The notes beneath the pieces are model-generated. The model had not been told where the DNA came from. It worked only from the letters and a program-made list of their open reading frames with translations, and did not search any database. A stretch of 64,000 nucleotides of DNA from a virus, in IMG/VR virus record IMGVR_UViG_3300046171_000231, positions 171,762 to 235,761 of that record, one strand, 5' to 3'. Below are positions 1-64,000 of this stretch, piece after piece. The translations under genes were made by a program, and so were the position numbers. Position 1 is the stretch's first letter; the number at the start of each line of letters is the position of its first letter.

Positions 1-672
1 GGTATCAAAGATGTGAAACCCTCTTGTGTCCATAACATCATTCCAGTACATTTCATAAGGGTTTCCGAGATAATATATCTTTCCATTATTAGAACGAGTA
101 TGATAATGACCTGAGTAAACACGATAAAATTTATCAAATACCTTTGTGTCCATTCCGTGTTCCATTGTATGACCACGAGTTGCTACAAAACCATTTAATT
201 CAAGATGACCCATTATTACATCAGCAGATGTAGTATCCATCATCTCAAGAGTTTGTAATTTATTCTCTTCATTAATCCAAGGAAGAAACAATATATCTAA
301 TCCACCAAGATTTACAGTAGTTGGTTCTGAATAAACTTTTACATTCTCATATTCCTTTAATAAAAGTTCGACTGTATTAATTTCATTTGTATCTTTATAG
401 TATGCAGTATGATTACCAACGATTGTATGGACTGTTATACCCATTGCTTGCAATCGGTCATAGTAGTTCTTTTTTGACCACTCAAGCGTTGCTAGGTCAA
501 TATTACGACGATTATCAAAAGTATCACCCATATCCACAACAGTATCAATCTTATTTTTCTCCAAGTATGGAAAAAAGGTATTATCGTAAAACTTTTTGAA
601 ATATTTGTGTATATAATCAGCACCTTTTCTTGCACCGAAGTGCTGGTCTGTAATGATTGCTAACTTTTCTAT
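1..672 (-). CDS. 47: gp47-like recombination endonuclease subunit (SbcD/Mre11 family), partial
   Basis: This is the nuclease subunit of the phage gp46/gp47 complex, which processes DNA ends for recombination-dependent replication. The 3' end runs off the left edge. The reading frame shows the calcineurin-like metallophosphoesterase motifs in order: IITDQHF near the N-terminus, GDTFDNRRN, GNHTAYY, then GHLELNG and SGHYHTR before the edge. No ATG, GTG or TTG lies in frame near the first recognisable residues (EKLAIITDQHFGARKG). The nearest alternative start in frame is a GTG at 736-738, inside gp55. The left boundary given here (ATA, 670-672) is therefore arbitrary, and an indel or a non-standard start is likely. 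The 5' end overlaps gp55, which is the usual neighbour. Confidence 0.85.
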   Translation of the reverse strand, partial: MEKLAIITDQHFGARKGADYIHKYFKKFYDNTFFPYLEKNKIDTVVDMGDTFDNRRNIDLATLEWSKKNYYDRLQAMGITVHTIVGNHTAYYKDTNEINTVELLLKEYENVKVYSEPTTVNLGGLDILFLPWINEENKLQTLEMMDTTSADVIMGHLELNGFVATRGHTMEHGMDTKVFDKFYRVYSGHYHTRSNNGKIYYLGNPYEMYWNDVMDTRGFHIFDT

Positions 673-1144
673 TTGAGGACTTGTACTGAATATTATCTTT
701 AATTGTATTATAATCAGAACTACTACCTGCCATTGCACTATCATCAACTGTCATCACTTCTTCAAATCCTGTCTTCTCAATTATCTTTGTTTTAATTTCT
801 AATTGCTTCTTTTCCTTCTGTATTCTTCTTAGAAATGCATAGTGTATGATTTGAGTAAAGTAAGCAAATGGATTTCTTGACTTCTCTGGGTCAAAGTTAT
901 GAATATACTGAACACAATTCTCTATTCCATCAGATATCATATCATCACGAAACATATAGTTTACAAAGTTTGGTTTATATGATAAGTGTGTGGCAATCTT
1001 TAAAAAACAAGAACCTAAGTAATTTGTAATGCGTGGTTTAGGTAAATCATTTTCCTTTGCTTCTTTTACCTGTGCACGATATACAATTAATGCTTCTAAC
1101 AGTTCACGATTATTTACATAATGCTCTGATTTTTTCTTTGCCAT
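617..1144 (-). CDS. 55: gp55-like late-transcription sigma factor
   Basis: This is the phage sigma factor that directs host RNA polymerase to late promoters. The 175 residues start with a basic MAKKKSEHYVNN segment and carry a sigma region 2-like core (FLKIATHLSYKPNF, DDMISDGIENCVQYI, NPFAYFTQIIHYAFLRRI), which is characteristic of cyanophage gp55. The last 15-20 residues (after DNIQYK) are rich in basic residues and cysteine, and are encoded by the gp47 5' end read in another frame. The true C-terminus has therefore probably been lost through an indel near 660-690. The late promoters that this factor would recognise (TATAAATA and CTAAATA) occur repeatedly in the structural region of this window. 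Confidence 0.9.
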   Translation of the reverse strand: MAKKKSEHYVNNRELLEALIVYRAQVKEAKENDLPKPRITNYLGSCFLKIATHLSYKPNFVNYMFRDDMISDGIENCVQYIHNFDPEKSRNPFAYFTQIIHYAFLRRIQKEKKQLEIKTKIIEKTGFEEVMTVDDSAMAGSSSDYNTIKDNIQYKSSNRKVSNHYRPALRCKKRC

Positions 1145-1199
1145 ATACCTGACTTAATATATTGATAGTATAACATATTTTATAAGACTTGACAAGTTA

Positions 1200-1886
1200 C
1201 TACTGATTCAAGATAAAATTTGCTACATTATTATATTCATCAGTTGTTAACTCAGTTTTATTAGTATTACGTATATTAAAAGACATTATAATTCTTTCAC
1301 CATCTGTGGGTGGAACTTCATGTTGTGTTTGAGGTGAAAACAAAACTAAAGAGTCATTCTTCGGATAAACTGGTTTTTGACCATCAAATATTATTGGAGA
1401 TGCATTATCTTCAACATAAGCATAATAACATCCTGATATAAGAAATCCATCTAATAAGTTACCATGATCATGCTTCACTGTAAAGTTACCTTTCCGATAA
1501 TGTGCTACCCAGAACTCTCCTACCTCTAAAACTTCTTTTGTAGAAAATAACTTATTATATAAATTTTGAGAATATTGTAATATCAAATTTAAATAGTTTG
1601 AAAATATATCAGTTAGTAAATGAGTTTCGTATACACTAGCCCAAGCTTTTACATTTGACTCCATTCCAACTGGATTTTCTCTCTCATAATCTATTATTAA
1701 ATCTTTAATATGATTACTTCTATCTTTACCAAATAAATTGGTAGTCATTGATGTAGGAAGAAGATTTGATTTATTATACAACTTAGCTAACTTTGCAAGT
1801 TTATCATTAGTCAGATAACCTTCATCATACAAATGTGTATACTGTTGTACTATTTGGTCAATGTTTATCTGCTTTTTCTCACTCAC
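1200..1886 (-). CDS. Putative 2OG-Fe(II) oxygenase-like protein
   Basis: The protein has 228 residues. The C-terminal half matches the double-stranded beta-helix pattern of small marine-phage 2OG-Fe(II) oxygenases: HDHGN as the first metal-binding site, an ISGCYYAYV strand, NDSLVLFSP, a distal histidine in TQHEVPP and an arginine in GERIIMSFNIR that would hold 2-oxoglutarate. The N-terminal half is helical with no recognised motif. The substrate is unknown; phage members of this family are usually assumed to hydroxylate proteins or nucleotides. It is one of three such proteins in the window and lies between gp55 and another conserved cyanophage gene. Confidence 0.65.
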   Translation of the reverse strand: MSEKKQINIDQIVQQYTHLYDEGYLTNDKLAKLAKLYNKSNLLPTSMTTNLFGKDRSNHIKDLIIDYERENPVGMESNVKAWASVYETHLLTDIFSNYLNLILQYSQNLYNKLFSTKEVLEVGEFWVAHYRKGNFTVKHDHGNLLDGFLISGCYYAYVEDNASPIIFDGQKPVYPKNDSLVLFSPQTQHEVPPTDGERIIMSFNIRNTNKTELTTDEYNNVANFILNQ

Positions 1887-1930
1887 TTGACAAGTTCCAT
1901 AAATTTATGTACAATAACCTTTGTAGAGGT

Positions 1931-2347
1931 TCAAGGGTTGTTAGGCTTATCTATATTATTCTTAAAGATATTCTCAAGGCTCTCACGAGCATCTTCAACT
2001 GTAGTCAATAATCCCATCTTATTATTTAAGGATACTTGACCATCAATTTCAATATCAATATCATCTTCATTTAAATATCTGGTATAAAATTTAATCATCT
2101 GTTCATCAGTTACTTCAGACATCGTAATAATTTTATCATACTTTATTAAAAATAAATCTTGATCTGGTAACTCTAACCAAGGTTTGACTTTAACATATTT
2201 TCCTGCAGGACTAGAAAGCATTTTCATTATTACTGGATTTGAAAGCATGATAATAGAGTCTCCATCATTCTCATCGACAGAAACAAGTGAGAAGATTTCC
2301 TCCCCTGTAATAAGTTTTAGAACTGCGTGAAATTCGTCTCCCATCAT
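1931..2347 (-). CDS. Conserved hypothetical protein, possibly Sm-like fold
   Basis: The protein has 138 residues. The N-terminal 60 residues (AVLKLITGEEIFSLVSVDE followed by NPVIMKML) look like the short beta-barrel strands of an LSm-like domain. The C-terminal half is acidic and ends in a helix. Its start overlaps the stop of the upstream oxygenase gene by four bases, so the two are probably co-translated. I do not recognise a function; its place in the recombination and late-transcription block is consistent with a regulatory accessory role, but that is inference. Confidence 0.6.
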   Translation of the reverse strand: MMGDEFHAVLKLITGEEIFSLVSVDENDGDSIIMLSNPVIMKMLSSPAGKYVKVKPWLELPDQDLFLIKYDKIITMSEVTDEQMIKFYTRYLNEDDIDIEIDGQVSLNNKMGLLTTVEDARESLENIFKNNIDKPNNP

Positions 2348-2982
2348 ACTCCTATATTATAATTGACAATGCATCTAGTATTACTATTTATAGGTTGTTT
2401 TGCTGCGTGATATAACCGACCATCAAATATAACCATTCGTCCTTGTTTTGGTGTTACACTTTCTTTTATAGTATATTTTTCATTAGGAAGTTCCTCTCTT
2501 TCATTGTATATGACAGTATCACCATCACTATCACAAACATAATAAAGAGCCACCATAAAATTAATATCCTCTTCTATATCAATATGTGCTGTATCTATTG
2601 TTCCGTCCGTGTTTATTGGAAATTGTAAAAAAGAACGTCCTTGAAGAACTTGTACATTAGAAAGTCCTAGTTTTAAACCAACTCTTTGTAGCATAGGTAC
2701 AAATAATTCATGATAGTCACTATGTACCCTACCTAGTAAGTTAGGTTTATGAGGTTCATAATTATCTTCTGTCCATTCTTTAGGTAGGTTAACATATTGA
2801 TGAGAAAGACCAGGTCTATGTTTACTATCATCATCAAAAGCTACTGTAACATCTTCAATATAATGCCAAGGAAACTGTAGTCCAGTATGATCTATTCCAC
2901 CAAGTAATTCTGTTTTTATTTTATTTTGATAATCTTTTTCAATAAAGTCATCAATGACCATAATTTGATTTTTAAATTTCAT
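2344..2982 (-). CDS. 2OG-Fe(II) oxygenase
   Basis: The 212-residue protein carries the complete facial triad of a 2-oxoglutarate- and Fe(II)-dependent dioxygenase: H-x-D in TAHIDIEED (about residue 132), a distal histidine in DGRLYHAAKQP (about 192), and an arginine in NTRCIVNYNI that would bind 2-oxoglutarate. The strand order and the short spacing between the triad elements fit the prolyl-4-hydroxylase-like group common in T4-like cyanophages. The substrate is unknown. The start codon touches the stop codon of uvsW, so it is probably in the same transcript. Confidence 0.75.
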   Translation of the reverse strand: MKFKNQIMVIDDFIEKDYQNKIKTELLGGIDHTGLQFPWHYIEDVTVAFDDDSKHRPGLSHQYVNLPKEWTEDNYEPHKPNLLGRVHSDYHELFVPMLQRVGLKLGLSNVQVLQGRSFLQFPINTDGTIDTAHIDIEEDINFMVALYYVCDSDGDTVIYNEREELPNEKYTIKESVTPKQGRMVIFDGRLYHAAKQPINSNTRCIVNYNIGV

Positions 2983-4448
2983 TAATTTTTCAAAGGTATT
3001 TTTACAATGTCATAGTTAAAATTCTCTTCATTATACACTTTTATTCTCTCAATGAGATGGTTCAGTGTATAATTTCTTCTTGATTTGTAACTAATATCAT
3101 CGGCAATATCATATAGAGTTGCCTTTGTTTTATTGTTTCCCTTTCTTAAGACTCTTCCGATTGATTGAAGGTTTCGTATTCGAGATTTAGATGGGGAAGC
3201 AAAGATGACATTATGAAGGTTCTTAATGTTGATTCCTGTTGAGAAGGTTCCGTATGAGGCAATAATGATTGCGTTATTCTCCATCTCTGTAATTGAGCGA
3301 ACCTCTTCTCGATCTTCTGTTGCAACTCCTCCGTGTACGAAGAAGACTTGTCGTTGTTCAAGTACATTGCTCTCCTGTATTAAATTATATAGCGGTTCTC
3401 CGTGTCCTTCGACCCTTGCAAATAGAATTAATGTATTACCTTTAAGATCAAGGGCAAGATTTTTAATAAAATTATTTCTCTTTTGATGTCCAATAATATA
3501 TTGAATCTCATCCTCAAATGTCTCAAATTTATTTGGTGAGTGTTTCAATAGAAGCACATTAATATCCAACGTCGCTACATGACCTTTCTTCATAAGCTCG
3601 TCTGTCTTAATAATTTTATAAGAAGGACCAAATAAACCTTCTAATACCCACTTATGGGTCTGTGTTCCATCAAGAGTTCCTGTGAAACCAAAACGATACT
3701 TGGCATTATCAAGTTTTGACATTATAGATATTAATGACTTTGATTTAAACTGATGTGCCTCATCTCCGATTACACATCCAAAACGATTAAAGTACTTACG
3801 AGGAAGTTTGTAGATCGATTGCCAAGTTGTAATGATTACTTGAGAATCTGTTTCTCTTTCTTTACCTGCATATATCTTGTGACAAAATGAGCCAACTTCC
3901 CAACCATAATCCTCGAAATCTTTATACATCTGTTCTACTAAAGATGTCGTCGGAACTACTATCAGAATACTTAGTTTTCTTTCAACGTAATATCTCACAA
4001 TCCCGTATATCATCAGCGACTTTCCTGAAGCAGTTGGAGATATCAATAACCTACGATTGTATTTTAAAGCGTCGTGTACTCCCTGAATCTGATAATCTCT
4101 AGGTTTATATTTACTTACAGCGTTTAAATAATCTTTGACACCCTCTTCACATATACCATCATTTACCTCAAAAGGTAAACCATAGAACTTGCTTGGTTGA
4201 AAATCATATGTATATCCGTGGTCTTTACAGAACTGTACGATCTTATCTAACAGTCCGACATATATTTGATTGTTCTGAATATTAAATAACCTTATCTTTC
4301 CGTCCCAATACTTATTCTTATAAGTTGGCATAAACTTTGCACCTGGTACTTCAAAGGTGAAATAGTCTGCTAACTCATAATAAACATGCATTTCAGACTC
4401 AATCTGAAGATGCACTTCATTCTTTTTTGATATTATCAAATGCGACAT
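2982..4448 (-). CDS. uvsW: UvsW-like recombination DNA/RNA helicase
   Basis: This superfamily 2 helicase unwinds branched DNA and R-loops and moves T4-type replication from origin-dependent to recombination-dependent initiation. Helicase motifs are visible in order: the Q/I region KPRDYQIQGV, Walker A SPTASGKS, DEAH box GDEAHQF, motif III FGFTGT, and motif VI QSIGRVLRKGN. The N-terminal about 100 residues (HLIISKKNEVHLQIES) form the UvsW-specific domain. I chose the ATG at 4448, giving 488 residues; an in-frame TTG 18 bases upstream is less likely. A CTAAATA late-promoter-like box at 4468-4474 precedes it. Confidence 0.93.
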   Translation of the reverse strand: MSHLIISKKNEVHLQIESEMHVYYELADYFTFEVPGAKFMPTYKNKYWDGKIRLFNIQNNQIYVGLLDKIVQFCKDHGYTYDFQPSKFYGLPFEVNDGICEEGVKDYLNAVSKYKPRDYQIQGVHDALKYNRRLLISPTASGKSLMIYGIVRYYVERKLSILIVVPTTSLVEQMYKDFEDYGWEVGSFCHKIYAGKERETDSQVIITTWQSIYKLPRKYFNRFGCVIGDEAHQFKSKSLISIMSKLDNAKYRFGFTGTLDGTQTHKWVLEGLFGPSYKIIKTDELMKKGHVATLDINVLLLKHSPNKFETFEDEIQYIIGHQKRNNFIKNLALDLKGNTLILFARVEGHGEPLYNLIQESNVLEQRQVFFVHGGVATEDREEVRSITEMENNAIIIASYGTFSTGINIKNLHNVIFASPSKSRIRNLQSIGRVLRKGNNKTKATLYDIADDISYKSRRNYTLNHLIERIKVYNEENFNYDIVKIPLKN

Positions 4449-4467
4449 AACATCGATCAATATCAAT

Positions 4468-4474
4468 TATTTAG
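4468..4474 (-). promoter_or_regulatory. Late promoter box CTAAATA before uvsW
   Basis: The minus strand reads CTAAATAA here, 19 bases before the uvsW ATG. It matches the T4-type late promoter core (TATAAATA or CTAAATA). Confidence 0.45.
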
Positions 4475-4489
4475 TCGTGTTTTATAAAC

Positions 4490-4645
4490 CTATCCTACAA
4501 TAGTATCAAACCAATCTTGACTCATTCCTGAGATAATTTTGTCTGCTGAATCATTATCTATTGCATAGTTTTCATCTATGAGATGCTGTTTCACTTTCTC
4601 ATAGTTCTCGTGAATCTTTTTTGTTTCTTTTGGTGTTGGTTTCAT
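4490..4645 (-). CDS. Small conserved phage protein (51 aa)
   Basis: This ORF encodes 51 residues, starting MKPTPKETKKIHENYEKVK and ending SGMSQDWFDTIVG. The pattern of amphipathic helix, 'DENYAIDNDSADKIISGM' and an aromatic C-terminus is one I associate with a small gene next to uvsW in cyanophages. The function is unknown; it is probably a helical protein. It ends 16 bases before the uvsW late-promoter box and its 5' end faces the plus-strand synthetase-like gene, so the two are divergently transcribed. Confidence 0.65.
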   Translation of the reverse strand: MKPTPKETKKIHENYEKVKQHLIDENYAIDNDSADKIISGMSQDWFDTIVG

Positions 4646-4677
4646 AGTAATCTCTTTCGTCCTGAATATTCTATATT

Positions 4678-4684
4678 CTAAATA
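4678..4684 (+). promoter_or_regulatory. Late promoter box CTAAATA for the plus-strand synthetase-like gene
   Basis: CTAAATAAA on the plus strand, 21 bases upstream of the ATG at 4706. It suggests that this isolated plus-strand gene has its own late promoter. Confidence 0.45.
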
Positions 4685-4705
4685 AATTAGTTTTGCTTTA
4701 AATTC

Positions 4706-5506
4706 ATGACAAAGTTAATTGAACCTAAAAAATATACGAAGACACTTGACCTTTTGAGGTCATTTTTTTTGTCTAGAGGTTTTTTAGAAGTCCATACCCA
4801 AAACCGTCTAAGTATTCTCGCTGCTTGTGAAGATCCAGAAACAGTAGCAACATATGAATATAATGGTGAAGTGTGGCCGTTACCACAAACGGGACAAATG
4901 TGGTTGGAGTATGAGTTACTTAAAAATCCTGATGTGCCTGGTTTCTTTTGTTTATCGACTTCATATCGACAAGAACCAAATCCAGTTGCTGGTAGACACG
5001 AAGTAATCTTTCCCATGTTTGAGTTTGAAATGCATGGTGGTGTTGATGCACTCGAAGAGATGGAGAAAGATTTAGTTGCACATTTAGGAATTGATCTTAA
5101 TCATTCTCAGATAAAAAGTTATAAACTATGGCAGAAAATATTTGGTCATGAAGAATTAGATCACGCTGATGAATCTCTCATACAAACAGGTATGATTACA
5201 GATTTTCCTGAGTGGACTTCACCTTTCTGGAATATGGCAAGAAATGAGGATGATACTAGTAAAAAGATTGATGTAATCTTAAATGGTATGGAAACAATTG
5301 GTAGTGCAGAACGCAGTACTGACAAAAAACAAATGCGTGATACCTTTCATACAATATCTGATGGACAGTATGCTGACCTTCTTTTCAAATTATTTGGTAA
5401 GGAAAGAGTTGAGAAAGAATTAGAAGAGTTCTTAGAGTTCGATTTCTTCCCCAGAAGTGGTGGAGGTATTGGTGTTACTCGTATAATGGATGCGATTCCT
5501 GATTAA
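4706..5506 (+). CDS. Class II aminoacyl-tRNA-synthetase-like protein (AsnRS/AspRS catalytic core without the anticodon-binding domain)
   Basis: The 266 residues correspond to the catalytic domain of class IIb synthetases. Motif 1 is recognisable as RSFFLSRGFLEVHT, although its invariant proline is replaced. An AsnRS-like substrate loop follows (LPQTGQMWLE), then motif 2 as STSYRQEPN...GRHEVIFPMFEFE, a central DVILNGMETIGSAER segment, and motif 3 as GGGIGVTRIMDAI with its arginine. The N-terminal OB fold of about 100 residues that binds the anticodon in AsnRS, AspRS and LysRS is absent. Known free-standing homologues of this core include the archaeal asparagine synthetase related to AspRS, AsnA, and the EF-P lysine ligase EpmA, so it may activate Asp, Asn or a similar acid instead of charging a tRNA. 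It is the only convincing plus-strand protein gene in the window, it overlaps the stop of uvsY tail to tail by four bases, and it has its own CTAAATA box. Confidence 0.8.
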   Translation: MTKLIEPKKYTKTLDLLRSFFLSRGFLEVHTQNRLSILAACEDPETVATYEYNGEVWPLPQTGQMWLEYELLKNPDVPGFFCLSTSYRQEPNPVAGRHEVIFPMFEFEMHGGVDALEEMEKDLVAHLGIDLNHSQIKSYKLWQKIFGHEELDHADESLIQTGMITDFPEWTSPFWNMARNEDDTSKKIDVILNGMETIGSAERSTDKKQMRDTFHTISDGQYADLLFKLFGKERVEKELEEFLEFDFFPRSGGGIGVTRIMDAIPD

Positions 5507-5934
5507 TTATATCCTGATTGAAACTTATTCCATTCAATTGCATTTTTAATTTGATATGTTCGATTAGATACTGCTCTTATAACTTCTTCTAAAAATTTAA
5601 GCATAATATCATAGTATTTAATTTTCATATCAACTTTATTCATTCTATCGTCTGCTTCAAGATGTCTTTGGATAGCATCTTTTTCACGAACCTTATATGG
5701 AAATGGTTCTTCGATATATGCTTCTGCTGGTGCCTTACCTGTGTAATAATTATATCTTTCTAATCTAACTTTACTATATTGTGTTCTTGCCTTCTCTCTC
5801 ATTAAAGTAATTGTATTATAAAGTGTATAATACTTTGAGTGAAGTTGAGGTATTTTTAAAGATTCATCATGTAAATTATCAGGATCGATATGAGAATCTT
5901 TTTCCCACATCTCCTGTATTTGTTCAAGATTCAT
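5503..5934 (-). CDS. uvsY: UvsY-like recombination mediator
   Basis: UvsY loads the UvsX recombinase onto single-stranded DNA coated with gp32. The 143-residue protein starts MNLEQIQEMWEKDSHID and contains HSKYYTLYNTITLMRE and a C-terminal helical segment (KIKYYDIMLKFLEEVIRAVSNRTYQIKN, in two parts), the layout of T4 and cyanophage UvsY. The length agrees with T4 UvsY (137). Its start overlaps the stop of the upstream tail-tube-like gene by four bases, and its 3' end converges on the synthetase-like gene. Confidence 0.88.
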   Translation of the reverse strand: MNLEQIQEMWEKDSHIDPDNLHDESLKIPQLHSKYYTLYNTITLMREKARTQYSKVRLERYNYYTGKAPAEAYIEEPFPYKVREKDAIQRHLEADDRMNKVDMKIKYYDIMLKFLEEVIRAVSNRTYQIKNAIEWNKFQSGYN

Positions 5935-6470
5935 GTAGTGCTACTTACTAAATCGTATATTGTATATTTGAATGTTGCCTCTGCTGTAAAAAATTGTACG
6001 TCAGTATTTGTTGCATCAAATTCTAAAGAAGTTAAAGATATTGGAAATAAATCATTAAATTTAACTTTTGCAACTTCTCTATAATTACTATTCAGTATTC
6101 TTAGAGTGCCATCACAAAATGCTTCTTTGGGATCTCTTTGTCCATCAGGGTCTGTAATTATTTCTTTAAATTGTTTTCCAGACTCTGGAAATCCTAATCC
6201 TTTTAACCAACCATATACAGAAAGATAATTTTCCATATTTTCATCAACTAAAAAACGAAGAGTAAAATCTCCAAAAGTTAGTCTTTCACCAGGCACATCA
6301 ATATTTTTTAAGTATGATGCTTGAGTAGTAAGTTCGAGGCTTAACTCTGGTATTCTAGCAGAATTTGAGAAAAAGTCAACCTTCGGAAACTTAGTCAAAT
6401 TAAATTTAAATCCTACTCCCGAAAGAAAATTTCTATTATCTATTTGCTTTACAAATGCCGAATTAGTCAT
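5931..6470 (-). CDS. Tail-tube-fold baseplate protein (gp54/gp19-like)
   Basis: The 179-residue protein has the organisation of the T4 gp19/gp54 tube fold: an N-terminal RNFLSGVGFKFNLTKFPKV strand, PGERLTFGDFTLRFLVDENM, a helix containing VYGWLKGLGFP, and a C-terminal FNDLFPISLTSLEFDATNTDVQ section as in tube subunits. It is not gp19 itself, which lies at 13560-14147. A baseplate tube initiator is the likeliest role. It is placed directly upstream of uvsY in the same transcript. Confidence 0.65.
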   Translation of the reverse strand: MTNSAFVKQIDNRNFLSGVGFKFNLTKFPKVDFFSNSARIPELSLELTTQASYLKNIDVPGERLTFGDFTLRFLVDENMENYLSVYGWLKGLGFPESGKQFKEIITDPDGQRDPKEAFCDGTLRILNSNYREVAKVKFNDLFPISLTSLEFDATNTDVQFFTAEATFKYTIYDLVSSTT

Positions 6471-6488
6471 TATCTTTTTGATTATTTA

Positions 6489-6926
6489 TTATCTTTGAGT
6501 GAAATCAATCCCTTCCAAGTGGTCATATTCGTGTTGAAAGACTCTTGCTGCAAAACCATCTAGTTTTATTTTATGCTCTTTTTTATCCTCGTCCTCATAT
6601 TTTACAATGATTCGATTTGGTCTATTGACATTTATAATCTCATCAGGATAGGATAAACATCCTTCTTCAAACCAACCACAATCTTTATATCTTTTGATAA
6701 TACGAGGATTAAAACAAGTGATTATTTCCTCTGTTTCCATATGTATTATCATCACAAATACTCTTTCACTAATACCAATTTGATTTGCAGACAGACCGAC
6801 CCCCTCGTAATGAATCATATTCTCTTTCAGAATTCGAGAAATTTCACGACGATCTAAATCCTCACTACACGGTTTCATTTTTTCGTGTAGTATTGGGTGT
6901 GTGTTAGGTGTTAGTTGTAGTATCAT
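6489..6926 (-). CDS. def: Peptide deformylase
   Basis: The enzyme removes the formyl group from the initiator methionine of new proteins. All three active-site motifs are present in 145 residues: GVGLSANQIG (motif 1), EEGCLSYPD with the metal-binding cysteine (motif 2), and QHEYDHLEG with both metal-binding histidines and the catalytic glutamate (motif 3). It is short compared with bacterial enzymes (about 165-180), as is usual for phage deformylases, because the C-terminal extension is missing. Cyanophages carry such genes, thought to favour processing of short-lived photosystem proteins; no psbA lies in this window. Confidence 0.93.
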   Translation of the reverse strand: MILQLTPNTHPILHEKMKPCSEDLDRREISRILKENMIHYEGVGLSANQIGISERVFVMIIHMETEEIITCFNPRIIKRYKDCGWFEEGCLSYPDEIINVNRPNRIIVKYEDEDKKEHKIKLDGFAARVFQHEYDHLEGIDFTQR

Positions 6927-7095
6927 CTTTCCTTGGATTATTTAGAAACCAAGAAGGAGACTCCATAATAACATCTATATAAACCGTTTTTGCATAGTGA
7001 ATCCCACGGTAACACAGAAAAGCAAAGACCTCATCTATATCGTGCTTATCTTCGTCCCATTCTGGTTCTTGTCCTCTACCTAATAAGTGTAACAT
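6904..7095 (-). CDS. Small hypothetical protein (63 aa)
   Basis: The 63 residues start MLHLLGRGQEPEWDEDKHD and include DEVFAFLCYRGIHYAKTVYID. The gene overlaps the 5' end of the deformylase gene by 23 bases, which suggests translational coupling. No family or motif with a known function was recognised. The coding assignment rests on its good fit between neighbours and an acidic, protein-like composition. Confidence 0.5.
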   Translation of the reverse strand: MLHLLGRGQEPEWDEDKHDIDEVFAFLCYRGIHYAKTVYIDVIMESPSWFLNNPRKDDTTTNT

Positions 7096-7140
7096 TTGTC
7101 TTAGCCTCCCGTAACATTATTTAGGTTTCCAAACATTGAC

Positions 7141-7168
7141 AAAAAAAGAGACCCCCGAAGGAGTCTCT
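7141..7168 (-). terminator. Rho-independent terminator
   Basis: On the minus strand a stem AGAGACTCC / GGGTCTC closes a short TTCGG loop and is followed by seven T. It lies 16 bases past the stop of the gene at 7184-8278. Confidence 0.85.
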
Positions 7169-7183
7169 GATATCTCGAACGAG

Positions 7184-8278
7184 TTATTTATCTTCTGGAA
7201 AAACTACTCTTATAGCATCAGTTTCTCCTTCAATTTGAGGAACCCAATAAAGTTCTAATGGAAGTTTGTTAAGTTCAATTTTTGGAAGTCCAACCTTCCA
7301 AAGAGGATTCGTATTAATCAGTTTGTTTGCGTAAGAAATATACCAATTAATTGTGTTGTTAAGAATATCTTGAATTGTATCAATCATTTCTTGCCTCTCT
7401 GCTTCAATCTGATGTTCGCATATAGATTTACTTGAAGCACATACTCGAACTGTTTCACCTTTTGTCCACGCTGCCCAAGTCCACTTTAGAACATCATTAG
7501 CATAACGATAATAAAATCCTTCATCAAGTATTTTGTGATAACACATAAGACCATCTAAATCTGATACTTTATTTTTGTTAAAACGTGGATTTGATAATAT
7601 CCATTCTTTTATTTCTTCTGGAGTTGTGTTAAAAACTCTTGATGACTTTTGTTTAGTATCTAGAATTTTGTTAATTATTCCTCCAATAGTTCCTTTGTGA
7701 CCTTTCTTTGGAAAACGAAGGTAAGCACCCGATACTTCAAGTAATAATTTGATATTACTTTTAGTTAGTGGAATATTATCATCTATCATGCATTTCTGTA
7801 TCTGATAAAAATCTGCTACCTTTGCATTTTCAGAATGATCAGTTGCATTTGCTCTCATACCCATTAAGGTCATTGCTGTTGCATCTGATAATCTATCAAG
7901 AATAGCATTACCTGTTAACTTGCGTTCATATTTTGCAATAGGAGCATGCCTCCATCCATTTTCGTTAAGTGCTCTCACAAGATGACGATGATCAAAATAC
8001 CATTCTCCATCTGTGTTTATAAAAACACTAACTGGCCAACCAAAAAATAACCATAAAAAGTTCATAGTTGATGCAACTAATGATTCAAATTTTTCTTGAA
8101 TCAGTTCACTTTTACGTGGTGTGTTTTTTGAAGGAGGTGCTTTTAAGTCCGCTACAGGTCTTGATTCAAACCCCTTAAACGAAAAAAGAGGGTAATCAGG
8201 TCCATCTGATTCTCCTACTCCGAGTTGATCAATAGGAAAATCTTCCCTATTTTGATCTATTTTTACTGTTTTGTACAT
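7184..8278 (-). CDS. Conserved hypothetical protein (364 aa)
   Basis: I read the start as the ATG at 8278 (MYKTVKIDQNREDFPIDQLG), although the frame is open with an alternative start to 8320. The protein has an N-terminal segment with DGEWYFDHRHLVRALNENGW, a middle with many lysines, and a C-terminal helical part with conserved tryptophans. The HRHLVRAL segment faintly resembles the substrate loop of ParB/sulfiredoxin-like proteins, but this is not enough to assign a function. The gene is insulated: the gp23 terminator lies just upstream and its own terminator just downstream, so it must have its own promoter or depend on read-through. Confidence 0.7.
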   Translation of the reverse strand: MYKTVKIDQNREDFPIDQLGVGESDGPDYPLFSFKGFESRPVADLKAPPSKNTPRKSELIQEKFESLVASTMNFLWLFFGWPVSVFINTDGEWYFDHRHLVRALNENGWRHAPIAKYERKLTGNAILDRLSDATAMTLMGMRANATDHSENAKVADFYQIQKCMIDDNIPLTKSNIKLLLEVSGAYLRFPKKGHKGTIGGIINKILDTKQKSSRVFNTTPEEIKEWILSNPRFNKNKVSDLDGLMCYHKILDEGFYYRYANDVLKWTWAAWTKGETVRVCASSKSICEHQIEAERQEMIDTIQDILNNTINWYISYANKLINTNPLWKVGLPKIELNKLPLELYWVPQIEGETDAIRVVFPEDK

Positions 8279-8348
8279 ATTCTTATTGATATGAATTTGG
8301 ATTGAACATTGACTCACCAACGCTCCCCCAAATTATAACACAAAGGCA

Positions 8349-8376
8349 ATAAAAAAGCAACCCCGAAGGATTGCTT
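8349..8376 (-). terminator. Rho-independent terminator after gp23
   Basis: The minus strand forms AAGCAATCC / GGGTTGCTT with a TTCG-type loop followed by a run of T. It lies 25 bases past the major capsid gene stop. Confidence 0.85.
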
Positions 8377-8400
8377 TGTTTTAAAATTGTAATATTTAAA

Positions 8401-9795
8401 TTACATAAGGTTGGAAACCTTAACTCTTCTGTAGTAACGGTTTGTGTTACGTGTAAGTGTTCCAAGTCCTTGAGTTGTTCCTTGTGAGAATGGGTTCTCA
8501 ACCATACCATATCTGGTCTTGAATCCAATTTTTGGTTGGAATGTATCCTGACCAACCGCACGAACCATCTGTAATGGTACATATGGGCAGTAGAATAATC
8601 CAGCGTCATAAGGAGATGAACCTTTGTATCCGATAACATAGTACTGAGTAGCAGCAACGTTAGCAGCAAATGGGTCAATGTACACTCTGTACTTACCTTG
8701 TAATACACCAGCAAATGTATTGCCTGTGTCATCTACATTAAGGTTAGCGTTAAGAGCAGGAGTGTAGTCTAATACACCAGCCATTGTCAATGCAGAAGCA
8801 ACGTCAGCAGAACAAAGGATCATGTTACCCTTTCCTCTACGAGTCTCTTGTGCGATTGCGTTAGCATCTCTTTCCATCTGGAATATGAGACCTTTGAACT
8901 TCTCAACTGACCATCTTCCGTTGGAGTCTGTGTCTAAGTCGAATGTTCCACCAGAAGCAACGTTTGCTTGAGCACCAGGCTTCGCTACGTTGTAAATTGT
9001 TCTGATAACTTCTCTGTTGATTTCAGCAAGTATCTCTGTTGAAAGGATATTTGCTAACTCAGCCTCTGCGTTCAATCCGTGGATTGCCTTAAGGTCTTGA
9101 GCAAGTTCTAAACTGTACTCTGCCTTTAGTGCTCTGGACTTCGCTGTAACGGTCACTTTCTCGATTGAGAATGCCATTTCGTTGAAGTTATCACCAGTTG
9201 TACCTAGATCTTCAGAATCTCCAGTTGTCATACCCTGACCTACGTTGTAGTCAGTAGCATTTGCTTGAGATGCAGTTCCACCAAGTAATCCTGGATTTGT
9301 ACCACTTTGAGCAGTTGTACCTAAACCAACGTTAGATGCACCAGTAGCAGTGAAACCTGCTGTGTTGTCAAATCCTTCATTCTGACCAGAGAATGCTGAA
9401 TCTGCTTCGTTGAATAGTGCTTCTGAACCAGACTGAGTTTTGAATCTGGATCTCATTGCAAAGATTAGTCCAGTTGGACCATTCATTGGTTGTACACCAG
9501 CCAAATCGTATGCCACCAAGTTAGGCATTGAACGACGAATTAGACTGATAAGTACTGGGTCGAAACCAGCAACAGGACCTGCAGCAGTTGCACCAGCGGT
9601 GAATCCACCTGTGCCAGCAGCGTTTGTTGGTTGTTCTGCAAGGAATGATGCTTCCTCACGTAATTCTTTTTCTTGGTTTTCTAACAGGATAGCGGTTGTA
9701 GCTCTTCTATGAGCGTCTTTGATTGGATCAACTCCATCATAGTCGAGAATAGGTCCCCACTTTTCCTGCAAATGTTCTGTGTTATACATTTGCAT
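8401..9795 (-). CDS. 23: gp23-like major capsid protein
   Basis: The 464-residue precursor builds the hexamers of the icosahedral head. It starts with the removable scaffold-contact region MQMYNTEHLQEKWGPILDYD, followed by RRATTAILLENQEKELREE. The mature part has PNLVAYDLAGVQPMNGPTGL, a glycine/threonine-rich insertion around residues 140-200, MAFSIEKVTVTAKSRALKAE and GYKGSSPYDAGLFYCPYVPL, all diagnostic of T4-like capsids. A prohead protease cut should follow LAEQ-type residues near position 50-60. A good ribosome site (AAGAGGT) precedes the ATG and a terminator follows the stop, consistent with very high expression. Confidence 0.97.
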   Translation of the reverse strand: MQMYNTEHLQEKWGPILDYDGVDPIKDAHRRATTAILLENQEKELREEASFLAEQPTNAAGTGGFTAGATAAGPVAGFDPVLISLIRRSMPNLVAYDLAGVQPMNGPTGLIFAMRSRFKTQSGSEALFNEADSAFSGQNEGFDNTAGFTATGASNVGLGTTAQSGTNPGLLGGTASQANATDYNVGQGMTTGDSEDLGTTGDNFNEMAFSIEKVTVTAKSRALKAEYSLELAQDLKAIHGLNAEAELANILSTEILAEINREVIRTIYNVAKPGAQANVASGGTFDLDTDSNGRWSVEKFKGLIFQMERDANAIAQETRRGKGNMILCSADVASALTMAGVLDYTPALNANLNVDDTGNTFAGVLQGKYRVYIDPFAANVAATQYYVIGYKGSSPYDAGLFYCPYVPLQMVRAVGQDTFQPKIGFKTRYGMVENPFSQGTTQGLGTLTRNTNRYYRRVKVSNLM

Positions 9796-9841
9796 TTTGA
9801 TTTTTACCTCTTACGGTTTGTTGTTTGAATAAATGTTAAAT

Positions 9842-10921
9842 TCACTTTTTGGCAGCTCTGGATAGAACGTTCAAATAGGCTTGCATTCTAGGAGTAGTCT
9901 CTTCCGAGATTACTTCATCTGTTGAAACCTCTTCTGATAAGTTCTCAGAGGTGCTCTTTGGAGCACTAGTTTTTGATGGGAAATAAGATTCCTTCAATGT
10001 AACTAGTTTCTCACGATAGTCTGTCTCACTTTCAAACTCAACATTTTCGGCAAGAGTAGCGAGTTTTTCCTTCTGAGTGTCTGCAAGACCTTCAGCTACA
10101 GCAGTGAAAACACCGTCTGCATTGGATTCTGCCAATCTACGATTTAGAGCAACGTTACGATCTATTTGCTCATTGAGTTTTGATTCCATTTCATCAAGTT
10201 TGTCTACCATGCTATTGAGTACATCGTATTTTTCTTCAGGGATTGTTACATAATGTTCTTCAAAAAGTGACTTCATACCTTCCAAGAAGGATTCTGTCAT
10301 CTCTGTTTTAAGTCCTGCTTCTACTTGGAGTGCATTTTCTTGCATCCACTCGTCAGCGACATACTCAAGGTATCCATCAACTCTTTCAGTTAATCCTGCC
10401 TTGATTGTGTCTAACTCTTCAACGAGAGCAGTAGCATAAGACTCTTGTAATTCTTCTTTGATTTCTGCAACTTTAGTTTTGATTGCAGCTTCAAAAATTG
10501 TCTTTGCTTTGTTTTGGAACTCTTCGGAAAGTTCTTCACCTTCAAGAAGTGCTGCAACGTCTGCTTCGACATCATAACTTTCTTCTTCTTCGATGACTTC
10601 TTCCTCAGAAGTTTCTTCTTCAGCGACTACTTCATCTGTAGTTGCTTCTTCTTCAGCGACTACTTCATCTGTAGTTGCTTCTTCTTCCTCGATAACTTCC
10701 TCCTCTGTTTCTGCCTCTTCTGCTTTCATAGCTTTGGCATTAACAACATCTTTCACTTGTGCAAGTGTAAGTGCAGGATCTTTCAGCTTTGCTGAATCGT
10801 CATCAGGTTTATAGTTTTCTGGTGTAGGTCCACCTAGATCTTCTACTGGAATGCCTGATGAAGGCATTGGATCTGCAGGTTTTGCACCTTTGGTGACTAC
10901 GTTTTCTTCGATGTTTTCCAT
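9842..10921 (-). CDS. 22: gp22-like prohead core scaffolding protein
   Basis: The main internal scaffold of the prohead is digested by gp21 during maturation. The 359-residue protein lies between gp21 and gp23 as in T4. Residues about 65-120 are very acidic and repetitive (TTDEVVAEEEA occurs twice). The rest is a long helical rod with FQNKAKTIFEAAIKTKVAEI, VPEEKYDVLNSMVDKLDEME-like segments and a C-terminal RMQAYLNVLSRAAKK. The acidic repeat is encoded by a 33-base tandem duplication. A TATAAATA late promoter lies 52 bases upstream. Confidence 0.9.
   Translation of the reverse strand: MENIEENVVTKGAKPADPMPSSGIPVEDLGGPTPENYKPDDDSAKLKDPALTLAQVKDVVNAKAMKAEEAETEEEVIEEEEATTDEVVAEEEATTDEVVAEEETSEEEVIEEEESYDVEADVAALLEGEELSEEFQNKAKTIFEAAIKTKVAEIKEELQESYATALVEELDTIKAGLTERVDGYLEYVADEWMQENALQVEAGLKTEMTESFLEGMKSLFEEHYVTIPEEKYDVLNSMVDKLDEMESKLNEQIDRNVALNRRLAESNADGVFTAVAEGLADTQKEKLATLAENVEFESETDYREKLVTLKESYFPSKTSAPKSTSENLSEEVSTDEVISEETTPRMQAYLNVLSRAAKK
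10621..10686. repeat. 33-bp tandem duplication in the gp22 gene
   Basis: Two perfect 33-base units (10621-10653 and 10654-10686) keep the reading frame and duplicate an 11-residue acidic unit, TTDEVVAEEEA. Confidence 0.9.
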
Positions 10922-10972
10922 TTAGTGTAAAAAGTTACCGTGGATTTATTGAAATTCGTAAGAATCTATACT

Positions 10973-10980
10973 TATTTATA
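10973..10980 (-). promoter_or_regulatory. Late promoter TATAAATA before gp22
   Basis: An exact TATAAATA on the minus strand, 52 bases upstream of the gp22 ATG. Confidence 0.7.
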
Positions 10981-10992
10981 GCTTTCTTAAAT

Positions 10993-11643
10993 TTAGAGAT
11001 TATTTAGAAAATCTTGAAACAGACTAAGTTTCTTTTCTTCTAATCTATTTTGTGTGACAAGTGTGTTAATACGCTTCTCAGTTTTTGCTGCGAGTTCTTC
11101 ACGAAGACTTCCACCTTCCCAAACCCACTCTCTTCCTTCCATTATTCCATTCACAAAAGCGTCTGGTGCGGAAGGGTCTGCTACTATATCAGCAGCGGTT
11201 GCTAATTGAAAATCTTCTCCAACCATTTTACAACCATTACTACTTTCTCTTAGTGATCCGATACCACGAGAAGACACTCCAAGTTTTACTCCTTCATCTA
11301 AAAGAGAAGATGCAATTTTACCCATTGGAGTAGATAGTAAAGTCGCTTTTCCTCTAAAATTATTTCCCTCTCTTACGAGCGAGGTAATTTTGTGGGATAC
11401 ACGATCTAAGTTAACTGTTGGACCTTCAGGATGACCAAGTTCACCAAGTGCTCTGCCTTGAGAGACAAAAGTTTTGTTGTATCTTCTGACTTCATTTTCA
11501 AGAATATCAACAGGATACATTCTACCATTACGATTTTTGATACCACCTTGAAGAAACACACCCTCGATACAGAGACGTTTTGATTTCCCTTTACCTTCGG
11601 TGATAAATTTTACTTGTGAGACTTCTTCTGTGATAAGTTTCAT
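10993..11643 (-). CDS. 21: gp21-like prohead core protease
   Basis: This serine protease matures the prohead by cutting the scaffold and capsid proteins. The 216 residues contain IEGVFLQGGIKNRNGRMYP, the catalytic histidine in GRALGELGHPEGP, and the nucleophilic serine in GVKLGVSSRGIGS, as in T4 gp21. It starts immediately at the stop of the small prohead core gene (overlap of one base) and precedes gp22, which is the standard order. Confidence 0.93.
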   Translation of the reverse strand: MKLITEEVSQVKFITEGKGKSKRLCIEGVFLQGGIKNRNGRMYPVDILENEVRRYNKTFVSQGRALGELGHPEGPTVNLDRVSHKITSLVREGNNFRGKATLLSTPMGKIASSLLDEGVKLGVSSRGIGSLRESSNGCKMVGEDFQLATAADIVADPSAPDAFVNGIMEGREWVWEGGSLREELAAKTEKRINTLVTQNRLEEKKLSLFQDFLNNL

Positions 11644-11840
11644 TATTCTGATTCCTCTTCAGTTGGTTGTTCATCTGACACTTCTTCTTCCTCTGGTACT
11701 TCATCAAATATAGTTGAAGCAACATCAGGTCTAAAAGCATCAATACGAGCAGCTGCTTTTGCCATTAATGTATCTTTTATTTTATTAGATACATCACTAG
11801 CACTAGCGTCAGTCGCAATCAAATCCACTAATTCTTCCAT
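11643..11840 (-). CDS. Small prohead core protein (gp67/gp68-like)
   Basis: The 65 residues have a helical N-terminal part (MEELVDLIATDASASDVSNK, DTLMAKAAARIDAFRPDVAS) and a glutamate-rich tail (VPEEEEVSDEQPTEEESE). Position between gp20 and gp21 is where T4 encodes the internal core proteins gp67 and gp68, and an acidic tail is typical of gp67. Assignment is by position and composition, not by clear sequence identity. Confidence 0.65.
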   Translation of the reverse strand: MEELVDLIATDASASDVSNKIKDTLMAKAAARIDAFRPDVASTIFDEVPEEEEVSDEQPTEEESE

Positions 11841-11864
11841 AAGATTAAATTATAGCAATATGTT

Positions 11865-11872
11865 TATTTATA
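11865..11872 (-). promoter_or_regulatory. Late promoter TATAAATA before the prohead core/protease genes
   Basis: An exact TATAAATA 25 bases upstream of the ATG at 11840. It overlaps the very end of gp20. Confidence 0.7.
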
Positions 11873-13532
11873 TCTCTGCTGATTTGGTATCTTTTTGATA
11901 CTCAGCATCAGTAATTTGTGCTTCTGCTTCTACATCTGGATCTTGTGGTACATCACCTAAATCTTCACCACCTTCTTGAGGTAATGGTTCTCCAGTTATT
12001 GGGTCAACCTCTGCAGGATTTGGAATGATACCTTTTTGTATTTCATCTTCAATCTGCATATCAATCTCTTCAATTTCCTGATCTGTTTGACGTAATACTC
12101 TCTTTCTTACAAATTCAGTTGAATAATACTTACCAATATAAGGTTCAATTTGTGCAAGATTACCTAAACGACCTTGTATCATTTCAGTTTCTTTGAGCTC
12201 TGCAAACTGATTATCATATAAGAAGTCATATTGAATATGATCTTCCATCTTATTCCAGTCTTCTGGAGTTACAATATTCTTTAATATTAACTGAGTTTTG
12301 AGCATATCATTGAACATATGTGCAAAACGCTTTCTTAAACGACCTACAAACTTTGCAAATTTAAGTTCGTCTCTTAATATTTCTGATGAACGACCTAAGT
12401 TAAACCCACCTTCTGCAGCAATTCTTGACTCAGGAATACCTAATGCACGATATAATTTCTTCTGAAAATATTCAATATCGGAAAGTTCACCAAGATTTTG
12501 TCCACCTGGTAGAGTTGTGATTTCAGTTCCACGACCACCTTCTCTTCTTGGCAACCAAAAATCTTCCATCATACTCATAAATTTACGATCATCACGAACT
12601 TCACCAGTTTGTGCGTTGTAAGTTAACTTATTACGATAGCGACTCATTACCTCTTTAAGATATTGTTCTGCCTTAACTTTTGGTAAATTTCCAACATCAA
12701 TATAAAATATTCTTCTTTCTGGTGCTCTTGATAAACGATAGATAACAAGACTATCTTCAATCATTCTTAATTGATTGAGTGCTTTGATTGCTTTATGAAG
12801 ATATGAAAGAACACGATTCTTATTTCGATCTACTAAACCAGATGTACACATAGTAATTGAATCTTTTGCAATTTTAGTCGATCCTTTACCTGCTTGTGCA
12901 ATCATCCCTGTTGGATAATTAGGTTTCATTGAATAGATGTAGTATTCATCAAATTCAGGACTCATAATACTATCGTCCTTACTATTAATTCTTATGTAAG
13001 GATCATCTTTACCATTCTTCCTTTTTTCTTGTTTAACAAACTTCAACTTCATCGGGTCAATATATCTTAAATCCTTGAGTCCTTCCTGTGGATTTTTTGT
13101 ATCGATTACCTTTAGATAATATAAACGACCATCTATATACCAATTTCTAAAAATTTCGTGAGACTTCTTATCAAAGTCCATCAATTCTTTAATATATCTG
13201 AACTCTTCTCTAATTTTTTTCTTTATGCCATCACTCGCATTAAGATTTGATAGTTCAACTTCAACAGGAGAATCATATAGATCACTTACAATTGCTTCAT
13301 TAACAACATCTTCAATGGCACCATCTGCTTCTGGATGCAGAGCCATCTCTCTATATCTTTTAATTAATTCGTGTTCAGAACGATATGCACCTTCAATATC
13401 TACGTATTGACCATAAAATCCACTTGCTATATAATTATCAACCCCGTCCTCATTATTTTTGGGGACAGGGGAGACAATAGAAGTTGATTTATCTTCTGTT
13501 TCTTCAATAGAAAAACCGAAAAGTTTTGCCAT
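11868..13532 (-). CDS. 20: gp20-like portal vertex protein
   Basis: The portal forms the dodecameric ring at the unique head vertex through which DNA is packaged. The 554-residue protein contains classic T4 portal segments: GQYVDIEGAYRSEHELIKRYREMA, HPEADGAIEDVVNEAIV, RYIDPMKLKFVK, ALNQLRMIEDSLVIYRLSRAPERR and FWLPRREGGRGTEITTLPGG (each quoted in part). The C-terminal about 50 residues are acidic and variable (EVDPITGEPLPQEGGED). It lies between gp19 and the prohead core genes and has a CTAAATA box 24 bases before its ATG. Confidence 0.96.
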   Translation of the reverse strand: MAKLFGFSIEETEDKSTSIVSPVPKNNEDGVDNYIASGFYGQYVDIEGAYRSEHELIKRYREMALHPEADGAIEDVVNEAIVSDLYDSPVEVELSNLNASDGIKKKIREEFRYIKELMDFDKKSHEIFRNWYIDGRLYYLKVIDTKNPQEGLKDLRYIDPMKLKFVKQEKRKNGKDDPYIRINSKDDSIMSPEFDEYYIYSMKPNYPTGMIAQAGKGSTKIAKDSITMCTSGLVDRNKNRVLSYLHKAIKALNQLRMIEDSLVIYRLSRAPERRIFYIDVGNLPKVKAEQYLKEVMSRYRNKLTYNAQTGEVRDDRKFMSMMEDFWLPRREGGRGTEITTLPGGQNLGELSDIEYFQKKLYRALGIPESRIAAEGGFNLGRSSEILRDELKFAKFVGRLRKRFAHMFNDMLKTQLILKNIVTPEDWNKMEDHIQYDFLYDNQFAELKETEMIQGRLGNLAQIEPYIGKYYSTEFVRKRVLRQTDQEIEEIDMQIEDEIQKGIIPNPAEVDPITGEPLPQEGGEDLGDVPQDPDVEAEAQITDAEYQKDTKSAEI

Positions 13533-13555
13533 AGTATAATATTTTTGTTATATGT

Positions 13556-13562
13556 TTATTTA
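13556..13562 (-). promoter_or_regulatory. Late promoter box CTAAATA before gp20
   Basis: CTAAATAAA on the minus strand, spanning the gp19 stop codon, 24 bases before the gp20 ATG. Confidence 0.55.
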
Positions 13563-14147
13563 GCTGATGTCTACACCGCCTGATACGGGACTGTCTCCCT
13601 TAAGAATTTCAATATACTGAACCTGAAGTTCAACAGTAAATTCTTGAATACCTTGAGCGTCATATGATAATTCGATAGGACCGACCTGTGTTGGGAAGGT
13701 ATCATAGAAACGATATTTCCTGATACTTTGTCCATCACGATCAAGTTGGAATACAAATGCGTCAGACTGATATGCAGCAGGATTAACTAATCCAGTGTTA
13801 TCACTTAACTTGTTGATTGTATTCATCCAGTTCTCAAATGCAGATCTTATTGCAAAGTCTGTATCGTTGATTACTGTGACTGTCCATGAATCGAACGTTC
13901 TGTCACCTGCGATTTTAAGAACCCTTCCTCGGAAAGGAACTTCTATTTGTGCAATGTTTGATGCGGGTAATCTTGCTCCTTTAACCAAGAACCTTGATTT
14001 GTCAAGAACATCCTGTGCTGGTTGAGCAGCATCTGGGAATGTGAGGACTACTTCAAACAGATTAGCACGAGCACCGCCACCTGTCAACTTACTTTTAAAG
14101 TCTGAAATCGTTCTTAATGGTGGTGGATTGACCTGATTTCTAGCCAT
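13560..14147 (-). CDS. 19: gp19-like tail tube protein
   Basis: Subunit of the inner tube of the contractile tail. The 195 residues start MARNQVNPPPLRTISDFKSK and contain GGGARANLFEVVLTFPD, KGARLPASNIAQIEVPFRG, FDSWTVTVINDTDFAIRSAF and a C-terminal FPTQVGPIELSYDAQGIQEF, the typical pattern of cyanophage tube subunits. It directly follows the sheath gene gp18. Confidence 0.95.
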   Translation of the reverse strand: MARNQVNPPPLRTISDFKSKLTGGGARANLFEVVLTFPDAAQPAQDVLDKSRFLVKGARLPASNIAQIEVPFRGRVLKIAGDRTFDSWTVTVINDTDFAIRSAFENWMNTINKLSDNTGLVNPAAYQSDAFVFQLDRDGQSIRKYRFYDTFPTQVGPIELSYDAQGIQEFTVELQVQYIEILKGDSPVSGGVDIS

Positions 14148-14168
14148 AGTTGATTAAACCTCTGTTAA

Positions 14169-16367
14169 TTAAACGGAACCGATTACTTCTTCAAAATCAA
14201 CACCAGTTCTGGTGGCGACAAAGGTTAGACCAATGAAGTTGATAGAACGTGCTGGTTTGATAAAGATGTCAGCAACAAATTCATTACGATCAATGACTGC
14301 TGCAGTATTATTTGTTTCATCGCAAATCACAACAAAGTCAAATATACCTCTGTTGGATTGAACCTCTCTTAGGAATGGTTCAATGATATTTACGAAGTTT
14401 GTCCTTGTTAGTTCGTCGTTGAACTCAAAGAGTTGATCCTTTGCTGCTGCTGAAATAGCATCTTCAAGGAAAATAAACAATCTACGAACGTTAATTCGGT
14501 CAAATGCCGAAGACTTACCAAATGAAGTTTTGTCTCCAAAGAGAACAATACCAGCACCTGGTGAGAGCATAACAGGATTAACTCTATTTGAATATAGAAT
14601 GTCTCTCTGTTTTTTGCCTGGATTATAGGCAAGTTTCACTGAGTTTAGAATTGCACCTCTTGCAGTACCTGCAGGAGAGAACCAAGGGAACTGTTCAATA
14701 TCAGTTCTTGCACAAGTTCCAGCAATATCACCATTCAATGGCACATATCTAAATGTATTATTGAATCTATCGAACATATATTTGTATCCACTATCGAATA
14801 CACCATATGTTGAAGATGATATTGGAGCATAGTAACTTACGATGTTTTCAGTCATCGTATCAATGTTATTGACAGTTACAGAACCTACTGAACTATCATT
14901 CAAGAATGCTTGACGATAAGGTGAAATAAATGCGACTGCATCTTTTCTTGCTTCAGCAACTGCAATACATTTTTCTGCAAGAGCTTGTGACTGCTCTTTT
15001 GGATGATGAGCAGCACCCATCATTATAAAGTCAACTTCAATTTCCTCTGTGTTTGAGAATAATTCATAACCACTGATTAAGTCATCAACACCTGATGTCA
15101 AAGCACCAACTGTTGTATAGTCTGTCTTATCTCCGTAGTTTGTACCACCTGCTAGAGATGATGTAACTACACCTGAAGCACCAAAGTTAACTCCACTTGC
15201 ATCTTGATCCCATCCACTATCTGCATCTAAATTACCGATTGCAGTTGCAGTTCCAGCAGTAAATCCAGTTGTTGTAATTCCTGCAGGAGCACTACCACCG
15301 TAAATGTATTGTGAGTTTGTTGCAAGATATTTTCTCCAGTATGCAGTTGAACCTACTGAATATTCGGCATCTTTTGCTTTTGAAAGATTTAGATGCTTTT
15401 CAAGAATTGTTCCAGCATTACCTGTAATTGTTCCTTTATCATCTATGACAACAACGTGAAGTTCATCAAATCTACCACCTCTTGAGGAAGCATAAGATGA
15501 TGTGCCAGGTGCGTCTGCTATTTGATCCCACTCTAAACTTAGTGGATTACCATTTGCATCTGTTTTTGTTAACACTATGTTTTGTCGTTCAAACCAGTCA
15601 ACTGCTGCAGTAACACTCTGTACTGTTCCTCCAATATTTGAACCAGCAGCACTTGCTTCAACGTTTCCAGTATTAAATTTGTAGACACCACCATTTTGGT
15701 AACTTACATTTGTAACTGTTCCAGCAGTTGAAACGTGTGCTATTGTTTTTACACTTATAGTACCTGAACCAACTTCAGTAACAATACCCTTAACGTAACC
15801 ATCAAGAACACTTGTTCCTCCAGCACCAGCAACGATTCTACCAGCAGCAGATTGTGTGATTCCTAATCCAACTGTACTGATACCAGATACTGTTAATATT
15901 TGGTCTGCTTTTGCATCAATGATTGCAACTCTAAGTCCGTTTGCATATGTACCAGGTGTTTTTGATGCAACTGTAACACCAGTAATTGTATTGTCATCAT
16001 AACCTAATTGGTTATAGTGAGTATCACTCTTGATTCTTATAGAAGAAGCAGCTCCTACAAAAGCATTCTTCAGACCAACACCAGTTAATGTGTCGTAATC
16101 GTCAGCACGAATAACTTGAAGTGTGCCACCGTATGCTAGGTAAGAAGATGCAACCATCCAATATTCATAGTGATTATCTATTGAATATGGTTGTCCAAAA
16201 GTCTGTAATAGATCCTCCTCACTCTCAATGAGTTGTGCGTCCTCTACAGGACCTTTCGTAAATGGAGCAACTAACGCACCGATAGAGCCGCTTGTAGCGT
16301 CTACTCTACCAATGGTAAGGTCAACTTCTCTTACTAGGATACCAGGAGAGGCTAAATTTACCGCCAT
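14169..16367 (-). CDS. 18: gp18-like contractile tail sheath protein
   Basis: Sheath subunit that contracts to drive the tube through the host envelope. The 732 residues begin MAVNLASPGILVREVDLTIG and end with the conserved core RSINFIGLTFVATRTGVDFEEVIGS. The core segments VNPVMLSPGAGIVLFGDKTSF, INVRRLFIFLEDAISAA and FEFNDELTRTNFVNIIEPFL are clear. The middle (residues about 110-440) is a variable, glycine/threonine-rich region that includes NGGVYKFNTG-type beta segments, so the protein is longer than T4 gp18 (659). Confidence 0.95.
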   Translation of the reverse strand: MAVNLASPGILVREVDLTIGRVDATSGSIGALVAPFTKGPVEDAQLIESEEDLLQTFGQPYSIDNHYEYWMVASSYLAYGGTLQVIRADDYDTLTGVGLKNAFVGAASSIRIKSDTHYNQLGYDDNTITGVTVASKTPGTYANGLRVAIIDAKADQILTVSGISTVGLGITQSAAGRIVAGAGGTSVLDGYVKGIVTEVGSGTISVKTIAHVSTAGTVTNVSYQNGGVYKFNTGNVEASAAGSNIGGTVQSVTAAVDWFERQNIVLTKTDANGNPLSLEWDQIADAPGTSSYASSRGGRFDELHVVVIDDKGTITGNAGTILEKHLNLSKAKDAEYSVGSTAYWRKYLATNSQYIYGGSAPAGITTTGFTAGTATAIGNLDADSGWDQDASGVNFGASGVVTSSLAGGTNYGDKTDYTTVGALTSGVDDLISGYELFSNTEEIEVDFIMMGAAHHPKEQSQALAEKCIAVAEARKDAVAFISPYRQAFLNDSSVGSVTVNNIDTMTENIVSYYAPISSSTYGVFDSGYKYMFDRFNNTFRYVPLNGDIAGTCARTDIEQFPWFSPAGTARGAILNSVKLAYNPGKKQRDILYSNRVNPVMLSPGAGIVLFGDKTSFGKSSAFDRINVRRLFIFLEDAISAAAKDQLFEFNDELTRTNFVNIIEPFLREVQSNRGIFDFVVICDETNNTAAVIDRNEFVADIFIKPARSINFIGLTFVATRTGVDFEEVIGSV

Positions 16368-16404
16368 CTTGTATTCTCCGATCTCAGGAATATTTTTCTG
16401 AAAT

Positions 16405-16412
16405 TATTTATG
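16405..16412 (-). promoter_or_regulatory. Possible late promoter CATAAATA before gp18
   Basis: The minus strand reads CATAAATA, one mismatch from TATAAATA, 37 bases before the gp18 ATG. Confidence 0.35.
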
Positions 16413-16448
16413 AAAATACCCTTTTTCATCGGGGAAACAGTGCATGAA

Positions 16449-16670
16449 CTACCAATCTGGATATTCCCACCTCTTTATTTCTACTTTTTTTTTACTTTTT
16501 ACTCTTGCAATCGTGCAAGTTTTACATTCATAAGAATATGATGATTGAATACTTTTATTCTTTCTTATTAAATAAAACCCATCTATTAAATCTTTAATAT
16601 TTCCACAAACACGACACTTACGTTCTGTCAGAACAAAATGGTCAACTTCAAGTTGTTCATCAAAATCCAT
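16449..16670 (-). CDS. Small zinc-ribbon/HNH-like protein
   Basis: The 73 residues contain two Cys pairs, ERKCRVCGNIKDLIDGFYL and YECKTCTIARVKSKKK, arranged like the zinc knuckle of small HNH-type or zinc-ribbon phage proteins. No H-N-H catalytic residues can be identified, so nuclease activity is not claimed. Its ATG overlaps the stop of the NifU-like gene (TAATG), and it ends shortly before gp18, where cyanophages often carry a similar small gene. Confidence 0.6.
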   Translation of the reverse strand: MDFDEQLEVDHFVLTERKCRVCGNIKDLIDGFYLIRKNKSIQSSYSYECKTCTIARVKSKKKVEIKRWEYPDW

Positions 16671-16906
16671 TATAGAACTTGGATTACACCATTACAATCT
16701 GGAATATCTTGCATTATTTTACTTTCAATACCTTGTTTAAGTGTCATCGCACTCATTGCACAACTTGTGCAAGCACCACCTAATCTAACTTTAACATAGT
16801 TTGTACCTTCTTCTATCTCTACAAACTCTACAAATCCTCCATCTGCTTCAATATAAGGAGCAATTTCAGATAAAGACTTGGTTACATTACTTTCATTTAA
16901 ATCCAT
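16670..16906 (-). CDS. NifU C-terminal (Nfu)-like iron-sulfur cluster scaffold
   Basis: The 78 residues (start chosen at the ATG at 16906, which overlaps the gp17 stop as TAATG) form a complete Nfu domain: SEIAPYIEADGGFVEFVEIE, VKVRLGGACTSCAMSAMTLK with the CxxC that binds a transient 4Fe-4S cluster, and GIESKIMQDIPDCNGVIQVL. In bacteria and plastids this domain carries Fe-S clusters to apoproteins. In a phage it may maintain Fe-S enzymes during infection or serve a virion protein. It is wedged between the terminase and the tail sheath gene, so it is probably made late in infection. Confidence 0.85.
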   Translation of the reverse strand: MDLNESNVTKSLSEIAPYIEADGGFVEFVEIEEGTNYVKVRLGGACTSCAMSAMTLKQGIESKIMQDIPDCNGVIQVL

Positions 16907-18027
16907 TACATATAATCCCACATATAAGATTTGTCACCATATTCATCAGTATGCCATAAATCTCCGTCCTTGTCAATAAAAGTAGATTCATCTTGTCCGT
17001 CAGACATAAAACCAAATGGTGCCATATCTTGTTCGATTTGATTTTTCTGTTCCTCATATATTCTCTTTCTTACATCATTATCAGTCATTTCTTTGAAATA
17101 ATCCTGTGCAACTAGCCAAGCAAATATCACTAAACACATTGCTAGGTCATCATTACATCCCTCTTCTGCTTCAAATGAGTTGTGTTTTTGAGAGAAAGTA
17201 GTTAATTCTGATATTATATCATAATCAATAATAAGTATCTTATCATCTTCTAGTAAAGTTTTTAAGTTTGAACAACCCAATTTTTTAACTGCTTGTGTAG
17301 TTCTCACTCCTAACTGTGACCTTTTACCACTAAATCCAGCACCAACAACTTGACCTGCACGACCTCTTTGAGAACACATCAATAAATTATCATACTCTAA
17401 ATCATAATTTAAGATAGATGCGACCTGATCTCCAATATCATTTACTTCACATAATATGAATGCTTTATTATATGCTTTTCCTATATCATCAATAATACTC
17501 GGAAACAGCATTGGTTTGATTTCATTATTACGATACTTTGCAACTGCTTTATATGGAAAGTTAGTTATATCAAAAACAACAAATGCAGAATAATCATTTC
17601 CAAGACCACGAGCAACGTCAACTGTAATCAAATAATTATGGTCTTTTTGTGGTCCTTCATATACATCTAATCCTGCATTTCTTTGAATTGGACTTTCATA
17701 TACAAGATTCTTTAATTTTGATGGATTGATTAAAGTATTAACAGATCCTAGAAACTCACATTCAAACTCAACCTTAAATTGTTGCTCTGATGTGTTTGCG
17801 ATTGTTTGTTCTTTCCATTCTTCATCACGACCTGGTACTTCAGACCAATGAACTTCAGTTGGTACATATTCATTTTTACCTCTATCAGCATCGTGCCACA
17901 TACGATAAAAATGATTCATACCTCTTGGGGTAGAAACAATTATAACTTTTGATTTTTGACCAGATGAAATTGTTGGATATACAGACGCAAAGAAATCATC
18001 CTGCAATATGATTCGGTATGAATGCAA
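16906..18027 (-). CDS. 17: gp17-like terminase large subunit, C-terminal fragment (nuclease domain)
   Basis: This is the continuation of the packaging motor in the next reading frame. Terminase sequence begins at DDFFASVYPTISSGQKSK; the residues before it in this ORF are out-of-frame sequence. Motif III of the ATPase (VIIVSTPRG) and the RNase H-like nuclease domain follow, with acidic residues in ITVDVARGLGNDYSAFVVFD, ILCEVNDIGDQ and CNDDLAMCLVIFAW. It ends MWDYM, overlapping the NifU-like start. With the N-terminal fragment it would give a protein of about 550 residues, the normal gp17 size. Confidence 0.92.
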   Translation of the reverse strand: MHSYRIILQDDFFASVYPTISSGQKSKVIIVSTPRGMNHFYRMWHDADRGKNEYVPTEVHWSEVPGRDEEWKEQTIANTSEQQFKVEFECEFLGSVNTLINPSKLKNLVYESPIQRNAGLDVYEGPQKDHNYLITVDVARGLGNDYSAFVVFDITNFPYKAVAKYRNNEIKPMLFPSIIDDIGKAYNKAFILCEVNDIGDQVASILNYDLEYDNLLMCSQRGRAGQVVGAGFSGKRSQLGVRTTQAVKKLGCSNLKTLLEDDKILIIDYDIISELTTFSQKHNSFEAEEGCNDDLAMCLVIFAWLVAQDYFKEMTDNDVRKRIYEEQKNQIEQDMAPFGFMSDGQDESTFIDKDGDLWHTDEYGDKSYMWDYM

Positions 18028-18550
18028 ATTCGTCTAAGAATATGACGTTATAAGATCCACCCCTAACTGCAGATGATGATGTTGAGTTTGCTGATATTTT
18101 TGACCCGTTCTCTAATTCTAATGAACCTTTATTCCAAGATATAATACCTTGCTGCATCCATCTTGGTAAATTTTCGTATGCTAATTGAAGTCTACCTAAT
18201 AAATCTCTGGCAGTAGAGGCTTTGTTTGCCAGTATAGCAATATTAATGTTATCATTAAAAACTGCATAATGTAAGAGATAAGATACAACTGTAGTGGATT
18301 TACCCGTCTGCCGAGGCATCTTACAGATGTTAAAACGGTTTTCATGGAAATTACTTATTAGTTTTTTCTGGAAAGGATACATCCGAAATGGAACTAATCC
18401 TTCATCAATGGATACAATCTTTATATGTTTGTTTGCAAAATATACAGGATCTTCTTTACACCTCATAAACTCAAGAATATTCTCTTGAGAAAACTCAATA
18501 GGAGTATTTGCTTTTTTTAAATTGGGATTACCAAGATAAACTTCACTCAT
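17996..18550 (-). CDS. 17: gp17-like terminase large subunit, N-terminal fragment (ATPase domain)
   Basis: The ATPase half of the DNA-packaging motor. It shows the adenine-binding FRMYPFQKKLI, Walker A CKMPRQTGKST, and Walker B VIFLDEFAFIP. The frame then ends at a TGA after NHIAG, whereas gp17 proteins continue NHIA-DDFF. Dropping one G of the pair at 18000-18001 restores the reading frame exactly. The break is between Walker B and motif III, so neither fragment alone could be a functional motor. A one-base sequencing insertion is the simplest reading. Confidence 0.92.
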   Translation of the reverse strand: MSEVYLGNPNLKKANTPIEFSQENILEFMRCKEDPVYFANKHIKIVSIDEGLVPFRMYPFQKKLISNFHENRFNICKMPRQTGKSTTVVSYLLHYAVFNDNINIAILANKASTARDLLGRLQLAYENLPRWMQQGIISWNKGSLELENGSKISANSTSSSAVRGGSYNVIFLDEFAFIPNHIAG

Positions 18551-18567
18551 TATGTAAAATTAAATTG

Positions 18568-18840
18568 TTAACTTATTGTGTATCCTACAGCTGCACCTAA
18601 AACAGCAGCGTTTGCTGCAAAGATTGCTTCAGTTGATTTTTTCTCTACAACTTCTACAGCATTACCTGGTAATGTAAAAGTTCCAATTGTTGTAGATCCT
18701 CCAACAGAATCAATAACAGATACTAATCTTGCAGTTGTACTATTATTAACAAGACGGACTGCTGTAGCACTACCAAAGGTGGATGCACCTGCAGCATTTG
18801 TGCCACATGCTGCTTCAGTACCTTTAATTAATGTGATCAT
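18568..18840 (-). CDS. Small hypothetical, possibly virion-associated protein (90 aa)
   Basis: The 90 residues are rich in Ala, Thr, Val and Gly with alternating hydrophobics (ATAVRLVNNSTTARLVSVID, GTFTLPGNAVEVVEKKSTEA), suggesting an all-beta domain. The composition resembles small decoration or fibre-associated proteins of cyanophages. No specific family was recognised. A CATAAATA box at 18861-18868 may serve as its late promoter. Confidence 0.6.
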   Translation of the reverse strand: MITLIKGTEAACGTNAAGASTFGSATAVRLVNNSTTARLVSVIDSVGGSTTIGTFTLPGNAVEVVEKKSTEAIFAANAAVLGAAVGYTIS

Positions 18841-18860
18841 TATTCTAAACTTTTATTGAC

Positions 18861-18868
18861 TATTTATG
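18861..18868 (-). promoter_or_regulatory. Possible late promoter CATAAATA
   Basis: CATAAATA on the minus strand, 20 bases before the ATG at 18840; one mismatch from the T4 late consensus. Confidence 0.35.
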
Positions 18869-18879
18869 CTGTCTTCTTA

Positions 18880-19164
18880 TTATGCTTTTTTTATCTTCGC
18901 ACTTAATCTTTTAAGTTTTATGTAATCACCAGGTTTATCAGGGTTTAACTGAGGATTAGATTTTAAGACATCACTGTTAATTTTACCCCTTTTAGCAAGA
19001 GGAATAGGAAGATTGAATCCAGTGCTCTTTCTAAACTTATCTGAACTCTTCTTTATCATATCCAAAGTTCTGATCCTATTTGTAATCGCATCATCTACAG
19101 TCACAGGTATAGTATCATAATTTTTTGGAGATACTTGCTCCATAAAAGTTTTAAAATCTTTCAT
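18880..19164 (-). CDS. Small basic hypothetical protein (94 aa)
   Basis: I chose the ATG at 19164, which overlaps the stop of the upstream gene (TGATG), over a GTG 12 bases earlier. The protein starts MKDFKTFMEQVSPKNYDTIP and ends in a lysine-rich tail (YIKLKRLSAKIKKA). MK-F-TF-E type N-termini are frequent in small marine-phage proteins encoded in this block. No function is recognised; positive charge suggests DNA or capsid-interior binding, as an inference. Confidence 0.55.
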   Translation of the reverse strand: MKDFKTFMEQVSPKNYDTIPVTVDDAITNRIRTLDMIKKSSDKFRKSTGFNLPIPLAKRGKINSDVLKSNPQLNPDKPGDYIKLKRLSAKIKKA

Positions 19165-20963
19165 CAGCAGTTCCACCTTCTTAATGCCTTATTAATTCTT
19201 GAATCTGGATCTCTTCTTGTCTTTGCAGAAGTAAGTTTCTTCTTCATACCTTTCATTCTTCTACAGAATGATAATCTTCTCTTTGCAGATTTAGAACCTT
19301 TTTTCAATTTCTTAGGATCTTTTGTAACTGCAGTTTTTAATTTAGAACCAGGATTTTCACGACGATATGCATTAACTGCCTTTTGACTTAAACCATCAGT
19401 CTTATCTTTACGATTCACCTTCTGCCAATCTTCATCTAATTCATCTCTCCAGTTTGACATACTTTCTTTAAGTGGTTTTGCTTTGATTATATCAACAGTT
19501 TCAATTTCTGTAAACTTAATATCATCAACATTCCAATCTTGAATAGTCAATGCTTCATCTGCAATATCTTCTTTTTGCATTCCAAATTTAAAACCTTTAT
19601 TTGTCTTTGGTTTAAATTTTTGAGTTGCTAAGTTAACTTCATCTGCACCAATATCAAGTCTAAATTGTTGTGAACCTGGTATCTGTCTCTGCACATTTTT
19701 TTCTATTTGACCACTTTTTAAATAATTATCAGCAGTTTTAAAATCATTTTTCTGTGCTGATGTAAATTTTGCAGGATTGTTACTCATAGTATTTCGAGCA
19801 ATATTCATACCATACTCTGCCTTTTTTTGTACAACTGCACCAACATTTGGAACTACTCCATCAGCATCCATTTTAATACCCATACCTGATTTAGATAATG
19901 CTGATTTCAATGCGTCTTTATTTGTTCCACTACCGACCTCTAATTGATTCATTTTACCTACCACATTTGCCTGAGCTGTTTTTCTTGCATCTAAACTTTG
20001 TTGAGTCAGTGGTTCTTTTGCAAACTGCTTCTTTTTCATTTCTTCAGGTGATGGAGCAGTTTTTGCTCCTGTAGCACCTAAACCTTCATTCATTGCCTTT
20101 TCTAAATTATCTGCCTGTTTTGCGTGTGTTTTAGAACCACTTCTCAATTTCTTAACTAAGTGTTTTACAAATGGTTTATCTTTTTTATCTAATTCTTCCT
20201 TCATTGCATCTTTACGAATTTTAGCATAAAAAATTTTTTCACCTTCCTTCTCACCATATTGGTCTTTAAAACTCTTCATCATATCATCGGATTTTTCATA
20301 TTTTTTCTTCAACATTGTATCCTTTCTCTTTTGAGCAGGAGTCATAGTTTCCTCTTTAAATTCAGTACCAGGAACCACTCTAATAAGTTTTCCTGTTCCA
20401 GTAACTTTACCTTTACTATCTCTAGTTACAGTATATTGATTTGTTGGTTTGTAATTAACTTTTTTAGGACCGCCAGGTATTTTTCTATCTGCAACGTACT
20501 TATCTACTTGTTTAGTAATTGCAGCGTCTTTCATATTTTTTCTTATTTGACTAAATGTTTTACCGATTGCACGAGCACCTGCAACTGCTCCAACCAATCC
20601 AGCAGCAACTAATGCTCCTTTTGGAGTTTTAGATATTGCTTTCCCAGCTCTAGCAGCTAATTTTGCAAGACCTCTCCTTGGAGGAGTTCCTTTTACTACA
20701 TCTTTATATGCTCTAAAAGATGCTGAATTTTTTGATTTTTTTGCTTGGTTTACTATATTTTGTGATAACTTATCTTCTCTTGAAGTATCGACACCCGCAT
20801 ACATTCTGCTTAAAAATCCTTTTGCTCTTGATCCAAGTGATGCTAAAGTATCTCCAGGTTTTATAGTTACCTGATTAATTGATTTAACATTCTTGTTTAT
20901 TTTTGGAAGTTCTGGTTCCTTCTTCTCACCCATATAAGCAGTACCATCTCCACCAGTCGGCAT
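19164..20963 (-). CDS. Basic protein with DUF6321-like C-terminus, possible internal head protein
   Basis: The 599-residue ORF is strongly basic. It holds a hydrophobic Ala/Gly segment around residues 112-135 (GALVAAGLVGAVAGARAIGK), a helix FKDQYGEKEGEKIFYAKIRK, and a C-terminal domain with GLSQKAVNAYRRENPGS, KRRLSFCRRMKGMKKK and INKALRRWNC that matches the Cys/Trp-rich DUF6321 pattern of marine phages. Such proteins are often packaged with DNA. The frame stays open about 135 bases upstream of the assigned ATG, with plausible protein sequence (QEEEVKDTSSDIQEK, YGPAVVYQDNEKTVPARV). A missing A at 21096-21101 would therefore join it to the preceding gene as one product of about 1,220 residues. 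Confidence 0.75.
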   Translation of the reverse strand: MPTGGDGTAYMGEKKEPELPKINKNVKSINQVTIKPGDTLASLGSRAKGFLSRMYAGVDTSREDKLSQNIVNQAKKSKNSASFRAYKDVVKGTPPRRGLAKLAARAGKAISKTPKGALVAAGLVGAVAGARAIGKTFSQIRKNMKDAAITKQVDKYVADRKIPGGPKKVNYKPTNQYTVTRDSKGKVTGTGKLIRVVPGTEFKEETMTPAQKRKDTMLKKKYEKSDDMMKSFKDQYGEKEGEKIFYAKIRKDAMKEELDKKDKPFVKHLVKKLRSGSKTHAKQADNLEKAMNEGLGATGAKTAPSPEEMKKKQFAKEPLTQQSLDARKTAQANVVGKMNQLEVGSGTNKDALKSALSKSGMGIKMDADGVVPNVGAVVQKKAEYGMNIARNTMSNNPAKFTSAQKNDFKTADNYLKSGQIEKNVQRQIPGSQQFRLDIGADEVNLATQKFKPKTNKGFKFGMQKEDIADEALTIQDWNVDDIKFTEIETVDIIKAKPLKESMSNWRDELDEDWQKVNRKDKTDGLSQKAVNAYRRENPGSKLKTAVTKDPKKLKKGSKSAKRRLSFCRRMKGMKKKLTSAKTRRDPDSRINKALRRWNC

Positions 20964-21076
20964 TTGCTGTCTTACTCTAGCAGGTACAGTCTTTTCATTA
21001 TCCTGATATACAACAGCAGGACCGTAATTAGTGTTCTTTAGTTTTGTTTTTTCTTGTATATCAGAAGAAGTGTCTT

Positions 21077-22825
21077 TTACTTCTTCTTCTTGGACTTTTT
21101 TACGCAGTTTGGATACCTCTTACCAAACATTGTTTTCATTCCTTTCTTTTCGTAACCTGCCCAACACTTCTCATCTAAAGTTGATCTCCAATCATAATGT
21201 TCTTTCTTCATTTCTTTTGTTATCAATTCCTTTTCACCAGCAACTACTGTCTTCACATTCTTTTGTCTTTTCATCTCTGCCTTTTTTTGAAAAATAGTTT
21301 GACCTTTATTTAAATCTTTACCAGATCTACCCATATTTTCATTTACTTCGTATTCAACTGACTCTGATTTATTACCCCAGTTTGCAGCACCTACCTTACG
21401 ACACTTAACTAATGCTCCTGATGCATATGCACTTGGCCAAACTGAATATCTTGACTTAACTTTGTGATAACAAGCATCTTTTGTGCCACTACCTTTACCT
21501 TTCTTGTCTTTTACCTCTGTAATTATTTCTTCTTCCTCTATATCTTCTAATAGTATATCTCCTACAACTACACCGTTCTCTGCAAACCAACCACGATTAA
21601 CTTCAATCGCATATCTTATCTCACCATCAGGATATACAGGAATTGGGTTCATTGGATCTAATTCTTTAATACTTTCAATTATACCTTCTTCGTTTATGAA
21701 CGCAATATCAAGAGGTATAAAAGTATTCTTCATATGAAATGAATATTGATCAGTATTTTCAAATACGAAGAGCATACCTCTATCTTGTTCCAAACTCTCA
21801 CGGAACATCAGACCTAATTTAAACTCTCCATCATTTTGTGGAACTTCAAGTTGAAGTGGTAGTGAAACAAATTCTTCTTTCATTTTCTTTTTAGGTTTGT
21901 CGGTTGCAACGTATGTTGGTTTTGCTGCGTTTGTTTTTGATTGTTGACCTTTATCTTTACTTTTCTTTCTTCTAGATGCAGATCTTCTCTCTGCAGGTGT
22001 CATACTCTCATATTTAGAACGAGATACACATTTAGGTACACCTTCACCTGGTTCATCACTTGCACAAGTTCCACCTGTGGTTACATTCACCCATCCACCT
22101 TTACCGTCTTTGGATTTAGAACCTTTGAACCAAGAACGTAATGAACCCTCACTCATACTCTTTGGTTTCTTACCTTTTTCCTTCATATTAATCGCAATCG
22201 CTGCTTGTTGAGCAGAACTTGATGCTTCTTTTACATCTTTACTATCAAGATAATCTGCAGCAGTATCCAAATAATCAGATGCTTTAGTTATCTTTGATTG
22301 AACCCACGCTTTGAAATTGTCTTTCTTACGAGAGTGTTTTTCAATACGTTTAGATGCTCTATCTGCAGTTTTCAACTGACTACGAATCATCTCTGGTTCG
22401 TGATCACCATGCTTCTCTTCATTCATTTTCTTAGTCTTTTTCTTCATTGAGTTAATAAACTTTCGATAAACTGCAGCTTCAGAAGTTTTACCCATCACTC
22501 TTGCTCTTTGCTCCATAGCAATTGCTGCTTGAATTTTATGAGCATGTGATCTACTAGATTTCCTAATTTTCGCCACACTTGCTTTAGCAGTAGCAACGTC
22601 CTTGAAACCCAGTCCATGAATAGTTCCTTTAGGATCTTCATCAGTATATAAATCAGAGTGTTTTTTAGATTTAGCAGGTTGTCCCTTTTTACGGGCAATA
22701 CGAGGATTCGATCCCTCTGAAACTAAAAAACCATCCTCACGAACTTTGTATCCGTCAGGAATGGGTTTACACTTTTTATCAGTGTTACAATAGTATTGTC
22801 CCTTTTTACAGGAAGTCTTTCCCAT
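21077..22825 (-). CDS. Multidomain basic protein with DUF5872-like and DUF192 domains
   Basis: The 582-residue lysine-rich protein has several Cys/Trp modules. Near the start is KKGQYYCNTDKKCKPIPDGY. At about 225-290 a DUF5872-like unit follows (SWFKGSKSKDGKGGWVNVT, VPKCVSRSKYESMTPAERR). At about 320-420 a DUF192 domain is clear (GLMFRESLEQDRGMLFVFEN, MKNTFIPLDIAFINEEG). Then come a KDACYHKVKSRYSVWPSAYA unit and a C-terminal ACWAGYEKKGM-type unit with FGKRYPNCVKK. These modules recur in T4-like marine phages; function is unknown, and packaging into the head is a guess from charge and position between gp16 and gp17. It may continue into the next gene (see the entry at 19164-20963). Confidence 0.75.
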   Translation of the reverse strand: MGKTSCKKGQYYCNTDKKCKPIPDGYKVREDGFLVSEGSNPRIARKKGQPAKSKKHSDLYTDEDPKGTIHGLGFKDVATAKASVAKIRKSSRSHAHKIQAAIAMEQRARVMGKTSEAAVYRKFINSMKKKTKKMNEEKHGDHEPEMIRSQLKTADRASKRIEKHSRKKDNFKAWVQSKITKASDYLDTAADYLDSKDVKEASSSAQQAAIAINMKEKGKKPKSMSEGSLRSWFKGSKSKDGKGGWVNVTTGGTCASDEPGEGVPKCVSRSKYESMTPAERRSASRRKKSKDKGQQSKTNAAKPTYVATDKPKKKMKEEFVSLPLQLEVPQNDGEFKLGLMFRESLEQDRGMLFVFENTDQYSFHMKNTFIPLDIAFINEEGIIESIKELDPMNPIPVYPDGEIRYAIEVNRGWFAENGVVVGDILLEDIEEEEIITEVKDKKGKGSGTKDACYHKVKSRYSVWPSAYASGALVKCRKVGAANWGNKSESVEYEVNENMGRSGKDLNKGQTIFQKKAEMKRQKNVKTVVAGEKELITKEMKKEHYDWRSTLDEKCWAGYEKKGMKTMFGKRYPNCVKKSKKKK

Positions 22826-22833
22826 TATACAGA

Positions 22834-23268
22834 CTATTCAGAGCTATTATTATTTAGCATTCCGTCTTTTAACATCTTCGATAGTTCAGTTGTTGAACCT
22901 ACAAACAATGCATTGTTAGTAACTGTATTTTGAGTTTTTGGATTATCTGCTTCAATATCTTTTACCTTTTTATGCAAATCTGCGAGTTTATCTGTAGTAT
23001 CTGCCACACTTTTAATTAACTGACCTGCAACTTCATATGCTCTTGGACTTGCAGTTTCTCCTGCAACTTCCATAATACCATTAATTGCTTCTTGTCCTTT
23101 TTCGATTAATGAATATAAATTTCCTCTTGTATAATCATAATCCTTTTCAACATTTTCTGCTCTAGTTTGACTCTTCTGTATTTCAGTATCTTCTGCTTTA
23201 ACAATCGCATCTACTTCAACACTATCATCAGTATTGAAAGTATCATTTAAAGAATCAAACTTACTCAT
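22834..23268 (-). CDS. 16: gp16-like terminase small subunit
   Basis: The small subunit recognises phage DNA and regulates the gp17 motor. The 144 residues contain NVEKDYDYTRGNLYSLIEKG and EAINGIMEVAGETASPRAYE, and end with FVGSTTELSKML, the conserved helical core of cyanophage gp16. Its ATG overlaps the gp15 stop by one base. Confidence 0.9.
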   Translation of the reverse strand: MSKFDSLNDTFNTDDSVEVDAIVKAEDTEIQKSQTRAENVEKDYDYTRGNLYSLIEKGQEAINGIMEVAGETASPRAYEVAGQLIKSVADTTDKLADLHKKVKDIEADNPKTQNTVTNNALFVGSTTELSKMLKDGMLNNNSSE

Positions 23269-24116
23269 TAGATATCTACTCCTCGATTAGGTGCAAAGTC
23301 TTTTGCATCCCCAAAGAATGAACTTGTTTCTGTAAATCCAAAATCATCACCTGGTTCAATTAATAAGTCATCTGCACTATCTATAACTTCATCTTCGTTA
23401 TAATCCTTCTTTGCTTTTGGTACAACAGTGTATCTTTGTACACGTTTTGCTGTTCTTGTATTTGTATCTTCATAGTAATCCAACTGAACTTTTTTGATAA
23501 GTCCTTCTGGAGTATTTGCAATATGATTAAAGAAGAATGTTTTTGCAGTAAATGATAATGTGTATATTAATGCTCTTCTTGTAGAAAAATCACCCTCATA
23601 ATCGTCTTGTTGTGCAATATTTTGTAATACCATTGGTATATCTCTTTTCTCACCGATTGATTTAACTAAATCAATTGATATATTAAAACCTGGCTGAAAG
23701 AATGGTAATATCTGCTCTAATATTTGTAATCCATCATCTTGTTGCTTAACTAAAATATTTAAGTCAAATCCAAGATTGTATGGCACTGGCATAAAAACCC
23801 TTTTTATTTGATCATTATTTTTATCTTGTGCTTTGAATGTTTGAGTTATACCTGCTTTTCTTGCTGAATCATATGATATATTTGTAATCTCAAAAGACAT
23901 TCTAGGTAATGTAATTTGAGTTGCTTTATTTAATTCTGCCTGTTGTGTAATTCTTGCTAAAAACTTTTGTCTTGGTCCGTATGCAATTGGAACCTTAATA
24001 TCAGATATAACATTTCCTGCACCGTCATCGTGTTGCACATGGATATCATTAAACAATGTACCGAACGCAATAACAGTTTTTCTTACAATTTGGTGATAAA
24101 AATAATTCCCTAACAT
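23268..24116 (-). CDS. 15: gp15-like proximal tail sheath stabilisation protein
   Basis: This protein caps the tail and joins it to the head. The 282 residues start MLGNYFYHQIVRKTVIAFGT and contain VPIAYGPRQKFLARITQQ, LPRMSFEITNISYDSARK and VPYNLGFDLNILVKQQDDGL, followed by RALIYTLSFTAKTFFFNH, all signatures of T4-like gp15. Confidence 0.94.
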   Translation of the reverse strand: MLGNYFYHQIVRKTVIAFGTLFNDIHVQHDDGAGNVISDIKVPIAYGPRQKFLARITQQAELNKATQITLPRMSFEITNISYDSARKAGITQTFKAQDKNNDQIKRVFMPVPYNLGFDLNILVKQQDDGLQILEQILPFFQPGFNISIDLVKSIGEKRDIPMVLQNIAQQDDYEGDFSTRRALIYTLSFTAKTFFFNHIANTPEGLIKKVQLDYYEDTNTRTAKRVQRYTVVPKAKKDYNEDEVIDSADDLLIEPGDDFGFTETSSFFGDAKDFAPNRGVDI

Positions 24117-24120
24117 TTTT

Positions 24121-24330
24121 CTACGCTAATAACTCCGATCCACCTAATAATAAACCACTTTCTGTTGCTAAATCATACATTTTAGCGTGTATGGTATCAT
24201 CAACTTCAGTTGTCCATTTTGCTGTGTTTTCTGTTGCTATCCAACATTGCAAGGTATCGGTGATTGCTGTTGGAAGATTATAATCAAACCAAGGATCATA
24301 TGGTATTTTATAAGGTTTTGGATATCCCAT
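24121..24330 (-). CDS. Small conserved protein between gp14 and gp15 (69 aa)
   Basis: The 69 residues begin MGYPKPYKIPYDPWFDYNLP and include AITDTLQCWIATENTAKWTT. The ATG is directly coupled to the gp14 stop and gp15 starts 5 bases after its stop. A small neck-associated role is possible from position only. Confidence 0.6.
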   Translation of the reverse strand: MGYPKPYKIPYDPWFDYNLPTAITDTLQCWIATENTAKWTTEVDDTIHAKMYDLATESGLLLGGSELLA

Positions 24331-25730
24331 TAAAAACTCCCGAATGGATTTGATTCTGAAAAGTCGATAAGCAAGTCTGCTTCTGACTCAAATATGTCAC
24401 CTTCATTATATTTATCGGTAGTGTCATCATCAAACACAGAAACACTGAACACTGCTCCAGATTCAAGTCCCTTAACATCTTCACCTGGAAAGAATCCTGT
24501 CGTTGTCGTACCAATTCCAACATTGGAAACTTTAAGAATCATTGTATCATAATCCCAGTTTTTAACTCTTGCTTGTGTTCCTGAACGCATACCTTGAACA
24601 ACTTCATTAAAGAAGTATGTACCAACACCACTGAGTGTTTCTGGGTCAGATATTGTAACTGTTGGGTCAGTAGCATAGTTTGTACCAGGATTAATGACGA
24701 ATATACTTTTAACTTCATTAAATCCTTGTGTATCATTAATACCAATAGATGCAAGACCAACTGCTCCTGTTCCTCCACCTGCAGATACAGTAACTATTGG
24801 TGCAGTACCAAATCCGATACCACCATCAGTGATAATATATCTAACGATACCATTTGATGTTGTATTAATTGAGCAAGTTGCTGCTACTCCTGTTCCACCG
24901 CCACCTGTGAATGTAATTGTAGGTGCTTCTGTATATCCAAATCCTGCATTGGTTATTAATATCTTCTCTACAGAAGTTACATTTGCTCTAGAGGTTGTGA
25001 ATGCCACTGCTGTTGCATCAGAATTATTCAAAGTACTTGGAGACGTGCTTATTGAAACTAAAGGTGCACTTGAGAATCCTGAACCATCATTGTTTAGGAA
25101 AATTTCTTGAATAAATCCAGATTTTCTAACTGGAGATGCTTGTGCAGTTCTACCAACTCCAACTAATTGAAGGTCTGCAATATATCCAACATCATCCACT
25201 TGAGTATCAATCGCAGCTATATCAGTATCAATAACTTCATCCTCATATTCAAATAGTTCACATTTAAGTTTGTAAACATAATTACTACCCAACTGATAGA
25301 ATGGTTCTTCGTGCTCTACAAATTTTATTTCAAATAATCTTTGACCCAATGGGAAGAATACTAAATCACCTTCACGAGGACGAGAAGATAAATCTATATC
25401 ATCATCTGCTTCCATAAATGGTGAAATAAATTCTTCAAATCTTTCTTTTGAAATAGTAAGAGTTACTTCATCTCTTAAACTCATTCCAAACTTAGTTAAT
25501 ACATCTCCAGCACCTGCATATCCATCATAATTTTCTACATATGCTTCAATTAAAAAGTTATCATCAAATTTAGATGCAGTTACTTCTTCTATAATTGTTG
25601 ATTGATTTACAAATTTTCTTGGAATAAATGTAACTTCTACACCATAAATTTTTAGATGTTCATTAATTAGACTTTGTACTAATCTCTGTTCACCTCTAGA
25701 ACCTTGTAAAAAATGTGGATTTAATGCCAT
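24330..25730 (-). CDS. 14: gp14-like neck protein with inserted beta repeats
   Basis: gp14 helps join heads to tails. The N-terminal about 200 residues match gp14 (PHFLQGSRGEQRLVQSLINE, GVEVTFIPRKF, REGDLVFFPLGQRLFEIKFV), and the end has KYNEGDIFESEADLLIDFSE. Between them (about 205-400) are three Gly-rich units of the type 'N-G-GY--AP-v-v-gGGGtGa' (NAGFGYTEAPTITFTGGGG, DGGIGFGTAPIVTVSAGGG, NPGTNYATDPTVTI). This makes it 466 residues against about 256 in T4. Similar units are found in the giant baseplate protein, gp8 and the DUF4815-type protein of this window. Confidence 0.92.
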   Translation of the reverse strand: MALNPHFLQGSRGEQRLVQSLINEHLKIYGVEVTFIPRKFVNQSTIIEEVTASKFDDNFLIEAYVENYDGYAGAGDVLTKFGMSLRDEVTLTISKERFEEFISPFMEADDDIDLSSRPREGDLVFFPLGQRLFEIKFVEHEEPFYQLGSNYVYKLKCELFEYEDEVIDTDIAAIDTQVDDVGYIADLQLVGVGRTAQASPVRKSGFIQEIFLNNDGSGFSSAPLVSISTSPSTLNNSDATAVAFTTSRANVTSVEKILITNAGFGYTEAPTITFTGGGGTGVAATCSINTTSNGIVRYIITDGGIGFGTAPIVTVSAGGGTGAVGLASIGINDTQGFNEVKSIFVINPGTNYATDPTVTISDPETLSGVGTYFFNEVVQGMRSGTQARVKNWDYDTMILKVSNVGIGTTTTGFFPGEDVKGLESGAVFSVSVFDDDTTDKYNEGDIFESEADLLIDFSESNPFGSF

Positions 25731-25736
25731 TATACA

Positions 25737-26576
25737 TCACCCAATGAAGTCAAGAGGAGGAGTCTCATAGTCCATCATCATTCTTGACTTGATTTCCTCT
25801 AACTCTCTAACTCCATCATCGTATATTTCTCTTCCGTTTAATTCAATACCGCCAGGTAATTTAGTTCCTCTGAACTTAATTAAATTCATACCCCATTGCT
25901 TTTTCATCAATGCAACAAAATATCTTTTTACAAAGGGGTCATTATAAACTTGTGTGTATTGTTCAGGATCAAGGGCACGGAAACAATCTATTACTATAAA
26001 AGTGTCTAATGATTGTGAATTCCAGTCAATATCTAAGTATAGTCTATCTTGTCTCTGGTTGAATCTTATCTGCTTTTCAGTTGTAAGTAAAAAATCAATA
26101 TCTTCTAGATATGTTTTTGTCATTGCAAATTGTAGTAATTCAACTGAATTAAAATAATATAAGTCATTTAAGAATAACTGATATTTAATACTAAACATTC
26201 CACCTGATATAGAACTACTATCAAATTTAAATATTTTATTTACTCCTACTACATGCTCTGGAACTGCTATAAAGTTAGAAGTCTCATAAAAATTACTTGA
26301 TACAGTTCCTGCTGTATTAGTTGATATACCAGTTGTGGTAACTATTCCAACCCCATCAGTGCCTTGTGCTCTACCTCTATCTAAATCTTCCTGAGTAATT
26401 TTGTATTTGAGATACATTCTCTCAATACCATTATAATGACGTTCTTGATATAACTGAAGAGTATCATCAAGTGCATCATGTATCTGGTCAGTATCAAGGT
26501 TTATTTCCAATACAGGATAACCCAGTTTACGCAAACCGAAATTTATTAGTTGTCCTCTACTGTTTGGTGCTGCCAT
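25737..26576 (-). CDS. 13: gp13-like neck protein
   Basis: Head-completion protein that binds gp14 and the portal. The 279 residues start MAAPNSRGQLINFGLRKLGY and contain LDDTLQLYQERHYNGIERMY, YFNSVELLQFAMTKTYLEDI and DCFRALDPEQYTQVYNDPFV, as in cyanophage gp13. The gene overlaps the upstream coiled-coil ORF by 20 bases. Confidence 0.94.
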   Translation of the reverse strand: MAAPNSRGQLINFGLRKLGYPVLEINLDTDQIHDALDDTLQLYQERHYNGIERMYLKYKITQEDLDRGRAQGTDGVGIVTTTGISTNTAGTVSSNFYETSNFIAVPEHVVGVNKIFKFDSSSISGGMFSIKYQLFLNDLYYFNSVELLQFAMTKTYLEDIDFLLTTEKQIRFNQRQDRLYLDIDWNSQSLDTFIVIDCFRALDPEQYTQVYNDPFVKRYFVALMKKQWGMNLIKFRGTKLPGGIELNGREIYDDGVRELEEIKSRMMMDYETPPLDFIG

Positions 26577-26751
26577 TACTATCCGTTTGATTTGCGAGTT
26601 GCTCTAAAAGTTCATTTTTTTCTTTTTGAAAATCATTTTTTAGAGTTTGGAGTTTTGCCTCCAAAAGAACATTTTGATTTAATGCTGCTGCTAATTTGTT
26701 ATGATATAAATTCACTAATACATTAACATCTACTTCACTGTTTTGTTGCAT
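26557..26751 (-). CDS. Small coiled-coil protein (64 aa)
   Basis: The 64 residues carry heptad-like hydrophobics (LVNLYHNKLAAALNQNVLLE, LQTLKNDFQKEKNELLEQLA) and end in a polar tail. It begins 3 bases after the fibre gene stop and overlaps gp13. It could be a fibre-associated trimerisation or assembly factor, but no family was recognised. Confidence 0.55.
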   Translation of the reverse strand: MQQNSEVDVNVLVNLYHNKLAAALNQNVLLEAKLQTLKNDFQKEKNELLEQLANQTDSNGSTKQ

Positions 26752-26753
26752 TT

Positions 26754-28457
26754 TTAGAAAGTTCCTCCATCAAGGGTCGAAGTCCAATGTGGCTTGTTAG
26801 TATATGTATTCGTTACAGCGTCAGGTGATGTACTCAAGTTTTGAATTGCACCACTCTGACCTTCTCTTCTTAAATTGTTTGATGTATTGAATGTTCCTTC
26901 AACACCAACTAGAGGGACTGATGTACCACCACTCACTGCACTCTCAACGACACCAAATGCATTTGTGGTGTCTTGCTTTATAATGTCTCCTTGAGACAGT
27001 GTGACCGCTCCTGGCGTTGTTATAACAACCTTTGTAATTGCAGTTAATACTTGCTTTGAAGTAATAACTGGGGAAGCAGGGGCATTTGTAGACCTCTGTA
27101 AACCTTCACTATCAAACCAAACTACACCACCTGAACTAAAGTTACCTGACTGATAGTAGATACCTTTAATATCTAAGAAACCTTTTGTACCAGAAACAAC
27201 ACTTGCTGTAATAGTTGCATCAGGAACATAAGTCCATCTACGACTATTATCACCGTGTGTTCCGTGATTTCCAACTCCAGCAGTATTAGAAGCAATTGAA
27301 CTATCATCAAGTCCAAAGAAACCATCAGTTGAGTTTGCAGTACCTACACCAACGTTGTAAGTAAATCCAAGTCCTCTGTCAGTATTAGTGTCTGTTGCGT
27401 GTACAACTGTTATTTCAGTCTGTGTGCTAATTCCAGCAACTGCTGTTCCTTGGAATGTAAGAGTCTTAGTTCCAGTATTGATTGCTGTAACTGTTGTAAT
27501 ACCACTTGCTGAAAAACTTGAATGTAAAAGAGTATCATTTACTGCGATACCTGTTACTTGGTCAACTACAACTGCTGAAGCTCCATTTGCCATCGCAGTC
27601 ATTACAGTTCTTGTACTGGTAGTATCACCAACCATCATGATTGGGTCATTAACAGTTGTCTGTGTTGAGTTAACTGTAGTTGTTGTACCATCAACTTGTA
27701 AGTTACCTTTGATGATAACGTCACCTTCATTACTCAAACCATCTGGATATGGGTCAATGAATATTTTATTTTCTTGACCTGATAATGATGCAATAATATT
27801 ATTCTCAATTCTTATATTACCAAGTGTACTATTACCACCAGCAACAGTGAAGTCACCACCAACATTTAAATTCTTTTCTACACCTACACCACCTTCAACA
27901 ATTACAGCACCTACGTCTTTACTTGTTGATTGAGTTGCAATATTAAATCTTACATCTGCACCAGTAAAAGTTAATTGGTCTGTACCATTTTCATCATATT
28001 CAATTTTTGAATCAGCAGTTGCTGTTCCGTTTGCTCCACCACCAAAACCCAAGAAGGTATCGTCAGGTACCATTACCTCACCAGATCCATTTGGATTAAA
28101 GATTATGTCTCCATCAGTATCAGTCGAGGATAAGGTATTTGCATCTAAAGTTAAATTATCTACATTCCAGACATCTATTTTTCTACTATTGTCAAGTATT
28201 GCTACAATACCACCATCACTATTTCTTGAGTTTGTTACACCATTCAAAGCACCAGGTGTGTGCTCCATCATGGATGTATAGTAATGTCCTGCGACAGGAT
28301 TGACGTTTGTACCGTCATCTCCTAAAAATATTCTATCTTTGTATTGATTTGTACCACCATACTGACCCACACCAGTCACATATGCCATTTCACCCCAATT
28401 CAGACTGCTTGGTTTCGCAGTTCCAGAGGAGCGTTTGATTCTAATAATACTAGCCAC
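26754..28457 (-). CDS. Tail fibre-like structural protein (567 aa)
   Basis: The N-terminus MASIIRIKRSSGTAKPSSLN followed by WGEMAYV is the common attachment module of cyanophage fibre-like proteins (repetition of 'R-KRSs--ap--L--GElay'). The rest is beta-rich: KKNLNVGGDFTVAGG-type strands, IFIDPYPDGLSNEGDVIIKG with NLQVDGTTTTVNST, and a C-terminal domain with IKGIYYQSGNFSSGGVVWFD. These motifs are typical of host-contacting or fibre-shaft proteins. Start is one base after the stop of the small fibre-like gene upstream. Confidence 0.8.
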   Translation of the reverse strand: MASIIRIKRSSGTAKPSSLNWGEMAYVTGVGQYGGTNQYKDRIFLGDDGTNVNPVAGHYYTSMMEHTPGALNGVTNSRNSDGGIVAILDNSRKIDVWNVDNLTLDANTLSSTDTDGDIIFNPNGSGEVMVPDDTFLGFGGGANGTATADSKIEYDENGTDQLTFTGADVRFNIATQSTSKDVGAVIVEGGVGVEKNLNVGGDFTVAGGNSTLGNIRIENNIIASLSGQENKIFIDPYPDGLSNEGDVIIKGNLQVDGTTTTVNSTQTTVNDPIMMVGDTTSTRTVMTAMANGASAVVVDQVTGIAVNDTLLHSSFSASGITTVTAINTGTKTLTFQGTAVAGISTQTEITVVHATDTNTDRGLGFTYNVGVGTANSTDGFFGLDDSSIASNTAGVGNHGTHGDNSRRWTYVPDATITASVVSGTKGFLDIKGIYYQSGNFSSGGVVWFDSEGLQRSTNAPASPVITSKQVLTAITKVVITTPGAVTLSQGDIIKQDTTNAFGVVESAVSGGTSVPLVGVEGTFNTSNNLRREGQSGAIQNLSTSPDAVTNTYTNKPHWTSTLDGGTF

Positions 28458-28685
28458 TTAAAAATTTCCTCCGTTGATGTCTAAGTTCTGTGTTGCACCT
28501 GGAGTCAGCTCCAATGTTGCGTCAAATTTTTTTGTCAAAGCATTATAAACTAGCACCATCCCATTTTGCGGATTTACTACGTTAACGTCACTTAATTCTG
28601 ATAATGATAGAGTTGCAGCACCTGCAAGTGAAGAAATCACTTTTGTCGCATTTTGTTGTCCAACTCTGACTTTGATATCTGCCAT
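28458..28685 (-). CDS. Small fibre-associated protein (75 aa)
   Basis: The 75 residues start MADIKVRVGQQNATKVISSL and contain LSELSDVNVVNPQNGMVLVY, a short attachment-like unit seen at the start of many marine-phage fibre genes. It ends TPGATQNLDINGGNF, resembling the end of the adjacent fibre protein. It may be a split-off fibre N-terminal module. A TATAAATA promoter lies 28 bases upstream. Confidence 0.7.
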   Translation of the reverse strand: MADIKVRVGQQNATKVISSLAGAATLSLSELSDVNVVNPQNGMVLVYNALTKKFDATLELTPGATQNLDINGGNF

Positions 28686-28713
28686 CTAGGTTAGCGTGTT
28701 CAGATCTAAAAAG

Positions 28714-28721
28714 TATTTATA
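28714..28721 (-). promoter_or_regulatory. Late promoter TATAAATA before the fibre genes
   Basis: Exact TATAAATA on the minus strand, 28 bases upstream of the ATG at 28685. The box starts inside the small gap after the preceding coding region. Confidence 0.7.
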
Positions 28722-28725
28722 TTTA

Positions 28726-28929
28726 CTATGATGTTATCTTTGAAGCAAGGTCATGTAACATAGATTTCAGAGTCTCTATCTCTGATTTCATAGCATCTAA
28801 TTCGGACTGTTTATCGGAATTAATTCTACGAGTGTTCATATAGTCTTGATATCCTGCTTCATCTTTACTAATTATAGCATTAGTATCTTCATCACGAAAT
28901 AAATTTTTGTGTCCTTCTACTTGTATCAT
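28726..28929 (-). CDS. Small protein with C-terminal coiled coil (67 aa)
   Basis: The 67 residues start MIQVEGHKNLFRDEDTNAII and end in a heptad-rich helix (LDAMKSEIETLKSMLHDLAS). The pattern of a 'HKNLFRD..T.AI.N.d...Y' start and a helix is common in small genes of cyanophage baseplate/fibre regions. Its ATG overlaps the stop of the preceding structural gene (TAATG). Function unknown; probably virion-associated. Confidence 0.65.
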   Translation of the reverse strand: MIQVEGHKNLFRDEDTNAIISKDEAGYQDYMNTRRINSDKQSELDAMKSEIETLKSMLHDLASKITS

Positions 28930-31271
28930 TACGCTAGAGCTATTATTCTTAAATCTCTTAATCTAACTGGAGTGCATTCATTCGTTGATATCATTACAAT
29001 TTTTATAGTAAATCCAGTAAACTGTTGTAAATCATCGGCAGTAAATTGATAATCATTAAACTCATCAAAACCACTAGAGATAACACGAGCATCTGGTCTA
29101 CCATCATTATTTGCTTCATCAATTACTTGATCACCGAATCCATCTCCATCAGAATCAATTAAATTTTTAAAGCCTGGAAATGCTCTATATGTTAATGATA
29201 CTTCAGAAGAGTCTGCACAGTATAATCTATAGAATACTCTAAAGTCTGCTTCTGGTGCAACATTGGCACCAACAATAACTTTTAATGAAGTTGCAGGTTG
29301 CTCTAAATCAACTCTTTCAGATACAAATACTGAACCATGAGGATCATTGAATATTCGATTTGTACGTGAGTCGGTTGCATAATTATCTAATCCAATAGGA
29401 TTATTAACTTTATTTCTTCCAAATATGAATGTTGCATTTTTTAAATCTACAACTGGTGATAAATTTGCATCTCCACTTACTAAGTCTAAATCTACATAAA
29501 ATGATTTTTGTTTAGGAAGATTTGTTAATTTATCTTCATTCACTGTTGATGTAATCAATCTTGGAGTTTCAAAGAATTTAAACGAGTTAAGTGATACTGG
29601 TTCAATTCCTTGATCTATGAATGATACTTCAGAACCACCTGCACTTGTTCCACTAATTGTTCTTACTGAAGCACTTAAATCTGTGATATTTCCTGGTGTT
29701 AGGAAATTAATTTGAGGTTCAAAGGAACTAAACTGATGATTTTGTGAAATTTTTGTATTGTTCCCACCAAATGCTTTTTCATCTCTGAAACACAATAGTG
29801 AATTTCCAGTTCTTTGATTCAAAGGATCTAAAGCAGTACGATTGACTTCAAGGTAATAATTATCAATATCTGAATTATTTTTAAGTGTTGTATTAGTTGG
29901 AATAGTATGAATAGTGTTGATTCCTACTAATGATACTCCAGCTGCTTCATATGTTTGAATACTTGCACCTTCAGGATGAGGTAATGCAACTGTGTTTAAA
30001 ACACCTCTAGTAAGTGTAAGTTGTCCTGTGCCAACAACATAAGATACAATTTCCTCTTCAATTAATGCTTCACCTCTATCAGTTGAAATACCAGAGAATG
30101 ATGAGAAAGGTACAGTATTGCCAAGTGAAACTGTTGTACTCTCTGCAGTCAGTGATGAAGTTGAAGGAACTATAAGTGTGTCTGGTTTAACATTTCCTAT
30201 TTCTATCTTGTTATTTGCTCCATGATGTGCGTGGTTGTACTGTGTGACCTCAAATACATTACCTGCATACAAATCACCATTTACAACTGAATCGCCATTT
30301 ACAGCAACGTTAGCAATAACTGCTCTTGTATCATTACCAGCACCATATTGTACTAATGGTTCGTTATTAGTAAACTTCTCTCCTTGAACATCAGTTAGAT
30401 AGAGAGTATCGAATGTTGAGTTGATTGAATCAACAACAAATTTTAATCCAGCACCTCTGACTACACCACTATGACTATTATCGACTGTTAAGACATCACC
30501 AACTTGATAACCAGTTCCAGCAGATTGTACTGCTACTGCAGTAACTACCTCATTGGATACTGTTGCAGTTACTGTGCAACCAGATCCACTTCCTGTCAAA
30601 GCAACTGTACTAACGGTTCCACTTATACTATATCCTGAACCACCTGTTACAACTTCTTCAGTTGATATAGGAGCACCTTGACCCTCAATAATACCTGTTA
30701 CACTTTGATCTTCTGAATCACCAGCAGCACCTGTGCTTACTTTTCTACCAATTGGTAAATTAGAATTTGTTCTTGTACCACTACCATCAATTGTTACCTT
30801 TAACTTTCTAGGTAATGAACGAACAGGGTTGTCAATTAACAATTGTGTATTTGCATTTCCTGGTTCAATTGGTGTATTGTACATTCTGACAACACCTTCA
30901 TCGACAAATTGTGCTTTACGAAGTTTGAATGCTAAGTCTTGATTCTGAGATGCTGTCCAAATTGTACCGTTCTGAGATTTGAATAAACTACCACCAAGAT
31001 ACTGCTTAGAAACTACTACATTTTGAACATCAGGTAATTGTGTTGTTTTAACTGATTTTTCACCCATTGTTGCACACCACATTGTGTACTTATCAGTTGA
31101 TGCTGATATAAACACTAATGCAAATTCCTCTCCTTGTGGCAAGTATACTGGAGATGGGAATTTAAATGTAGTTGGTACAGAGGCATCATTTGAGACATTA
31201 ATATCTTCTGGATTTACGACAATTTCACAGAAATCCTGTACTAAGTTCTCAGTTGGAGCTCCAAATCCCAT
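28929..31271 (-). CDS. DUF4815-type giant structural protein, C-terminal fragment
   Basis: This ORF continues the protein of the next two entries. It is open, without a stop, up to about 31400, and that extension carries GRDPLCQSFTVDETGAFLTS and FDVYFASKDPNAKLTVQLR, which must precede MGFGAPTENLVQDFCEIVV for a sensible domain. Further on are FKFPSPVYLPQGEEFALVFI, KQYLGGSLFKSQNGTIWTAS and a C-terminal TGFTIKIVMISTNECTPVRL. The assigned ATG at 31271 is therefore probably internal. It includes two Gly-rich 'GSGYSISG' and 'SAGTGYQVGD' units. Confidence 0.8.
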   Translation of the reverse strand: MGFGAPTENLVQDFCEIVVNPEDINVSNDASVPTTFKFPSPVYLPQGEEFALVFISASTDKYTMWCATMGEKSVKTTQLPDVQNVVVSKQYLGGSLFKSQNGTIWTASQNQDLAFKLRKAQFVDEGVVRMYNTPIEPGNANTQLLIDNPVRSLPRKLKVTIDGSGTRTNSNLPIGRKVSTGAAGDSEDQSVTGIIEGQGAPISTEEVVTGGSGYSISGTVSTVALTGSGSGCTVTATVSNEVVTAVAVQSAGTGYQVGDVLTVDNSHSGVVRGAGLKFVVDSINSTFDTLYLTDVQGEKFTNNEPLVQYGAGNDTRAVIANVAVNGDSVVNGDLYAGNVFEVTQYNHAHHGANNKIEIGNVKPDTLIVPSTSSLTAESTTVSLGNTVPFSSFSGISTDRGEALIEEEIVSYVVGTGQLTLTRGVLNTVALPHPEGASIQTYEAAGVSLVGINTIHTIPTNTTLKNNSDIDNYYLEVNRTALDPLNQRTGNSLLCFRDEKAFGGNNTKISQNHQFSSFEPQINFLTPGNITDLSASVRTISGTSAGGSEVSFIDQGIEPVSLNSFKFFETPRLITSTVNEDKLTNLPKQKSFYVDLDLVSGDANLSPVVDLKNATFIFGRNKVNNPIGLDNYATDSRTNRIFNDPHGSVFVSERVDLEQPATSLKVIVGANVAPEADFRVFYRLYCADSSEVSLTYRAFPGFKNLIDSDGDGFGDQVIDEANNDGRPDARVISSGFDEFNDYQFTADDLQQFTGFTIKIVMISTNECTPVRLRDLRIIALA

Positions 31272-31356
31272 AGTTCTTAATTGAACTGTTAATTTAGCAT
31301 TTGGGTCTTTAGATGCAAAATAAACATCAAATGAGGTTAAAAATGCACCTGTTTCA

Positions 31357-34300
31357 TCAACTGTAAATGATTGACATAACGGATCTCTTCCACCTGACTT
31401 TTTCCAAGATTTTCCTTTTCCACCTTCTTTCCTTTAGATTTCCTTCTCCTCTTCGCCATTGCTTTTGCTTTGGCTTGTCCTTTGCTCTCCTTTGTCTTCT
31501 TTTAAGTGTCCTACCCCATCCACCACCTCTTCTGGTAGTAGTAGTTCTTTCTCCAGTTACTTCTTCACTAGTAGATGTTTCAGTATCAACAGTTACAGTA
31601 ACTTCATTTTCTTTTACTGGTGGACGAGGTGGATTTCTTACTTGAACTATAAAATCCCTTTGAGTTAAAACTGTTCCAGTTCCAAGGAAGGTTCCAGTAG
31701 AACTACTTAACATTGCTAAATCTCCAGGTAATGGAATAGATCCATCAGGAGTTGAAGTTACTTTAAATGATTTTGTTCCTGTTGTAAATAAAGTAGGTGG
31801 TTTTGGTGTTTTATTTGCATTTCTAAAGAAGAATGATCCAATTAAATCTCCCCAATTATCCGAAAATAGTGTAGTATTAATTACTGTTGCTACAGCACCA
31901 CTTGATTTACCAGTTAATTTTGCACCTTTAATAAGGTATCCAAAATATTTTTCATTATTAGCAAGTCCAATTATATCAGTATTAAATAATTTTGATGTTG
32001 CAGAATAAGTTGCTGATGGTGCTGGTCTTGTGCGATCATATGGATCAATGATATATTTTTCTACACTTACAGAAGGTGATCCTAATGATGATTGAACTTC
32101 TGGTCTGTTTTCATCACCATACTTATGATTTGGTTCTTGAGATCTAATTAAACCTATTTCTTTTCCATTTAATTCAACCTTTACATCTTCAAATATAGAA
32201 AATGTACCAGAGTTCATTTCAATCTCAGTTAATTTAGGTACTATATCTGGAACACCACTATCTAAGAAATGATAGTGTTTTGTGAGTGGCTTCAAACCAC
32301 TAGCATAGAAAGCAACGTTTCTAGATCTCATAAATGGATCTACAATACTTGATACCTTTGTACTTTCAACGTAATCTTTTTCCTCTGATGGACCAACTAA
32401 TTTGTTTGAAAAACTTTTTTCAATCCTTCGAGTGACCTGTGTACTACTACTCGCTCTTCTTAATGTTTGAGTTTTGGTATAAGTAGTTCTACCACTACGT
32501 CTGGTAGATGTACGGCTATATTGTTTTCCTCTAGTAGTAGTTGTCTTACCTCTAGTTTTTGTATCTGAAACTACATTTGTACTTTCGACCCATCTCGCAC
32601 CAGTTGATTCTATTCTTGCATTATTAACATATATGGTTCTTGTCCAATTATCAGAAGGAGGATCTAATATTACTAAACCTGAAAAAGCAACCACATTGAA
32701 TGGGTTAACATTTTCAACTGATGTTGCTTGAGGTTGTTCAATCCAATCTATTTCTTCATAGTCTAATGTAATTAAGTCTCCAGTTTTTTTACAATTTGAA
32801 TCTAAAAGTTGCAAATTAGAATTCATATCAGCAGTTTTAACATCGATTGCAGTATTCAATGCAAGTTCAGGATTCATTGACCAAAAATCAACTGCAGAAA
32901 TCAACTCTTTATTGTCTACATCAACATCACATTTTGAACCACCTTCAGGATTAAAATCAATAAAATCTCTATTTTTAAAATTGTTTACAACAAAACCAGT
33001 TTTAAATCTGTTTAAACCATTTGCATCTTTAACTGAGAATGATTTTGTATCCAATTCTAATTGACTTAGAGATGTTATTTGCTCTAAATTTTCAATTCTT
33101 TGTTCAAGTGCTCCAATATCACGCATTGTGAATCTACGATTATCTTTTAATCTAATCTCCGCATCTCTTATATCATACAAATATGGTGGTAAAATTATTG
33201 TTGCAATTTCCATTGCATCACTATTACTTGAAGGTTCAGTAGGATTTTCTGCTGACTCTCCAAGAAATACCTCCATACCTTCATCATAATCCATAAGTAA
33301 CTTATCAATTCTACCAAGATAATGATTAAGACCAAGTAATGCACTTTCATTTGGAGTGATTACATATGGATTTGTTGATTCAAAAGCTCTGCTTGTAAAT
33401 GCAAATGGTGAGGCTCCACCACCACCATAAACATATGGTGATACTCTAGGTCGATAGTCAAGAATATCTGATGCTTGAATTCCAGATATATCGGGAAGAT
33501 CTTTAGTATATCTTTCTGGTGAATATGAATTGACTGTAAAGAAATCTCCACTATTTCCACTTGCTACTTGATATTGATCAAATATAATCAAAAGTTTTTT
33601 AGATGGAACAGCAGAATGAGCATTTCTAATAATTCTAGAATAATCACAATATTGATCTTTATGACCTTTATCTAATGAATAATTACTTGTTCTATCAACA
33701 AAGTTACCAATAGTTACTCCCTGTAAAACAGTCTCTACAGATGACTCATTAAATTTAACAATTTCTCCAATTGTAAATGTACTATCATTTAAATATACAA
33801 AATCAACAGTATTTGCAGTTCGACTTACAATTTGTCCAATTGCACGACTTTCTTGACCTTTTATTTGCTCTCCAACTATAGTGCTTGCATTTAGTGCTAA
33901 ACCAGATACAAATGTTAGTTTATCTAAAACTGGTGTATTTGTATCTTTAGATTCATAAACAGCATGCACCTTAACAACATCTGGAACATTTAATGATATT
34001 TCTTCATCTTCAACTCTCAATCCATAACCTCTACTCTGAGCTAATCCATTAAATGGAGTTGCAACTCCTTGAGTTCTTGTTACTTCAAGTGTTTGACTCC
34101 TTAAGTAATCTTTTGATTTACTTGTGATTCCAAGTTTTTTGAGTGTTACATTAACAGTCGCATTTTGGTTATTTTTAGATAAACCACTAAATGTGATTGT
34201 ATTTGCATTATTTGTAATTGAAACTTGATCTTTTTTTAATGGTTCTGTTGTACCATCACTATAATGAATTGAATATCTTTCTTGATCGAATGGTTCAAAG

Positions 34301-34704
34301 AATACGCTTGTAATTCCTACAGAAGTTGTTAAACCAACAGATGAATTAAATGTTATTTCACTACTGTTAATATTTGTTGGACCACCTGTTATTTGTTTTG
34401 CAATAGTTAAATCTGAATTTCCAAAATCAACCAGTGAAACATTTGGTTTTGGTAATTCAGCAAAAATTCCAGAAGTTTCAAGATTTAAAATTTTGGGAAC
34501 TTTAATTCTAAATGTAGATGATGTTGTTTTGCTTGTTGCAACTGTTCCTCCATCACATATACCTGCAACACTAGCTGTTGTTCCTAAAGTTAATGTTTTA
34601 CCATCAACTGATATGCCAGTAACTTCATTAAAAATAGGAACAGATCCAGTTCCAGCATTAAATGATATAATTGATCCTGTTTGAATACCTACTTTACCTG
34701 CAAA
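31357..34704 (-). CDS. DUF4815-type giant structural protein, middle fragment
   Basis: The frame is open from about 34704 (FAGKVGIQTGSIISFNAG) to a stop at 31357. It contains SRIIRNAHSAVPSKKLLIIF, ISGIQASDILDYRPRVSPYV, ALLGLNHYLGRIDKLLMDYD, and FMRSRNVAFYASGLKPLTKH, the conserved centre of this family. The end of the ORF (after about 31520) turns into an unlikely Arg/Lys string; other frames there give KSKGK and EGGKGKSWKKSGGRDP. At least one and probably two indels therefore lie between 31385 and 31500. Confidence 0.8.
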   Translation of the reverse strand, partial: FAGKVGIQTGSIISFNAGTGSVPIFNEVTGISVDGKTLTLGTTASVAGICDGGTVATSKTTSSTFRIKVPKILNLETSGIFAELPKPNVSLVDFGNSDLTIAKQITGGPTNINSSEITFNSSVGLTTSVGITSVFFEPFDQERYSIHYSDGTTEPLKKDQVSITNNANTITFSGLSKNNQNATVNVTLKKLGITSKSKDYLRSQTLEVTRTQGVATPFNGLAQSRGYGLRVEDEEISLNVPDVVKVHAVYESKDTNTPVLDKLTFVSGLALNASTIVGEQIKGQESRAIGQIVSRTANTVDFVYLNDSTFTIGEIVKFNESSVETVLQGVTIGNFVDRTSNYSLDKGHKDQYCDYSRIIRNAHSAVPSKKLLIIFDQYQVASGNSGDFFTVNSYSPERYTKDLPDISGIQASDILDYRPRVSPYVYGGGGASPFAFTSRAFESTNPYVITPNESALLGLNHYLGRIDKLLMDYDEGMEVFLGESAENPTEPSSNSDAMEIATIILPPYLYDIRDAEIRLKDNRRFTMRDIGALEQRIENLEQITSLSQLELDTKSFSVKDANGLNRFKTGFVVNNFKNRDFIDFNPEGGSKCDVDVDNKELISAVDFWSMNPELALNTAIDVKTADMNSNLQLLDSNCKKTGDLITLDYEEIDWIEQPQATSVENVNPFNVVAFSGLVILDPPSDNWTRTIYVNNARIESTGARWVESTNVVSDTKTRGKTTTTRGKQYSRTSTRRSGRTTYTKTQTLRRASSSTQVTRRIEKSFSNKLVGPSEEKDYVESTKVSSIVDPFMRSRNVAFYASGLKPLTKHYHFLDSGVPDIVPKLTEIEMNSGTFSIFEDVKVELNGKEIGLIRSQEPNHKYGDENRPEVQSSLGSPSVSVEKYIIDPYDRTRPAPSATYSATSKLFNTDIIGLANNEKYFGYLIKGAKLTGKSSGAVATVINTTLFSDNWGDLIGSFFFRNANKTPKPPTLFTTGTKSFKVTSTPDGSIPLPGDLAMLSSSTGTFLGTGTVLTQRDFIVQVRNPPRPPVKENEVTVTVDTETSTSEEVTGERTTTTRRGGGWGRTLKRRQRRAKDKPKQKQWRRGEGNLKERRWKRKILEKVRWKRSVMSIIYS

Positions 34705-36526
34705 GTTGCGATTTGACTGCTGTTGCAGCAGTTCCTACAATATTAATTTGATCAGTTAAAGAAAAACCAGGCAATACACGGTCATATAATACTGTATCAG
34801 CACTGAAATCAGATAATAAACCAGCATCAATTCCATTCGCATCTTGAAATACTGATTTAACATCATCAATTGTATATGTTACTATTTCTCGAATAGATGG
34901 TTTCTCATATCCACTTAATCTTTCATTAATTACTAATTGTTCTCCAACAATAAATGTTCCTGTTGTTTGAGATACTACTATTTCATTAGATCCTGTAGAA
35001 CCACCATCTTTAGCAGCAAAACCTTCAGCACCACTTGAAAGACCTCTAACTTTCATTCCTTTTACTACACCTGATGATGTAAATGCACTACACTTTAATA
35101 CAGTAAATGTTTGAATATCATAAAGGTATAGATCGAAACTAGATGCTGCATCTTTGTAAGTATCATCAGTCAAAGAATAAAAGTAAACTCTTGCTTCACC
35201 AACTTGTAAACCATTCGCAGCGTTACTACCTGCTTTTCTCTTTCCTTGTAGTTGAATAATATTTCCTGTTGTTCCTCCAATACTAACAACAGGAGCTCCT
35301 TGGGCATTGTTTACTCTGATTAAACTTCCCATTTCAAAAGGAACTGATATTCCTTGAATATTTTGAGTATCTCTTGGTTTATCAACATCTAAAATAGTTG
35401 TACCAGATACTTCTACGTCAAATCCTTTTATATAAGCTCTACCTGGTGATATATTAACACACATTAGATCCTCATCAGGTTCATTTCCATCATCAGTAAA
35501 TCTATCATCAGTGAACAACCCATCCGAATCTATCTCATCATTTAATGATTCCTGAATGTTTACACGAAACTGTTCAACAGAATAATCACCTGATTCGTCA
35601 TATGTTCTTCTTGCAAAGTAAGTTACTATTTCACTATAAATTGATTTATCTTGTAATTTTTTAATTCCACCATTATCAACTCTCAGTAATTCTATAAAAT
35701 TTGTATCTTCATAGTCTGTTAATGACTTTTTAGCAAGTTTTACTGATATCTTGAATCTATCTGCACCTGGTGCAGCAAAGTTTGTAAATCCTTTTGCATT
35801 ATCATATAATGAAGAATCATCATTTGAGTTTATAATTTCTTCTGATACATCAAATCCAACTCTATATGATGGATTTATTGAATATGGATCTAAAATAATT
35901 TGTTGAGTTGGTACGTCTACAAATGTACCACGTATAAAATATATTCCAGCAGTCACACCAAAGGCAGAACCAATTGCAGTTGCATCTTCTGATGCTAATG
36001 TTAAAACAGTTTCACCTATTGTTATTGTAGTATTACCATATGTTAGTGGTTCCTCTAATATTAAAACTTCTCCATCTGGAAATGCAGTGCTTTCACCATC
36101 TGTTCCAGATTGTTGATATTTTAAGAAAATTGTTATTTTATCTACACCTTCTGCTGGAGGTAATATAAAATTCTTTATTGTTGCGACTATTCCTGATGTT
36201 TGACCTCTTACTCTTAATCCTTTACCATCATTAGCTGCTATTATATTACTTAAGTAAACAGAAACATCAATGCCGAGATGTGTATCATTTACTTTTGCAG
36301 AAAAATATGTATTATCATATTCAATAGCACCAGGTATGACCATTGAACCTTCTTTAAACAGATGCTTACCAAAAGATTCAACTTGATTTTGTAATAGTGA
36401 CTGTAACCCAGTTAACTCCCTTGCCTGTACTGGATATCCAGGTTTAAATAGGATTTTATAAAATTGATCATCCTTATTGAAATCATCATAATAAGGTGAT
36501 ATATTTAAATTAGTCTTTTGTGGCAT
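34694..36526 (-). CDS. DUF4815-type giant structural protein, N-terminal fragment
   Basis: Starts MPQKTNLNISPYYDDFNKDD with FKPGYPVQARELTGLQSLLQ, the diagnostic N-terminus of the DUF4815 virion proteins of T4-like marine phages. VNISPGRAYIKGFDVEVSGT is also conserved. The frame stops at 34694 after an extra base in the three-A run 34702-34704; removing it continues directly into the middle fragment. Across the three ORFs the whole gene (28929-36526) would encode about 2,530 residues. It lies directly after gp8, where T4 has gp9 and gp10, so a baseplate-fibre connector role is likely. Confidence 0.85.
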   Translation of the reverse strand: MPQKTNLNISPYYDDFNKDDQFYKILFKPGYPVQARELTGLQSLLQNQVESFGKHLFKEGSMVIPGAIEYDNTYFSAKVNDTHLGIDVSVYLSNIIAANDGKGLRVRGQTSGIVATIKNFILPPAEGVDKITIFLKYQQSGTDGESTAFPDGEVLILEEPLTYGNTTITIGETVLTLASEDATAIGSAFGVTAGIYFIRGTFVDVPTQQIILDPYSINPSYRVGFDVSEEIINSNDDSSLYDNAKGFTNFAAPGADRFKISVKLAKKSLTDYEDTNFIELLRVDNGGIKKLQDKSIYSEIVTYFARRTYDESGDYSVEQFRVNIQESLNDEIDSDGLFTDDRFTDDGNEPDEDLMCVNISPGRAYIKGFDVEVSGTTILDVDKPRDTQNIQGISVPFEMGSLIRVNNAQGAPVVSIGGTTGNIIQLQGKRKAGSNAANGLQVGEARVYFYSLTDDTYKDAASSFDLYLYDIQTFTVLKCSAFTSSGVVKGMKVRGLSSGAEGFAAKDGGSTGSNEIVVSQTTGTFIVGEQLVINERLSGYEKPSIREIVTYTIDDVKSVFQDANGIDAGLLSDFSADTVLYDRVLPGFSLTDQINIVGTAATAVKSQLCR

Positions 36527-36528
36527 TT

Positions 36529-38121
36529 TTAGAATTCGAGTATGATTTTAATGTCTTCTTTTTGACGAGAGTTTCTAACAATTAATGGTCTATTATCTAG
36601 GTAAACTATTTCACCTGACCCTTTATTTATCTCAGAATTAGAAAGTCCTGAAATAAAGTTCACTCCTAAGTTAATTAATTTATTACCTGTAGGATTTGTT
36701 GTTATACCAGAAAAATCTCTAGAAATTGCTCCAGAAAAGAATGAACTCTTTCCTGTAACATTATTTGCACCAACAACAGATTCAAAATCATATATTCGAC
36801 CTGCAGTTGAAATACCTGCATAGTCGGTGTGATCGTATGTTGTTCTATTAAAGTTAAGAGAACGATCTCTAAAATATTTTAATACTTTAGTTTCTGAATC
36901 ATACGAAGCAATGTAACCTGTCGAAACTTTTCCTGTATTTGGAGATACTGTTAATACTTGTTTAACTTCTTCACCAACTTGTGGTACTCCAGTTACAGTG
37001 TCAAACTTAATTGCTTGTAATGAAGAGTAAGTATTATCAGTATATGTAACTGATGTTCCTACTTTTGTAGGATTTTTTACCACACCAACTTGTGAAAACT
37101 TTGTATCTATTGGAAAATCCTTAGTAGAATCATCAAATCTTGCATAAACAATAACTCTATCCGTTCCTAATTCAGTATAAACATCTGAACCATGACCTAA
37201 ACCTGGTGGAATGATAGGTATGAGTTTCGCTCTACCAGTAGATGTACTAACACCACTACTTAAAGTTCCTAAATCAACAATGCCATAACTATAACCTTTA
37301 CCTCCAGCACTTACAGTAACATCTGTAATTGTACCATTTACAACATCGACTCTTGCTTTTGCACCATCACCATCGCCTATTATATCAACTTCTTGGCTTA
37401 AACCATTAGCATAACCACTTCCTGCATTTTCAATGTATACGTGTTTGATTTGGTTCTGGTTTACAGATGAGTCACCGTTTTCACGGACTGATCTAATTTG
37501 AGAATCTTGACTAGAGTTCCAACTATTTGGGACAGTAATAAATTCAGTTGAGTCAAATTTAATAATGTCACTAGGTGAAACAGTGAAAAGATACTTCCAA
37601 AGATATCCATCACCACTATTTCCTGCTTTTGATGGTTCCAAATCAGTGAAGGTTGGTTCATCTTGGGAGACATTTCCAAGTGGGTTAGAACCTGTTGATC
37701 CATTATCAATACAAACGTAAACTTTGAAGTCGGAATTAAGTACGTAGTAGTTCGCATCATATAATCTATTTGCTGCTGTTAAAGGACTTGGATTTTCTAC
37801 ACTATAATCATCTCTATAAATTTCATATCTACTTCCTGCAACCCAATCAACTCTTCTTATAATTCTTCTAATATTAGAGGATGCTATTTTTTTACCAAAC
37901 ATCATCGTATCACCTGTATGTGAACGATATGAAAAACTATCAGTTGGTGCAGGTGTACTAGAGTTCCAATTAGAAGACCTACCATACCCAACTAATGTTG
38001 AAGTACCAGCTGGATTAGGTAATCCAATGAAAACATAATATGAATTATTTGTGTTTTCTACTGATTCAACAAAATTGTTAGCGTTTAGTATTCTAAATTG
38101 ATCAGTAATAATCGCTGACAT
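36529..38121 (-). CDS. 8: gp8-like baseplate wedge protein
   Basis: The 530 residues start MSAIITDQFRILNANNFVES and contain NSYYVFIGLPNPAG, GDTMMFGKKIASSNIRRIIR, YEIYRDDYS, YVCIDNGSTGSNPLGNVSQD and WKYLFTVSPSDIIKFDS, the pattern of cyanophage gp8. Two Gly-rich repeat units are inserted (NAGSGYANGLSQEVDI, SAGGKGYSYGIVDL). The C-terminus returns to the wedge fold (YLDNRPLIVRNSRQKEDIKI). A TATAAATA promoter lies 25 bases upstream. Confidence 0.93.
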   Translation of the reverse strand: MSAIITDQFRILNANNFVESVENTNNSYYVFIGLPNPAGTSTLVGYGRSSNWNSSTPAPTDSFSYRSHTGDTMMFGKKIASSNIRRIIRRVDWVAGSRYEIYRDDYSVENPSPLTAANRLYDANYYVLNSDFKVYVCIDNGSTGSNPLGNVSQDEPTFTDLEPSKAGNSGDGYLWKYLFTVSPSDIIKFDSTEFITVPNSWNSSQDSQIRSVRENGDSSVNQNQIKHVYIENAGSGYANGLSQEVDIIGDGDGAKARVDVVNGTITDVTVSAGGKGYSYGIVDLGTLSSGVSTSTGRAKLIPIIPPGLGHGSDVYTELGTDRVIVYARFDDSTKDFPIDTKFSQVGVVKNPTKVGTSVTYTDNTYSSLQAIKFDTVTGVPQVGEEVKQVLTVSPNTGKVSTGYIASYDSETKVLKYFRDRSLNFNRTTYDHTDYAGISTAGRIYDFESVVGANNVTGKSSFFSGAISRDFSGITTNPTGNKLINLGVNFISGLSNSEINKGSGEIVYLDNRPLIVRNSRQKEDIKIILEF

Positions 38122-38146
38122 TGTATCTAAACTTTTCTTTTCCTTT

Positions 38147-38154
38147 TATTTATA
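38147..38154 (-). promoter_or_regulatory. Late promoter TATAAATA before gp8
   Basis: Exact TATAAATA on the minus strand, between the giant gene's stop and the gp8 ATG at 38121. Confidence 0.75.
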
Positions 38155-38166
38155 GAGGTAATGTAA

Positions 38167-41100
38167 TCAAATTCCAAACACTCTAATCGCACCTGATGAT
38201 CTAAGACCTCTAAGAGACGATGTAGTGTAGTTCTTTCTTTGTATTGTTGGGAAGGTTGCCAAACCAGAATTGACTGTCAATCCAGTCACTCCGATTGAAA
38301 TTGGACTACTACTCCTAGATGCATTATATATTCTACCCCAACTGATTCGACCTAGATGTGTAGCAATACCAGGATTACTATTATTAAAGTTTCCTGTGAG
38401 TCCAGCTCCCACACCAGTAATTTGTCCATTCTGAATATTACAAGTAATCTCACCATTTTCACCAGTAGAAGCAACTGCGTGAACTTTATAGATGTTATCT
38501 AAGAAAGTTGATCCAATTCCCACAATGGATGAATTATGAGTATCAACAGATGTAATACCAGTTCCAACTGTTGTATCTTTGATAAACACTGGATAGTTTA
38601 CTAATAATGAGTTCGCTGCTTTATCTGCCCTAAAGAAGAACTTAAGTGCTGATTGACCACTAACTGTAGTTGTACTTATGCCAGTAATAATACCAGTAAA
38701 TCCTTCTACATTACTAATTGATGTAATTTTTTCAGTTTTAAAAGTTGGTAAGTTAATAATAACTTGTGGTGGAGTTACGTTTGAATAACCAAATCCTGCA
38801 TTAGTAACATTTATCGCTGATATTGAACCATTTGTAATTGTAGCAGATGCTGTCGCAGTTGTTGCCACTCCTACAGTTCCATCAGATTGTATGAATGTTG
38901 CAACTCCAACTAATGGAGAACTAATTTTTACTGTAGCACTATCATATCCACTTCCTACATTTGTAATATCAATTGAAGTTATTGTACCTGCTGCAGATAC
39001 AATCGCTGTTGCAGATGCACCAACATTTACTTCCCCAGAAGTTACAAGAGCATCAACAGTGTTATATTCTAAATTATAGTCACCATCAGTCTCATCTGGA
39101 TTAGTAGCGGTTAAATGATCACCTTTTTCATAGAAGAATACCTCTGCATCGTCAACAAATATACCGTTAGTATTTTGTGTTCCAGATGTAGTTGTGTAAT
39201 CACCAATTATTTTTGAGGTAGGATAGACTTGTGGTTCAAGAATTTCTCTTGATTTATCTATTTTCTTACCACCTAAGATAATATCAACTTTTTGTTTTGT
39301 CCATCTGATTGGTTTATTATTATTTTCATCAATACCAGCTCCAGTGTAAATATCAGTCTCAACAAGTTTTGCACCAAGTAATTCTTTTAATGTTCTTTCC
39401 GCTTCTTGTGAAGTTGTAAATCCAACAGGATGTTTGAATAATCTTAATTCATCACCAATCTTGACTGTTTGTTGGATATCTGCAGTATCTACATCAACCC
39501 CATCTTGTCCTTTGTAGAAGAAGATATCAACTTTTGCTTCAGGTCTTGGTGCTTCAACAAATTCAAATGTAGTACCACCTTCAAATGTATATGCAGAACT
39601 TGGTTCTTGTAAAACACCATTTATGAATATGAGAAGAACTGAGTTTAAATCAATTAATTGTGAACGAGAATTATTAAGATCTTTTTCAAAACTTAGTAAT
39701 TGACCGTTGAAGAATAACGGGAATCTTGTTCTTGAACCATCTTGTAAATTTTGAATACTATCAATAAAGTCTATTTCACCAAATTGCCAAGCAGAGAATT
39801 TATCTTGGAAAATTTGTGTAACCTCTAATTCAAATTCTTGTATTGGTGCGGATAAATGTGATGCAGTTACTAATCCAACTGGTTTAAACTTATCACCAAC
39901 TTTGAATGAATGTCCAGGTCTTGCGATAGAGAATTCTGATATTTCAAAAGTAGTAGATCCAATACCAACAGTTGTTTTAGCAGCACTAACTTTTACATCA
40001 ACTAATAAAAGTGATCCAGAATCAGTTGTTGCACCTATACCCTGTCTTGAAACACCTATAATTGGTAAATTATCATAATTTGGTTCAGGAATTATAATTT
40101 CAGGATTAACATAACTTGTACCAGCAGAAACAATATTAAATGCAAGTGTACCTCCAACACCTACTGTTGCTGTTACAACTGCACCTGTACCACCGCCACC
40201 ACCTTGACCAACATTTAATGTAATCGTGTTAGTTGTAGTTGCAGTAATCGCAGTTTGAATACCAGCGATAGGATCTGAGTTAGGGAAACTTGTCTTAGAT
40301 ACTGAACGAGGATATGGATGGTCTGAGAAGAAATTATCTTTTGAACACTTGAATACTAAACCACCAGTATCAATACCAACTGTATCACTAGTTGTTAATC
40401 CGTGACTTGGAATTGTAAGAACAAGAGTTCCTGTATGAGATGTGTAAACTGCATTTGTTGCAGTAAACGCATTACCAGCAAAGTTTGATTGTCTTATTGA
40501 ACCTACACCAGCACTTACAAATCTATGAACATATGCTTGATCTGTAACACCAATTGCAACAGAACCACCACGATATCCTGAACCAAATGTAAGATCTTCA
40601 AAGAACTCATACGCATTACCACCACCTTGATAAGTATGAGGTATTGTGCTTGCACCTGCCTGAACTTCAAATGTTCTATCAGAAACTATACCAACAACAA
40701 ATAATGGTCTTTCATGATCTTGGAAGATTGTTGTTGTGACACCAACATATCCACCACCACCAATTGTTTTTACTGAGTTTGCAGCAGCGGAAACAAATGT
40801 ATGAACATACTGGTCACTTGCAGCAGATGCACCAACATTAACTCTAAATGTATTTGTAGTTCTGTTACTAACTGTTAGATATTGACCAGCAGCAGGGTCA
40901 GTTGCACGAGGATAACAATGAGTAGAATTATTACTATCTTTGTCACAAGTAAAGCAAATAGAACCCGTATCAAGAACAACAGCATCACCATTTGCTAATC
41001 CATGATTTGCGATAGTTAATACTAATACACCAGTTGCTGGATTATAAGTTGCATTTGTTGGTGTACCAACAACTGTTTTTGGACATACAAATTCTAAACC

Positions 41101-44100
41101 TTTAAGTTTAACAGTATTTGGTCTTTCTAAACCAAATCCATGAACACTGTTTGTAGTAACTGTAATAATACCTGTGAGATTATCATATGCTGCAGTTTGT
41201 ATTCCAAGATTAAATCCTGAAGATGTGCCGATACCAACAATACTTGTTAATCCACCAGTAGCATTTTTAAATGCTTTTACCTTTGCACCTTGTAATGGAG
41301 CATATCCTGTGCCTGGTGTTGAACCTAATGAAACAATTAATCCACCTCTTGGAACTTGGTTTTGATTAATATCAAATTCAGATACGATAAAATCACCATT
41401 TGTAGAAGTGATACCACTGAACTCCACAGTCGATATACCAGCTGTTGTGTCTGATATAAATTCATAATTATTTCCAGTATTGTTAATTGTTTTTGGAGTT
41501 TGGAATACACCGTTAATGAATAAAACACCGTTTCCTACCCCAATACCTGAAGAAGTATTTGCACCACCCACAGTTAATGAATAAGTTTTACCAATACCAG
41601 TAAAGTTATCGGATATATCATCAAACAACATATTTGTTGTATAATTACTCCTTAAGAATGTTCTGCCACTAAAGTCTGCTTTTACAAATGGTAAGTTAGT
41701 TTCATCTCTCCTTGATCTATTATTTCCTTTAGGTGGTTCTGCAAAGAACACACTACTTTCAACTATATTAAATGCACCTCTATGAACCCTCGCTGTAGTG
41801 TTTGCAAGGTGTGAAGTTGCTGCAATACCTAATTGACCTCTTTCAACTTTTACAACTGGTAGAGTCGCAATACCTAATGCTACATCAGTTGAATCATTAA
41901 TTACTCCTTCAGAAACACTTGAGAAACCAACTTCAGTAACTTTCACATACTCATCATCAATTTTAAGGAAGTCGGTTGGTGCAACTGACCCAATTCCACT
42001 TAATACAAACTGTGAAAGTCCAATACCTATATTTGAATCTAAATTATGGGTAATAGAAGTAAATGAAACTGGTTGTTGTACAACACCATCTAAACCAATA
42101 ATTGTTTTTGTTAGTTGTTTTCTCATAGTAAGTTTATGAGAATTACCTCCACCAAATCCTGAAAATGTTACCGCAATACCTGTTGAAACATATTCAGGTC
42201 TTGTATATAATTCAAATCTATTTTCATCAATAACTTTAGCATAAACTGTGCTTGGTAATAATGTTGTTACAACACCAGCAATATTAGATGTTGAACCAAT
42301 AGAGATAGCAGTTCCAGCAATACCTATAAATGTAGAATCAGGAGTATAAGTTAATTCTTCATTTGTGTTAAAGAAATGACTTGGAATACTAACGACACTT
42401 GTTGTAGTGCTGATTGTACCAACAGGATTAAAAGTTTTAGAATAAATTGGAACTTCATTATGTTTTAATACAAAATCTTTTTTGTTAGCTCTAAGACCAG
42501 CAGCACCATCATAAGTTGTTAAGAAAACTTTTTGATTAACAGTACCATAAGTTAAATCAGGAGGTGTGTTTTCAAAATCACTTGCTGTATATAATATTTG
42601 ATTGTAAGATTGTACCTCAATTAATGAATCAAATTCTGCATCTGGATAAAATCTTAAGTTTATGTTGTCACCACTTATTTCACCACCAAATGTTCCAATA
42701 CCTGTTGTTGATCCTGCAGATACAAATGGATATTGAACAGTTAAAATATCATCAACATCACGAATTGATATAACTTGATGAACTGCAGATGTTTCCCCAC
42801 AAGAAACTCTGACTAAAGATTTAACAGTACTATCAATTAATTTGTTTATTGTTGCATATGTTATTGTACTTGCAGTTCCAGTAACATACCCAGATTCTAA
42901 TCTTGCACTTCTTTCAGCACCTGCAGGTTGACCAGCAACAGAAAAACGATAAGTTCCAATTCCAGATGCAGTTGAACCCAAGCCAACAACATTTGATCTA
43001 ACTGTAAGAGGATTAACTCTATCATTTTCAACTTGTAATTTAACTAAATTATTTTCAACTCTTGCTGTTATAACACCAACAACACTATTACTTAAACCAG
43101 ATGATGTATCAACATAAGTTTGAGAAATTGTTGTATCTGTTCCATCATAATCAACAATGACCTCGTTATAGTTCATTTCTTTTGTCAAACTATCTTGAAC
43201 TAATACAGAAGCATGTAAACTGTTAAAATCGTATGAAGGAACTTCAATAATAGATGAAGTTGTGAATCCGACAGTTGTTGATCCAACACCAGCATTTACA
43301 CCAGTTAAATCAACGCTACCGATTCCGTTTGTACCAATACCTGTTAAATCTGTATTGAAATCAATTTTAAGAAGTTTTATGTCATGATCTTTTAAGAATT
43401 TTTCTGTTGGAGTGAATAAAAGATTTTTAGTTCCTGTTGCTAAAATTTCAGTACTAAAATCACCTAATTTAAGTGTTGTAAAATCAGTTGTTTTTTCAAG
43501 AATAAATGCATCATTTTCAGTAGTTAAAGTTACGATTTCTGAGAATTGAATATCAAAAGTATCAGGATCAATAATTTGTACTAGGTAATTTGCAAAATCT
43601 TCAATTAGAGGTTCTATAACAGTATTAGTGCTTTCAAATCCTTCACTAGAAAAATCATCACTTATATCATCGTGTAGTAAAACTCTATTTGTTTTGCATC
43701 TTGTAAAGTCGGTTAAAGTTCTATTTTGAAGTGTTAAAAACTTAGAACCATTAATTCTTGAGTCATAATCCTTTGCAAAGTCAAAATTATTAATCGCATC
43801 TACTCTCTGTTTATCATTAAGCTCAAGTACGTTACCTACATCTAAAACAACACTTTGATTTGATTCACGAACTGTTCCAAATCCAACTTCAATATTAGAT
43901 GTAATTGTAGTATCAGAAAAATTCTTGAGTCCAGATGGATGAACTAAACGATTTATCGGATTAACAAATTTTTCCCATTCAATTGAACTCTTAACTGTAT
44001 AAGATAGGTTCTGATAATAATCATTGTCAGGTATAACTTGGTAATCTTCATTTAACTTACCTATATCATCTAACCATCCATACTCTTGCCTGTTTGAAAA

Positions 44101-46080
44101 ATCAGTTGTGAATTTTGCTTGATTATCTACAATACTTGTTATTTCAGCAGATACGTTACTTAATTCACCTTTAATTCTGTCACCAGTTCTTATTTTATAC
44201 TTACCATCAATTTTTATATAATCATTTCTTACTTCAATAACTTTTAAATCAGTAATGACATCGCCAATTATCAATGTTTCTTTTAATTCAAAAACACCTC
44301 TTGATTGAACTGGTTCAATTACTGGATACTTTTTCTTATTAATTAATGTAGCATATCCAGACTGGAATGTTTTAGCAATTCCAGGATTTGTTGTAACACC
44401 TGCTGTACTAAACTCTACTATACATTGAGTTCCAGCAGTGTAGTTAACTACATCGAAAAACTCATAATTATAATTATCGGAATTGTATCCAGTTCCTTCA
44501 ACGGTGGTAGTAGTGGATATTCCTCCACTTAAAGTACCAATTCCTGCTTCACCTACTCTTTGTATACCTTCAACATAAATTTCATCTCCAGTCGCAAATG
44601 GTTGAGTATCAAATCCATTAATTGGAGTTTCAAGGAAACAAGTTACAATACCAGAATTACTAATTAAAACTGAGTTAATTCCAACACCATTTGAATTGTT
44701 AATTGAAATTATCTTATGTACAACTGAGTCTAATCCAGTAACAGGTGATAATACATCAACTTGTGATATAGTTTGGTTAGGTGTTCTAGCTTGTAAAGAG
44801 AGATTATCAACAACTGTATTTGATATAGGATTGAATACAATTAAGTTAGGTGTGCTCATATAATCAGCACCACCACTTACAATATTAACTGAATCAATAA
44901 TATCGAGATTATCAATATTAACAACAGGTGATATAAATGCCTCTGGACTTAAGGTTTTATCTGAAGAATATTCATAACCTATATCAACTGTTCTTATTTT
45001 TTTAATTCTTCCAATATTTCTTGAAGAAGCAATTATATTTGCATCAGTTCCACTTACACTATTAATCTTTTTAAATTGAGGTAATTTTTTATAGTTAAAT
45101 CCTGGTGAAACTATTTTTAAATCTTTTATCTGACCGTGAACTGCTGTTGACTTGGTAGAGTATTCTAATTTTTCACAATCACTATTTGTATAACTTAAAA
45201 ATTCTGGTATTACAGGTGAAAAATCAAAGGTGTCATCAGTTACGTTAAATATTTTATACTCATTATTATACTTACTATCAATAAATCTTATTTCTGAATA
45301 ATTTGATACCTCAGTATCTGCAGTGCTTATAAATCCACCTTTGGTTAAACCATAATATAGTGTACCTGGCGAAGATGCTGAGTATTGAACTGTAAGTGCA
45401 GCACCTATAGGATCGGTATTATTAGTAGCAATACCAACTGTACCACCAGTACCAACATTAAATGCACTTGAATCTTGTGAACTTAAATATTCGTTTGTGA
45501 GATTTCTGTCATAAAATAATTTAAAGTCAAAATTTAACAAGGTACTACTTGTTAATCCAAAGTTTAATTTTGAATTTTTAACAACATCAATTCTTGGATT
45601 AATTAATGCAATTGATTGATTTCCACCAGTGTTTGCTGTTATATTTACAGTTCTTACTGGATTTGATTTGTTATCTTCAATAGTCTCTGAAAGTTGGAAT
45701 CTTCTACTACTAACTCTATTAACAAAGTATGTTCCTGTACTTAATCCAGTTGCAGCACCATCATAAAATACTTTATCTCCAGTTTCAAATCCATGATCAA
45801 CTATATCAATCTGATTAGTTTCAATATCAGAGGCAGTAAATAATATTGGATCAATAATTAACTTTTCAAATTCAGAATTGTAATTAACAGACACAGGAGT
45901 TGTGGTACCATTTCCAACATTTAAACTAGGTACTACATTCATTCTGATAGTATCACCTTCAACTAGATTATGAGTAGTTGTATTTGCTGCAGATACATTT
46001 GTTGATACTGTTGTTGTAATTTTATCAATATCACCAGTTATTTGTTTTTTATCTGTTTGGAAAGAAATATAATCCTGAAG
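38167..46080 (-). CDS. Giant baseplate-region structural protein (gp7 position), main C-terminal fragment
   Basis: About 2,640 residues in an uninterrupted frame; the sensible sequence begins at FQTDKKQITGDIDKITTTVS. It is built of many beta units: 'GIGT/GIGS' loops, 'N-G-GY' units (VNAGFGYSNVTPPQVIINLP), and two copies of a unit with a Cys and a YPR motif (CDKDSNNSTHCYPRATDP and CSKDNFFSDHPYPRSVSK). Ordered fibre-like modules with LFINGVFQTPK and FINGVLQEPSSAYTFEGG follow, each a phage 'INGV.Q.P' surface domain. It ends GLRSSGAIRVFGI. Position between gp6 and gp8 equals that of T4 gp7, but no clear gp7 sequence is seen. Confidence 0.8.
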   Translation of the reverse strand, partial: LQDYISFQTDKKQITGDIDKITTTVSTNVSAANTTTHNLVEGDTIRMNVVPSLNVGNGTTTPVSVNYNSEFEKLIIDPILFTASDIETNQIDIVDHGFETGDKVFYDGAATGLSTGTYFVNRVSSRRFQLSETIEDNKSNPVRTVNITANTGGNQSIALINPRIDVVKNSKLNFGLTSSTLLNFDFKLFYDRNLTNEYLSSQDSSAFNVGTGGTVGIATNNTDPIGAALTVQYSASSPGTLYYGLTKGGFISTADTEVSNYSEIRFIDSKYNNEYKIFNVTDDTFDFSPVIPEFLSYTNSDCEKLEYSTKSTAVHGQIKDLKIVSPGFNYKKLPQFKKINSVSGTDANIIASSRNIGRIKKIRTVDIGYEYSSDKTLSPEAFISPVVNIDNLDIIDSVNIVSGGADYMSTPNLIVFNPISNTVVDNLSLQARTPNQTISQVDVLSPVTGLDSVVHKIISINNSNGVGINSVLISNSGIVTCFLETPINGFDTQPFATGDEIYVEGIQRVGEAGIGTLSGGISTTTTVEGTGYNSDNYNYEFFDVVNYTAGTQCIVEFSTAGVTTNPGIAKTFQSGYATLINKKKYPVIEPVQSRGVFELKETLIIGDVITDLKVIEVRNDYIKIDGKYKIRTGDRIKGELSNVSAEITSIVDNQAKFTTDFSNRQEYGWLDDIGKLNEDYQVIPDNDYYQNLSYTVKSSIEWEKFVNPINRLVHPSGLKNFSDTTITSNIEVGFGTVRESNQSVVLDVGNVLELNDKQRVDAINNFDFAKDYDSRINGSKFLTLQNRTLTDFTRCKTNRVLLHDDISDDFSSEGFESTNTVIEPLIEDFANYLVQIIDPDTFDIQFSEIVTLTTENDAFILEKTTDFTTLKLGDFSTEILATGTKNLLFTPTEKFLKDHDIKLLKIDFNTDLTGIGTNGIGSVDLTGVNAGVGSTTVGFTTSSIIEVPSYDFNSLHASVLVQDSLTKEMNYNEVIVDYDGTDTTISQTYVDTSSGLSNSVVGVITARVENNLVKLQVENDRVNPLTVRSNVVGLGSTASGIGTYRFSVAGQPAGAERSARLESGYVTGTASTITYATINKLIDSTVKSLVRVSCGETSAVHQVISIRDVDDILTVQYPFVSAGSTTGIGTFGGEISGDNINLRFYPDAEFDSLIEVQSYNQILYTASDFENTPPDLTYGTVNQKVFLTTYDGAAGLRANKKDFVLKHNEVPIYSKTFNPVGTISTTTSVVSIPSHFFNTNEELTYTPDSTFIGIAGTAISIGSTSNIAGVVTTLLPSTVYAKVIDENRFELYTRPEYVSTGIAVTFSGFGGGNSHKLTMRKQLTKTIIGLDGVVQQPVSFTSITHNLDSNIGIGLSQFVLSGIGSVAPTDFLKIDDEYVKVTEVGFSSVSEGVINDSTDVALGIATLPVVKVERGQLGIAATSHLANTTARVHRGAFNIVESSVFFAEPPKGNNRSRRDETNLPFVKADFSGRTFLRSNYTTNMLFDDISDNFTGIGKTYSLTVGGANTSSGIGVGNGVLFINGVFQTPKTINNTGNNYEFISDTTAGISTVEFSGITSTNGDFIVSEFDINQNQVPRGGLIVSLGSTPGTGYAPLQGAKVKAFKNATGGLTSIVGIGTSSGFNLGIQTAAYDNLTGIITVTTNSVHGFGLERPNTVKLKGLEFVCPKTVVGTPTNATYNPATGVLVLTIANHGLANGDAVVLDTGSICFTCDKDSNNSTHCYPRATDPAAGQYLTVSNRTTNTFRVNVGASAASDQYVHTFVSAAANSVKTIGGGGYVGVTTTIFQDHERPLFVVGIVSDRTFEVQAGASTIPHTYQGGGNAYEFFEDLTFGSGYRGGSVAIGVTDQAYVHRFVSAGVGSIRQSNFAGNAFTATNAVYTSHTGTLVLTIPSHGLTTSDTVGIDTGGLVFKCSKDNFFSDHPYPRSVSKTSFPNSDPIAGIQTAITATTTNTITLNVGQGGGGGTGAVVTATVGVGGTLAFNIVSAGTSYVNPEIIIPEPNYDNLPIIGVSRQGIGATTDSGSLLLVDVKVSAAKTTVGIGSTTFEISEFSIARPGHSFKVGDKFKPVGLVTASHLSAPIQEFELEVTQIFQDKFSAWQFGEIDFIDSIQNLQDGSRTRFPLFFNGQLLSFEKDLNNSRSQLIDLNSVLLIFINGVLQEPSSAYTFEGGTTFEFVEAPRPEAKVDIFFYKGQDGVDVDTADIQQTVKIGDELRLFKHPVGFTTSQEAERTLKELLGAKLVETDIYTGAGIDENNNKPIRWTKQKVDIILGGKKIDKSREILEPQVYPTSKIIGDYTTTSGTQNTNGIFVDDAEVFFYEKGDHLTATNPDETDGDYNLEYNTVDALVTSGEVNVGASATAIVSAAGTITSIDITNVGSGYDSATVKISSPLVGVATFIQSDGTVGVATTATASATITNGSISAINVTNAGFGYSNVTPPQVIINLPTFKTEKITSISNVEGFTGIITGISTTTVSGQSALKFFFRADKAANSLLVNYPVFIKDTTVGTGITSVDTHNSSIVGIGSTFLDNIYKVHAVASTGENGEITCNIQNGQITGVGAGLTGNFNNSNPGIATHLGRISWGRIYNASRSSSPISIGVTGLTVNSGLATFPTIQRKNYTTSSLRGLRSSGAIRVFGI
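40250..41080. repeat. Internal repeat units with Cys...YPR motif
   Basis: Two copies of a roughly 75-residue unit are encoded here: 'V-TIANHGL/TIPSHGL', then a Cys-Lys-Asp segment, H-YPR, and 'T-T-NT----VNVG'. The upstream one lies about 40855-41070 and the downstream one about 40240-40465. Both belong to the giant protein at 38167-46080. Confidence 0.6.
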
Positions 46081-46361
46081 AAATTCCAGAATTAGATCCA
46101 TTGCTATAAAAATATAAACCCTCACTTGTACTTCCAATTCCAACTCTAGTAGTTAAAATACCAATATTATCTTGACCTTTATTAATAACATATACATCGA
46201 GTGAATTTTGTCCTAAATGTGGTACTTTAAATTCAGTCACTAATGGTGTAGTACCTACATCAAACCTATTTGCACCATTTCTTTTATTTAATGTAATTTT
46301 TTGACCTGTCTTAAATGGATGGTTTGGAATACGGATTGTTCTTGTTGGTATTGATACTACT
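46049..46361 (-). CDS. Giant structural protein, fragment 5
   Basis: The frame reads EVVSIPTRTIRIPNHPFKTG, KITLNKRNGANRFDVG, TEFKVPHLGQNSLDVYVINK and SNGSNSGISSGLYFF before a stop at 46049. Upstream it joins fragment 4 if one T is added on the minus strand at 46367-46369. Downstream it joins the main fragment if one base is removed at 46059-46063. PNHPFKTGQKITLNKRNG repeats the 'tGqkV-ys' type unit seen elsewhere in the protein. Confidence 0.65.
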
Positions 46362-46628
46362 TCTTTAAATCACCAACAAAGGTGTCTACATCTACAGCAC
46401 CACCATTTGTAGTTCCAACACCAACTGATTGAGGACCATTAAAGTAAATTAACTGATTTGGTTCTGATTCAAATTTTGTTGTTTTAACAGGTATACTAAT
46501 TTTATTATTCAGGGCATCAACATTAGATCCAGCAGTATGTGCGACACCTGTATGTCTTAATACTCTAATAACTTTCCTTTGATCAAATACATCTAATACT
46601 CTTACTTCCTCAACATCTATTACATTTC
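46357..46628 (-). CDS. Giant structural protein, fragment 4
   Basis: The sensible frame begins at VIDVEEVRVLDVFDQRKVIR and runs through VLRHTGVAHTAGSN and ESEPNQLIYFNGPQSVGVGT to DTFVGDLKK. The indel joining it to fragment 3 lies in the run at 46625-46630. The segment 'RVLRHTG-AH-AGS-V' is a repeated element in such cyanophage proteins. Confidence 0.65.
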
Positions 46629-48427
46629 CCTGAACCAATTCTAATAGAACCACCTATTGCAACATTAGTTGGTAATCTGTTTACATGTATATCTTGAATT
46701 AAACCATTGCCAGATCCAATTGTCATTGTTTTTGAAAGTCCAACTCTATTAGTTGTGACACCAACTTTAAATGAATTAGTTAAATTTACGATAGAGCTAC
46801 TTAACCCAGATATGGATACGGATGTTTGATCATTCAACTCCATAAATGGTAAAAACTGTGCTGTTACTTCGTCATAATTATTCCAAGTAAAAATAGCATT
46901 TTCAAATGTATTAATAGTTGTATCAATACGAGAAATTCCAATACCAACTATCTCATCAACTTCTGCACGGAATCCAGAACCATTTGTTCCTTCATCATCA
47001 AAATCTGTGGTGTCTCCCACTTTATATCCTGTACCACCATTTAAAATTGTAAATCCATCAACACCACCCTTAGTGACCGCTTCAATTTTTGAAATTTGTC
47101 TTATCTTTTCATAAGATTCTATGACAAAATCATTACCTGCAAATTTTTCATCTACATTGTATGGTAAAGTATTTCTTCTTAATCCAGAATTATTAAAATC
47201 AAATTCTTGATTTAATATTTGATTTTCTGCTATAAATGGTGAACGATATGTATTACCAATAAAGTATGGATATTTACCCTCTAATTTGTTTGTACCTGTT
47301 CCTAATCCAACAGTAGAGAAGTATGCGTATACACCATTTGGAAATTCTGGTGTTTTTCCAAATCTTCCGTTATGAATGTCTAAATCACCAGTTCCATTAT
47401 ATACATGATCTTCGACAAAAAATCCTGCAGAATAACCTGGTGGACGATTTGTAACTCTATTAATATCAGTTACATATGATGGTGTGATTATTTTTAATGT
47501 AGAGTTAATATTATCTGGATCTGAATATCCAAAAGGACCATATATTGGATTTCCATCATATGCCCAACCAACAATTGGTGAGTGACCTGTTATATTACTA
47601 AATTCACCACTTGAAGTGACATTAAATGTATTTTCAAAATTATTAGCAATATCTTGAGAGTAACCTAATATACTGAATCTTAATGTATCTTCTTTTGTAG
47701 ATAAGAATGAATCCCCAAATCTGTGAGTATTATTCAATGTTAGAGATCTAACTCTTGCTGCGTATGATCCGTTGGAACCTCTTGGAAATCCCCTTACCTC
47801 TGTTGATACGCTACTATAACCAATACCTGTGTTTGTTACTATAGCATCGATAACCTGTCCATTTTGAATAACTGGACGAACAACAGCACCTGCACCACCA
47901 CCTGTTGACGTAATTCTAATTTCAGGACTTGAATTATATTCTCTTCCTCTATTAACAACAGCTACATCTGTAATTCTTCCATTTACAATAATTGGTTTAA
48001 ATTCTGCATACCTACCATTTTCAATAGTAACTTTAGGAACAACTTCTTTATCTAAAGTGGTAGAACCATAATTTGTTCCTTCTTCATAAAGATATCCACC
48101 AATTAATTCACCAGTTACTACAGGAGTAATTACAATATTACCAGTAATTGTTGAACCATAAGAAACATCAACATTTACTGTAATCTGAGGAAAATTAAAT
48201 ATTTGGAATCCTTCACCACCAGATTCAAAATTAATATATTTACCTCTATTAAAATCTACTGTTGAAGTTCCTCCAATTCCAGCGTCTGCTAATTGGAATG
48301 TATCGTTTGTTAATTTATTAATGTAATAAGATGATGTTGTTGATAATCCCTGTATCGGTGTAGTTTCTGCAGAATATTCAACTATCTCCCCACTGATCAA
48401 AACCATGATTCTTAAATGAAACAACAT
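46610..48427 (-). CDS. Giant structural protein, fragment 3
   Basis: Open frame of 605 codons in which the sensible sequence begins at GEIVEYSAETTPIQGLSTTS (about 48388) and ends SIRIGSGKCNRC. It contains YINFESGGEGFQIFNFPQI, NRGREYNSSPEIRITSTGGG, FSNITGHSPIVGWAYDGNPI and YGPFGYSDPD. The 'GWAYDGNPIYGPFGY' string is the signature of the YHYH-type domain that is frequent in marine phage and bacterial surface proteins, and MDVGNPI-like fragments confirm the frame. Confidence 0.75.
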   Translation of the reverse strand: MLFHLRIMVLISGEIVEYSAETTPIQGLSTTSSYYINKLTNDTFQLADAGIGGTSTVDFNRGKYINFESGGEGFQIFNFPQITVNVDVSYGSTITGNIVITPVVTGELIGGYLYEEGTNYGSTTLDKEVVPKVTIENGRYAEFKPIIVNGRITDVAVVNRGREYNSSPEIRITSTGGGAGAVVRPVIQNGQVIDAIVTNTGIGYSSVSTEVRGFPRGSNGSYAARVRSLTLNNTHRFGDSFLSTKEDTLRFSILGYSQDIANNFENTFNVTSSGEFSNITGHSPIVGWAYDGNPIYGPFGYSDPDNINSTLKIITPSYVTDINRVTNRPPGYSAGFFVEDHVYNGTGDLDIHNGRFGKTPEFPNGVYAYFSTVGLGTGTNKLEGKYPYFIGNTYRSPFIAENQILNQEFDFNNSGLRRNTLPYNVDEKFAGNDFVIESYEKIRQISKIEAVTKGGVDGFTILNGGTGYKVGDTTDFDDEGTNGSGFRAEVDEIVGIGISRIDTTINTFENAIFTWNNYDEVTAQFLPFMELNDQTSVSISGLSSSIVNLTNSFKVGVTTNRVGLSKTMTIGSGNGLIQDIHVNRLPTNVAIGGSIRIGSGKCNRC

Positions 48428-48644
48428 TTAATGATGTTGAGATTCCAATAGGTTTTACTCTCAATTTTCGATGAGTGTATCCTGATCCCTCTTCTAAAAC
48501 TTTAACTGCAACTAGAGTGTTTTCTACTTTCTGTTCTAACTTATGAATACCACTTGCAGCAGTGTCTGTTGATAATCCAACAGTGTTTATACCTGCAGTT
48601 CCAAATAATGCATCTGTTGGAGTATTAAATTTCTTACTGTAGAT
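48378..48644 (-). CDS. Giant structural protein, fragment 2b (frame-shifted segment)
   Basis: Between fragments 2 and 3 the third frame reads FNTPTDALFGTAGINTVGLS, TDTAASGIHKLEQKVENTLV, AVKVLEEGSGYTHRKLRVKP and IGISTSLNVVSFKNHGFDQW, ending at a TGA at 48378-48380. It has no start codon of its own. It is needed to connect the flanking fragments and requires indels in the runs at 48627-48632 (AAATTT) and 48388-48391 (CCCC). Confidence 0.65.
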   Translation of the reverse strand: MYSKKFNTPTDALFGTAGINTVGLSTDTAASGIHKLEQKVENTLVAVKVLEEGSGYTHRKLRVKPIGISTSLNVVSFKNHGFDQWGDS

Positions 48645-49099
48645 GGATTCACAGATCTTACATAATATGGTGCACCGTCAGATAATGTGCCACTAATTTT
48701 ATTTTCAAGATCATATGCAGTTCCAATACCGATTGGACTGTTTCCATTAGATCCATAATATACGAGTTGCCCATCAGTTAAATTATGATTAGATTTAAAG
48801 GTAATAGTTTCATTTACTATATCAACCCCACCATTAAAGAAAATATCTCTGCTATCAAATAGAAGTTCTCTGTTTCTAGTTCCTAATATTGGTTGTAATA
48901 CACATCCATTTCCGTTACCACCTGTTAATGAAATACTTGTTACTTGATCAATATCAAATTCTTGAGGATCAACAAATACTTCTTTGACTGTACCCTGAAT
49001 TACTGGTTCAACAGCAGCACCAACTCCACTACTTGTTTCAATACCAACAATTGGTGGATTTAAAATATCGTACCCACTTCCACCATTTAATAAGGTCAA
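48587..49099 (-). CDS. Giant structural protein, fragment 2
   Basis: Reads LTLLNGGSGYDILNPPIVGI, EPVIQGTVKEVFVDPQEFDI, LTDGQLVYYGSNGNSPIGIG to SDGAPYYVRSVNPSTVR, after which the remaining codons to the stop are out-of-frame sequence. Its TTG codon overlaps the stop of fragment 1 (TTGA), but the protein domain is cut in mid-unit at this point, so this is a frame break and not a true start. Confidence 0.65.
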   Translation of the reverse strand: MTLLNGGSGYDILNPPIVGIETSSGVGAAVEPVIQGTVKEVFVDPQEFDIDQVTSISLTGGNGNGCVLQPILGTRNRELLFDSRDIFFNGGVDIVNETITFKSNHNLTDGQLVYYGSNGNSPIGIGTAYDLENKISGTLSDGAPYYVRSVNPSTVRNLILQQMHYLELQV

Positions 49100-51342
49100 C
49101 TGGACTCTAAAGGACCATAATATATTTGATTATCTGAAATAGGTGAACGAATTTGAACACCGTTGATTAATATTCCAATATCATTTGTAGGTATATCTTG
49201 ATTTGATGCTACAAAAAGATTTTGTGATAAAGGAAATTTCCTTATAATTTTATCTGGTTCTAATACTCTACTTGAATGTTTCTGTAAGACAAATCTATGA
49301 ATATCAGTTGTGGATGTAGTTGGACCAACTTGAACTGTACTTGCAGATCCGATTTGAGCTAAAGAATTAAATATTCTAATTTTTGTAATGTCTTGACCTG
49401 GTTCGGGTATAACAGGGTCTACAAAGTATGTTCTTCCAGTATCTAAACCAATCAGTCCTCCACCTTCGGGTTGATATGTAACAGCATCACCTTGTATAAA
49501 TTTTATATTTCTTGAAAGAGGAAAATTAATAAAACTGTATCGGTCATTTAAAGGATTAAATGCGTCTAATCCAGCAGCAGTTCCTCCAGTAAGAGTCTCT
49601 TCAATAATATCAGTTGTTATATCATAACTTGGTAGAGAATTTGATGCAACATAACCATCAGTGTTTCCATCAACATAAACACTTAAAGTGTCTGCAATAA
49701 TATTATCATTACCCTTTACTATAGATACACCTGTACTAGATGCCTTTTCAATTTTTCTACGAATATCATATTCTTGATTTGCATTTTGTGTAAATCCCGC
49801 AATGTTTGAAACTGTTATCTGATTTAATGTTGTGTTAATACTCGCAACAGTACCACTACCAGCAATAACCTGTTCATTTCTCTTTAAGATATCGAATCGA
49901 TCACCAACTTTAAGAGATGATTTATCAATTAGTGTTTTTAAAGTAAATGTTGAACTACCTACTGGAATATCAACTTGAAATCTTGAACTTGTATTGTAAA
50001 TCCATGAATTTGCAAAAATTTGTTTATAATTTTCACTATCATTTTCTATTTTTTCACCAATATTTTTAACGAAGAAGTTTTCACCTTCATTAATTAAACT
50101 AATATCTGTAATTGGAACTAACTCAGATAATACACCAGTAATTCTTAAATCAACTCTTTTTGTTAAATCTCCATTTTCATATCCAAAGATAGTCTCATTA
50201 TCTCTAAGATCATCTGCAGTTCCTATACCAACTGCTACACCAGTGCATCCAAAAAATTGATTTATTGATTTTGAAGTATAATCAATTTTAGAATTAGATC
50301 CACTAATGACAGTTCCAGTAGTACCAAAACCAACAGTTGAATCAACATTTATTATTGTTGCACCTGCATCAACTTTATCAAGAACTCTAGTCTTGCCTGG
50401 TACTGTGAATACACCTTCAATTAAGTCACGATCACTAAATCCAACAAATAATGCAATTTTATAATAATTTCTACCTTCACGTTTAATTATTTCAACTTCT
50501 GAAACTGATGCATTAGTTGAAGTATCTGTTGATTTGAATATTGTTTGACCTGTTAAGTTTTGAGGTTCACCAGTTCCAATTACATCAGCAACTACAACTT
50601 CACGACGTATAAATTCTGCATCAGATGGTTTTATAAGATTACCCTCTAAGTCAATTATTCTTGCTTCAACTCCATATAATACTTTGAATAAGATTCTTAC
50701 AGATTCTTCAATACCTTTTGATTGATAAAATGAACGAGCAAACTTTACAAAATTACCTACATCTAAGGTTGTTGCAAAATCATTATTTTCTAAACCTGGT
50801 AAGAAGGTTTTCTTCATTTTTTTGAAGAATTCCTGAATGAATAATACAGATAAGTTTGTTAATGATGATCCAGATGTATGAGAGGTTGCTGATGTTTGAT
50901 TAAATTTTAAACTCTCACGATTAATTTCAAGTAAAGAAGAAGAAATACCAACATTATATCCTGTAATTCCACTAAATCCACGAATACATCCAGTAAATGT
51001 TGTTGAAGTTATTCCAGTGTAAGATATAATTTCATCATCTATTTTAAGTAATCCATATTCAGATGGAAATCCTTTTGTACTAGGAACAGTTATAGTTGTA
51101 TCAGTAGTAGATATTCCTGCAGAAATAGTTGTAATTCCAACAACTACTTCAGGAACTAAATTATCTACTTTTAAATATTGATCAAGATTCGTAATTAAAT
51201 CAGATGCACCACCTTGAAACTCTTGTGAAATATAATATTGCTTTAAAAACTCTGTAGCATTAGGAAAATCAGATACCACAAATTCTGGTAACTGATTCTC
51301 AATAATGGTATTGACTTGTATTCTTTTGTCAATTTGTGACAT
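49096..51342 (-). CDS. Giant structural protein, N-terminal fragment (748 aa)
   Basis: Starts MSQIDKRIQVNTIIENQLPE with FVVSDFPNATEFLKQYYISQ, the usual N-terminus of the large cyanophage structural protein encoded after gp6. It includes LKIDDEIISYTGITSTTFTG and GCIRGFSG, a unit repeated in the protein, KTFLPGLENNDF and RSFYQSKGIEESVRILFKVL. The ORF ends IYYGPLESS where the next frame continues with TLLNGGSGYD. All six fragments together would give a protein of about 4,390 residues from 38167 to 51342. It sits 3 bases after gp6, so it is the next gene in the baseplate operon. Confidence 0.85.
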   Translation of the reverse strand: MSQIDKRIQVNTIIENQLPEFVVSDFPNATEFLKQYYISQEFQGGASDLITNLDQYLKVDNLVPEVVVGITTISAGISTTDTTITVPSTKGFPSEYGLLKIDDEIISYTGITSTTFTGCIRGFSGITGYNVGISSSLLEINRESLKFNQTSATSHTSGSSLTNLSVLFIQEFFKKMKKTFLPGLENNDFATTLDVGNFVKFARSFYQSKGIEESVRILFKVLYGVEARIIDLEGNLIKPSDAEFIRREVVVADVIGTGEPQNLTGQTIFKSTDTSTNASVSEVEIIKREGRNYYKIALFVGFSDRDLIEGVFTVPGKTRVLDKVDAGATIINVDSTVGFGTTGTVISGSNSKIDYTSKSINQFFGCTGVAVGIGTADDLRDNETIFGYENGDLTKRVDLRITGVLSELVPITDISLINEGENFFVKNIGEKIENDSENYKQIFANSWIYNTSSRFQVDIPVGSSTFTLKTLIDKSSLKVGDRFDILKRNEQVIAGSGTVASINTTLNQITVSNIAGFTQNANQEYDIRRKIEKASSTGVSIVKGNDNIIADTLSVYVDGNTDGYVASNSLPSYDITTDIIEETLTGGTAAGLDAFNPLNDRYSFINFPLSRNIKFIQGDAVTYQPEGGGLIGLDTGRTYFVDPVIPEPGQDITKIRIFNSLAQIGSASTVQVGPTTSTTDIHRFVLQKHSSRVLEPDKIIRKFPLSQNLFVASNQDIPTNDIGILINGVQIRSPISDNQIYYGPLESS

Positions 51343-51345
51343 AAA

Positions 51346-53292
51346 TTATTTCCTCTCTAAATCTCCATTAGAGTAGCTTGATGTGTAGTAATCTCTGGTA
51401 AATACGACTCCTGAAACATCTTCACCTGAAGCGATTACATCCTTAATAGTATTTATTGTACTCTTTGATACATCAAAATTAAGATATAAGTCCTTTAATC
51501 CCACTACATCATTTGATTCTGGGAATGCTTGAACCTCGATAATGTTATTATCACTTACAGTTGATGTTATATTGATAGTATTTAATATCACTTCACCCTT
51601 TTTATAATCAACAACACCTGCATCTTTAACTATAACTCTCTGCTCACCTCTATTATTTTTAGTAACGACACTAAGTGTACCCATATTACTACTGTCCAAA
51701 GTACCAACAGCATTTTTATTTGGAACATCAGTAATATATGCAACATCATTAAAACCATTAATTGTAAATCCAGTGCTTTTTATATTATATCCTGCAGGAT
51801 TAATATTAAATTTATTACCAAAACAAAGTTCATATTGTGCAAATTGATTTAATAATGCTTTTAAATCTCTTCTAATAATAACTTTTGTGATATTAGATGT
51901 AATTCCGTTATCAATACGGTCAATAAGTGTGCTAACTTTACTATATTTAAATCTACCACCAAACTTATTTAATTCAACATTAGAAGAATACTCATTTAAT
52001 GCTGATATTATTGCAGTTCTTAGAGATGCTGCTGAAGAAATTTGTGATGGATTATAATAAACATTGGAATCTATTTCCACATATAGTAATTTTAAATCAA
52101 CTATTTCAGAATTTATACCAGCAATAGCGTAACTCTTTAATTTATTTTTAATTTGTGATTTATCAAAATCAGATACAAATGTACCATTTTTTGGTTTGAT
52201 ACTAATTTGAACTTTACCAAATTGTGGTGGGTCTAATTCCTCTCCACCAATAACAGCAACTGACTCTGTTTGAGGAAATATTGTACCAATTATTGCTTCA
52301 TAATCTCTTGGTGTAACTGCTCTATATTGTGCTGAATAGAGTCTTGGTGCAAAGTACTTAATAGAAGACACATCTTCAACTTCAGCACCATTAGAAGCGT
52401 TTGTAAGTGTAGTTACTGATATACTATCAGATGGTGTAAAGAAGGTGCCATCGCTATTTGTAAACTGTCCTTGAAAACTAAAACTTGCAGCACCATTTCC
52501 AGTTTCACCATCAGTGACAATATATGTCGTAGTTATAATTGAACTATTTTCTAATTTACGACCAAATAAACCATCACCAAATAATACTTCATATTTTTCA
52601 TCTTGCACTTCTTGTGCCAAAAATATTTCTGAATTTTTATCAACATTTAAAATATTATCAATCATTGAATATTTTCTTCCAAATCCAGTTTCATTTGGAC
52701 CTTTGACATATGCTCTTAATGTTGAACTATCAATGTTAGGACTATCAATTATATACCTTAATTCCTTTGTAGTATCAACTCGATATACCCTTTGAAGTAA
52801 TGTTCCTTCATATACACTAATTGGGTCTGCAAATTGTGCGAATGAAGTTCCACCAATATCTCTGACTCTTGATGATGTAATCTCATCAGGTATTGAGAAT
52901 CGATATGTAGTTCCTTGTGAATTACCAACACAAACAAGTCCAGAACGTAGAGTTAAGAACTTAGGAGTGCTATCATCTGTTGTACCTAAGTTTATATCAC
53001 CTATGGTAATTGTAGCGGTTGCAGCAGTTTTTGAACGGGGTACGTACCCAATATTTCTTGCTAAAGATATAACATTTTCACGAATTGTAGCAGAGTCTAA
53101 AAATGACTCATTTGCAACTAAGTTTGCATTAAATGCATTGATGTAAGAATTATATGCAAGAGCATCAATTAAAACAGAAAAGTTAGAACCTTCAAAATCA
53201 AAATCTGAAAAATTTGAGTTTGAACGAAGAAAATCTTTAATTTGTGCTTTGATTTGATCAAAGTCTAAACTTGTAAACTGAGTAAAAGGCAT
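51346..53292 (-). CDS. 6: gp6-like baseplate wedge protein
   Basis: A key baseplate wedge protein of contractile tails. The 648 residues start MPFTQFTSLDFDQIKAQIKD and contain LRSNSNFSDFDFEGSNFSVL, IDALAYNSYINAFNANLVAN, ESFLDSATIRENVISLARNI, GNGAASFSFQGQF and APRLYSAQYRAVTPRDYEAI, all hallmarks of gp6/baseplate J-like proteins. Begins right after gp25, as in T4 and cyanophages. Confidence 0.95.
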   Translation of the reverse strand: MPFTQFTSLDFDQIKAQIKDFLRSNSNFSDFDFEGSNFSVLIDALAYNSYINAFNANLVANESFLDSATIRENVISLARNIGYVPRSKTAATATITIGDINLGTTDDSTPKFLTLRSGLVCVGNSQGTTYRFSIPDEITSSRVRDIGGTSFAQFADPISVYEGTLLQRVYRVDTTKELRYIIDSPNIDSSTLRAYVKGPNETGFGRKYSMIDNILNVDKNSEIFLAQEVQDEKYEVLFGDGLFGRKLENSSIITTTYIVTDGETGNGAASFSFQGQFTNSDGTFFTPSDSISVTTLTNASNGAEVEDVSSIKYFAPRLYSAQYRAVTPRDYEAIIGTIFPQTESVAVIGGEELDPPQFGKVQISIKPKNGTFVSDFDKSQIKNKLKSYAIAGINSEIVDLKLLYVEIDSNVYYNPSQISSAASLRTAIISALNEYSSNVELNKFGGRFKYSKVSTLIDRIDNGITSNITKVIIRRDLKALLNQFAQYELCFGNKFNINPAGYNIKSTGFTINGFNDVAYITDVPNKNAVGTLDSSNMGTLSVVTKNNRGEQRVIVKDAGVVDYKKGEVILNTINITSTVSDNNIIEVQAFPESNDVVGLKDLYLNFDVSKSTINTIKDVIASGEDVSGVVFTRDYYTSSYSNGDLERK

Positions 53293-53293
53293 A

Positions 53294-53695
53294 TTATCTT
53301 GTTGGTTCTAATATAAAAGAAAAAGATTGTAAGGGAGCTTCCAATCCTATAATCTCAAAAAGCACTCTAACATTTACTGAGTTATCATCTGGTACTGCAT
53401 CTACTTCAACACCAATATCACCTACTCTTGGTTCATAGTTTCTAATTGTATTTCTCACCATATCCTCTATAATCATTACAGAGGAAGCACTCATATTTTC
53501 AAATAGTAGTTCACGAATATTTGTACCTAAATTTGAGTCAAAAAATCTCTCTGTAGGTATAGTCTCAACCAAATTCCTTACAGATCTAGTGATTGCTCGC
53601 TCATTTGCAAGTATAGGAATGTCTTTTGTCACTGGATGTGGGTCGAAAGACAAACTTATATCCTTAAATGCTTTAGATTTGCGTGGACTCGCCAT
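53294..53695 (-). CDS. 25: gp25-like baseplate wedge protein (lysozyme-like fold family)
   Basis: The 133 residues contain FKDISLSFDPHPVTKDIPIL, NERAITRSVRNLVETIPTER and FFDSNLGTNIRELLFENMSA, the conserved core of gp25/GpW-like wedge proteins that begin sheath polymerisation. The gene is the first of the baseplate operon and is preceded by a TATAAATA promoter. Confidence 0.95.
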   Translation of the reverse strand: MASPRKSKAFKDISLSFDPHPVTKDIPILANERAITRSVRNLVETIPTERFFDSNLGTNIRELLFENMSASSVMIIEDMVRNTIRNYEPRVGDIGVEVDAVPDDNSVNVRVLFEIIGLEAPLQSFSFILEPTR

Positions 53696-53713
53696 TATTA
53701 ATGCTTTTAGTTT

Positions 53714-53721
53714 TATTTATA
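53714..53721 (-). promoter_or_regulatory. Late promoter TATAAATA before gp25
   Basis: Exact TATAAATA on the minus strand, 19 bases before the gp25 ATG and just past the corrected speD stop. Confidence 0.75.
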
Positions 53722-53723
53722 CC

Positions 53724-54075
53724 CTATCTTGCATAATCATTCATAACGTAATCATCAGTATCGAAGTAATTGAGTATCCACCACGCTACACTACGTGGAT
53801 TTTTGCTTCCCACAAGTGAAAATATCGATTGCTACACACCCTTTTTCTGGCCAAGTGTGGCAAGAAAGATGACTTTCTGCTAAAGAGATGAGAGTTGTCA
53901 CTCCATAGGGTTCAAATTGATGACTAAAAGTGTTAAGAACAGTCAAACCTTCGGTTTCAACTGCTCTTACCATTGTTTTTTCTATTTTTTCCTTATCATT
54001 TAACTTGTCAAAGGGTACATTATACACTTCAACGAGTAAATGTTGCCCCATATGGGCATTTTTTACGTTTTTCAT
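53724..54075 (-). CDS. speD: S-adenosylmethionine decarboxylase proenzyme (SpeD), frame broken near its C-terminus
   Basis: SpeD makes the aminopropyl donor for spermidine; cyanophages commonly carry it. The sequence has MGQHLLVEVYNVPFDKLND at the N-terminus and the self-cleavage site LAESHLSCHTWPE, in which the serine after Glu becomes the pyruvoyl group, followed by CVAIDIFTCG. The read frame stops early after GKQKST at 53791, giving 94 residues. Dropping one base from the CCC run 53809-53811 restores a normal SpeD end, GSKNPRSVAWWILNYFDTDD then YVMNDYAR, with a stop at 53724. The corrected length of about 116 residues fits the family. Confidence 0.88.
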
Positions 54076-54812
54076 CCTAATTCTGGTTCAATGTTGATTT
54101 CTACATTACCTGTTTTTGGTTCAAACGGTTTTCTTTCCTTTTTTTCTTCAACTTCTTCGATTTCATTGCGTTCTTTTGCTGTTTTCCAGAAATAATTCTC
54201 TTCTGAACCCAGTCCATCCCGATCATGACCGTTTTCAACTTGGTAATATACAGTTGAGACCTTAAAATCGGGCACTTTTGGTGTTTCTGGAGTAATACTG
54301 TTGTCATAAATCCTCATTCTGTTGTTTGGATAGAGACAAAACTGTCCATTATCGAGTTCTAAGAGATTATGAGACTTATGTTCGGCAGGTTGCTCACTGG
54401 TTGAGTAGTCAATTGCGTCTACACTGTCATGATAGTTGTCTAAAGTACAGATGTAGGTGCCTGTTTGGTTGCCAAAGTCTCTTGTATAGACTTCATAGTG
54501 CATTGAACCGATAAACTGCTTCTGAACAGCGACTACACCATAGTCCATACAGTTCCAGAACTGTAAATTATGTAAAGTCATATCAGGGTCAGGTATCTCT
54601 GGCTCTGATAGAAATGCCGAAATGGGTAGTTTATCAAACATCGCAGCATATTCGGGCAAATACGTCTCAAAATAAAAGGCACGACCAGGAATGCTCTTGG
54701 CCGATACCCATACTCCTTTTACAAATTCACCATGTCCACTCTTATGGTCGGTTAAGTACTCTTTTCGTACCCATACTTCATAAGAAGGAAGATTCGTAAT
54801 TAAGGTAGACAT
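54072..54812 (-). CDS. Conserved cyanophage-type protein (246 aa)
   Basis: I read the start as the ATG at 54812 (MSTLITNLPSYEVWVRKEYL), although the frame is open to 54959. The protein contains GEFVKGVWVSAKSIPGRAFY, FETYLPEYAAMFDKLPISAF and LHNLQFWNCMDYGVVAVQKQ, which look like a family I know from T4-like cyanophages but whose role is not established. The C-terminal 50 residues are charged (EEVEEKKERKPFEPKTGNVE). It overlaps speD by four bases. Confidence 0.75.
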   Translation of the reverse strand: MSTLITNLPSYEVWVRKEYLTDHKSGHGEFVKGVWVSAKSIPGRAFYFETYLPEYAAMFDKLPISAFLSEPEIPDPDMTLHNLQFWNCMDYGVVAVQKQFIGSMHYEVYTRDFGNQTGTYICTLDNYHDSVDAIDYSTSEQPAEHKSHNLLELDNGQFCLYPNNRMRIYDNSITPETPKVPDFKVSTVYYQVENGHDRDGLGSEENYFWKTAKERNEIEEVEEKKERKPFEPKTGNVEINIEPELG

Positions 54813-54959
54813 TAACGACCCTTGCCCCCGATATCTTTTACGAGCCGAGTTACGGGACGTTGCTGCATATTTCGAGTGTTTGCCCCGCCCTTGACGAGTT
54901 TTTTTGGGTCTTGTCTCAGTAATATAAGTACTGCCCATCATTCCAGTTCTTTTAGCCAT
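54812..54959 (-). CDS. Small basic protein (about 48 aa), apparently fused to the next gene by an extra base
   Basis: Starts MAKRTGMMGSTYITETRPKK and continues RQGRGKHSKYAATSRNSARK, with nearly one third basic residues, a conserved small cyanophage protein. In the sequence as given the frame runs on into the downstream protein. If the run of five C at 54825-54829 has one base too many, it ends RYRGKGR with a TAA that overlaps the next ATG (TAATG), the usual arrangement. Likely nucleic-acid binding by charge. Confidence 0.6.
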
Positions 54960-55152
54960 TTAAAGGTTCCTCAATATAAGGTTCATAAGTAATATCATTT
55001 GATGTAAGAGTCTGATTGTAATAGGACTCGATTGCAAGGTCTTCCATAATGTCAAAGAGTTCTGACTCTGATACATTCCAGAAGATGACCTTGCCTTTGC
55101 GTAGGACGTTATAACGGTCTCCTACTTTCTTTTCTTCTTGCGGTTTTCCCAT
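54952..55152 (-). CDS. Small conserved protein (66 aa)
   Basis: I chose the ATG at 55152 over an alternative start at 55185. The protein starts MGKPQEEKKVGDRYNVLRKG and contains KVIFWNVSESELFDIMEDLA and IESYYNQ, a short 'genes next to speD' type of cyanophage protein with a helical regulator-like composition. It overlaps the small basic gene by 8 bases. No function assigned. Confidence 0.6.
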   Translation of the reverse strand: MGKPQEEKKVGDRYNVLRKGKVIFWNVSESELFDIMEDLAIESYYNQTLTSNDITYEPYIEEPLNG

Positions 55153-55214
55153 TTGTTGAATACAAAAAGTCCGATTGCGATCCATACTATAATTGTAAAT
55201 CCGTAATTTCCCAT
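55122..55214 (-). CDS. Tiny single-pass membrane protein (30 aa)
   Basis: ORF MGNYGFTIIVWIAIGLFVFN then KWENRKKKRK: one hydrophobic helix with a basic tail. Its ATG follows the stop of the preceding tiny gene directly (TAAATG), and it overlaps the 3' neighbour by 31 bases. Tight spacing supports real translation. Confidence 0.5.
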   Translation of the reverse strand: MGNYGFTIIVWIAIGLFVFNKWENRKKKRK

Positions 55215-55289
55215 TTACCGATGTGGATTGTAATACTGTATAAACAAGAATAGTATAAAGATAATCAGTAGAATTGTGAGTCCTACCAT
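55215..55289 (-). CDS. Tiny hydrophobic peptide gene (24 aa)
   Basis: Encodes MVGLTILLIIFILFLFIQYY followed by NPHR, nearly all one membrane segment. Its ATG overlaps the glycosyltransferase stop (TAATG). It and the 30-residue gene form a pair of membrane peptides. Confidence 0.45.
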   Translation of the reverse strand: MVGLTILLIIFILFLFIQYYNPHR

Positions 55290-56053
55290 TATATCACTCT
55301 TGTCTTTTCGTGTCCAACTCTTACTTGTGGGTCACACCAGATTTCAAATCCTGCTTCCTTTGCATCGAGGCAGAATGATACATCTTCACCGCACATATCT
55401 TGAACTTCTCCTGATTCAAATACCTGCATCTTTGGAGCAAACCAAGGATAAGGCATTTCTTTATGTTCAAAGACACCTTTCTTTATTAATAACCAACCGA
55501 AACCAGTATAGTCAACTGTAAATGGTTTCTTTCTCTTACTTATACTTTCGATAGTTTCATGATTCATCACACCACCGTTTGTGCGGAAATCATCTTCTTC
55601 TAACCAGTGTGCAACTGATGTAGTCTTTCCATCTTCGGTACAATACCAACCTGCTGCAATATCTTTTTCCATTAGAAGTATCTGATAGAACTTCTCGACA
55701 CTGAATACAATATCACTATCAATCCATAATTGATAATCATAATTGAGTTTACCATCCCAAGGTAACTGGTCAGGTCCTCGAAGAACGTTTGCACCAAGAC
55801 ACTTACATCGGGCAAAATTAACCATTGATGAATAATCTTGACTGATTTGTATACTTGCTCCTGATTGAACCAAATCAAAACATAAAGATACAAAAGACTT
55901 GAGAAATGTATAGGATACTCCACGACCAGGTAGACAGAATACAACTGTCTTTCCTTTAATCATTTCCTTTGCTTTTGCATAATCATATTGTGGTGCAGCT
56001 GCTGCCTTCTTTGGTTTTGGGTTCTTTGCTTTTACTGTAAATCCTTTCGCCAT
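55289..56053 (-). CDS. Glycosyltransferase-like protein (GT-A fold)
   Basis: The 254 residues show TVVFCLPGRGVSYTFLKSFV (nucleotide-binding start), YDYQLWIDSDIVFSVEKFYQ with the DxD metal/UDP-sugar motif, WYCTEDGKTTSVAHW, and FTVDYTGFGWLLIKKGVFEH plus GEDVSFCLDAKEAGFEIWCD in the acceptor half. T4-like cyanophages carry several related genes. The substrate could be the phage or host surface, or DNA modification; the sequence does not tell. It starts after a short lysine-rich leader. Confidence 0.8.
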   Translation of the reverse strand: MAKGFTVKAKNPKPKKAAAAPQYDYAKAKEMIKGKTVVFCLPGRGVSYTFLKSFVSLCFDLVQSGASIQISQDYSSMVNFARCKCLGANVLRGPDQLPWDGKLNYDYQLWIDSDIVFSVEKFYQILLMEKDIAAGWYCTEDGKTTSVAHWLEEDDFRTNGGVMNHETIESISKRKKPFTVDYTGFGWLLIKKGVFEHKEMPYPWFAPKMQVFESGEVQDMCGEDVSFCLDAKEAGFEIWCDPQVRVGHEKTRVI

Positions 56054-56125
56054 AATATGTTGTAATTACACATTCATTATACATCATTATCTATACACTG
56101 TCAATGAAAGTATTATGATTCGGTT

Positions 56126-56698
56126 TTACTCACTTAATTGAGTTATACTTATATTTCCTGATACAGTTATACGAGGAGTATCTGATTTATGTGGAGAGAC
56201 TCCGTGTAACATATGAGAGGGGAAAAATACAATATCTCCTTTCTTTCCTTCAATTGGTAAACTACTTGACATCAATCCACTTATATCTCCCCATATCTCA
56301 GCACTGAGACGAGTCCTTTCATTTACAAAATAAAATTTTGCATCATTCTCTTCAGAATCTCTCATAAAAATTACAAAGGATAATTCATATCCCTGATGGT
56401 CGTGCTGTTCCTGATGATAGTATCGATGATAAGTATTCTTCCATACCTCATCAATTGAAAAACCATAAGGTATTCCTTCATCAATGACTTCAGATAGAAC
56501 TTCGATAACATATGGTTTTAAGAGTTCTGTAAATCCTGTAAGTTTTAAATGAACTTTCTCACTTAAACATTCATCTCCCCATTCAAACTTTTCTGTTGGA
56601 AGTTCAAGATCTGGATTCATACAGTGTTCAATTATTTCATTCTGATTCTCTGGTGATATTACAGAAAAGAAATCATTCCAAAAAGGTGTTTCAATCAT
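56126..56698 (-). CDS. 2OG-Fe(II) oxygenase-like protein
   Basis: The 190 residues carry HQEQHDHQGYELSFVIFMRD with the first metal ligands, SLPIEGKKGDIVFFPSHMLH with the distal histidine, and TPRITVSGNI with the 2-oxoglutarate arginine. The layout matches the small phage 2OG oxygenase group (TIGR02466-like). Its ATG overlaps the stop of the small gene upstream (TAATG). Confidence 0.75.
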   Translation of the reverse strand: MIETPFWNDFFSVISPENQNEIIEHCMNPDLELPTEKFEWGDECLSEKVHLKLTGFTELLKPYVIEVLSEVIDEGIPYGFSIDEVWKNTYHRYYHQEQHDHQGYELSFVIFMRDSEENDAKFYFVNERTRLSAEIWGDISGLMSSSLPIEGKKGDIVFFPSHMLHGVSPHKSDTPRITVSGNISITQLSE

Positions 56699-56871
56699 TA
56701 ATAAGACGATTCTTCAAGTGATGGTAATGGTGTTTCAGCAATTTCTTCGTATGTTATCTCATCCTTCCAGTACGATGTATATAACTTATTCCATATAATA
56801 TCGAACTCTTCTTCATTCAAATTTTTAAACAAACACTTATTATCGTCCAGATAGATGTGGTAAGTTTTCAT
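56698..56871 (-). CDS. Small hypothetical protein (57 aa)
   Basis: The 57 residues start MKTYHIYLDDNKCLFKNLNE and contain FDIIWNKLYTSYWKDEITYE, ending EEIAETPLPSLEESSY. Start and stop both overlap neighbouring genes (ATGA and TAATG), giving a three-gene translationally coupled chain with the AbrB-like gene and the oxygenase. No known family. Confidence 0.6.
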   Translation of the reverse strand: MKTYHIYLDDNKCLFKNLNEEEFDIIWNKLYTSYWKDEITYEEIAETPLPSLEESSY

Positions 56872-57041
56872 TCTTCCTCTTCGAGTATGTGGATGCCACC
56901 ATTGTCAATAAACCATTCAAGATTCATTCCCTCGTACCAACCGTATTCATTCATCATCCATTCTGGGATTGTGAGTTTATATTCACCTGTGATAGTGTCT
57001 GTTGTGATGGGTTGGATTTGAGATTCAGAATCGTGTTTCAT
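56868..57041 (-). CDS. Small AbrB/MazE-like swapped-hairpin domain protein (57 aa)
   Basis: MKHDSESQIQPITTDTITGE leads into YKLTIPEWMMNEYGWYEG and MNLEWFIDNGGIHILEE. The 'G-Y-l-IP--m----Gw-eGm-l---i--ggi-i' pattern is that of an AbrB-type DNA-binding swapped-hairpin domain as in antitoxins and transition-state regulators. No toxin partner is next to it: the downstream gene is a 57-residue protein of unknown type. It may regulate phage early genes. It is first in its coupled chain, with TATA-like sequences (57068-57076) just upstream. Confidence 0.6.
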   Translation of the reverse strand: MKHDSESQIQPITTDTITGEYKLTIPEWMMNEYGWYEGMNLEWFIDNGGIHILEEEE

Positions 57042-57279
57042 GTATGATGTTCACTTCTTCCAGTATATAGTACATAGGTATTTTTTGCAAATCCTGTGTG
57101 CTCATTTTTACACACGAAAAAAAATCTGTACCCCCTGCGTAAACTAAGTGCGTTTTATATTTACAGGTCGATTTGGGTCGTTTATAGCTTAATGGTACCT
57201 TGCGATTTTATAACGGGGGGGCGGGAACCCGCACCCCTGCTGCCAACGCACGAACAGTCTCAGGTGAGACTCAGGGAGA
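57042..57279. other. Intergenic region with three adjacent hairpins
   Basis: No gene is seen. It holds a GC-rich hairpin at 57215-57236 (GCGGGAACCCGC flanked by GGGG and CCCC) and a perfect 7-bp inverted repeat at 57256-57271 (AGTCTCA-GG-TGAGACT). Next comes a 6-bp one at 57272-57289 (CAGGGA, GATTAG, TCCCTG), which reaches into the 3' end of the next gene. A stretch at 57187-57195 looks like part of a tRNA D-arm but no complete tRNA folds. Confidence 0.5.
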
Positions 57280-57456
57280 TTAGTCCCTGTCGGTGTAGTG
57301 ACCTTCGGTAACTCTTTTTCCGTTCAGAGCATACCAGCAGACCTCTGCAAATCCAAATTCCTGTGCTAAGTCGTAGCACATAGGGTAAGCGTCCTCCAGT
57401 GTTCTTACTGGTTCTTTAACATTTGTGTTAGGAACTTCAACGAAATATGTAATCAT
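57280..57456 (-). CDS. Small hypothetical protein (58 aa)
   Basis: I chose the ATG at 57456 (MITYFVEVPNTNVKEPVRTL); an upstream start at 57528 would add an unlikely Asn/Tyr-rich leader that runs through the promoter. It continues EDAYPMCYDLAQEFGFAEVC and WYALNGKRVTEGHYTDRD. A TATAAT box lies at 57487-57492. No known family. Confidence 0.6.
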   Translation of the reverse strand: MITYFVEVPNTNVKEPVRTLEDAYPMCYDLAQEFGFAEVCWYALNGKRVTEGHYTDRD

Positions 57457-57545
57457 AATTAAAAAGTGAATGTAATTTATATACTTATTATAACGAATAG
57501 AGTTCAGGTCCGTGGGGTAAATATCCACCGAACCGAAACAATACG

Positions 57546-57719
57546 TTACATATAAGAAGTTAATGCGTGGGGTCGATTCTTACAGTATTTTATACTCTTC
57601 ACGCACCACCCCACAGAGTCGGTTATAAAATCAACCAGTTGATCTTCTTCGGTAACGTGCCATAGCCCCAGAGTGTTGTCCGTGATGAACTCCTGCTCCT
57701 GCTCTGTAATTGTTCCCAT
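57546..57719 (-). CDS. Small conserved protein (57 aa or longer)
   Basis: From the ATG at 57719 it reads MGTITEQEQEFITDNTLGLW, HVTEEDQLVDFITDSVGWCV and ends KSIKYCKNRPHALTSYM. In frame upstream, without a start codon, is VEKIEFDFTDS, which belongs to the same cyanophage family ('IEFDFTDS-G-LT'). If the T run at 57743-57748 had one base fewer, an ATG at 57768, close behind the upstream gene's stop, would start it. The true N-terminus is therefore uncertain. Confidence 0.55.
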   Translation of the reverse strand: MGTITEQEQEFITDNTLGLWHVTEEDQLVDFITDSVGWCVKSIKYCKNRPHALTSYM

Positions 57720-57773
57720 AGAGTCCGTGAAGTCGAACTCTATTTTTTCTACAATGAAAGGACTGCATTAGGA

Positions 57774-58019
57774 TTAAACTCCTAATGCGTATTTACTGCA
57801 AGGGTGCGGATTGCTTGGAGTGCAACCGAATGAACCAAAGAAAGCATCTAATTGCTCTCTGTCTAATTCGGGGTCGTCAAAGTCAACCTTTGCGATTGAA
57901 TCGACTCCCCACTCTGCAACTTCGATTTCAAATGTTTCAAAATCTTCGCATACATAAGCAACGTCATAGAAAGATTCTTTTTCGTTGATTCTGTTGATTA
58001 GTCTTTGTGTTTTTGTCAT
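57774..58019 (-). CDS. Small conserved hypothetical protein (81 aa)
   Basis: The 81 residues start MTKTQRLINRINEKESFYDV and contain CEDFETFEIEVAEWGVDSIA and DREQLDAFFGSFGCTPS. It is acidic, like many early takeover proteins. A good sigma70-type promoter precedes it. No function recognised. Confidence 0.65.
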   Translation of the reverse strand: MTKTQRLINRINEKESFYDVAYVCEDFETFEIEVAEWGVDSIAKVDFDDPELDREQLDAFFGSFGCTPSNPHPCSKYALGV

Positions 58020-58045
58020 AAGGGGTGAATGAAACTTATACTATA

Positions 58046-58074
58046 ATAATAAAGGAAAAAGGGGAAAAAGTCAA
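58046..58074 (-). promoter_or_regulatory. Early sigma70-type promoter
   Basis: TTGACT, 17 bp, TATTAT on the minus strand; start site would lie about 20 bases before the ATG at 58019. Confidence 0.6.
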
Positions 58075-58094
58075 TAGTTTTTCCCCCTCAAATA

Positions 58095-58527
58095 TTAAGA
58101 CTTTATTAACTTATGTTGGTCAGCGGGTTTGAATCCGTCAACACCTAATTCCGCTAATAAACATCTGTCATATAATGAATTACAGATTTCTGTTAACTCA
58201 TCACTGCTTGCCCCCTGTGTGGGGTCGTAGTCAACCCACCCATCAGAGGGGTTGTTTAAGTCGCCAATTTCTACGCACTGGTCGAAACTTGTTGTAACGT
58301 GCGATTAATTGATAATCGCCTTTTATGTACATTGGTTGAGTCATTGAATTAAACATAATTAGTGTCTGTCTGAGATGTACCACACACCATAGCGGTTTGA
58401 TTTCTTGAGGTTCAAAGTTTCTCTTTGACATCTCTTTTAATGCTGCTTGAACAACTGGATTTTCAAGTGCTGATTGATTTACTAGGACTTTTCCGTCGTA
58501 GATTGGTTGTAAGTTTTTGTTGAACAT
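58095..58527 (-). CDS. Conserved hypothetical protein (about 143 aa), frame interrupted
   Basis: From the ATG at 58527: MFNKNLQPIYDGKVLVNQSA, LENPVVQAALKEMSKRNFEP, WCVVHLRQTLIMFNSMTQPM, YQLIARYNKF. The read frame then turns into RPVRRNWRLKQPL and stops at 58243. With one base removed from the AAA run 58285-58287 it continues DQCVEIGDLNNPSDGWVDYD and ASSDELTEICNSLYDRCLLA to a stop at 58095, a coherent protein. No known function. Confidence 0.6.
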
Positions 58528-58601
58528 AAGAGGTTGCTTAACTACTTCTATTATAAAGGATAATTGGGGGAATAAACCCCCATATCAGCGAATTGAAACA
58601 A

Positions 58602-58862
58602 TTAGTTACATTCAGAAATTACTTCGTTTAATTCGTCAATGTTTGCTTCGCCCCAGTCTGCTCCGTCAGGTGTAGCAAATGACCCTATCATTGCTTGCAT
58701 TTCATAAAGGAAATCTGCATAGTTTTTACATTCTTTTGCTATGCTGTAAAAACCTTCATCATTTCTTATCCATAGGGCAGCGTTCCAAGTTGTCCAGTCT
58801 GTCCATCCGTTGTATTCTGTCTTAATGTCTGAAAGGTTTAATTTTGGTTGTGAAAAGTTCAT
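58602..58862 (-). CDS. Small protein of the YNGWT-x-x-TWN family (86 aa)
   Basis: Chosen start MNFSQPKLNLSDIKTEYNGW at 58862 (an alternative at 58949 would read through the promoter). The string TEYNGWTDWTTWNAALWIRN and the later SFATPDGADWGEANIDELNE are the signature of a small phage family also seen in many cyanophages (I recall it as DUF7249, from memory). A TATAAT box lies at 58891-58896. Function unknown. Confidence 0.7.
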   Translation of the reverse strand: MNFSQPKLNLSDIKTEYNGWTDWTTWNAALWIRNDEGFYSIAKECKNYADFLYEMQAMIGSFATPDGADWGEANIDELNEVISECN

Positions 58863-58932
58863 AAGGGAAAACTGTTTAACTACCCTTATTATAGTCTCTG
58901 GAAAGAACATATCCAGTAGACTTAATAAAGAT

Positions 58933-59274
58933 TTAATAATCTGTAACATTTAAAAATTGATTGGTTAAGGTATGCTCTAATGCGTATGCCTCCTCCTCTC
59001 TTTGTGTGTCATCTCTTAACCCCCTTACGTTTTGGTCAACGTGAATTAATTCGTGTATAAGGGTTGTTATAAAATCCTTTTCCGTTAAGTTGTTATGGAT
59101 TTCAATTTCGTTTTGGTCGTTGTTTTCTAATGTCCAACCAAAGACGTTATCCTCTGTTAAATCCGTGGGAATAACTTCAATATCCACTTCCGTTAGGTTT
59201 GGATATAATCCAGACATAAACTCAAAGATTTGATTTCCAAGAGTTGTAAATCTTTTATTAGTGATAATAAACAT
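58933..59274 (-). CDS. HExxH zinc metallopeptidase-like protein (SprT-like)
   Basis: The 113 residues contain the zinc-binding motif in TTLIHELIHVDQNVRG and a possible third ligand in REEEAYALEHTLTNQF, the HExxH...E arrangement of small SprT/gluzincin-like peptidases. N-terminal part is MFIITNKRFTTLGNQIFEFM. In the host cell it could act on host or phage proteins; no target is known. It is expressed from the early region. Confidence 0.65.
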   Translation of the reverse strand: MFIITNKRFTTLGNQIFEFMSGLYPNLTEVDIEVIPTDLTEDNVFGWTLENNDQNEIEIHNNLTEKDFITTLIHELIHVDQNVRGLRDDTQREEEAYALEHTLTNQFLNVTDY

Positions 59275-59332
59275 AAGGGTTAATTGCTTATATCCTATTA
59301 TTGCATATTTTCATATAAAAAAACTGGGTAGT

Positions 59333-59355
59333 GTGCCAGTTCATAAACTGTCCAC
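59333..59355. repeat. Palindrome family, copy 1
   Basis: Left arm GTGCCAGTT and right arm AACTGTCCAC around CATA. Lies between a minus-strand gene start and a plus-strand promoter. Confidence 0.75.
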
Positions 59356-59361
59356 TTTAGC

Positions 59362-59390
59362 TTGCACTGGTCAACCTCTCCGCTTATAAT
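59362..59390 (+). promoter_or_regulatory. Plus-strand sigma70-type promoter
   Basis: TTGCAC, 17 bp, TATAAT on the plus strand, facing away from the neighbouring protein genes and towards the small structured RNA. Confidence 0.65.
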
Positions 59391-59396
59391 AAAGGT

Positions 59397-59461
59397 ATAA
59401 GAGGGGCAGGGTCGCCCCGATGACGCAAAAGTTCGACACTCCCCCTGCCTTCTTTTTTTTT
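59397..59461 (+). ncRNA. Putative small structured RNA A
   Basis: Starts about 7 bases after the TATAAT box. A 7-bp stem (GGCAGGG 59405-59411 with CCCTGCC 59443-59449) encloses a sub-stem GTCG/CGAC, and is followed by TTCTTTTTTTTT, an effective terminator. The 3' side carries CACTCCCC (59437-59444), shared with RNA B at 63361. It contains no ORF. It does not match a riboswitch or ribozyme I know. Confidence 0.5.
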
Positions 59462-59548
59462 AAAAATAAGCAAAAAAATGAAGGTACTAACACCTTCAGA
59501 GTTTTTTACAGGCACCTTACAGGCGATCCTGGTGGGAGTAGTTTGGTA

Positions 59549-60142
59549 TCATATGATACTCTTTGCGAATTTCCCTGTTAAGTAAAATGCCATTCCCTTA
59601 TTTTTCAATGTTACCCCTTTATAGGTTAATGGGTGATAAGGTTTTGAATCTTTTGTTCTGATTTGTAGTAAACCATTTAATCCTGTAATGGTTGTTAACT
59701 CTTTATCGTCTAAGTATGCAAATTGAACTTGTTCTGCGATATATTCAAAATCTTCTTCTAACATTGCATAAATTTCGGGGTTTGAATTTTCATTAATTGT
59801 TGTAGTTCCTATGAAGTTGTTTTCTCTGTCAAATGCAACAAATAATGTATTTTTTAATTTGATACCAACTTTAGTTTCTGGGAATGTTTTATAACATTCG
59901 TCATCAATTAATTCTGGTAATGTGTGTTTAAGTTGAGTAACCGCAATTGATTCCCCTTTAGTAAACGACTTCAATTCTCCGTCTACCATATCAGTAAGTT
60001 TAGAACTATTGGGAATACCAAGTGCAAGTTCTAACAACTGTCCCCGAACCCCCTTATTTTTTCGGGGTTTTGGTAGTGTGGTAAAATCAACCTTAGTTAG
60101 ATTGAATTGTACTTCTGAGAGGGTTAAAGTCATTTGCTTCAA
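59549..60142 (-). CDS. MutH/Sau3AI-like endonuclease
   Basis: The 197 residues share the fold pattern of MutH and Sau3AI: KNKGVRGQLLELALGIPN (compare the Gly-Gln-Leu-x-Glu helix with the first catalytic Glu), then KLTDMVDGELKSF as the D...ExK catalytic strand, followed by KGESIAVTQLKHTLPELI. The C-terminal half has VGIKLKNTLFVAFDRENNFI and a long strand/helix part to KFAKSII. The spacing between Asp and ExK is two residues shorter than in MutH. MutH nicks hemimethylated GATC and Sau3AI cuts GATC; the phage protein may degrade host DNA or act in repair. TATAAT box at 60159-60164. Confidence 0.65.
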   Translation of the reverse strand: MKQMTLTLSEVQFNLTKVDFTTLPKPRKNKGVRGQLLELALGIPNSSKLTDMVDGELKSFTKGESIAVTQLKHTLPELIDDECYKTFPETKVGIKLKNTLFVAFDRENNFIGTTTINENSNPEIYAMLEEDFEYIAEQVQFAYLDDKELTTITGLNGLLQIRTKDSKPYHPLTYKGVTLKNKGMAFYLTGKFAKSII

Positions 60143-60196
60143 TTGCGGTTATACAACTATTATAACCCCACCCATTCACGAAATGGGGCTACAGGT

Positions 60197-60218
60197 GTGC
60201 CAGTTTGTTAACTGGCAT
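60197..60218. repeat. Palindrome family, copy 2
   Basis: Arms GTGCCAGTT and AACTGGCAT around TGTT; nearly perfect inverted repeat upstream of the MutH-like gene promoter. Confidence 0.75.
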
Positions 60219-60268
60219 ATGGGACTTACACTCCTAACCAAATTTGGATGTATGATGCCCAATAGGTG

Positions 60269-60451
60269 CTATATGCACCTATCGTCAAATAGTCTCTGTG
60301 CTTGCTTCGTGATTGCGTCACGGACTCCACCTCTTGGGTGAGCAAGTAATTCATCTAACTGCTTTTGAGTTAGTTTGTTTGATACTCTGAAGTTTTCTTC
60401 TGCTTCAACTAAGCAATCTTCAAGTATTGATTCGTGATGTAATGTACTCAT
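60269..60451 (-). CDS. Small hypothetical protein (60 aa)
   Basis: MSTLHHESILEDCLVEAEEN then FRVSNKLTQKQLDELLAHPR and GGVRDAITKQAQRLFDDRCI, predominantly helical. It has its own promoter with an inverted repeat over the upstream box. No known family; a small early protein that could contact host polymerase or a similar target, by analogy only. Confidence 0.6.
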   Translation of the reverse strand: MSTLHHESILEDCLVEAEENFRVSNKLTQKQLDELLAHPRGGVRDAITKQAQRLFDDRCI

Positions 60452-60481
60452 TTTTTTAAGGGAAATGTTTGTTATGTACTT

Positions 60482-60509
60482 ATTATAGTCGGTAAGAGTA
60501 CCTTTGCAA
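60482..60509 (-). promoter_or_regulatory. Early sigma70-type promoter with operator-like inverted repeat
   Basis: TTGCAA, 16 bp, TATAAT on the minus strand. A perfect 8-bp inverted repeat AAGAGTAC (60494-60501) / GTACTCTT (60510-60517) flanks the TTGCAA box, in place of the palindrome family found at the other cassettes. Confidence 0.65.
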
Positions 60510-60526
60510 GTACTCTTAACAATCTC

Positions 60527-60790
60527 TTAATATTCTGCAATCTCTCTAAGATAGCAATCAACCTCCGCAAAGGTTAACCAACCTTTAATTGAATCGTCTA
60601 TAATGTGACCATTTGGGTTGATTTCGGCAAGTTCGTATAATCCGTCATCACCCCCATATGAACCAGTATGGTTTGCAACACTAGCACCCCAACCATTAAG
60701 AAAATGAAATTTTTCAATCTGTCCACCAGTCCTGTAAAGTACCGCATAAGGTTTAAATGTGTTTAAAGAGTGAAGTTGTTTAGTAGGCAT
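60527..60790 (-). CDS. Small conserved hypothetical protein (87 aa)
   Basis: MPTKQLHSLNTFKPYAVLYR then FHFLNGWGASVANHTGSYGG, DDGLYELAEINPNGHIIDDS, KGWLTFAEVDCYLREIAEY. It has mixed alpha/beta character and good codon structure; I do not know its function. Own promoter at 60816-60844. Confidence 0.6.
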   Translation of the reverse strand: MPTKQLHSLNTFKPYAVLYRTGGQIEKFHFLNGWGASVANHTGSYGGDDGLYELAEINPNGHIIDDSIKGWLTFAEVDCYLREIAEY

Positions 60791-60815
60791 AAGAGGAATT
60801 AACTTGTATGTACTA

Positions 60816-60844
60816 ATTATAAAATGTGGTTAGGGGCTTTGCAA
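60816..60844 (-). promoter_or_regulatory. Early sigma70-type promoter
   Basis: TTGCAA, 17 bp, TATAAT, serving the gene at 60527-60790; palindrome copy 3 lies 8 bases further upstream. Confidence 0.7.
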
Positions 60845-60852
60845 CCCCTATT

Positions 60853-60874
60853 GTGCCACTTTCTAAACTGGCAT
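60853..60874. repeat. Palindrome family, copy 3
   Basis: Arms GTGCCACTT and AACTGGCAT around TCTA. It begins directly after the stop of the ArdA-like gene. Confidence 0.75.
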
Positions 60875-60875
60875 A

Positions 60876-61298
60876 CTACCAGTTGTTACAGAATACATAT
60901 CCGTTATTGAATGTATAATCCCATGAGAGTCCATCTTCCCATGTTTTCTCCCAGTCGATAGCAACCCAATAGGGCATGTCTGGCATCCCGTAGCAATCAT
61001 TTAAAAAATTCTCAGCAAATTCTGCTTCGCTGTCGAACCTTCCATGATACGCATCATTAAGGTGTTCAACATCCATGAGATCAAATTCCTCAAGAAATGC
61101 GTCAACTGTCTCTTGGTCGTATTCTTCAACCATTCTTGCGTAGTCTTCAAAATAACAAACAAAGTCTTTTGCTCCGTGAGTTTCGATAAACTCTTTCATT
61201 TCGTCTTCGTCATGCCCGTCTTCAATTAATCCTTCTAGGTGTTCTTGGGCATGTGCTTCAGTTGGAAATGAAGTTGTTGGGGCGATTTCGTAAGGCAT
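60876..61298 (-). CDS. ArdA-like antirestriction protein
   Basis: ArdA is a DNA mimic that inhibits type I restriction enzymes. The 140 residues are strongly acidic (more than a quarter Asp/Glu). The C-terminal half shows the ArdA pattern: NDAYHGRFDSEAEFAENFLN, YWVAIDWEKTWEDGLSWDYT and FNNGYVFCNNW, comparable to the YqGiydS...YfDyE.yarDl of known ArdA. The N-terminal domain is shorter than the usual 165-residue protein. It has its own early promoter, sensible for a protein needed at entry. Confidence 0.75.
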   Translation of the reverse strand: MPYEIAPTTSFPTEAHAQEHLEGLIEDGHDEDEMKEFIETHGAKDFVCYFEDYARMVEEYDQETVDAFLEEFDLMDVEHLNDAYHGRFDSEAEFAENFLNDCYGMPDMPYWVAIDWEKTWEDGLSWDYTFNNGYVFCNNW

Positions 61299-61320
61299 AG
61301 TTTAAGGGTGAACTGTTTTA

Positions 61321-61349
61321 AGTATAGGATAGAGGGTCACGCATGGCAA
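61321..61349 (-). promoter_or_regulatory. Early sigma70-type promoter
   Basis: TTGCCA, 17 bp, TATACT on the minus strand, before the ArdA-like gene. No palindrome copy is adjacent to this one. Confidence 0.6.
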
Positions 61350-61364
61350 CCCCCAAATATTAAA

Positions 61365-61556
61365 TTAATATAAAGAATAACCTACGACTTCTTCTCCGAA
61401 CATTTCCGAAGCATCAACCGCATGAAATCCAGTTGTTAAAAGTCCGTCAATATAGGACTCATCTTCCAACTCTTCGGGTAGGTCATCTTCTTCAACATCA
61501 TAACCAATGTTGATCTCATCTTCAAGAAGTAAATCTTTGTATTCGTCAATAGTCAT
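61365..61556 (-). CDS. Small acidic protein (63 aa)
   Basis: Chosen start MTIDEYKDLLLEDEINIGYD at 61556. The frame stays open to 61670, but the upstream part would cover the promoter and a palindrome. The rest reads EEDDLPEELEDESYIDGLLT and SEMFGEEVVGYSLY. With about 20 acidic residues it resembles DNA-mimic or takeover proteins of phages; no specific family. Confidence 0.6.
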   Translation of the reverse strand: MTIDEYKDLLLEDEINIGYDVEEDDLPEELEDESYIDGLLTTGFHAVDASEMFGEEVVGYSLY

Positions 61557-61584
61557 TTTTGTAAGGGAAATTTGTTTACGTTCT

Positions 61585-61613
61585 AATATAAACCAAGTTG
61601 CAACCCAATGCAA
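61585..61613 (-). promoter_or_regulatory. Early sigma70-type promoter
   Basis: TTGCAT, 17 bp, TATATT on the minus strand for the gene at 61365-61556. A second TTGCAA occurs within the spacer. Palindrome copy 4 lies 8 bases upstream. Confidence 0.65.
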
Positions 61614-61621
61614 CCCAGCTT

Positions 61622-61643
61622 GTGCCACTTTATGAACTGGCAC
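61622..61643. repeat. Palindrome family, copy 4
   Basis: Arms GTGCCACTT and AACTGGCAC around TATG. The stop codon of the upstream gene (61630-61797) lies inside it. Confidence 0.75.
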
Positions 61644-61797
61644 GTCTTCGCTTGATTTCGTGTTTGGCAAGTGCTAGTCTTTGGTTCTCTTCTTCAGTGT
61701 TGAGAAGTTCCATTATACTTAATGCACGTATCATGTTACGTAACCCGACCATCTCCATGCGACGCACGTAACCCGCCTGATTATAGGTGTCGATCAC
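61630..61797 (-). CDS. Small hypothetical protein (55 aa), GTG start
   Basis: Read from a GTG at 61795-61797 that overlaps the previous stop: MIDTYNQAGYVRRMEMVGLR, NMIRALSIMELLNTEEENQR, LALAKHEIKRRRASS. It is a helical, basic-ended protein. The stop falls inside palindrome copy 4. No family recognised. Support is the coupling and the clean helical composition. Confidence 0.5.
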   Translation of the reverse strand: MIDTYNQAGYVRRMEMVGLRNMIRALSIMELLNTEEENQRLALAKHEIKRRRASS

Positions 61798-61934
61798 TTC
61801 ATCACCTCATCAACTAGGTTATCGTAAGTTTGAATGTCCCAACCTTTCTGCTCTGGGACTTCCATTTCGTATGCGAACATGACTAGTTCTTGTAGGTAGT
61901 CTAGTTGCGATTGTGTCAATGTTAGTTGTCTCAT
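61794..61934 (-). CDS. Small hypothetical protein (46 aa)
   Basis: MRQLTLTQSQLDYLQELVMF then AYEMEVPEQKGWDIQTYDNL and VDEVMK. It has an extended -10 box (TGCTATAAT, with TATAAT at 61957-61962). The upstream region carries an inverted pair of the TCTCGACTAGA repeat instead of a normal -35 box, so this gene may be controlled by the factor that binds that repeat. Function unknown. Confidence 0.55.
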   Translation of the reverse strand: MRQLTLTQSQLDYLQELVMFAYEMEVPEQKGWDIQTYDNLVDEVMK

Positions 61935-61956
61935 AGGGGTGTGTGTATCTAGTTGT

Positions 61957-62012
61957 ATTATAGCATGTGTGTCTAGTCGAGATTGTTAAGACATGCTTAA
62001 GTCTCGACTAGA
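61957..62012. promoter_or_regulatory. Control region with inverted TCTCGACTAGA pair
   Basis: TCTAGTCGAGA (61972-61982) and TCTCGACTAGA (62002-62012) form a perfect 11-bp inverted repeat separated by 19 bases; TTAAG and CTTAA inside extend it. The TATAAT box of the 46-residue gene is at 61957-61962. On the plus strand the hairpin is followed within three bases by TTTTTTT, so it can also act as a plus-strand terminator. Confidence 0.6.
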
Positions 62013-62019
62013 TGTTTTT

Positions 62020-62349
62020 TTAAATCTTCATTCCGTCAACGAATGGTTTAAGAGTTCCGAAATCAGATAGGAACCAATCAAAGTTTCTCTGTACCACTCT
62101 GGCACCGTCACAAAACTCTTCAAGTATTGCATTTAATCTTGATTTGGTGGTTACGGTCTCCCAACCTGCACTTGAGATGTTAAAATCATTTGATGCAGTA
62201 TCAAACCACGCAATGCAATTACCGTGAAGCATAACGTTTACTTCAGTCGTGATGCCATCTTTTTTGTAGCAAGTGACGGTGGTGTTACTACCTGACCAGT
62301 TCTTTCTGTGTCTGATAGCGTGGTTCATTTGCTCTTCAATCTTTCTCAT
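62020..62349 (-). CDS. Small conserved protein with KSRLNAIL motif (109 aa)
   Basis: Chosen start MRKIEEQMNHAIRHRKNWSG at 62349; an extension of this frame to 62853 is a shadow of the upstream gene. Further sequence includes CYKKDGITTEVNVMLHGNCI, ISSAGWETVTTKSRLNAILE and VVQRNFDWFLSDFGTLKPFV. This 'N-AI----nW---NT-v---g----v-LHGN-Ia' family with a KSRLNAIL core is widespread in phages; its role is unknown. Confidence 0.7.
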   Translation of the reverse strand: MRKIEEQMNHAIRHRKNWSGSNTTVTCYKKDGITTEVNVMLHGNCIAWFDTASNDFNISSAGWETVTTKSRLNAILEEFCDGARVVQRNFDWFLSDFGTLKPFVDGMKI

Positions 62350-62374
62350 AATGTTTGGGGGTTGATTTACTTTT

Positions 62375-62403
62375 ATTATAATGGGTGGGGTTACGCAATG
62401 CAA
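62375..62403 (-). promoter_or_regulatory. Early sigma70-type promoter
   Basis: TTGCAT, 17 bp, TATAAT on the minus strand, before the KSRLNAIL gene; palindrome copy 5 is 8 bases upstream. Confidence 0.7.
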
Positions 62404-62410
62404 CCCCAAT

Positions 62411-62432
62411 GTGGACAGTTTAAAAAGTGTCC
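62411..62432. repeat. Palindrome family, copy 5
   Basis: Arms GTGGACAGTT and AAGTGTCC around TAAA. Both arms are of the TGGACA type. It overlaps the last base of the upstream gene. Confidence 0.7.
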
Positions 62433-62887
62433 TAATAGTATCCTGCTGCTTCCATTCCTGGTTCATCATAGAAACATTGGAATGATAAGTCTGGATACTT
62501 CTCACGCAATTTCTCCATAATTCCTTCGGGTGGACTCCAAGCAGTATCAAATTCGAGTTCCAATATCTCCGCATCATTATACTCAATGTCAACATCCCCT
62601 GCATCCCACTTTGTACCCCAGTTATTAACGCACCACATATACCAACGATCATCATTCGTACCATCTGGAAAGTTGTATGTTTCCCACATAAGTCTTCCGT
62701 CTTTGTTGAATTCCTGTTTGAGAACTGGTAATACTCCTTCCTCATTTGGAATTGTCTTGAAATCAGGTACAGGAAAAATCTCATTAAAAGGTTGTGCCTT
62801 TCTGAAAGTCTCCTCAATCTCCTTGAGTTTTGCTTCTGATTCTTCATTACCAAAGATTGTAATTCTGTTGTGACACCAGTTCGGCAT
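62432..62887 (-). CDS. DUF1281/Api92-like protein (151 aa)
   Basis: Chosen start MPNWCHNRITIFGNEESEAK at 62887. The 'MPNWC-N---I-G' N-terminus, PFNEIFPVPDFKTIPN, and YMWCVNNWGTKWDAGDVDIE followed by ELEFDTAWSPPEGIMEKLRE are typical of the ferredoxin-like DUF1281/Api92 family common in phages and plasmids. The molecular role is unknown. Confidence 0.8.
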   Translation of the reverse strand: MPNWCHNRITIFGNEESEAKLKEIEETFRKAQPFNEIFPVPDFKTIPNEEGVLPVLKQEFNKDGRLMWETYNFPDGTNDDRWYMWCVNNWGTKWDAGDVDIEYNDAEILELEFDTAWSPPEGIMEKLREKYPDLSFQCFYDEPGMEAAGYY

Positions 62888-62914
62888 AAGGGTTCTCCGT
62901 TTGTGTATGTACTT

Positions 62915-62942
62915 ATTATAATGGATGGTCACACGGATGCAA
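62915..62942 (-). promoter_or_regulatory. Early sigma70-type promoter
   Basis: TTGCAT, 16 bp, TATAAT on the minus strand before the Api92-like gene; palindrome copy 6 is 6 bases upstream. Confidence 0.7.
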
Positions 62943-62948
62943 CCAATA

Positions 62949-62971
62949 GTAGACAGTTTCTAAACTGTCAT
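62949..62971. repeat. Palindrome family, copy 6
   Basis: Arms GTAGACAGTTT and AAACTGTCAT around CT. It contains the stop of the 48-residue gene upstream. Confidence 0.75.
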
Positions 62972-63106
62972 AGCCAGTATATCCATATACTGTTCGTAGG
63001 TGTATACTACATCTCCAACCTCTACATCATACGGGTACCAACCGTAATACTTGTAATGGTCCCGCACATAATCCTTGATTTGGGATTTGACTTCTTTCAT
63101 CTCCAT
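62960..63106 (-). CDS. Small hypothetical protein (48 aa)
   Basis: MEMKEVKSQIKDYVRDHYKY then YGWYPYDVEVGDVVYTYEQY and MDILAMTV. Its ATG overlaps the stop of the upstream 42-residue gene (TAATG). Its last codons lie in palindrome copy 6. Many aromatic residues and a clear beta segment suggest a folded protein; function unknown. Confidence 0.6.
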   Translation of the reverse strand: MEMKEVKSQIKDYVRDHYKYYGWYPYDVEVGDVVYTYEQYMDILAMTV

Positions 63107-63234
63107 TAGTCTACCTCTGGGTATGAGTAGAACAATTGCCAGTAGAGGTCATTCATCAAACCAAACTCAAACGATGTTGAAGCGTGGATATCAGTTTCGC
63201 CCTCATAGCATTTCATAATTTCTTCGTAGTTCAT
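63106..63234 (-). CDS. Small hypothetical protein (42 aa)
   Basis: MNYEEIMKCYEGETDIHAST then SFEFGLMNDLYWQLFYSYPE and VD. It is the first gene of a two-gene unit with its own promoter. No family recognised; coding is supported by coupling to the next gene. Confidence 0.5.
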   Translation of the reverse strand: MNYEEIMKCYEGETDIHASTSFEFGLMNDLYWQLFYSYPEVD

Positions 63235-63260
63235 ACAGCGGGGATAACGTTTACATTCCT

Positions 63261-63288
63261 ACTATACCCCACTCACAACAAAAAACAA
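63261..63288 (-). promoter_or_regulatory. Early sigma70-type promoter
   Basis: TTGTTT, 16 bp, TATAGT on the minus strand before the 42-residue gene; palindrome copy 7 is 6 bases upstream. Confidence 0.55.
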
Positions 63289-63294
63289 CCCGTA

Positions 63295-63317
63295 ATGGAC
63301 AGTTCATAAACTGGCAC
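63295..63317. repeat. Palindrome family, copy 7
   Basis: Arms ATGGACAGTT and AACTGGCAC around CATA. It lies between divergent promoters, as copy 1 does; arm types are swapped relative to copy 1. Confidence 0.75.
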
Positions 63318-63325
63318 ACTCAAGG

Positions 63326-63354
63326 TTGTAATGTCCTTTATATTCGATTATAAT
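63326..63354 (+). promoter_or_regulatory. Plus-strand sigma70-type promoter
   Basis: TTGTAA, 17 bp, TATAAT on the plus strand, directed at structured RNA B. Confidence 0.6.
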
Positions 63355-63360
63355 GAGTAT

Positions 63361-63421
63361 ATAACAAAAACAAGAGTCTGGGGTAGGACTGATAGAAAAC
63401 CTTCGCCACTCCCCGAGCTCT
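63361..63421 (+). ncRNA. Putative small structured RNA B
   Basis: Outer stem AGAG (63373-63376) with CTCT (63418-63421) and inner stem GGGG (63380-63383) with CCCC (63411-63414); the loop holds AGGACTGATAGAAAACCT. The 3' element CACTCCCC (63407-63414) and the general layout match RNA A. No T-run terminator follows, so the 3' end is uncertain. Not a known RNA class to me. Confidence 0.45.
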
Positions 63422-63489
63422 GAAATAATAACTGTAACCTTCTGTAATATTTGGGATGGATCTTATCGCAATCCAGCTGCCCCGTCAAC

Positions 63490-63666
63490 TTAAGTTGTGC
63501 CACTTCGGATACTGTCCACTGGCACCCCGTTCTCTAGCAATTTCGTGTTAGAATGGATAAACTCATCGGGAAAAGAGTTTATGCTTTTCGCCCAATCAAT
63601 TTTTTCGACCTTCAGGTCATCCCAACATTCGATGTCTAGCGTGACTGTGTACACACGCTTATGCAT
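63490..63666 (-). CDS. Small hypothetical protein (58 aa)
   Basis: Chosen start MHKRVYTVTLDIECWDDLKV at 63666; an upstream extension to 63744 would be rich in His/Ile/Tyr and is unlikely. It continues EKIDWAKSINSFPDEFIHSN and KLLENGVPVDSIRSGTT. The 'VTLDIECWDDL--E-IDW' pattern is a small phage family of unknown role. Palindrome copy 8 lies within its last codons. Confidence 0.6.
   Translation of the reverse strand: MHKRVYTVTLDIECWDDLKVEKIDWAKSINSFPDEFIHSNTKLLENGVPVDSIRSGTT
63497..63519. repeat. Palindrome family, copy 8 (degenerate)
   Basis: Arms GTGCCACTT and ACTGTCCAC around CGGAT; lies inside the 3' end of the gene at 63490-63666 and is the least perfect copy. Confidence 0.6.
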
Positions 63667-64000
63667 GATAATGTGTATCTCGAAGTGTATGTACATATGA
63701 TAGCACACATCTAGATGACGTGTCAAGTATATGAGTATATGCACACATCTCGACTAGATGATATGATGTGCGGGTGTCTCGACTAGATTCATATTCACAT
63801 ACAGTATATGAGATGATGAATGATGATGAGAGTCTCGACTAGACTTATTATATGTGTGATATATCTCGACTAGCTTCTATGAGAATTATGAGTATCTCGA
63901 CTAGGAAAAATTATCAGACCTCGACTAGTTTTTATGTCAGGATTCTCAGAAATTTATGCCCGTGATGTTGACAAATCGCCCGTTCGATGCTACGCTCGCT
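63667..64000. other. Non-coding region at the window edge with repeat array
   Basis: No convincing protein gene in 334 bases. It contains the TCTCGACTAGA array and an ATCTAGAT palindrome near 63709; the last 70 bases could be the 3' end of a minus-strand gene that continues outside the window. Confidence 0.55.
63748..63928 (+). repeat. Array of six direct TCTCGACTAGA repeats (iteron-like)
   Basis: Copies start at 63748, 63777, 63833, 63864, 63895 and 63919; the first three are exact over 11 bp, the next two over TCTCGACTAG, and the last over CTCGACTAG. Starts are 29, 56, 31, 31 and 24 bases apart. A partial TCTCGA occurs at 63678-63683. Spacers are AT-rich and unrelated, so this is not CRISPR. 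The same 11-mer occurs as an inverted pair at 61972-62012. Confidence 0.85.

Follow-up and report, generated by a model that had tools for sequence, protein, structure and literature searches.

The right-hand edge of the window (the whole 64,000-nucleotide stretch analysed here) carries an array of six copies of a short word, set between two divergent promoter-like sequences, A and B. The array is a real and conserved control element, apparently undescribed, of one branch of the marine T4-type cyanophages. We think it reasonably probable that it serves as a multi-operator site for a putative phage regulator, which would repress the leftward promoter A and probably stimulate the rightward promoter B.

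The window forms the last 64 kb of a viral record of 235,761 bases. For a 20-kb piece, the closest cultured matches were the Prochlorococcus phages P-SSM2 and P-SSM5, and a P-SSM2 match was obtained for 189 of the 306 ORFs compared, mostly in collinear order; judged by this similarity, the source is a P-SSM2-like T4-type cyanomyovirus. The two ends of the record share a 610-b stretch (window 63391–64000), 97.4% identical between them, and the circle closes, with sequence variation, at the array. The features discussed are collected in the table.

Table. Positions of the array, promoters and neighbouring genes in the window
Feature	Coordinates	Strand	Remarks
AbrB/MazE-fold protein, 57 aa	56868..57041	-	in the leftward block beyond promoter A; fold supported
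ORF, 46 aa (MRQLTLTQSQLDYLQ...)	61794..61934	-	read from the extended -10 promoter; conserved with P-RSM6
Extended -10 promoter TGCTATAAT	61957..61965	-	adjoins the second site pair
Second site pair, inverted, 30 b apart	61972..62012		upstream of another leftward promoter
58-aa gene, family phrog_12516	63490..63666	-	read from promoter A
Promoter A	63697..63726	-	TTGACA, 18-b spacer, TATCAT; spacer holds a degenerate ATCTAGAT site
Array of six CTCGACTAG sites	63748..63929	+	kept in L097, L087, L072, L036, L120 and L052
Promoter B	63968..63996	+	TTGACA (63968-63973), 17-b spacer, TACGCT (63991-63996)

The 13-bp site and its distribution

The invariant part of the repeat is the 9-bp core CTCGACTAG, whose six copies on the + strand start at 63749, 63778, 63834, 63865, 63896 and 63920, at intervals of 29, 56, 31, 31 and 24 b. 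This confirms the preliminary description, which had placed six same-direction copies in ∼180 b at the right edge. The repeated word is likewise real, but not at the 11-bp length first given to it, as the full 11-mer TCTCGACTAGA is exact in only three of the copies, with one mismatch in two and two in the last. The array had also been said to lie in AT-rich non-coding DNA; from about 63667 to the window end the DNA is indeed AT-rich and holds no convincing gene, but 82 bases to the left of the array a genuine small gene begins. Elsewhere in the window CTCGACTAG occurs only as the inverted pair at 61972 and 62002, 1.75 kb away, which had been correctly named (at ∼1.7 kb) as the only other copies.

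The whole record holds 14 CTCGACTAG cores, six of them at record positions 359–538. Because the first and last 610 b overlap, these six are the same array, and the circular genome therefore has eight copies, the array's six plus the inverted pair, against ∼0.2 expected per strand. The possibility raised at the outset, that the word is common genome-wide at chance frequency, is thus excluded. One other 9-mer in the genome reaches six copies per 200 b, CCATTACCA, with six copies within ∼126 b at record positions ∼137440–137566.

The core lies within a 13-bp near-palindrome, ATCTCGAC(T/G)AGAT, and a tally of the flanks of 195 distinct copies gave A-T-CTCGACTAG-A-T-T. A fully symmetric variant, CTCGACGAG, is present in the same clusters, so that the site has dyad symmetry; sites bound by dimeric proteins usually have this shape. 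The preferred spacings between neighbouring sites are 24–26, 30–33 and 40–44 b. Helical phasing of the sites was considered and rejected, as the spacings show no clean 10.5-b period. Site orientation and spacing differ among phages.

Two spaced copies of the word were found in at least 118 stretches when 2.9 million viral contigs were scanned, and the stricter 13-bp spaced-pair pattern in 94 stretches of the same collection. Since a scan of 84,980 bacterial and archaeal genomes with the stricter pattern gave only one match (in Mycolicibacterium, about what chance would give by our estimate), a host regulon is disfavoured. The viral loci collected with at least three clustered 13-bp sites number 173. 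Six close relatives (table) keep this array together with its flanks. In P-SSM2 a site cluster lies at 66,031–66,168, within ∼1 kb of DNA for which a single small ORF is annotated; when both maps are rotated to the array, its position coincides with the one seen here. Clusters at the same location in relatives, which the preliminary description had named as one part of decisive support, are thus present in P-SSM2 and in six closer contigs. Twelve other classic cyanomyoviruses, including Syn9 and S-PM2, have at most one stray copy of the word each. Most large array-bearing contigs carry a single cluster, with several within ∼5 kb in G006 and G007. In G006, two sites (G006:C1:122348-122389) lie upstream of what appears, by eye, to be a tRNA-Leu gene. 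Among the matches listed in a search of the open full-text literature, no cyanophage description of CTCGACTAG was found, in agreement with the earlier statement that no described cyanophage element with this word was known.

Divergent promoters and their neighbouring genes

The array fills the gap between the divergent sigma70-type promoter-like sequences A, reading leftward, and B, reading rightward. Promoter B is TTGACA-N17-TACGCTCGCTAA, and is followed by a conserved CGCTAA that continues beyond the window end. Its core was found in 64 viral-contig stretches, with the P-SSM2 copy at 65922–65958, and 58 of the 62 distinct copies have sites no more than 300 b upstream. Promoter A of many relatives has an intact site inside its spacer (P-SSM2, for example, reads TTGACAATCTCGACTAGATCTGGTATAAT), so that sites overlap the promoter core at fixed positions in relatives, while the corresponding site of the window's own promoter A is degenerate.

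The positions of the sites relative to promoters were counted over 86 distinct near-consensus promoters of the cluster loci that have a site within 250 b, each distinct sequence being counted once. In 13 of these promoters a site starts exactly 16 b before the −10, within the spacer, and in 15 it starts exactly 6 b past the first base of the −10, where the average offset has 0.73; the counts are not independent, and probabilities attached to the offsets ignore the kinship of the phages. In terms of sequence position, the −16 and +6 offsets are two classical repressor positions. The combination TTGACATCTCGACKAG-N7-TATAAT occurs in 32 viral-contig stretches, and in none for a scrambled control. 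When promoters were shifted locally at random, a weak control compared with the sharper test of exact offsets, in-spacer sites had a mean of 7.9 and a maximum of 16, against 18 observed.

Two small families keep close company with the sites. Family phrog_12516, to which the 58-aa gene belongs, is present in 119 of the 173 cluster loci at a median of ∼170 bases from the sites. The other is a peptide found in 112 loci, whose ORF overlaps the sites, which stands ahead of the phrog_12516 gene in many relatives, and of which many copies end LAYRHYA. One or both are beside the sites in 143 of the 173 loci, and the products of both are acidic. Such tight company of genes and sites would say what the array controls and not what binds it. 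The phrog_12516 protein gave a confident structural model with no fold match.

In ∼110 loci (L010, L014 and L016 among them) the frame of the acidic peptide reads CTCGACGAG sites as Leu-Asp-Glu, and in L109, L024 and L105 the 9-mer lies in apparent coding repeats. We nevertheless give practically no credence to the array as a by-product of coding repeats or of chance: for the window this is refuted, as the array is non-coding here and its word is in large excess over the expected number, and exact promoter offsets are kept across phages.

The inverted pair is also associated with a promoter, and a pair at ∼2 kb from the array is found in L097, L087, L072 and L036 as well. A terminator at 61972–62012 was considered and rejected, because its T-run and the genes occupy opposite strands (+ and −, respectively), and because the pair adjoins a promoter. 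Between the inverted sites (∼61987–62001) there is a CTTA-N7-CTTA, the pattern of a cyanobacterial Pho box, which is kept in four relatives; control of this promoter by host PhoB is possible. The P-RSM6 homologue of the 46-aa ORF lies at 142601–142712, in a stretch without an annotated feature.

We propose that early in infection host RNA polymerase would read promoter A, which we take for an early promoter. A putative phage-encoded, probably dimeric DNA-binding protein would accumulate and fill the six sites, and its binding would shut off promoter A and with it the small early phrog_12516 gene. From its upstream positions the regulator would probably also help polymerase at promoter B, whose −10 is weak. 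The sites with their clustering and conservation, the divergent promoter-like sequences and the exact offsets in relatives are observed features. Binding by a protein, the phage origin of that protein, the early use and repression of A, and the activation of B are steps that we infer, the last being the weakest.

Several features support the reading of the array as operators: the exact −16 and +6 offsets, the 32 stretches against none for the scramble and the location between divergent A and B; the upstream sites of nearly all B promoters and the promoter at the second pair; and the association with the two small families together with the shared map position in P-SSM2. Of the roles first suggested for the array, a multi-operator upstream region is the one borne out, in that the array lies between divergent promoters and has exact operator offsets in relatives. 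On the other side, promoter A of the window has an 18-b spacer and a degenerate site, so that the offsets come from relatives; no recognised repressor was among the families listed in Pfam scans of 196 ORFs; genomes mostly have a single cluster, and so fewer sites than would be expected of a global regulator; and in SynMITS9220M01 and Sf-CH5 both promoter B and the phrog_12516 gene are retained although CTCGACTAG sites are absent there.

A single locus per genome in most records would also suit a packaging or partition site, another of the roles first suggested. We rate this as a very remote prospect and found no support for it, since it leaves the promoter-locked offsets unexplained, no partition-type ATPase was noticed nearby, and T4-type phages package by the headful with no array of this kind.

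Candidate binders and the DNA beyond promoter B

Pfam scans of the 196 ORFs of the genome gave no recognised repressor or clear DNA-binding candidate among the best 25 families per scan. The 57-aa AbrB/MazE-fold protein is present in 49 of the 173 cluster loci, and is a weak candidate for the regulator because of its net charge of −11 and its imperfect co-occurrence with the sites, no convincing match being found in the array-bearing G005 and G006. A search by gene content left a single family present in all seven cluster-bearing genomes and none of the five cluster-free ones; this was a long lysine-rich protein, rejected as unlikely to be a site-specific repressor.

GIY-YIG ORFs lie near the cluster in 52 of the 173 loci, and a GIY-YIG endonuclease ORF is directly downstream of promoter B in L012, L013, L108, L030, L038 and L065 and in L068, L101, L213, L209, L217 and L226. 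In these dozen relatives, B thus probably functions as the promoter of a gene. The proximity could also mean that the endonuclease itself binds the sites, as its operator or as the recognition site for homing, an explanation that we regard as most improbable given that the majority of cluster loci, those of this genome and P-SSM2 among them, lack such a gene at the site, and that sites are found at promoter A, away from the endonuclease.

In 39 of 52 loci, against 2.4 expected, the least stable 120-bp segment of the locus is found 20–400 b past promoter B, and the genes on either side of B are on the opposite strand. RNAalifold applied to 56 sequences downstream of B predicted no conserved structure, and Rfam gave no match below B; a structured non-coding RNA at this promoter was thus rejected. 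An origin of the T4 oriF/oriG type would account for such an arrangement: the transcript from B would form an R-loop in the meltable DNA and prime replication, and the array would be the site of the activator. T4 oriF and oriG require an activator-dependent promoter and an AT-rich unwinding element (PMC3016281). The prevalence of one cluster per genome also fits an origin, as do the absence in SynMITS9220M01 of any genome region less stable than the DNA beyond B, and the presence of only one such region each in Sf-CH5 and G004, the latter with tandem TCTTTATAAGG repeats beyond B. Against this, 27 other regions are less stable in this genome and 44 in P-SSM2, and long non-coding DNA is AT-rich anyway. 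Furthermore, the GIY-YIG ORFs, close by in ∼50 loci and directly after B in a dozen, indicate that B can be an ordinary promoter, and the sites inside promoter A are left unexplained. We regard an R-loop origin at B as rather doubtful, and keep it as a live rival or addition to the reading as operators. The GC skew, which had been suggested as a check for an origin, was uninformative: it follows gene orientation only. The replication origin proposed earlier retains the mostly single cluster per genome and the meltable DNA past B, but gains nothing from skew, and no initiator for it was recognised among the families listed for the scanned ORFs.

Other elements were seen downstream of promoter B. 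GATTCTCAAT/ATTGAGAATC-type dyads are present in L210, L217, L222, L228, L229 and others, and 10 of 56 loci, against 0.04 expected, carry TTGATTCTCAA or the complementary sequence. L206 and L211 have three DnaA-type boxes (TTTTCCACA) each; DnaA boxes are enriched overall after promoter B, but as the enrichment comes from these two loci only, it was rejected as a sign of an origin, and no DnaA boxes were found near the array in this genome or in P-SSM2. The boxes, and the adjacency of array and meltable DNA, would be expected if the sites were classical iterons, bound by a phage initiator that opens the AT-rich DNA, with host DnaA taking part in some lineages. This we consider improbable, as the orientation and spacing of the sites vary among phages, the boxes are confined to two loci, and no such initiator was recognised among the families listed for the 196 scanned ORFs.

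Significance and comparison with known systems

Multi-operator arrays set between divergent promoters are a known kind of element. Here the novelty lies in the word, in its pairing with a conserved promoter that has meltable DNA beyond it, and in a putative binder not recognised among the families listed in the Pfam scans. It is a tentative possibility that the functions considered above are combined, and that one regulator, of a family not recognised as DNA-binding, loads the array, stops the early promoter and fires B, whose transcript opens the easiest-melting DNA and starts replication without MotA. If so, the early switch would be tied to origin firing without MotA. These phages lack T4 motA, asiA and alt, no middle promoter was found in P-SSM2, and early/middle control has been called unresolved (PMC2984593). 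The conserved word offers a direct handle, with a site for pull-down, two named promoters and a map position of 66.0 kb in P-SSM2. If an origin is also present, it would be the first mapped for P-SSM2-type cyanophages; to our knowledge none has been mapped so far.

Like the iteron origins of plasmids and phages, such as lambda ori and P1 oriR, the array is a same-direction repeated word beside AT-rich DNA. It differs in that sites of relatives overlap promoter cores, orientation and spacing vary, and a cognate initiator was not found. The Pho and NtcA boxes of cyanobacterial type in cyanophages are also short words upstream of promoters (PMC3037559, PMC10976474), but the word is another one, the sites form arrays, and spaced pairs are essentially absent from bacterial genomes. 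As a putative origin, the locus resembles T4 oriF and oriG in belonging to a T4-type phage and in having a promoter directed into meltable, A+T-rich DNA (PMC3016281). In place of the one MotA box of T4, it carries a whole array of dyad sites, and cyanomyoviruses are without motA homologues (PMC2984593).

In phage phi29, protein p4 binds several imperfect inverted-repeat sites between promoters, which overlap the early promoters and stand upstream of another, and this one protein represses the early ones and activates the other (PMC3100819). The likeness lies in the several dyad sites between promoters. The array sites, however, are 13 bp long and do not follow the p4 consensus CTTTTT-N15-AAAATG, they number up to about ten in cyanophage arrays, promoter B drives no conserved late operon, and no p4-like family was among those listed in the Pfam scans of the 196 ORFs. 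For the putative switch proposed here, the resemblance to phi29 p4 is one of logic and not of descent.
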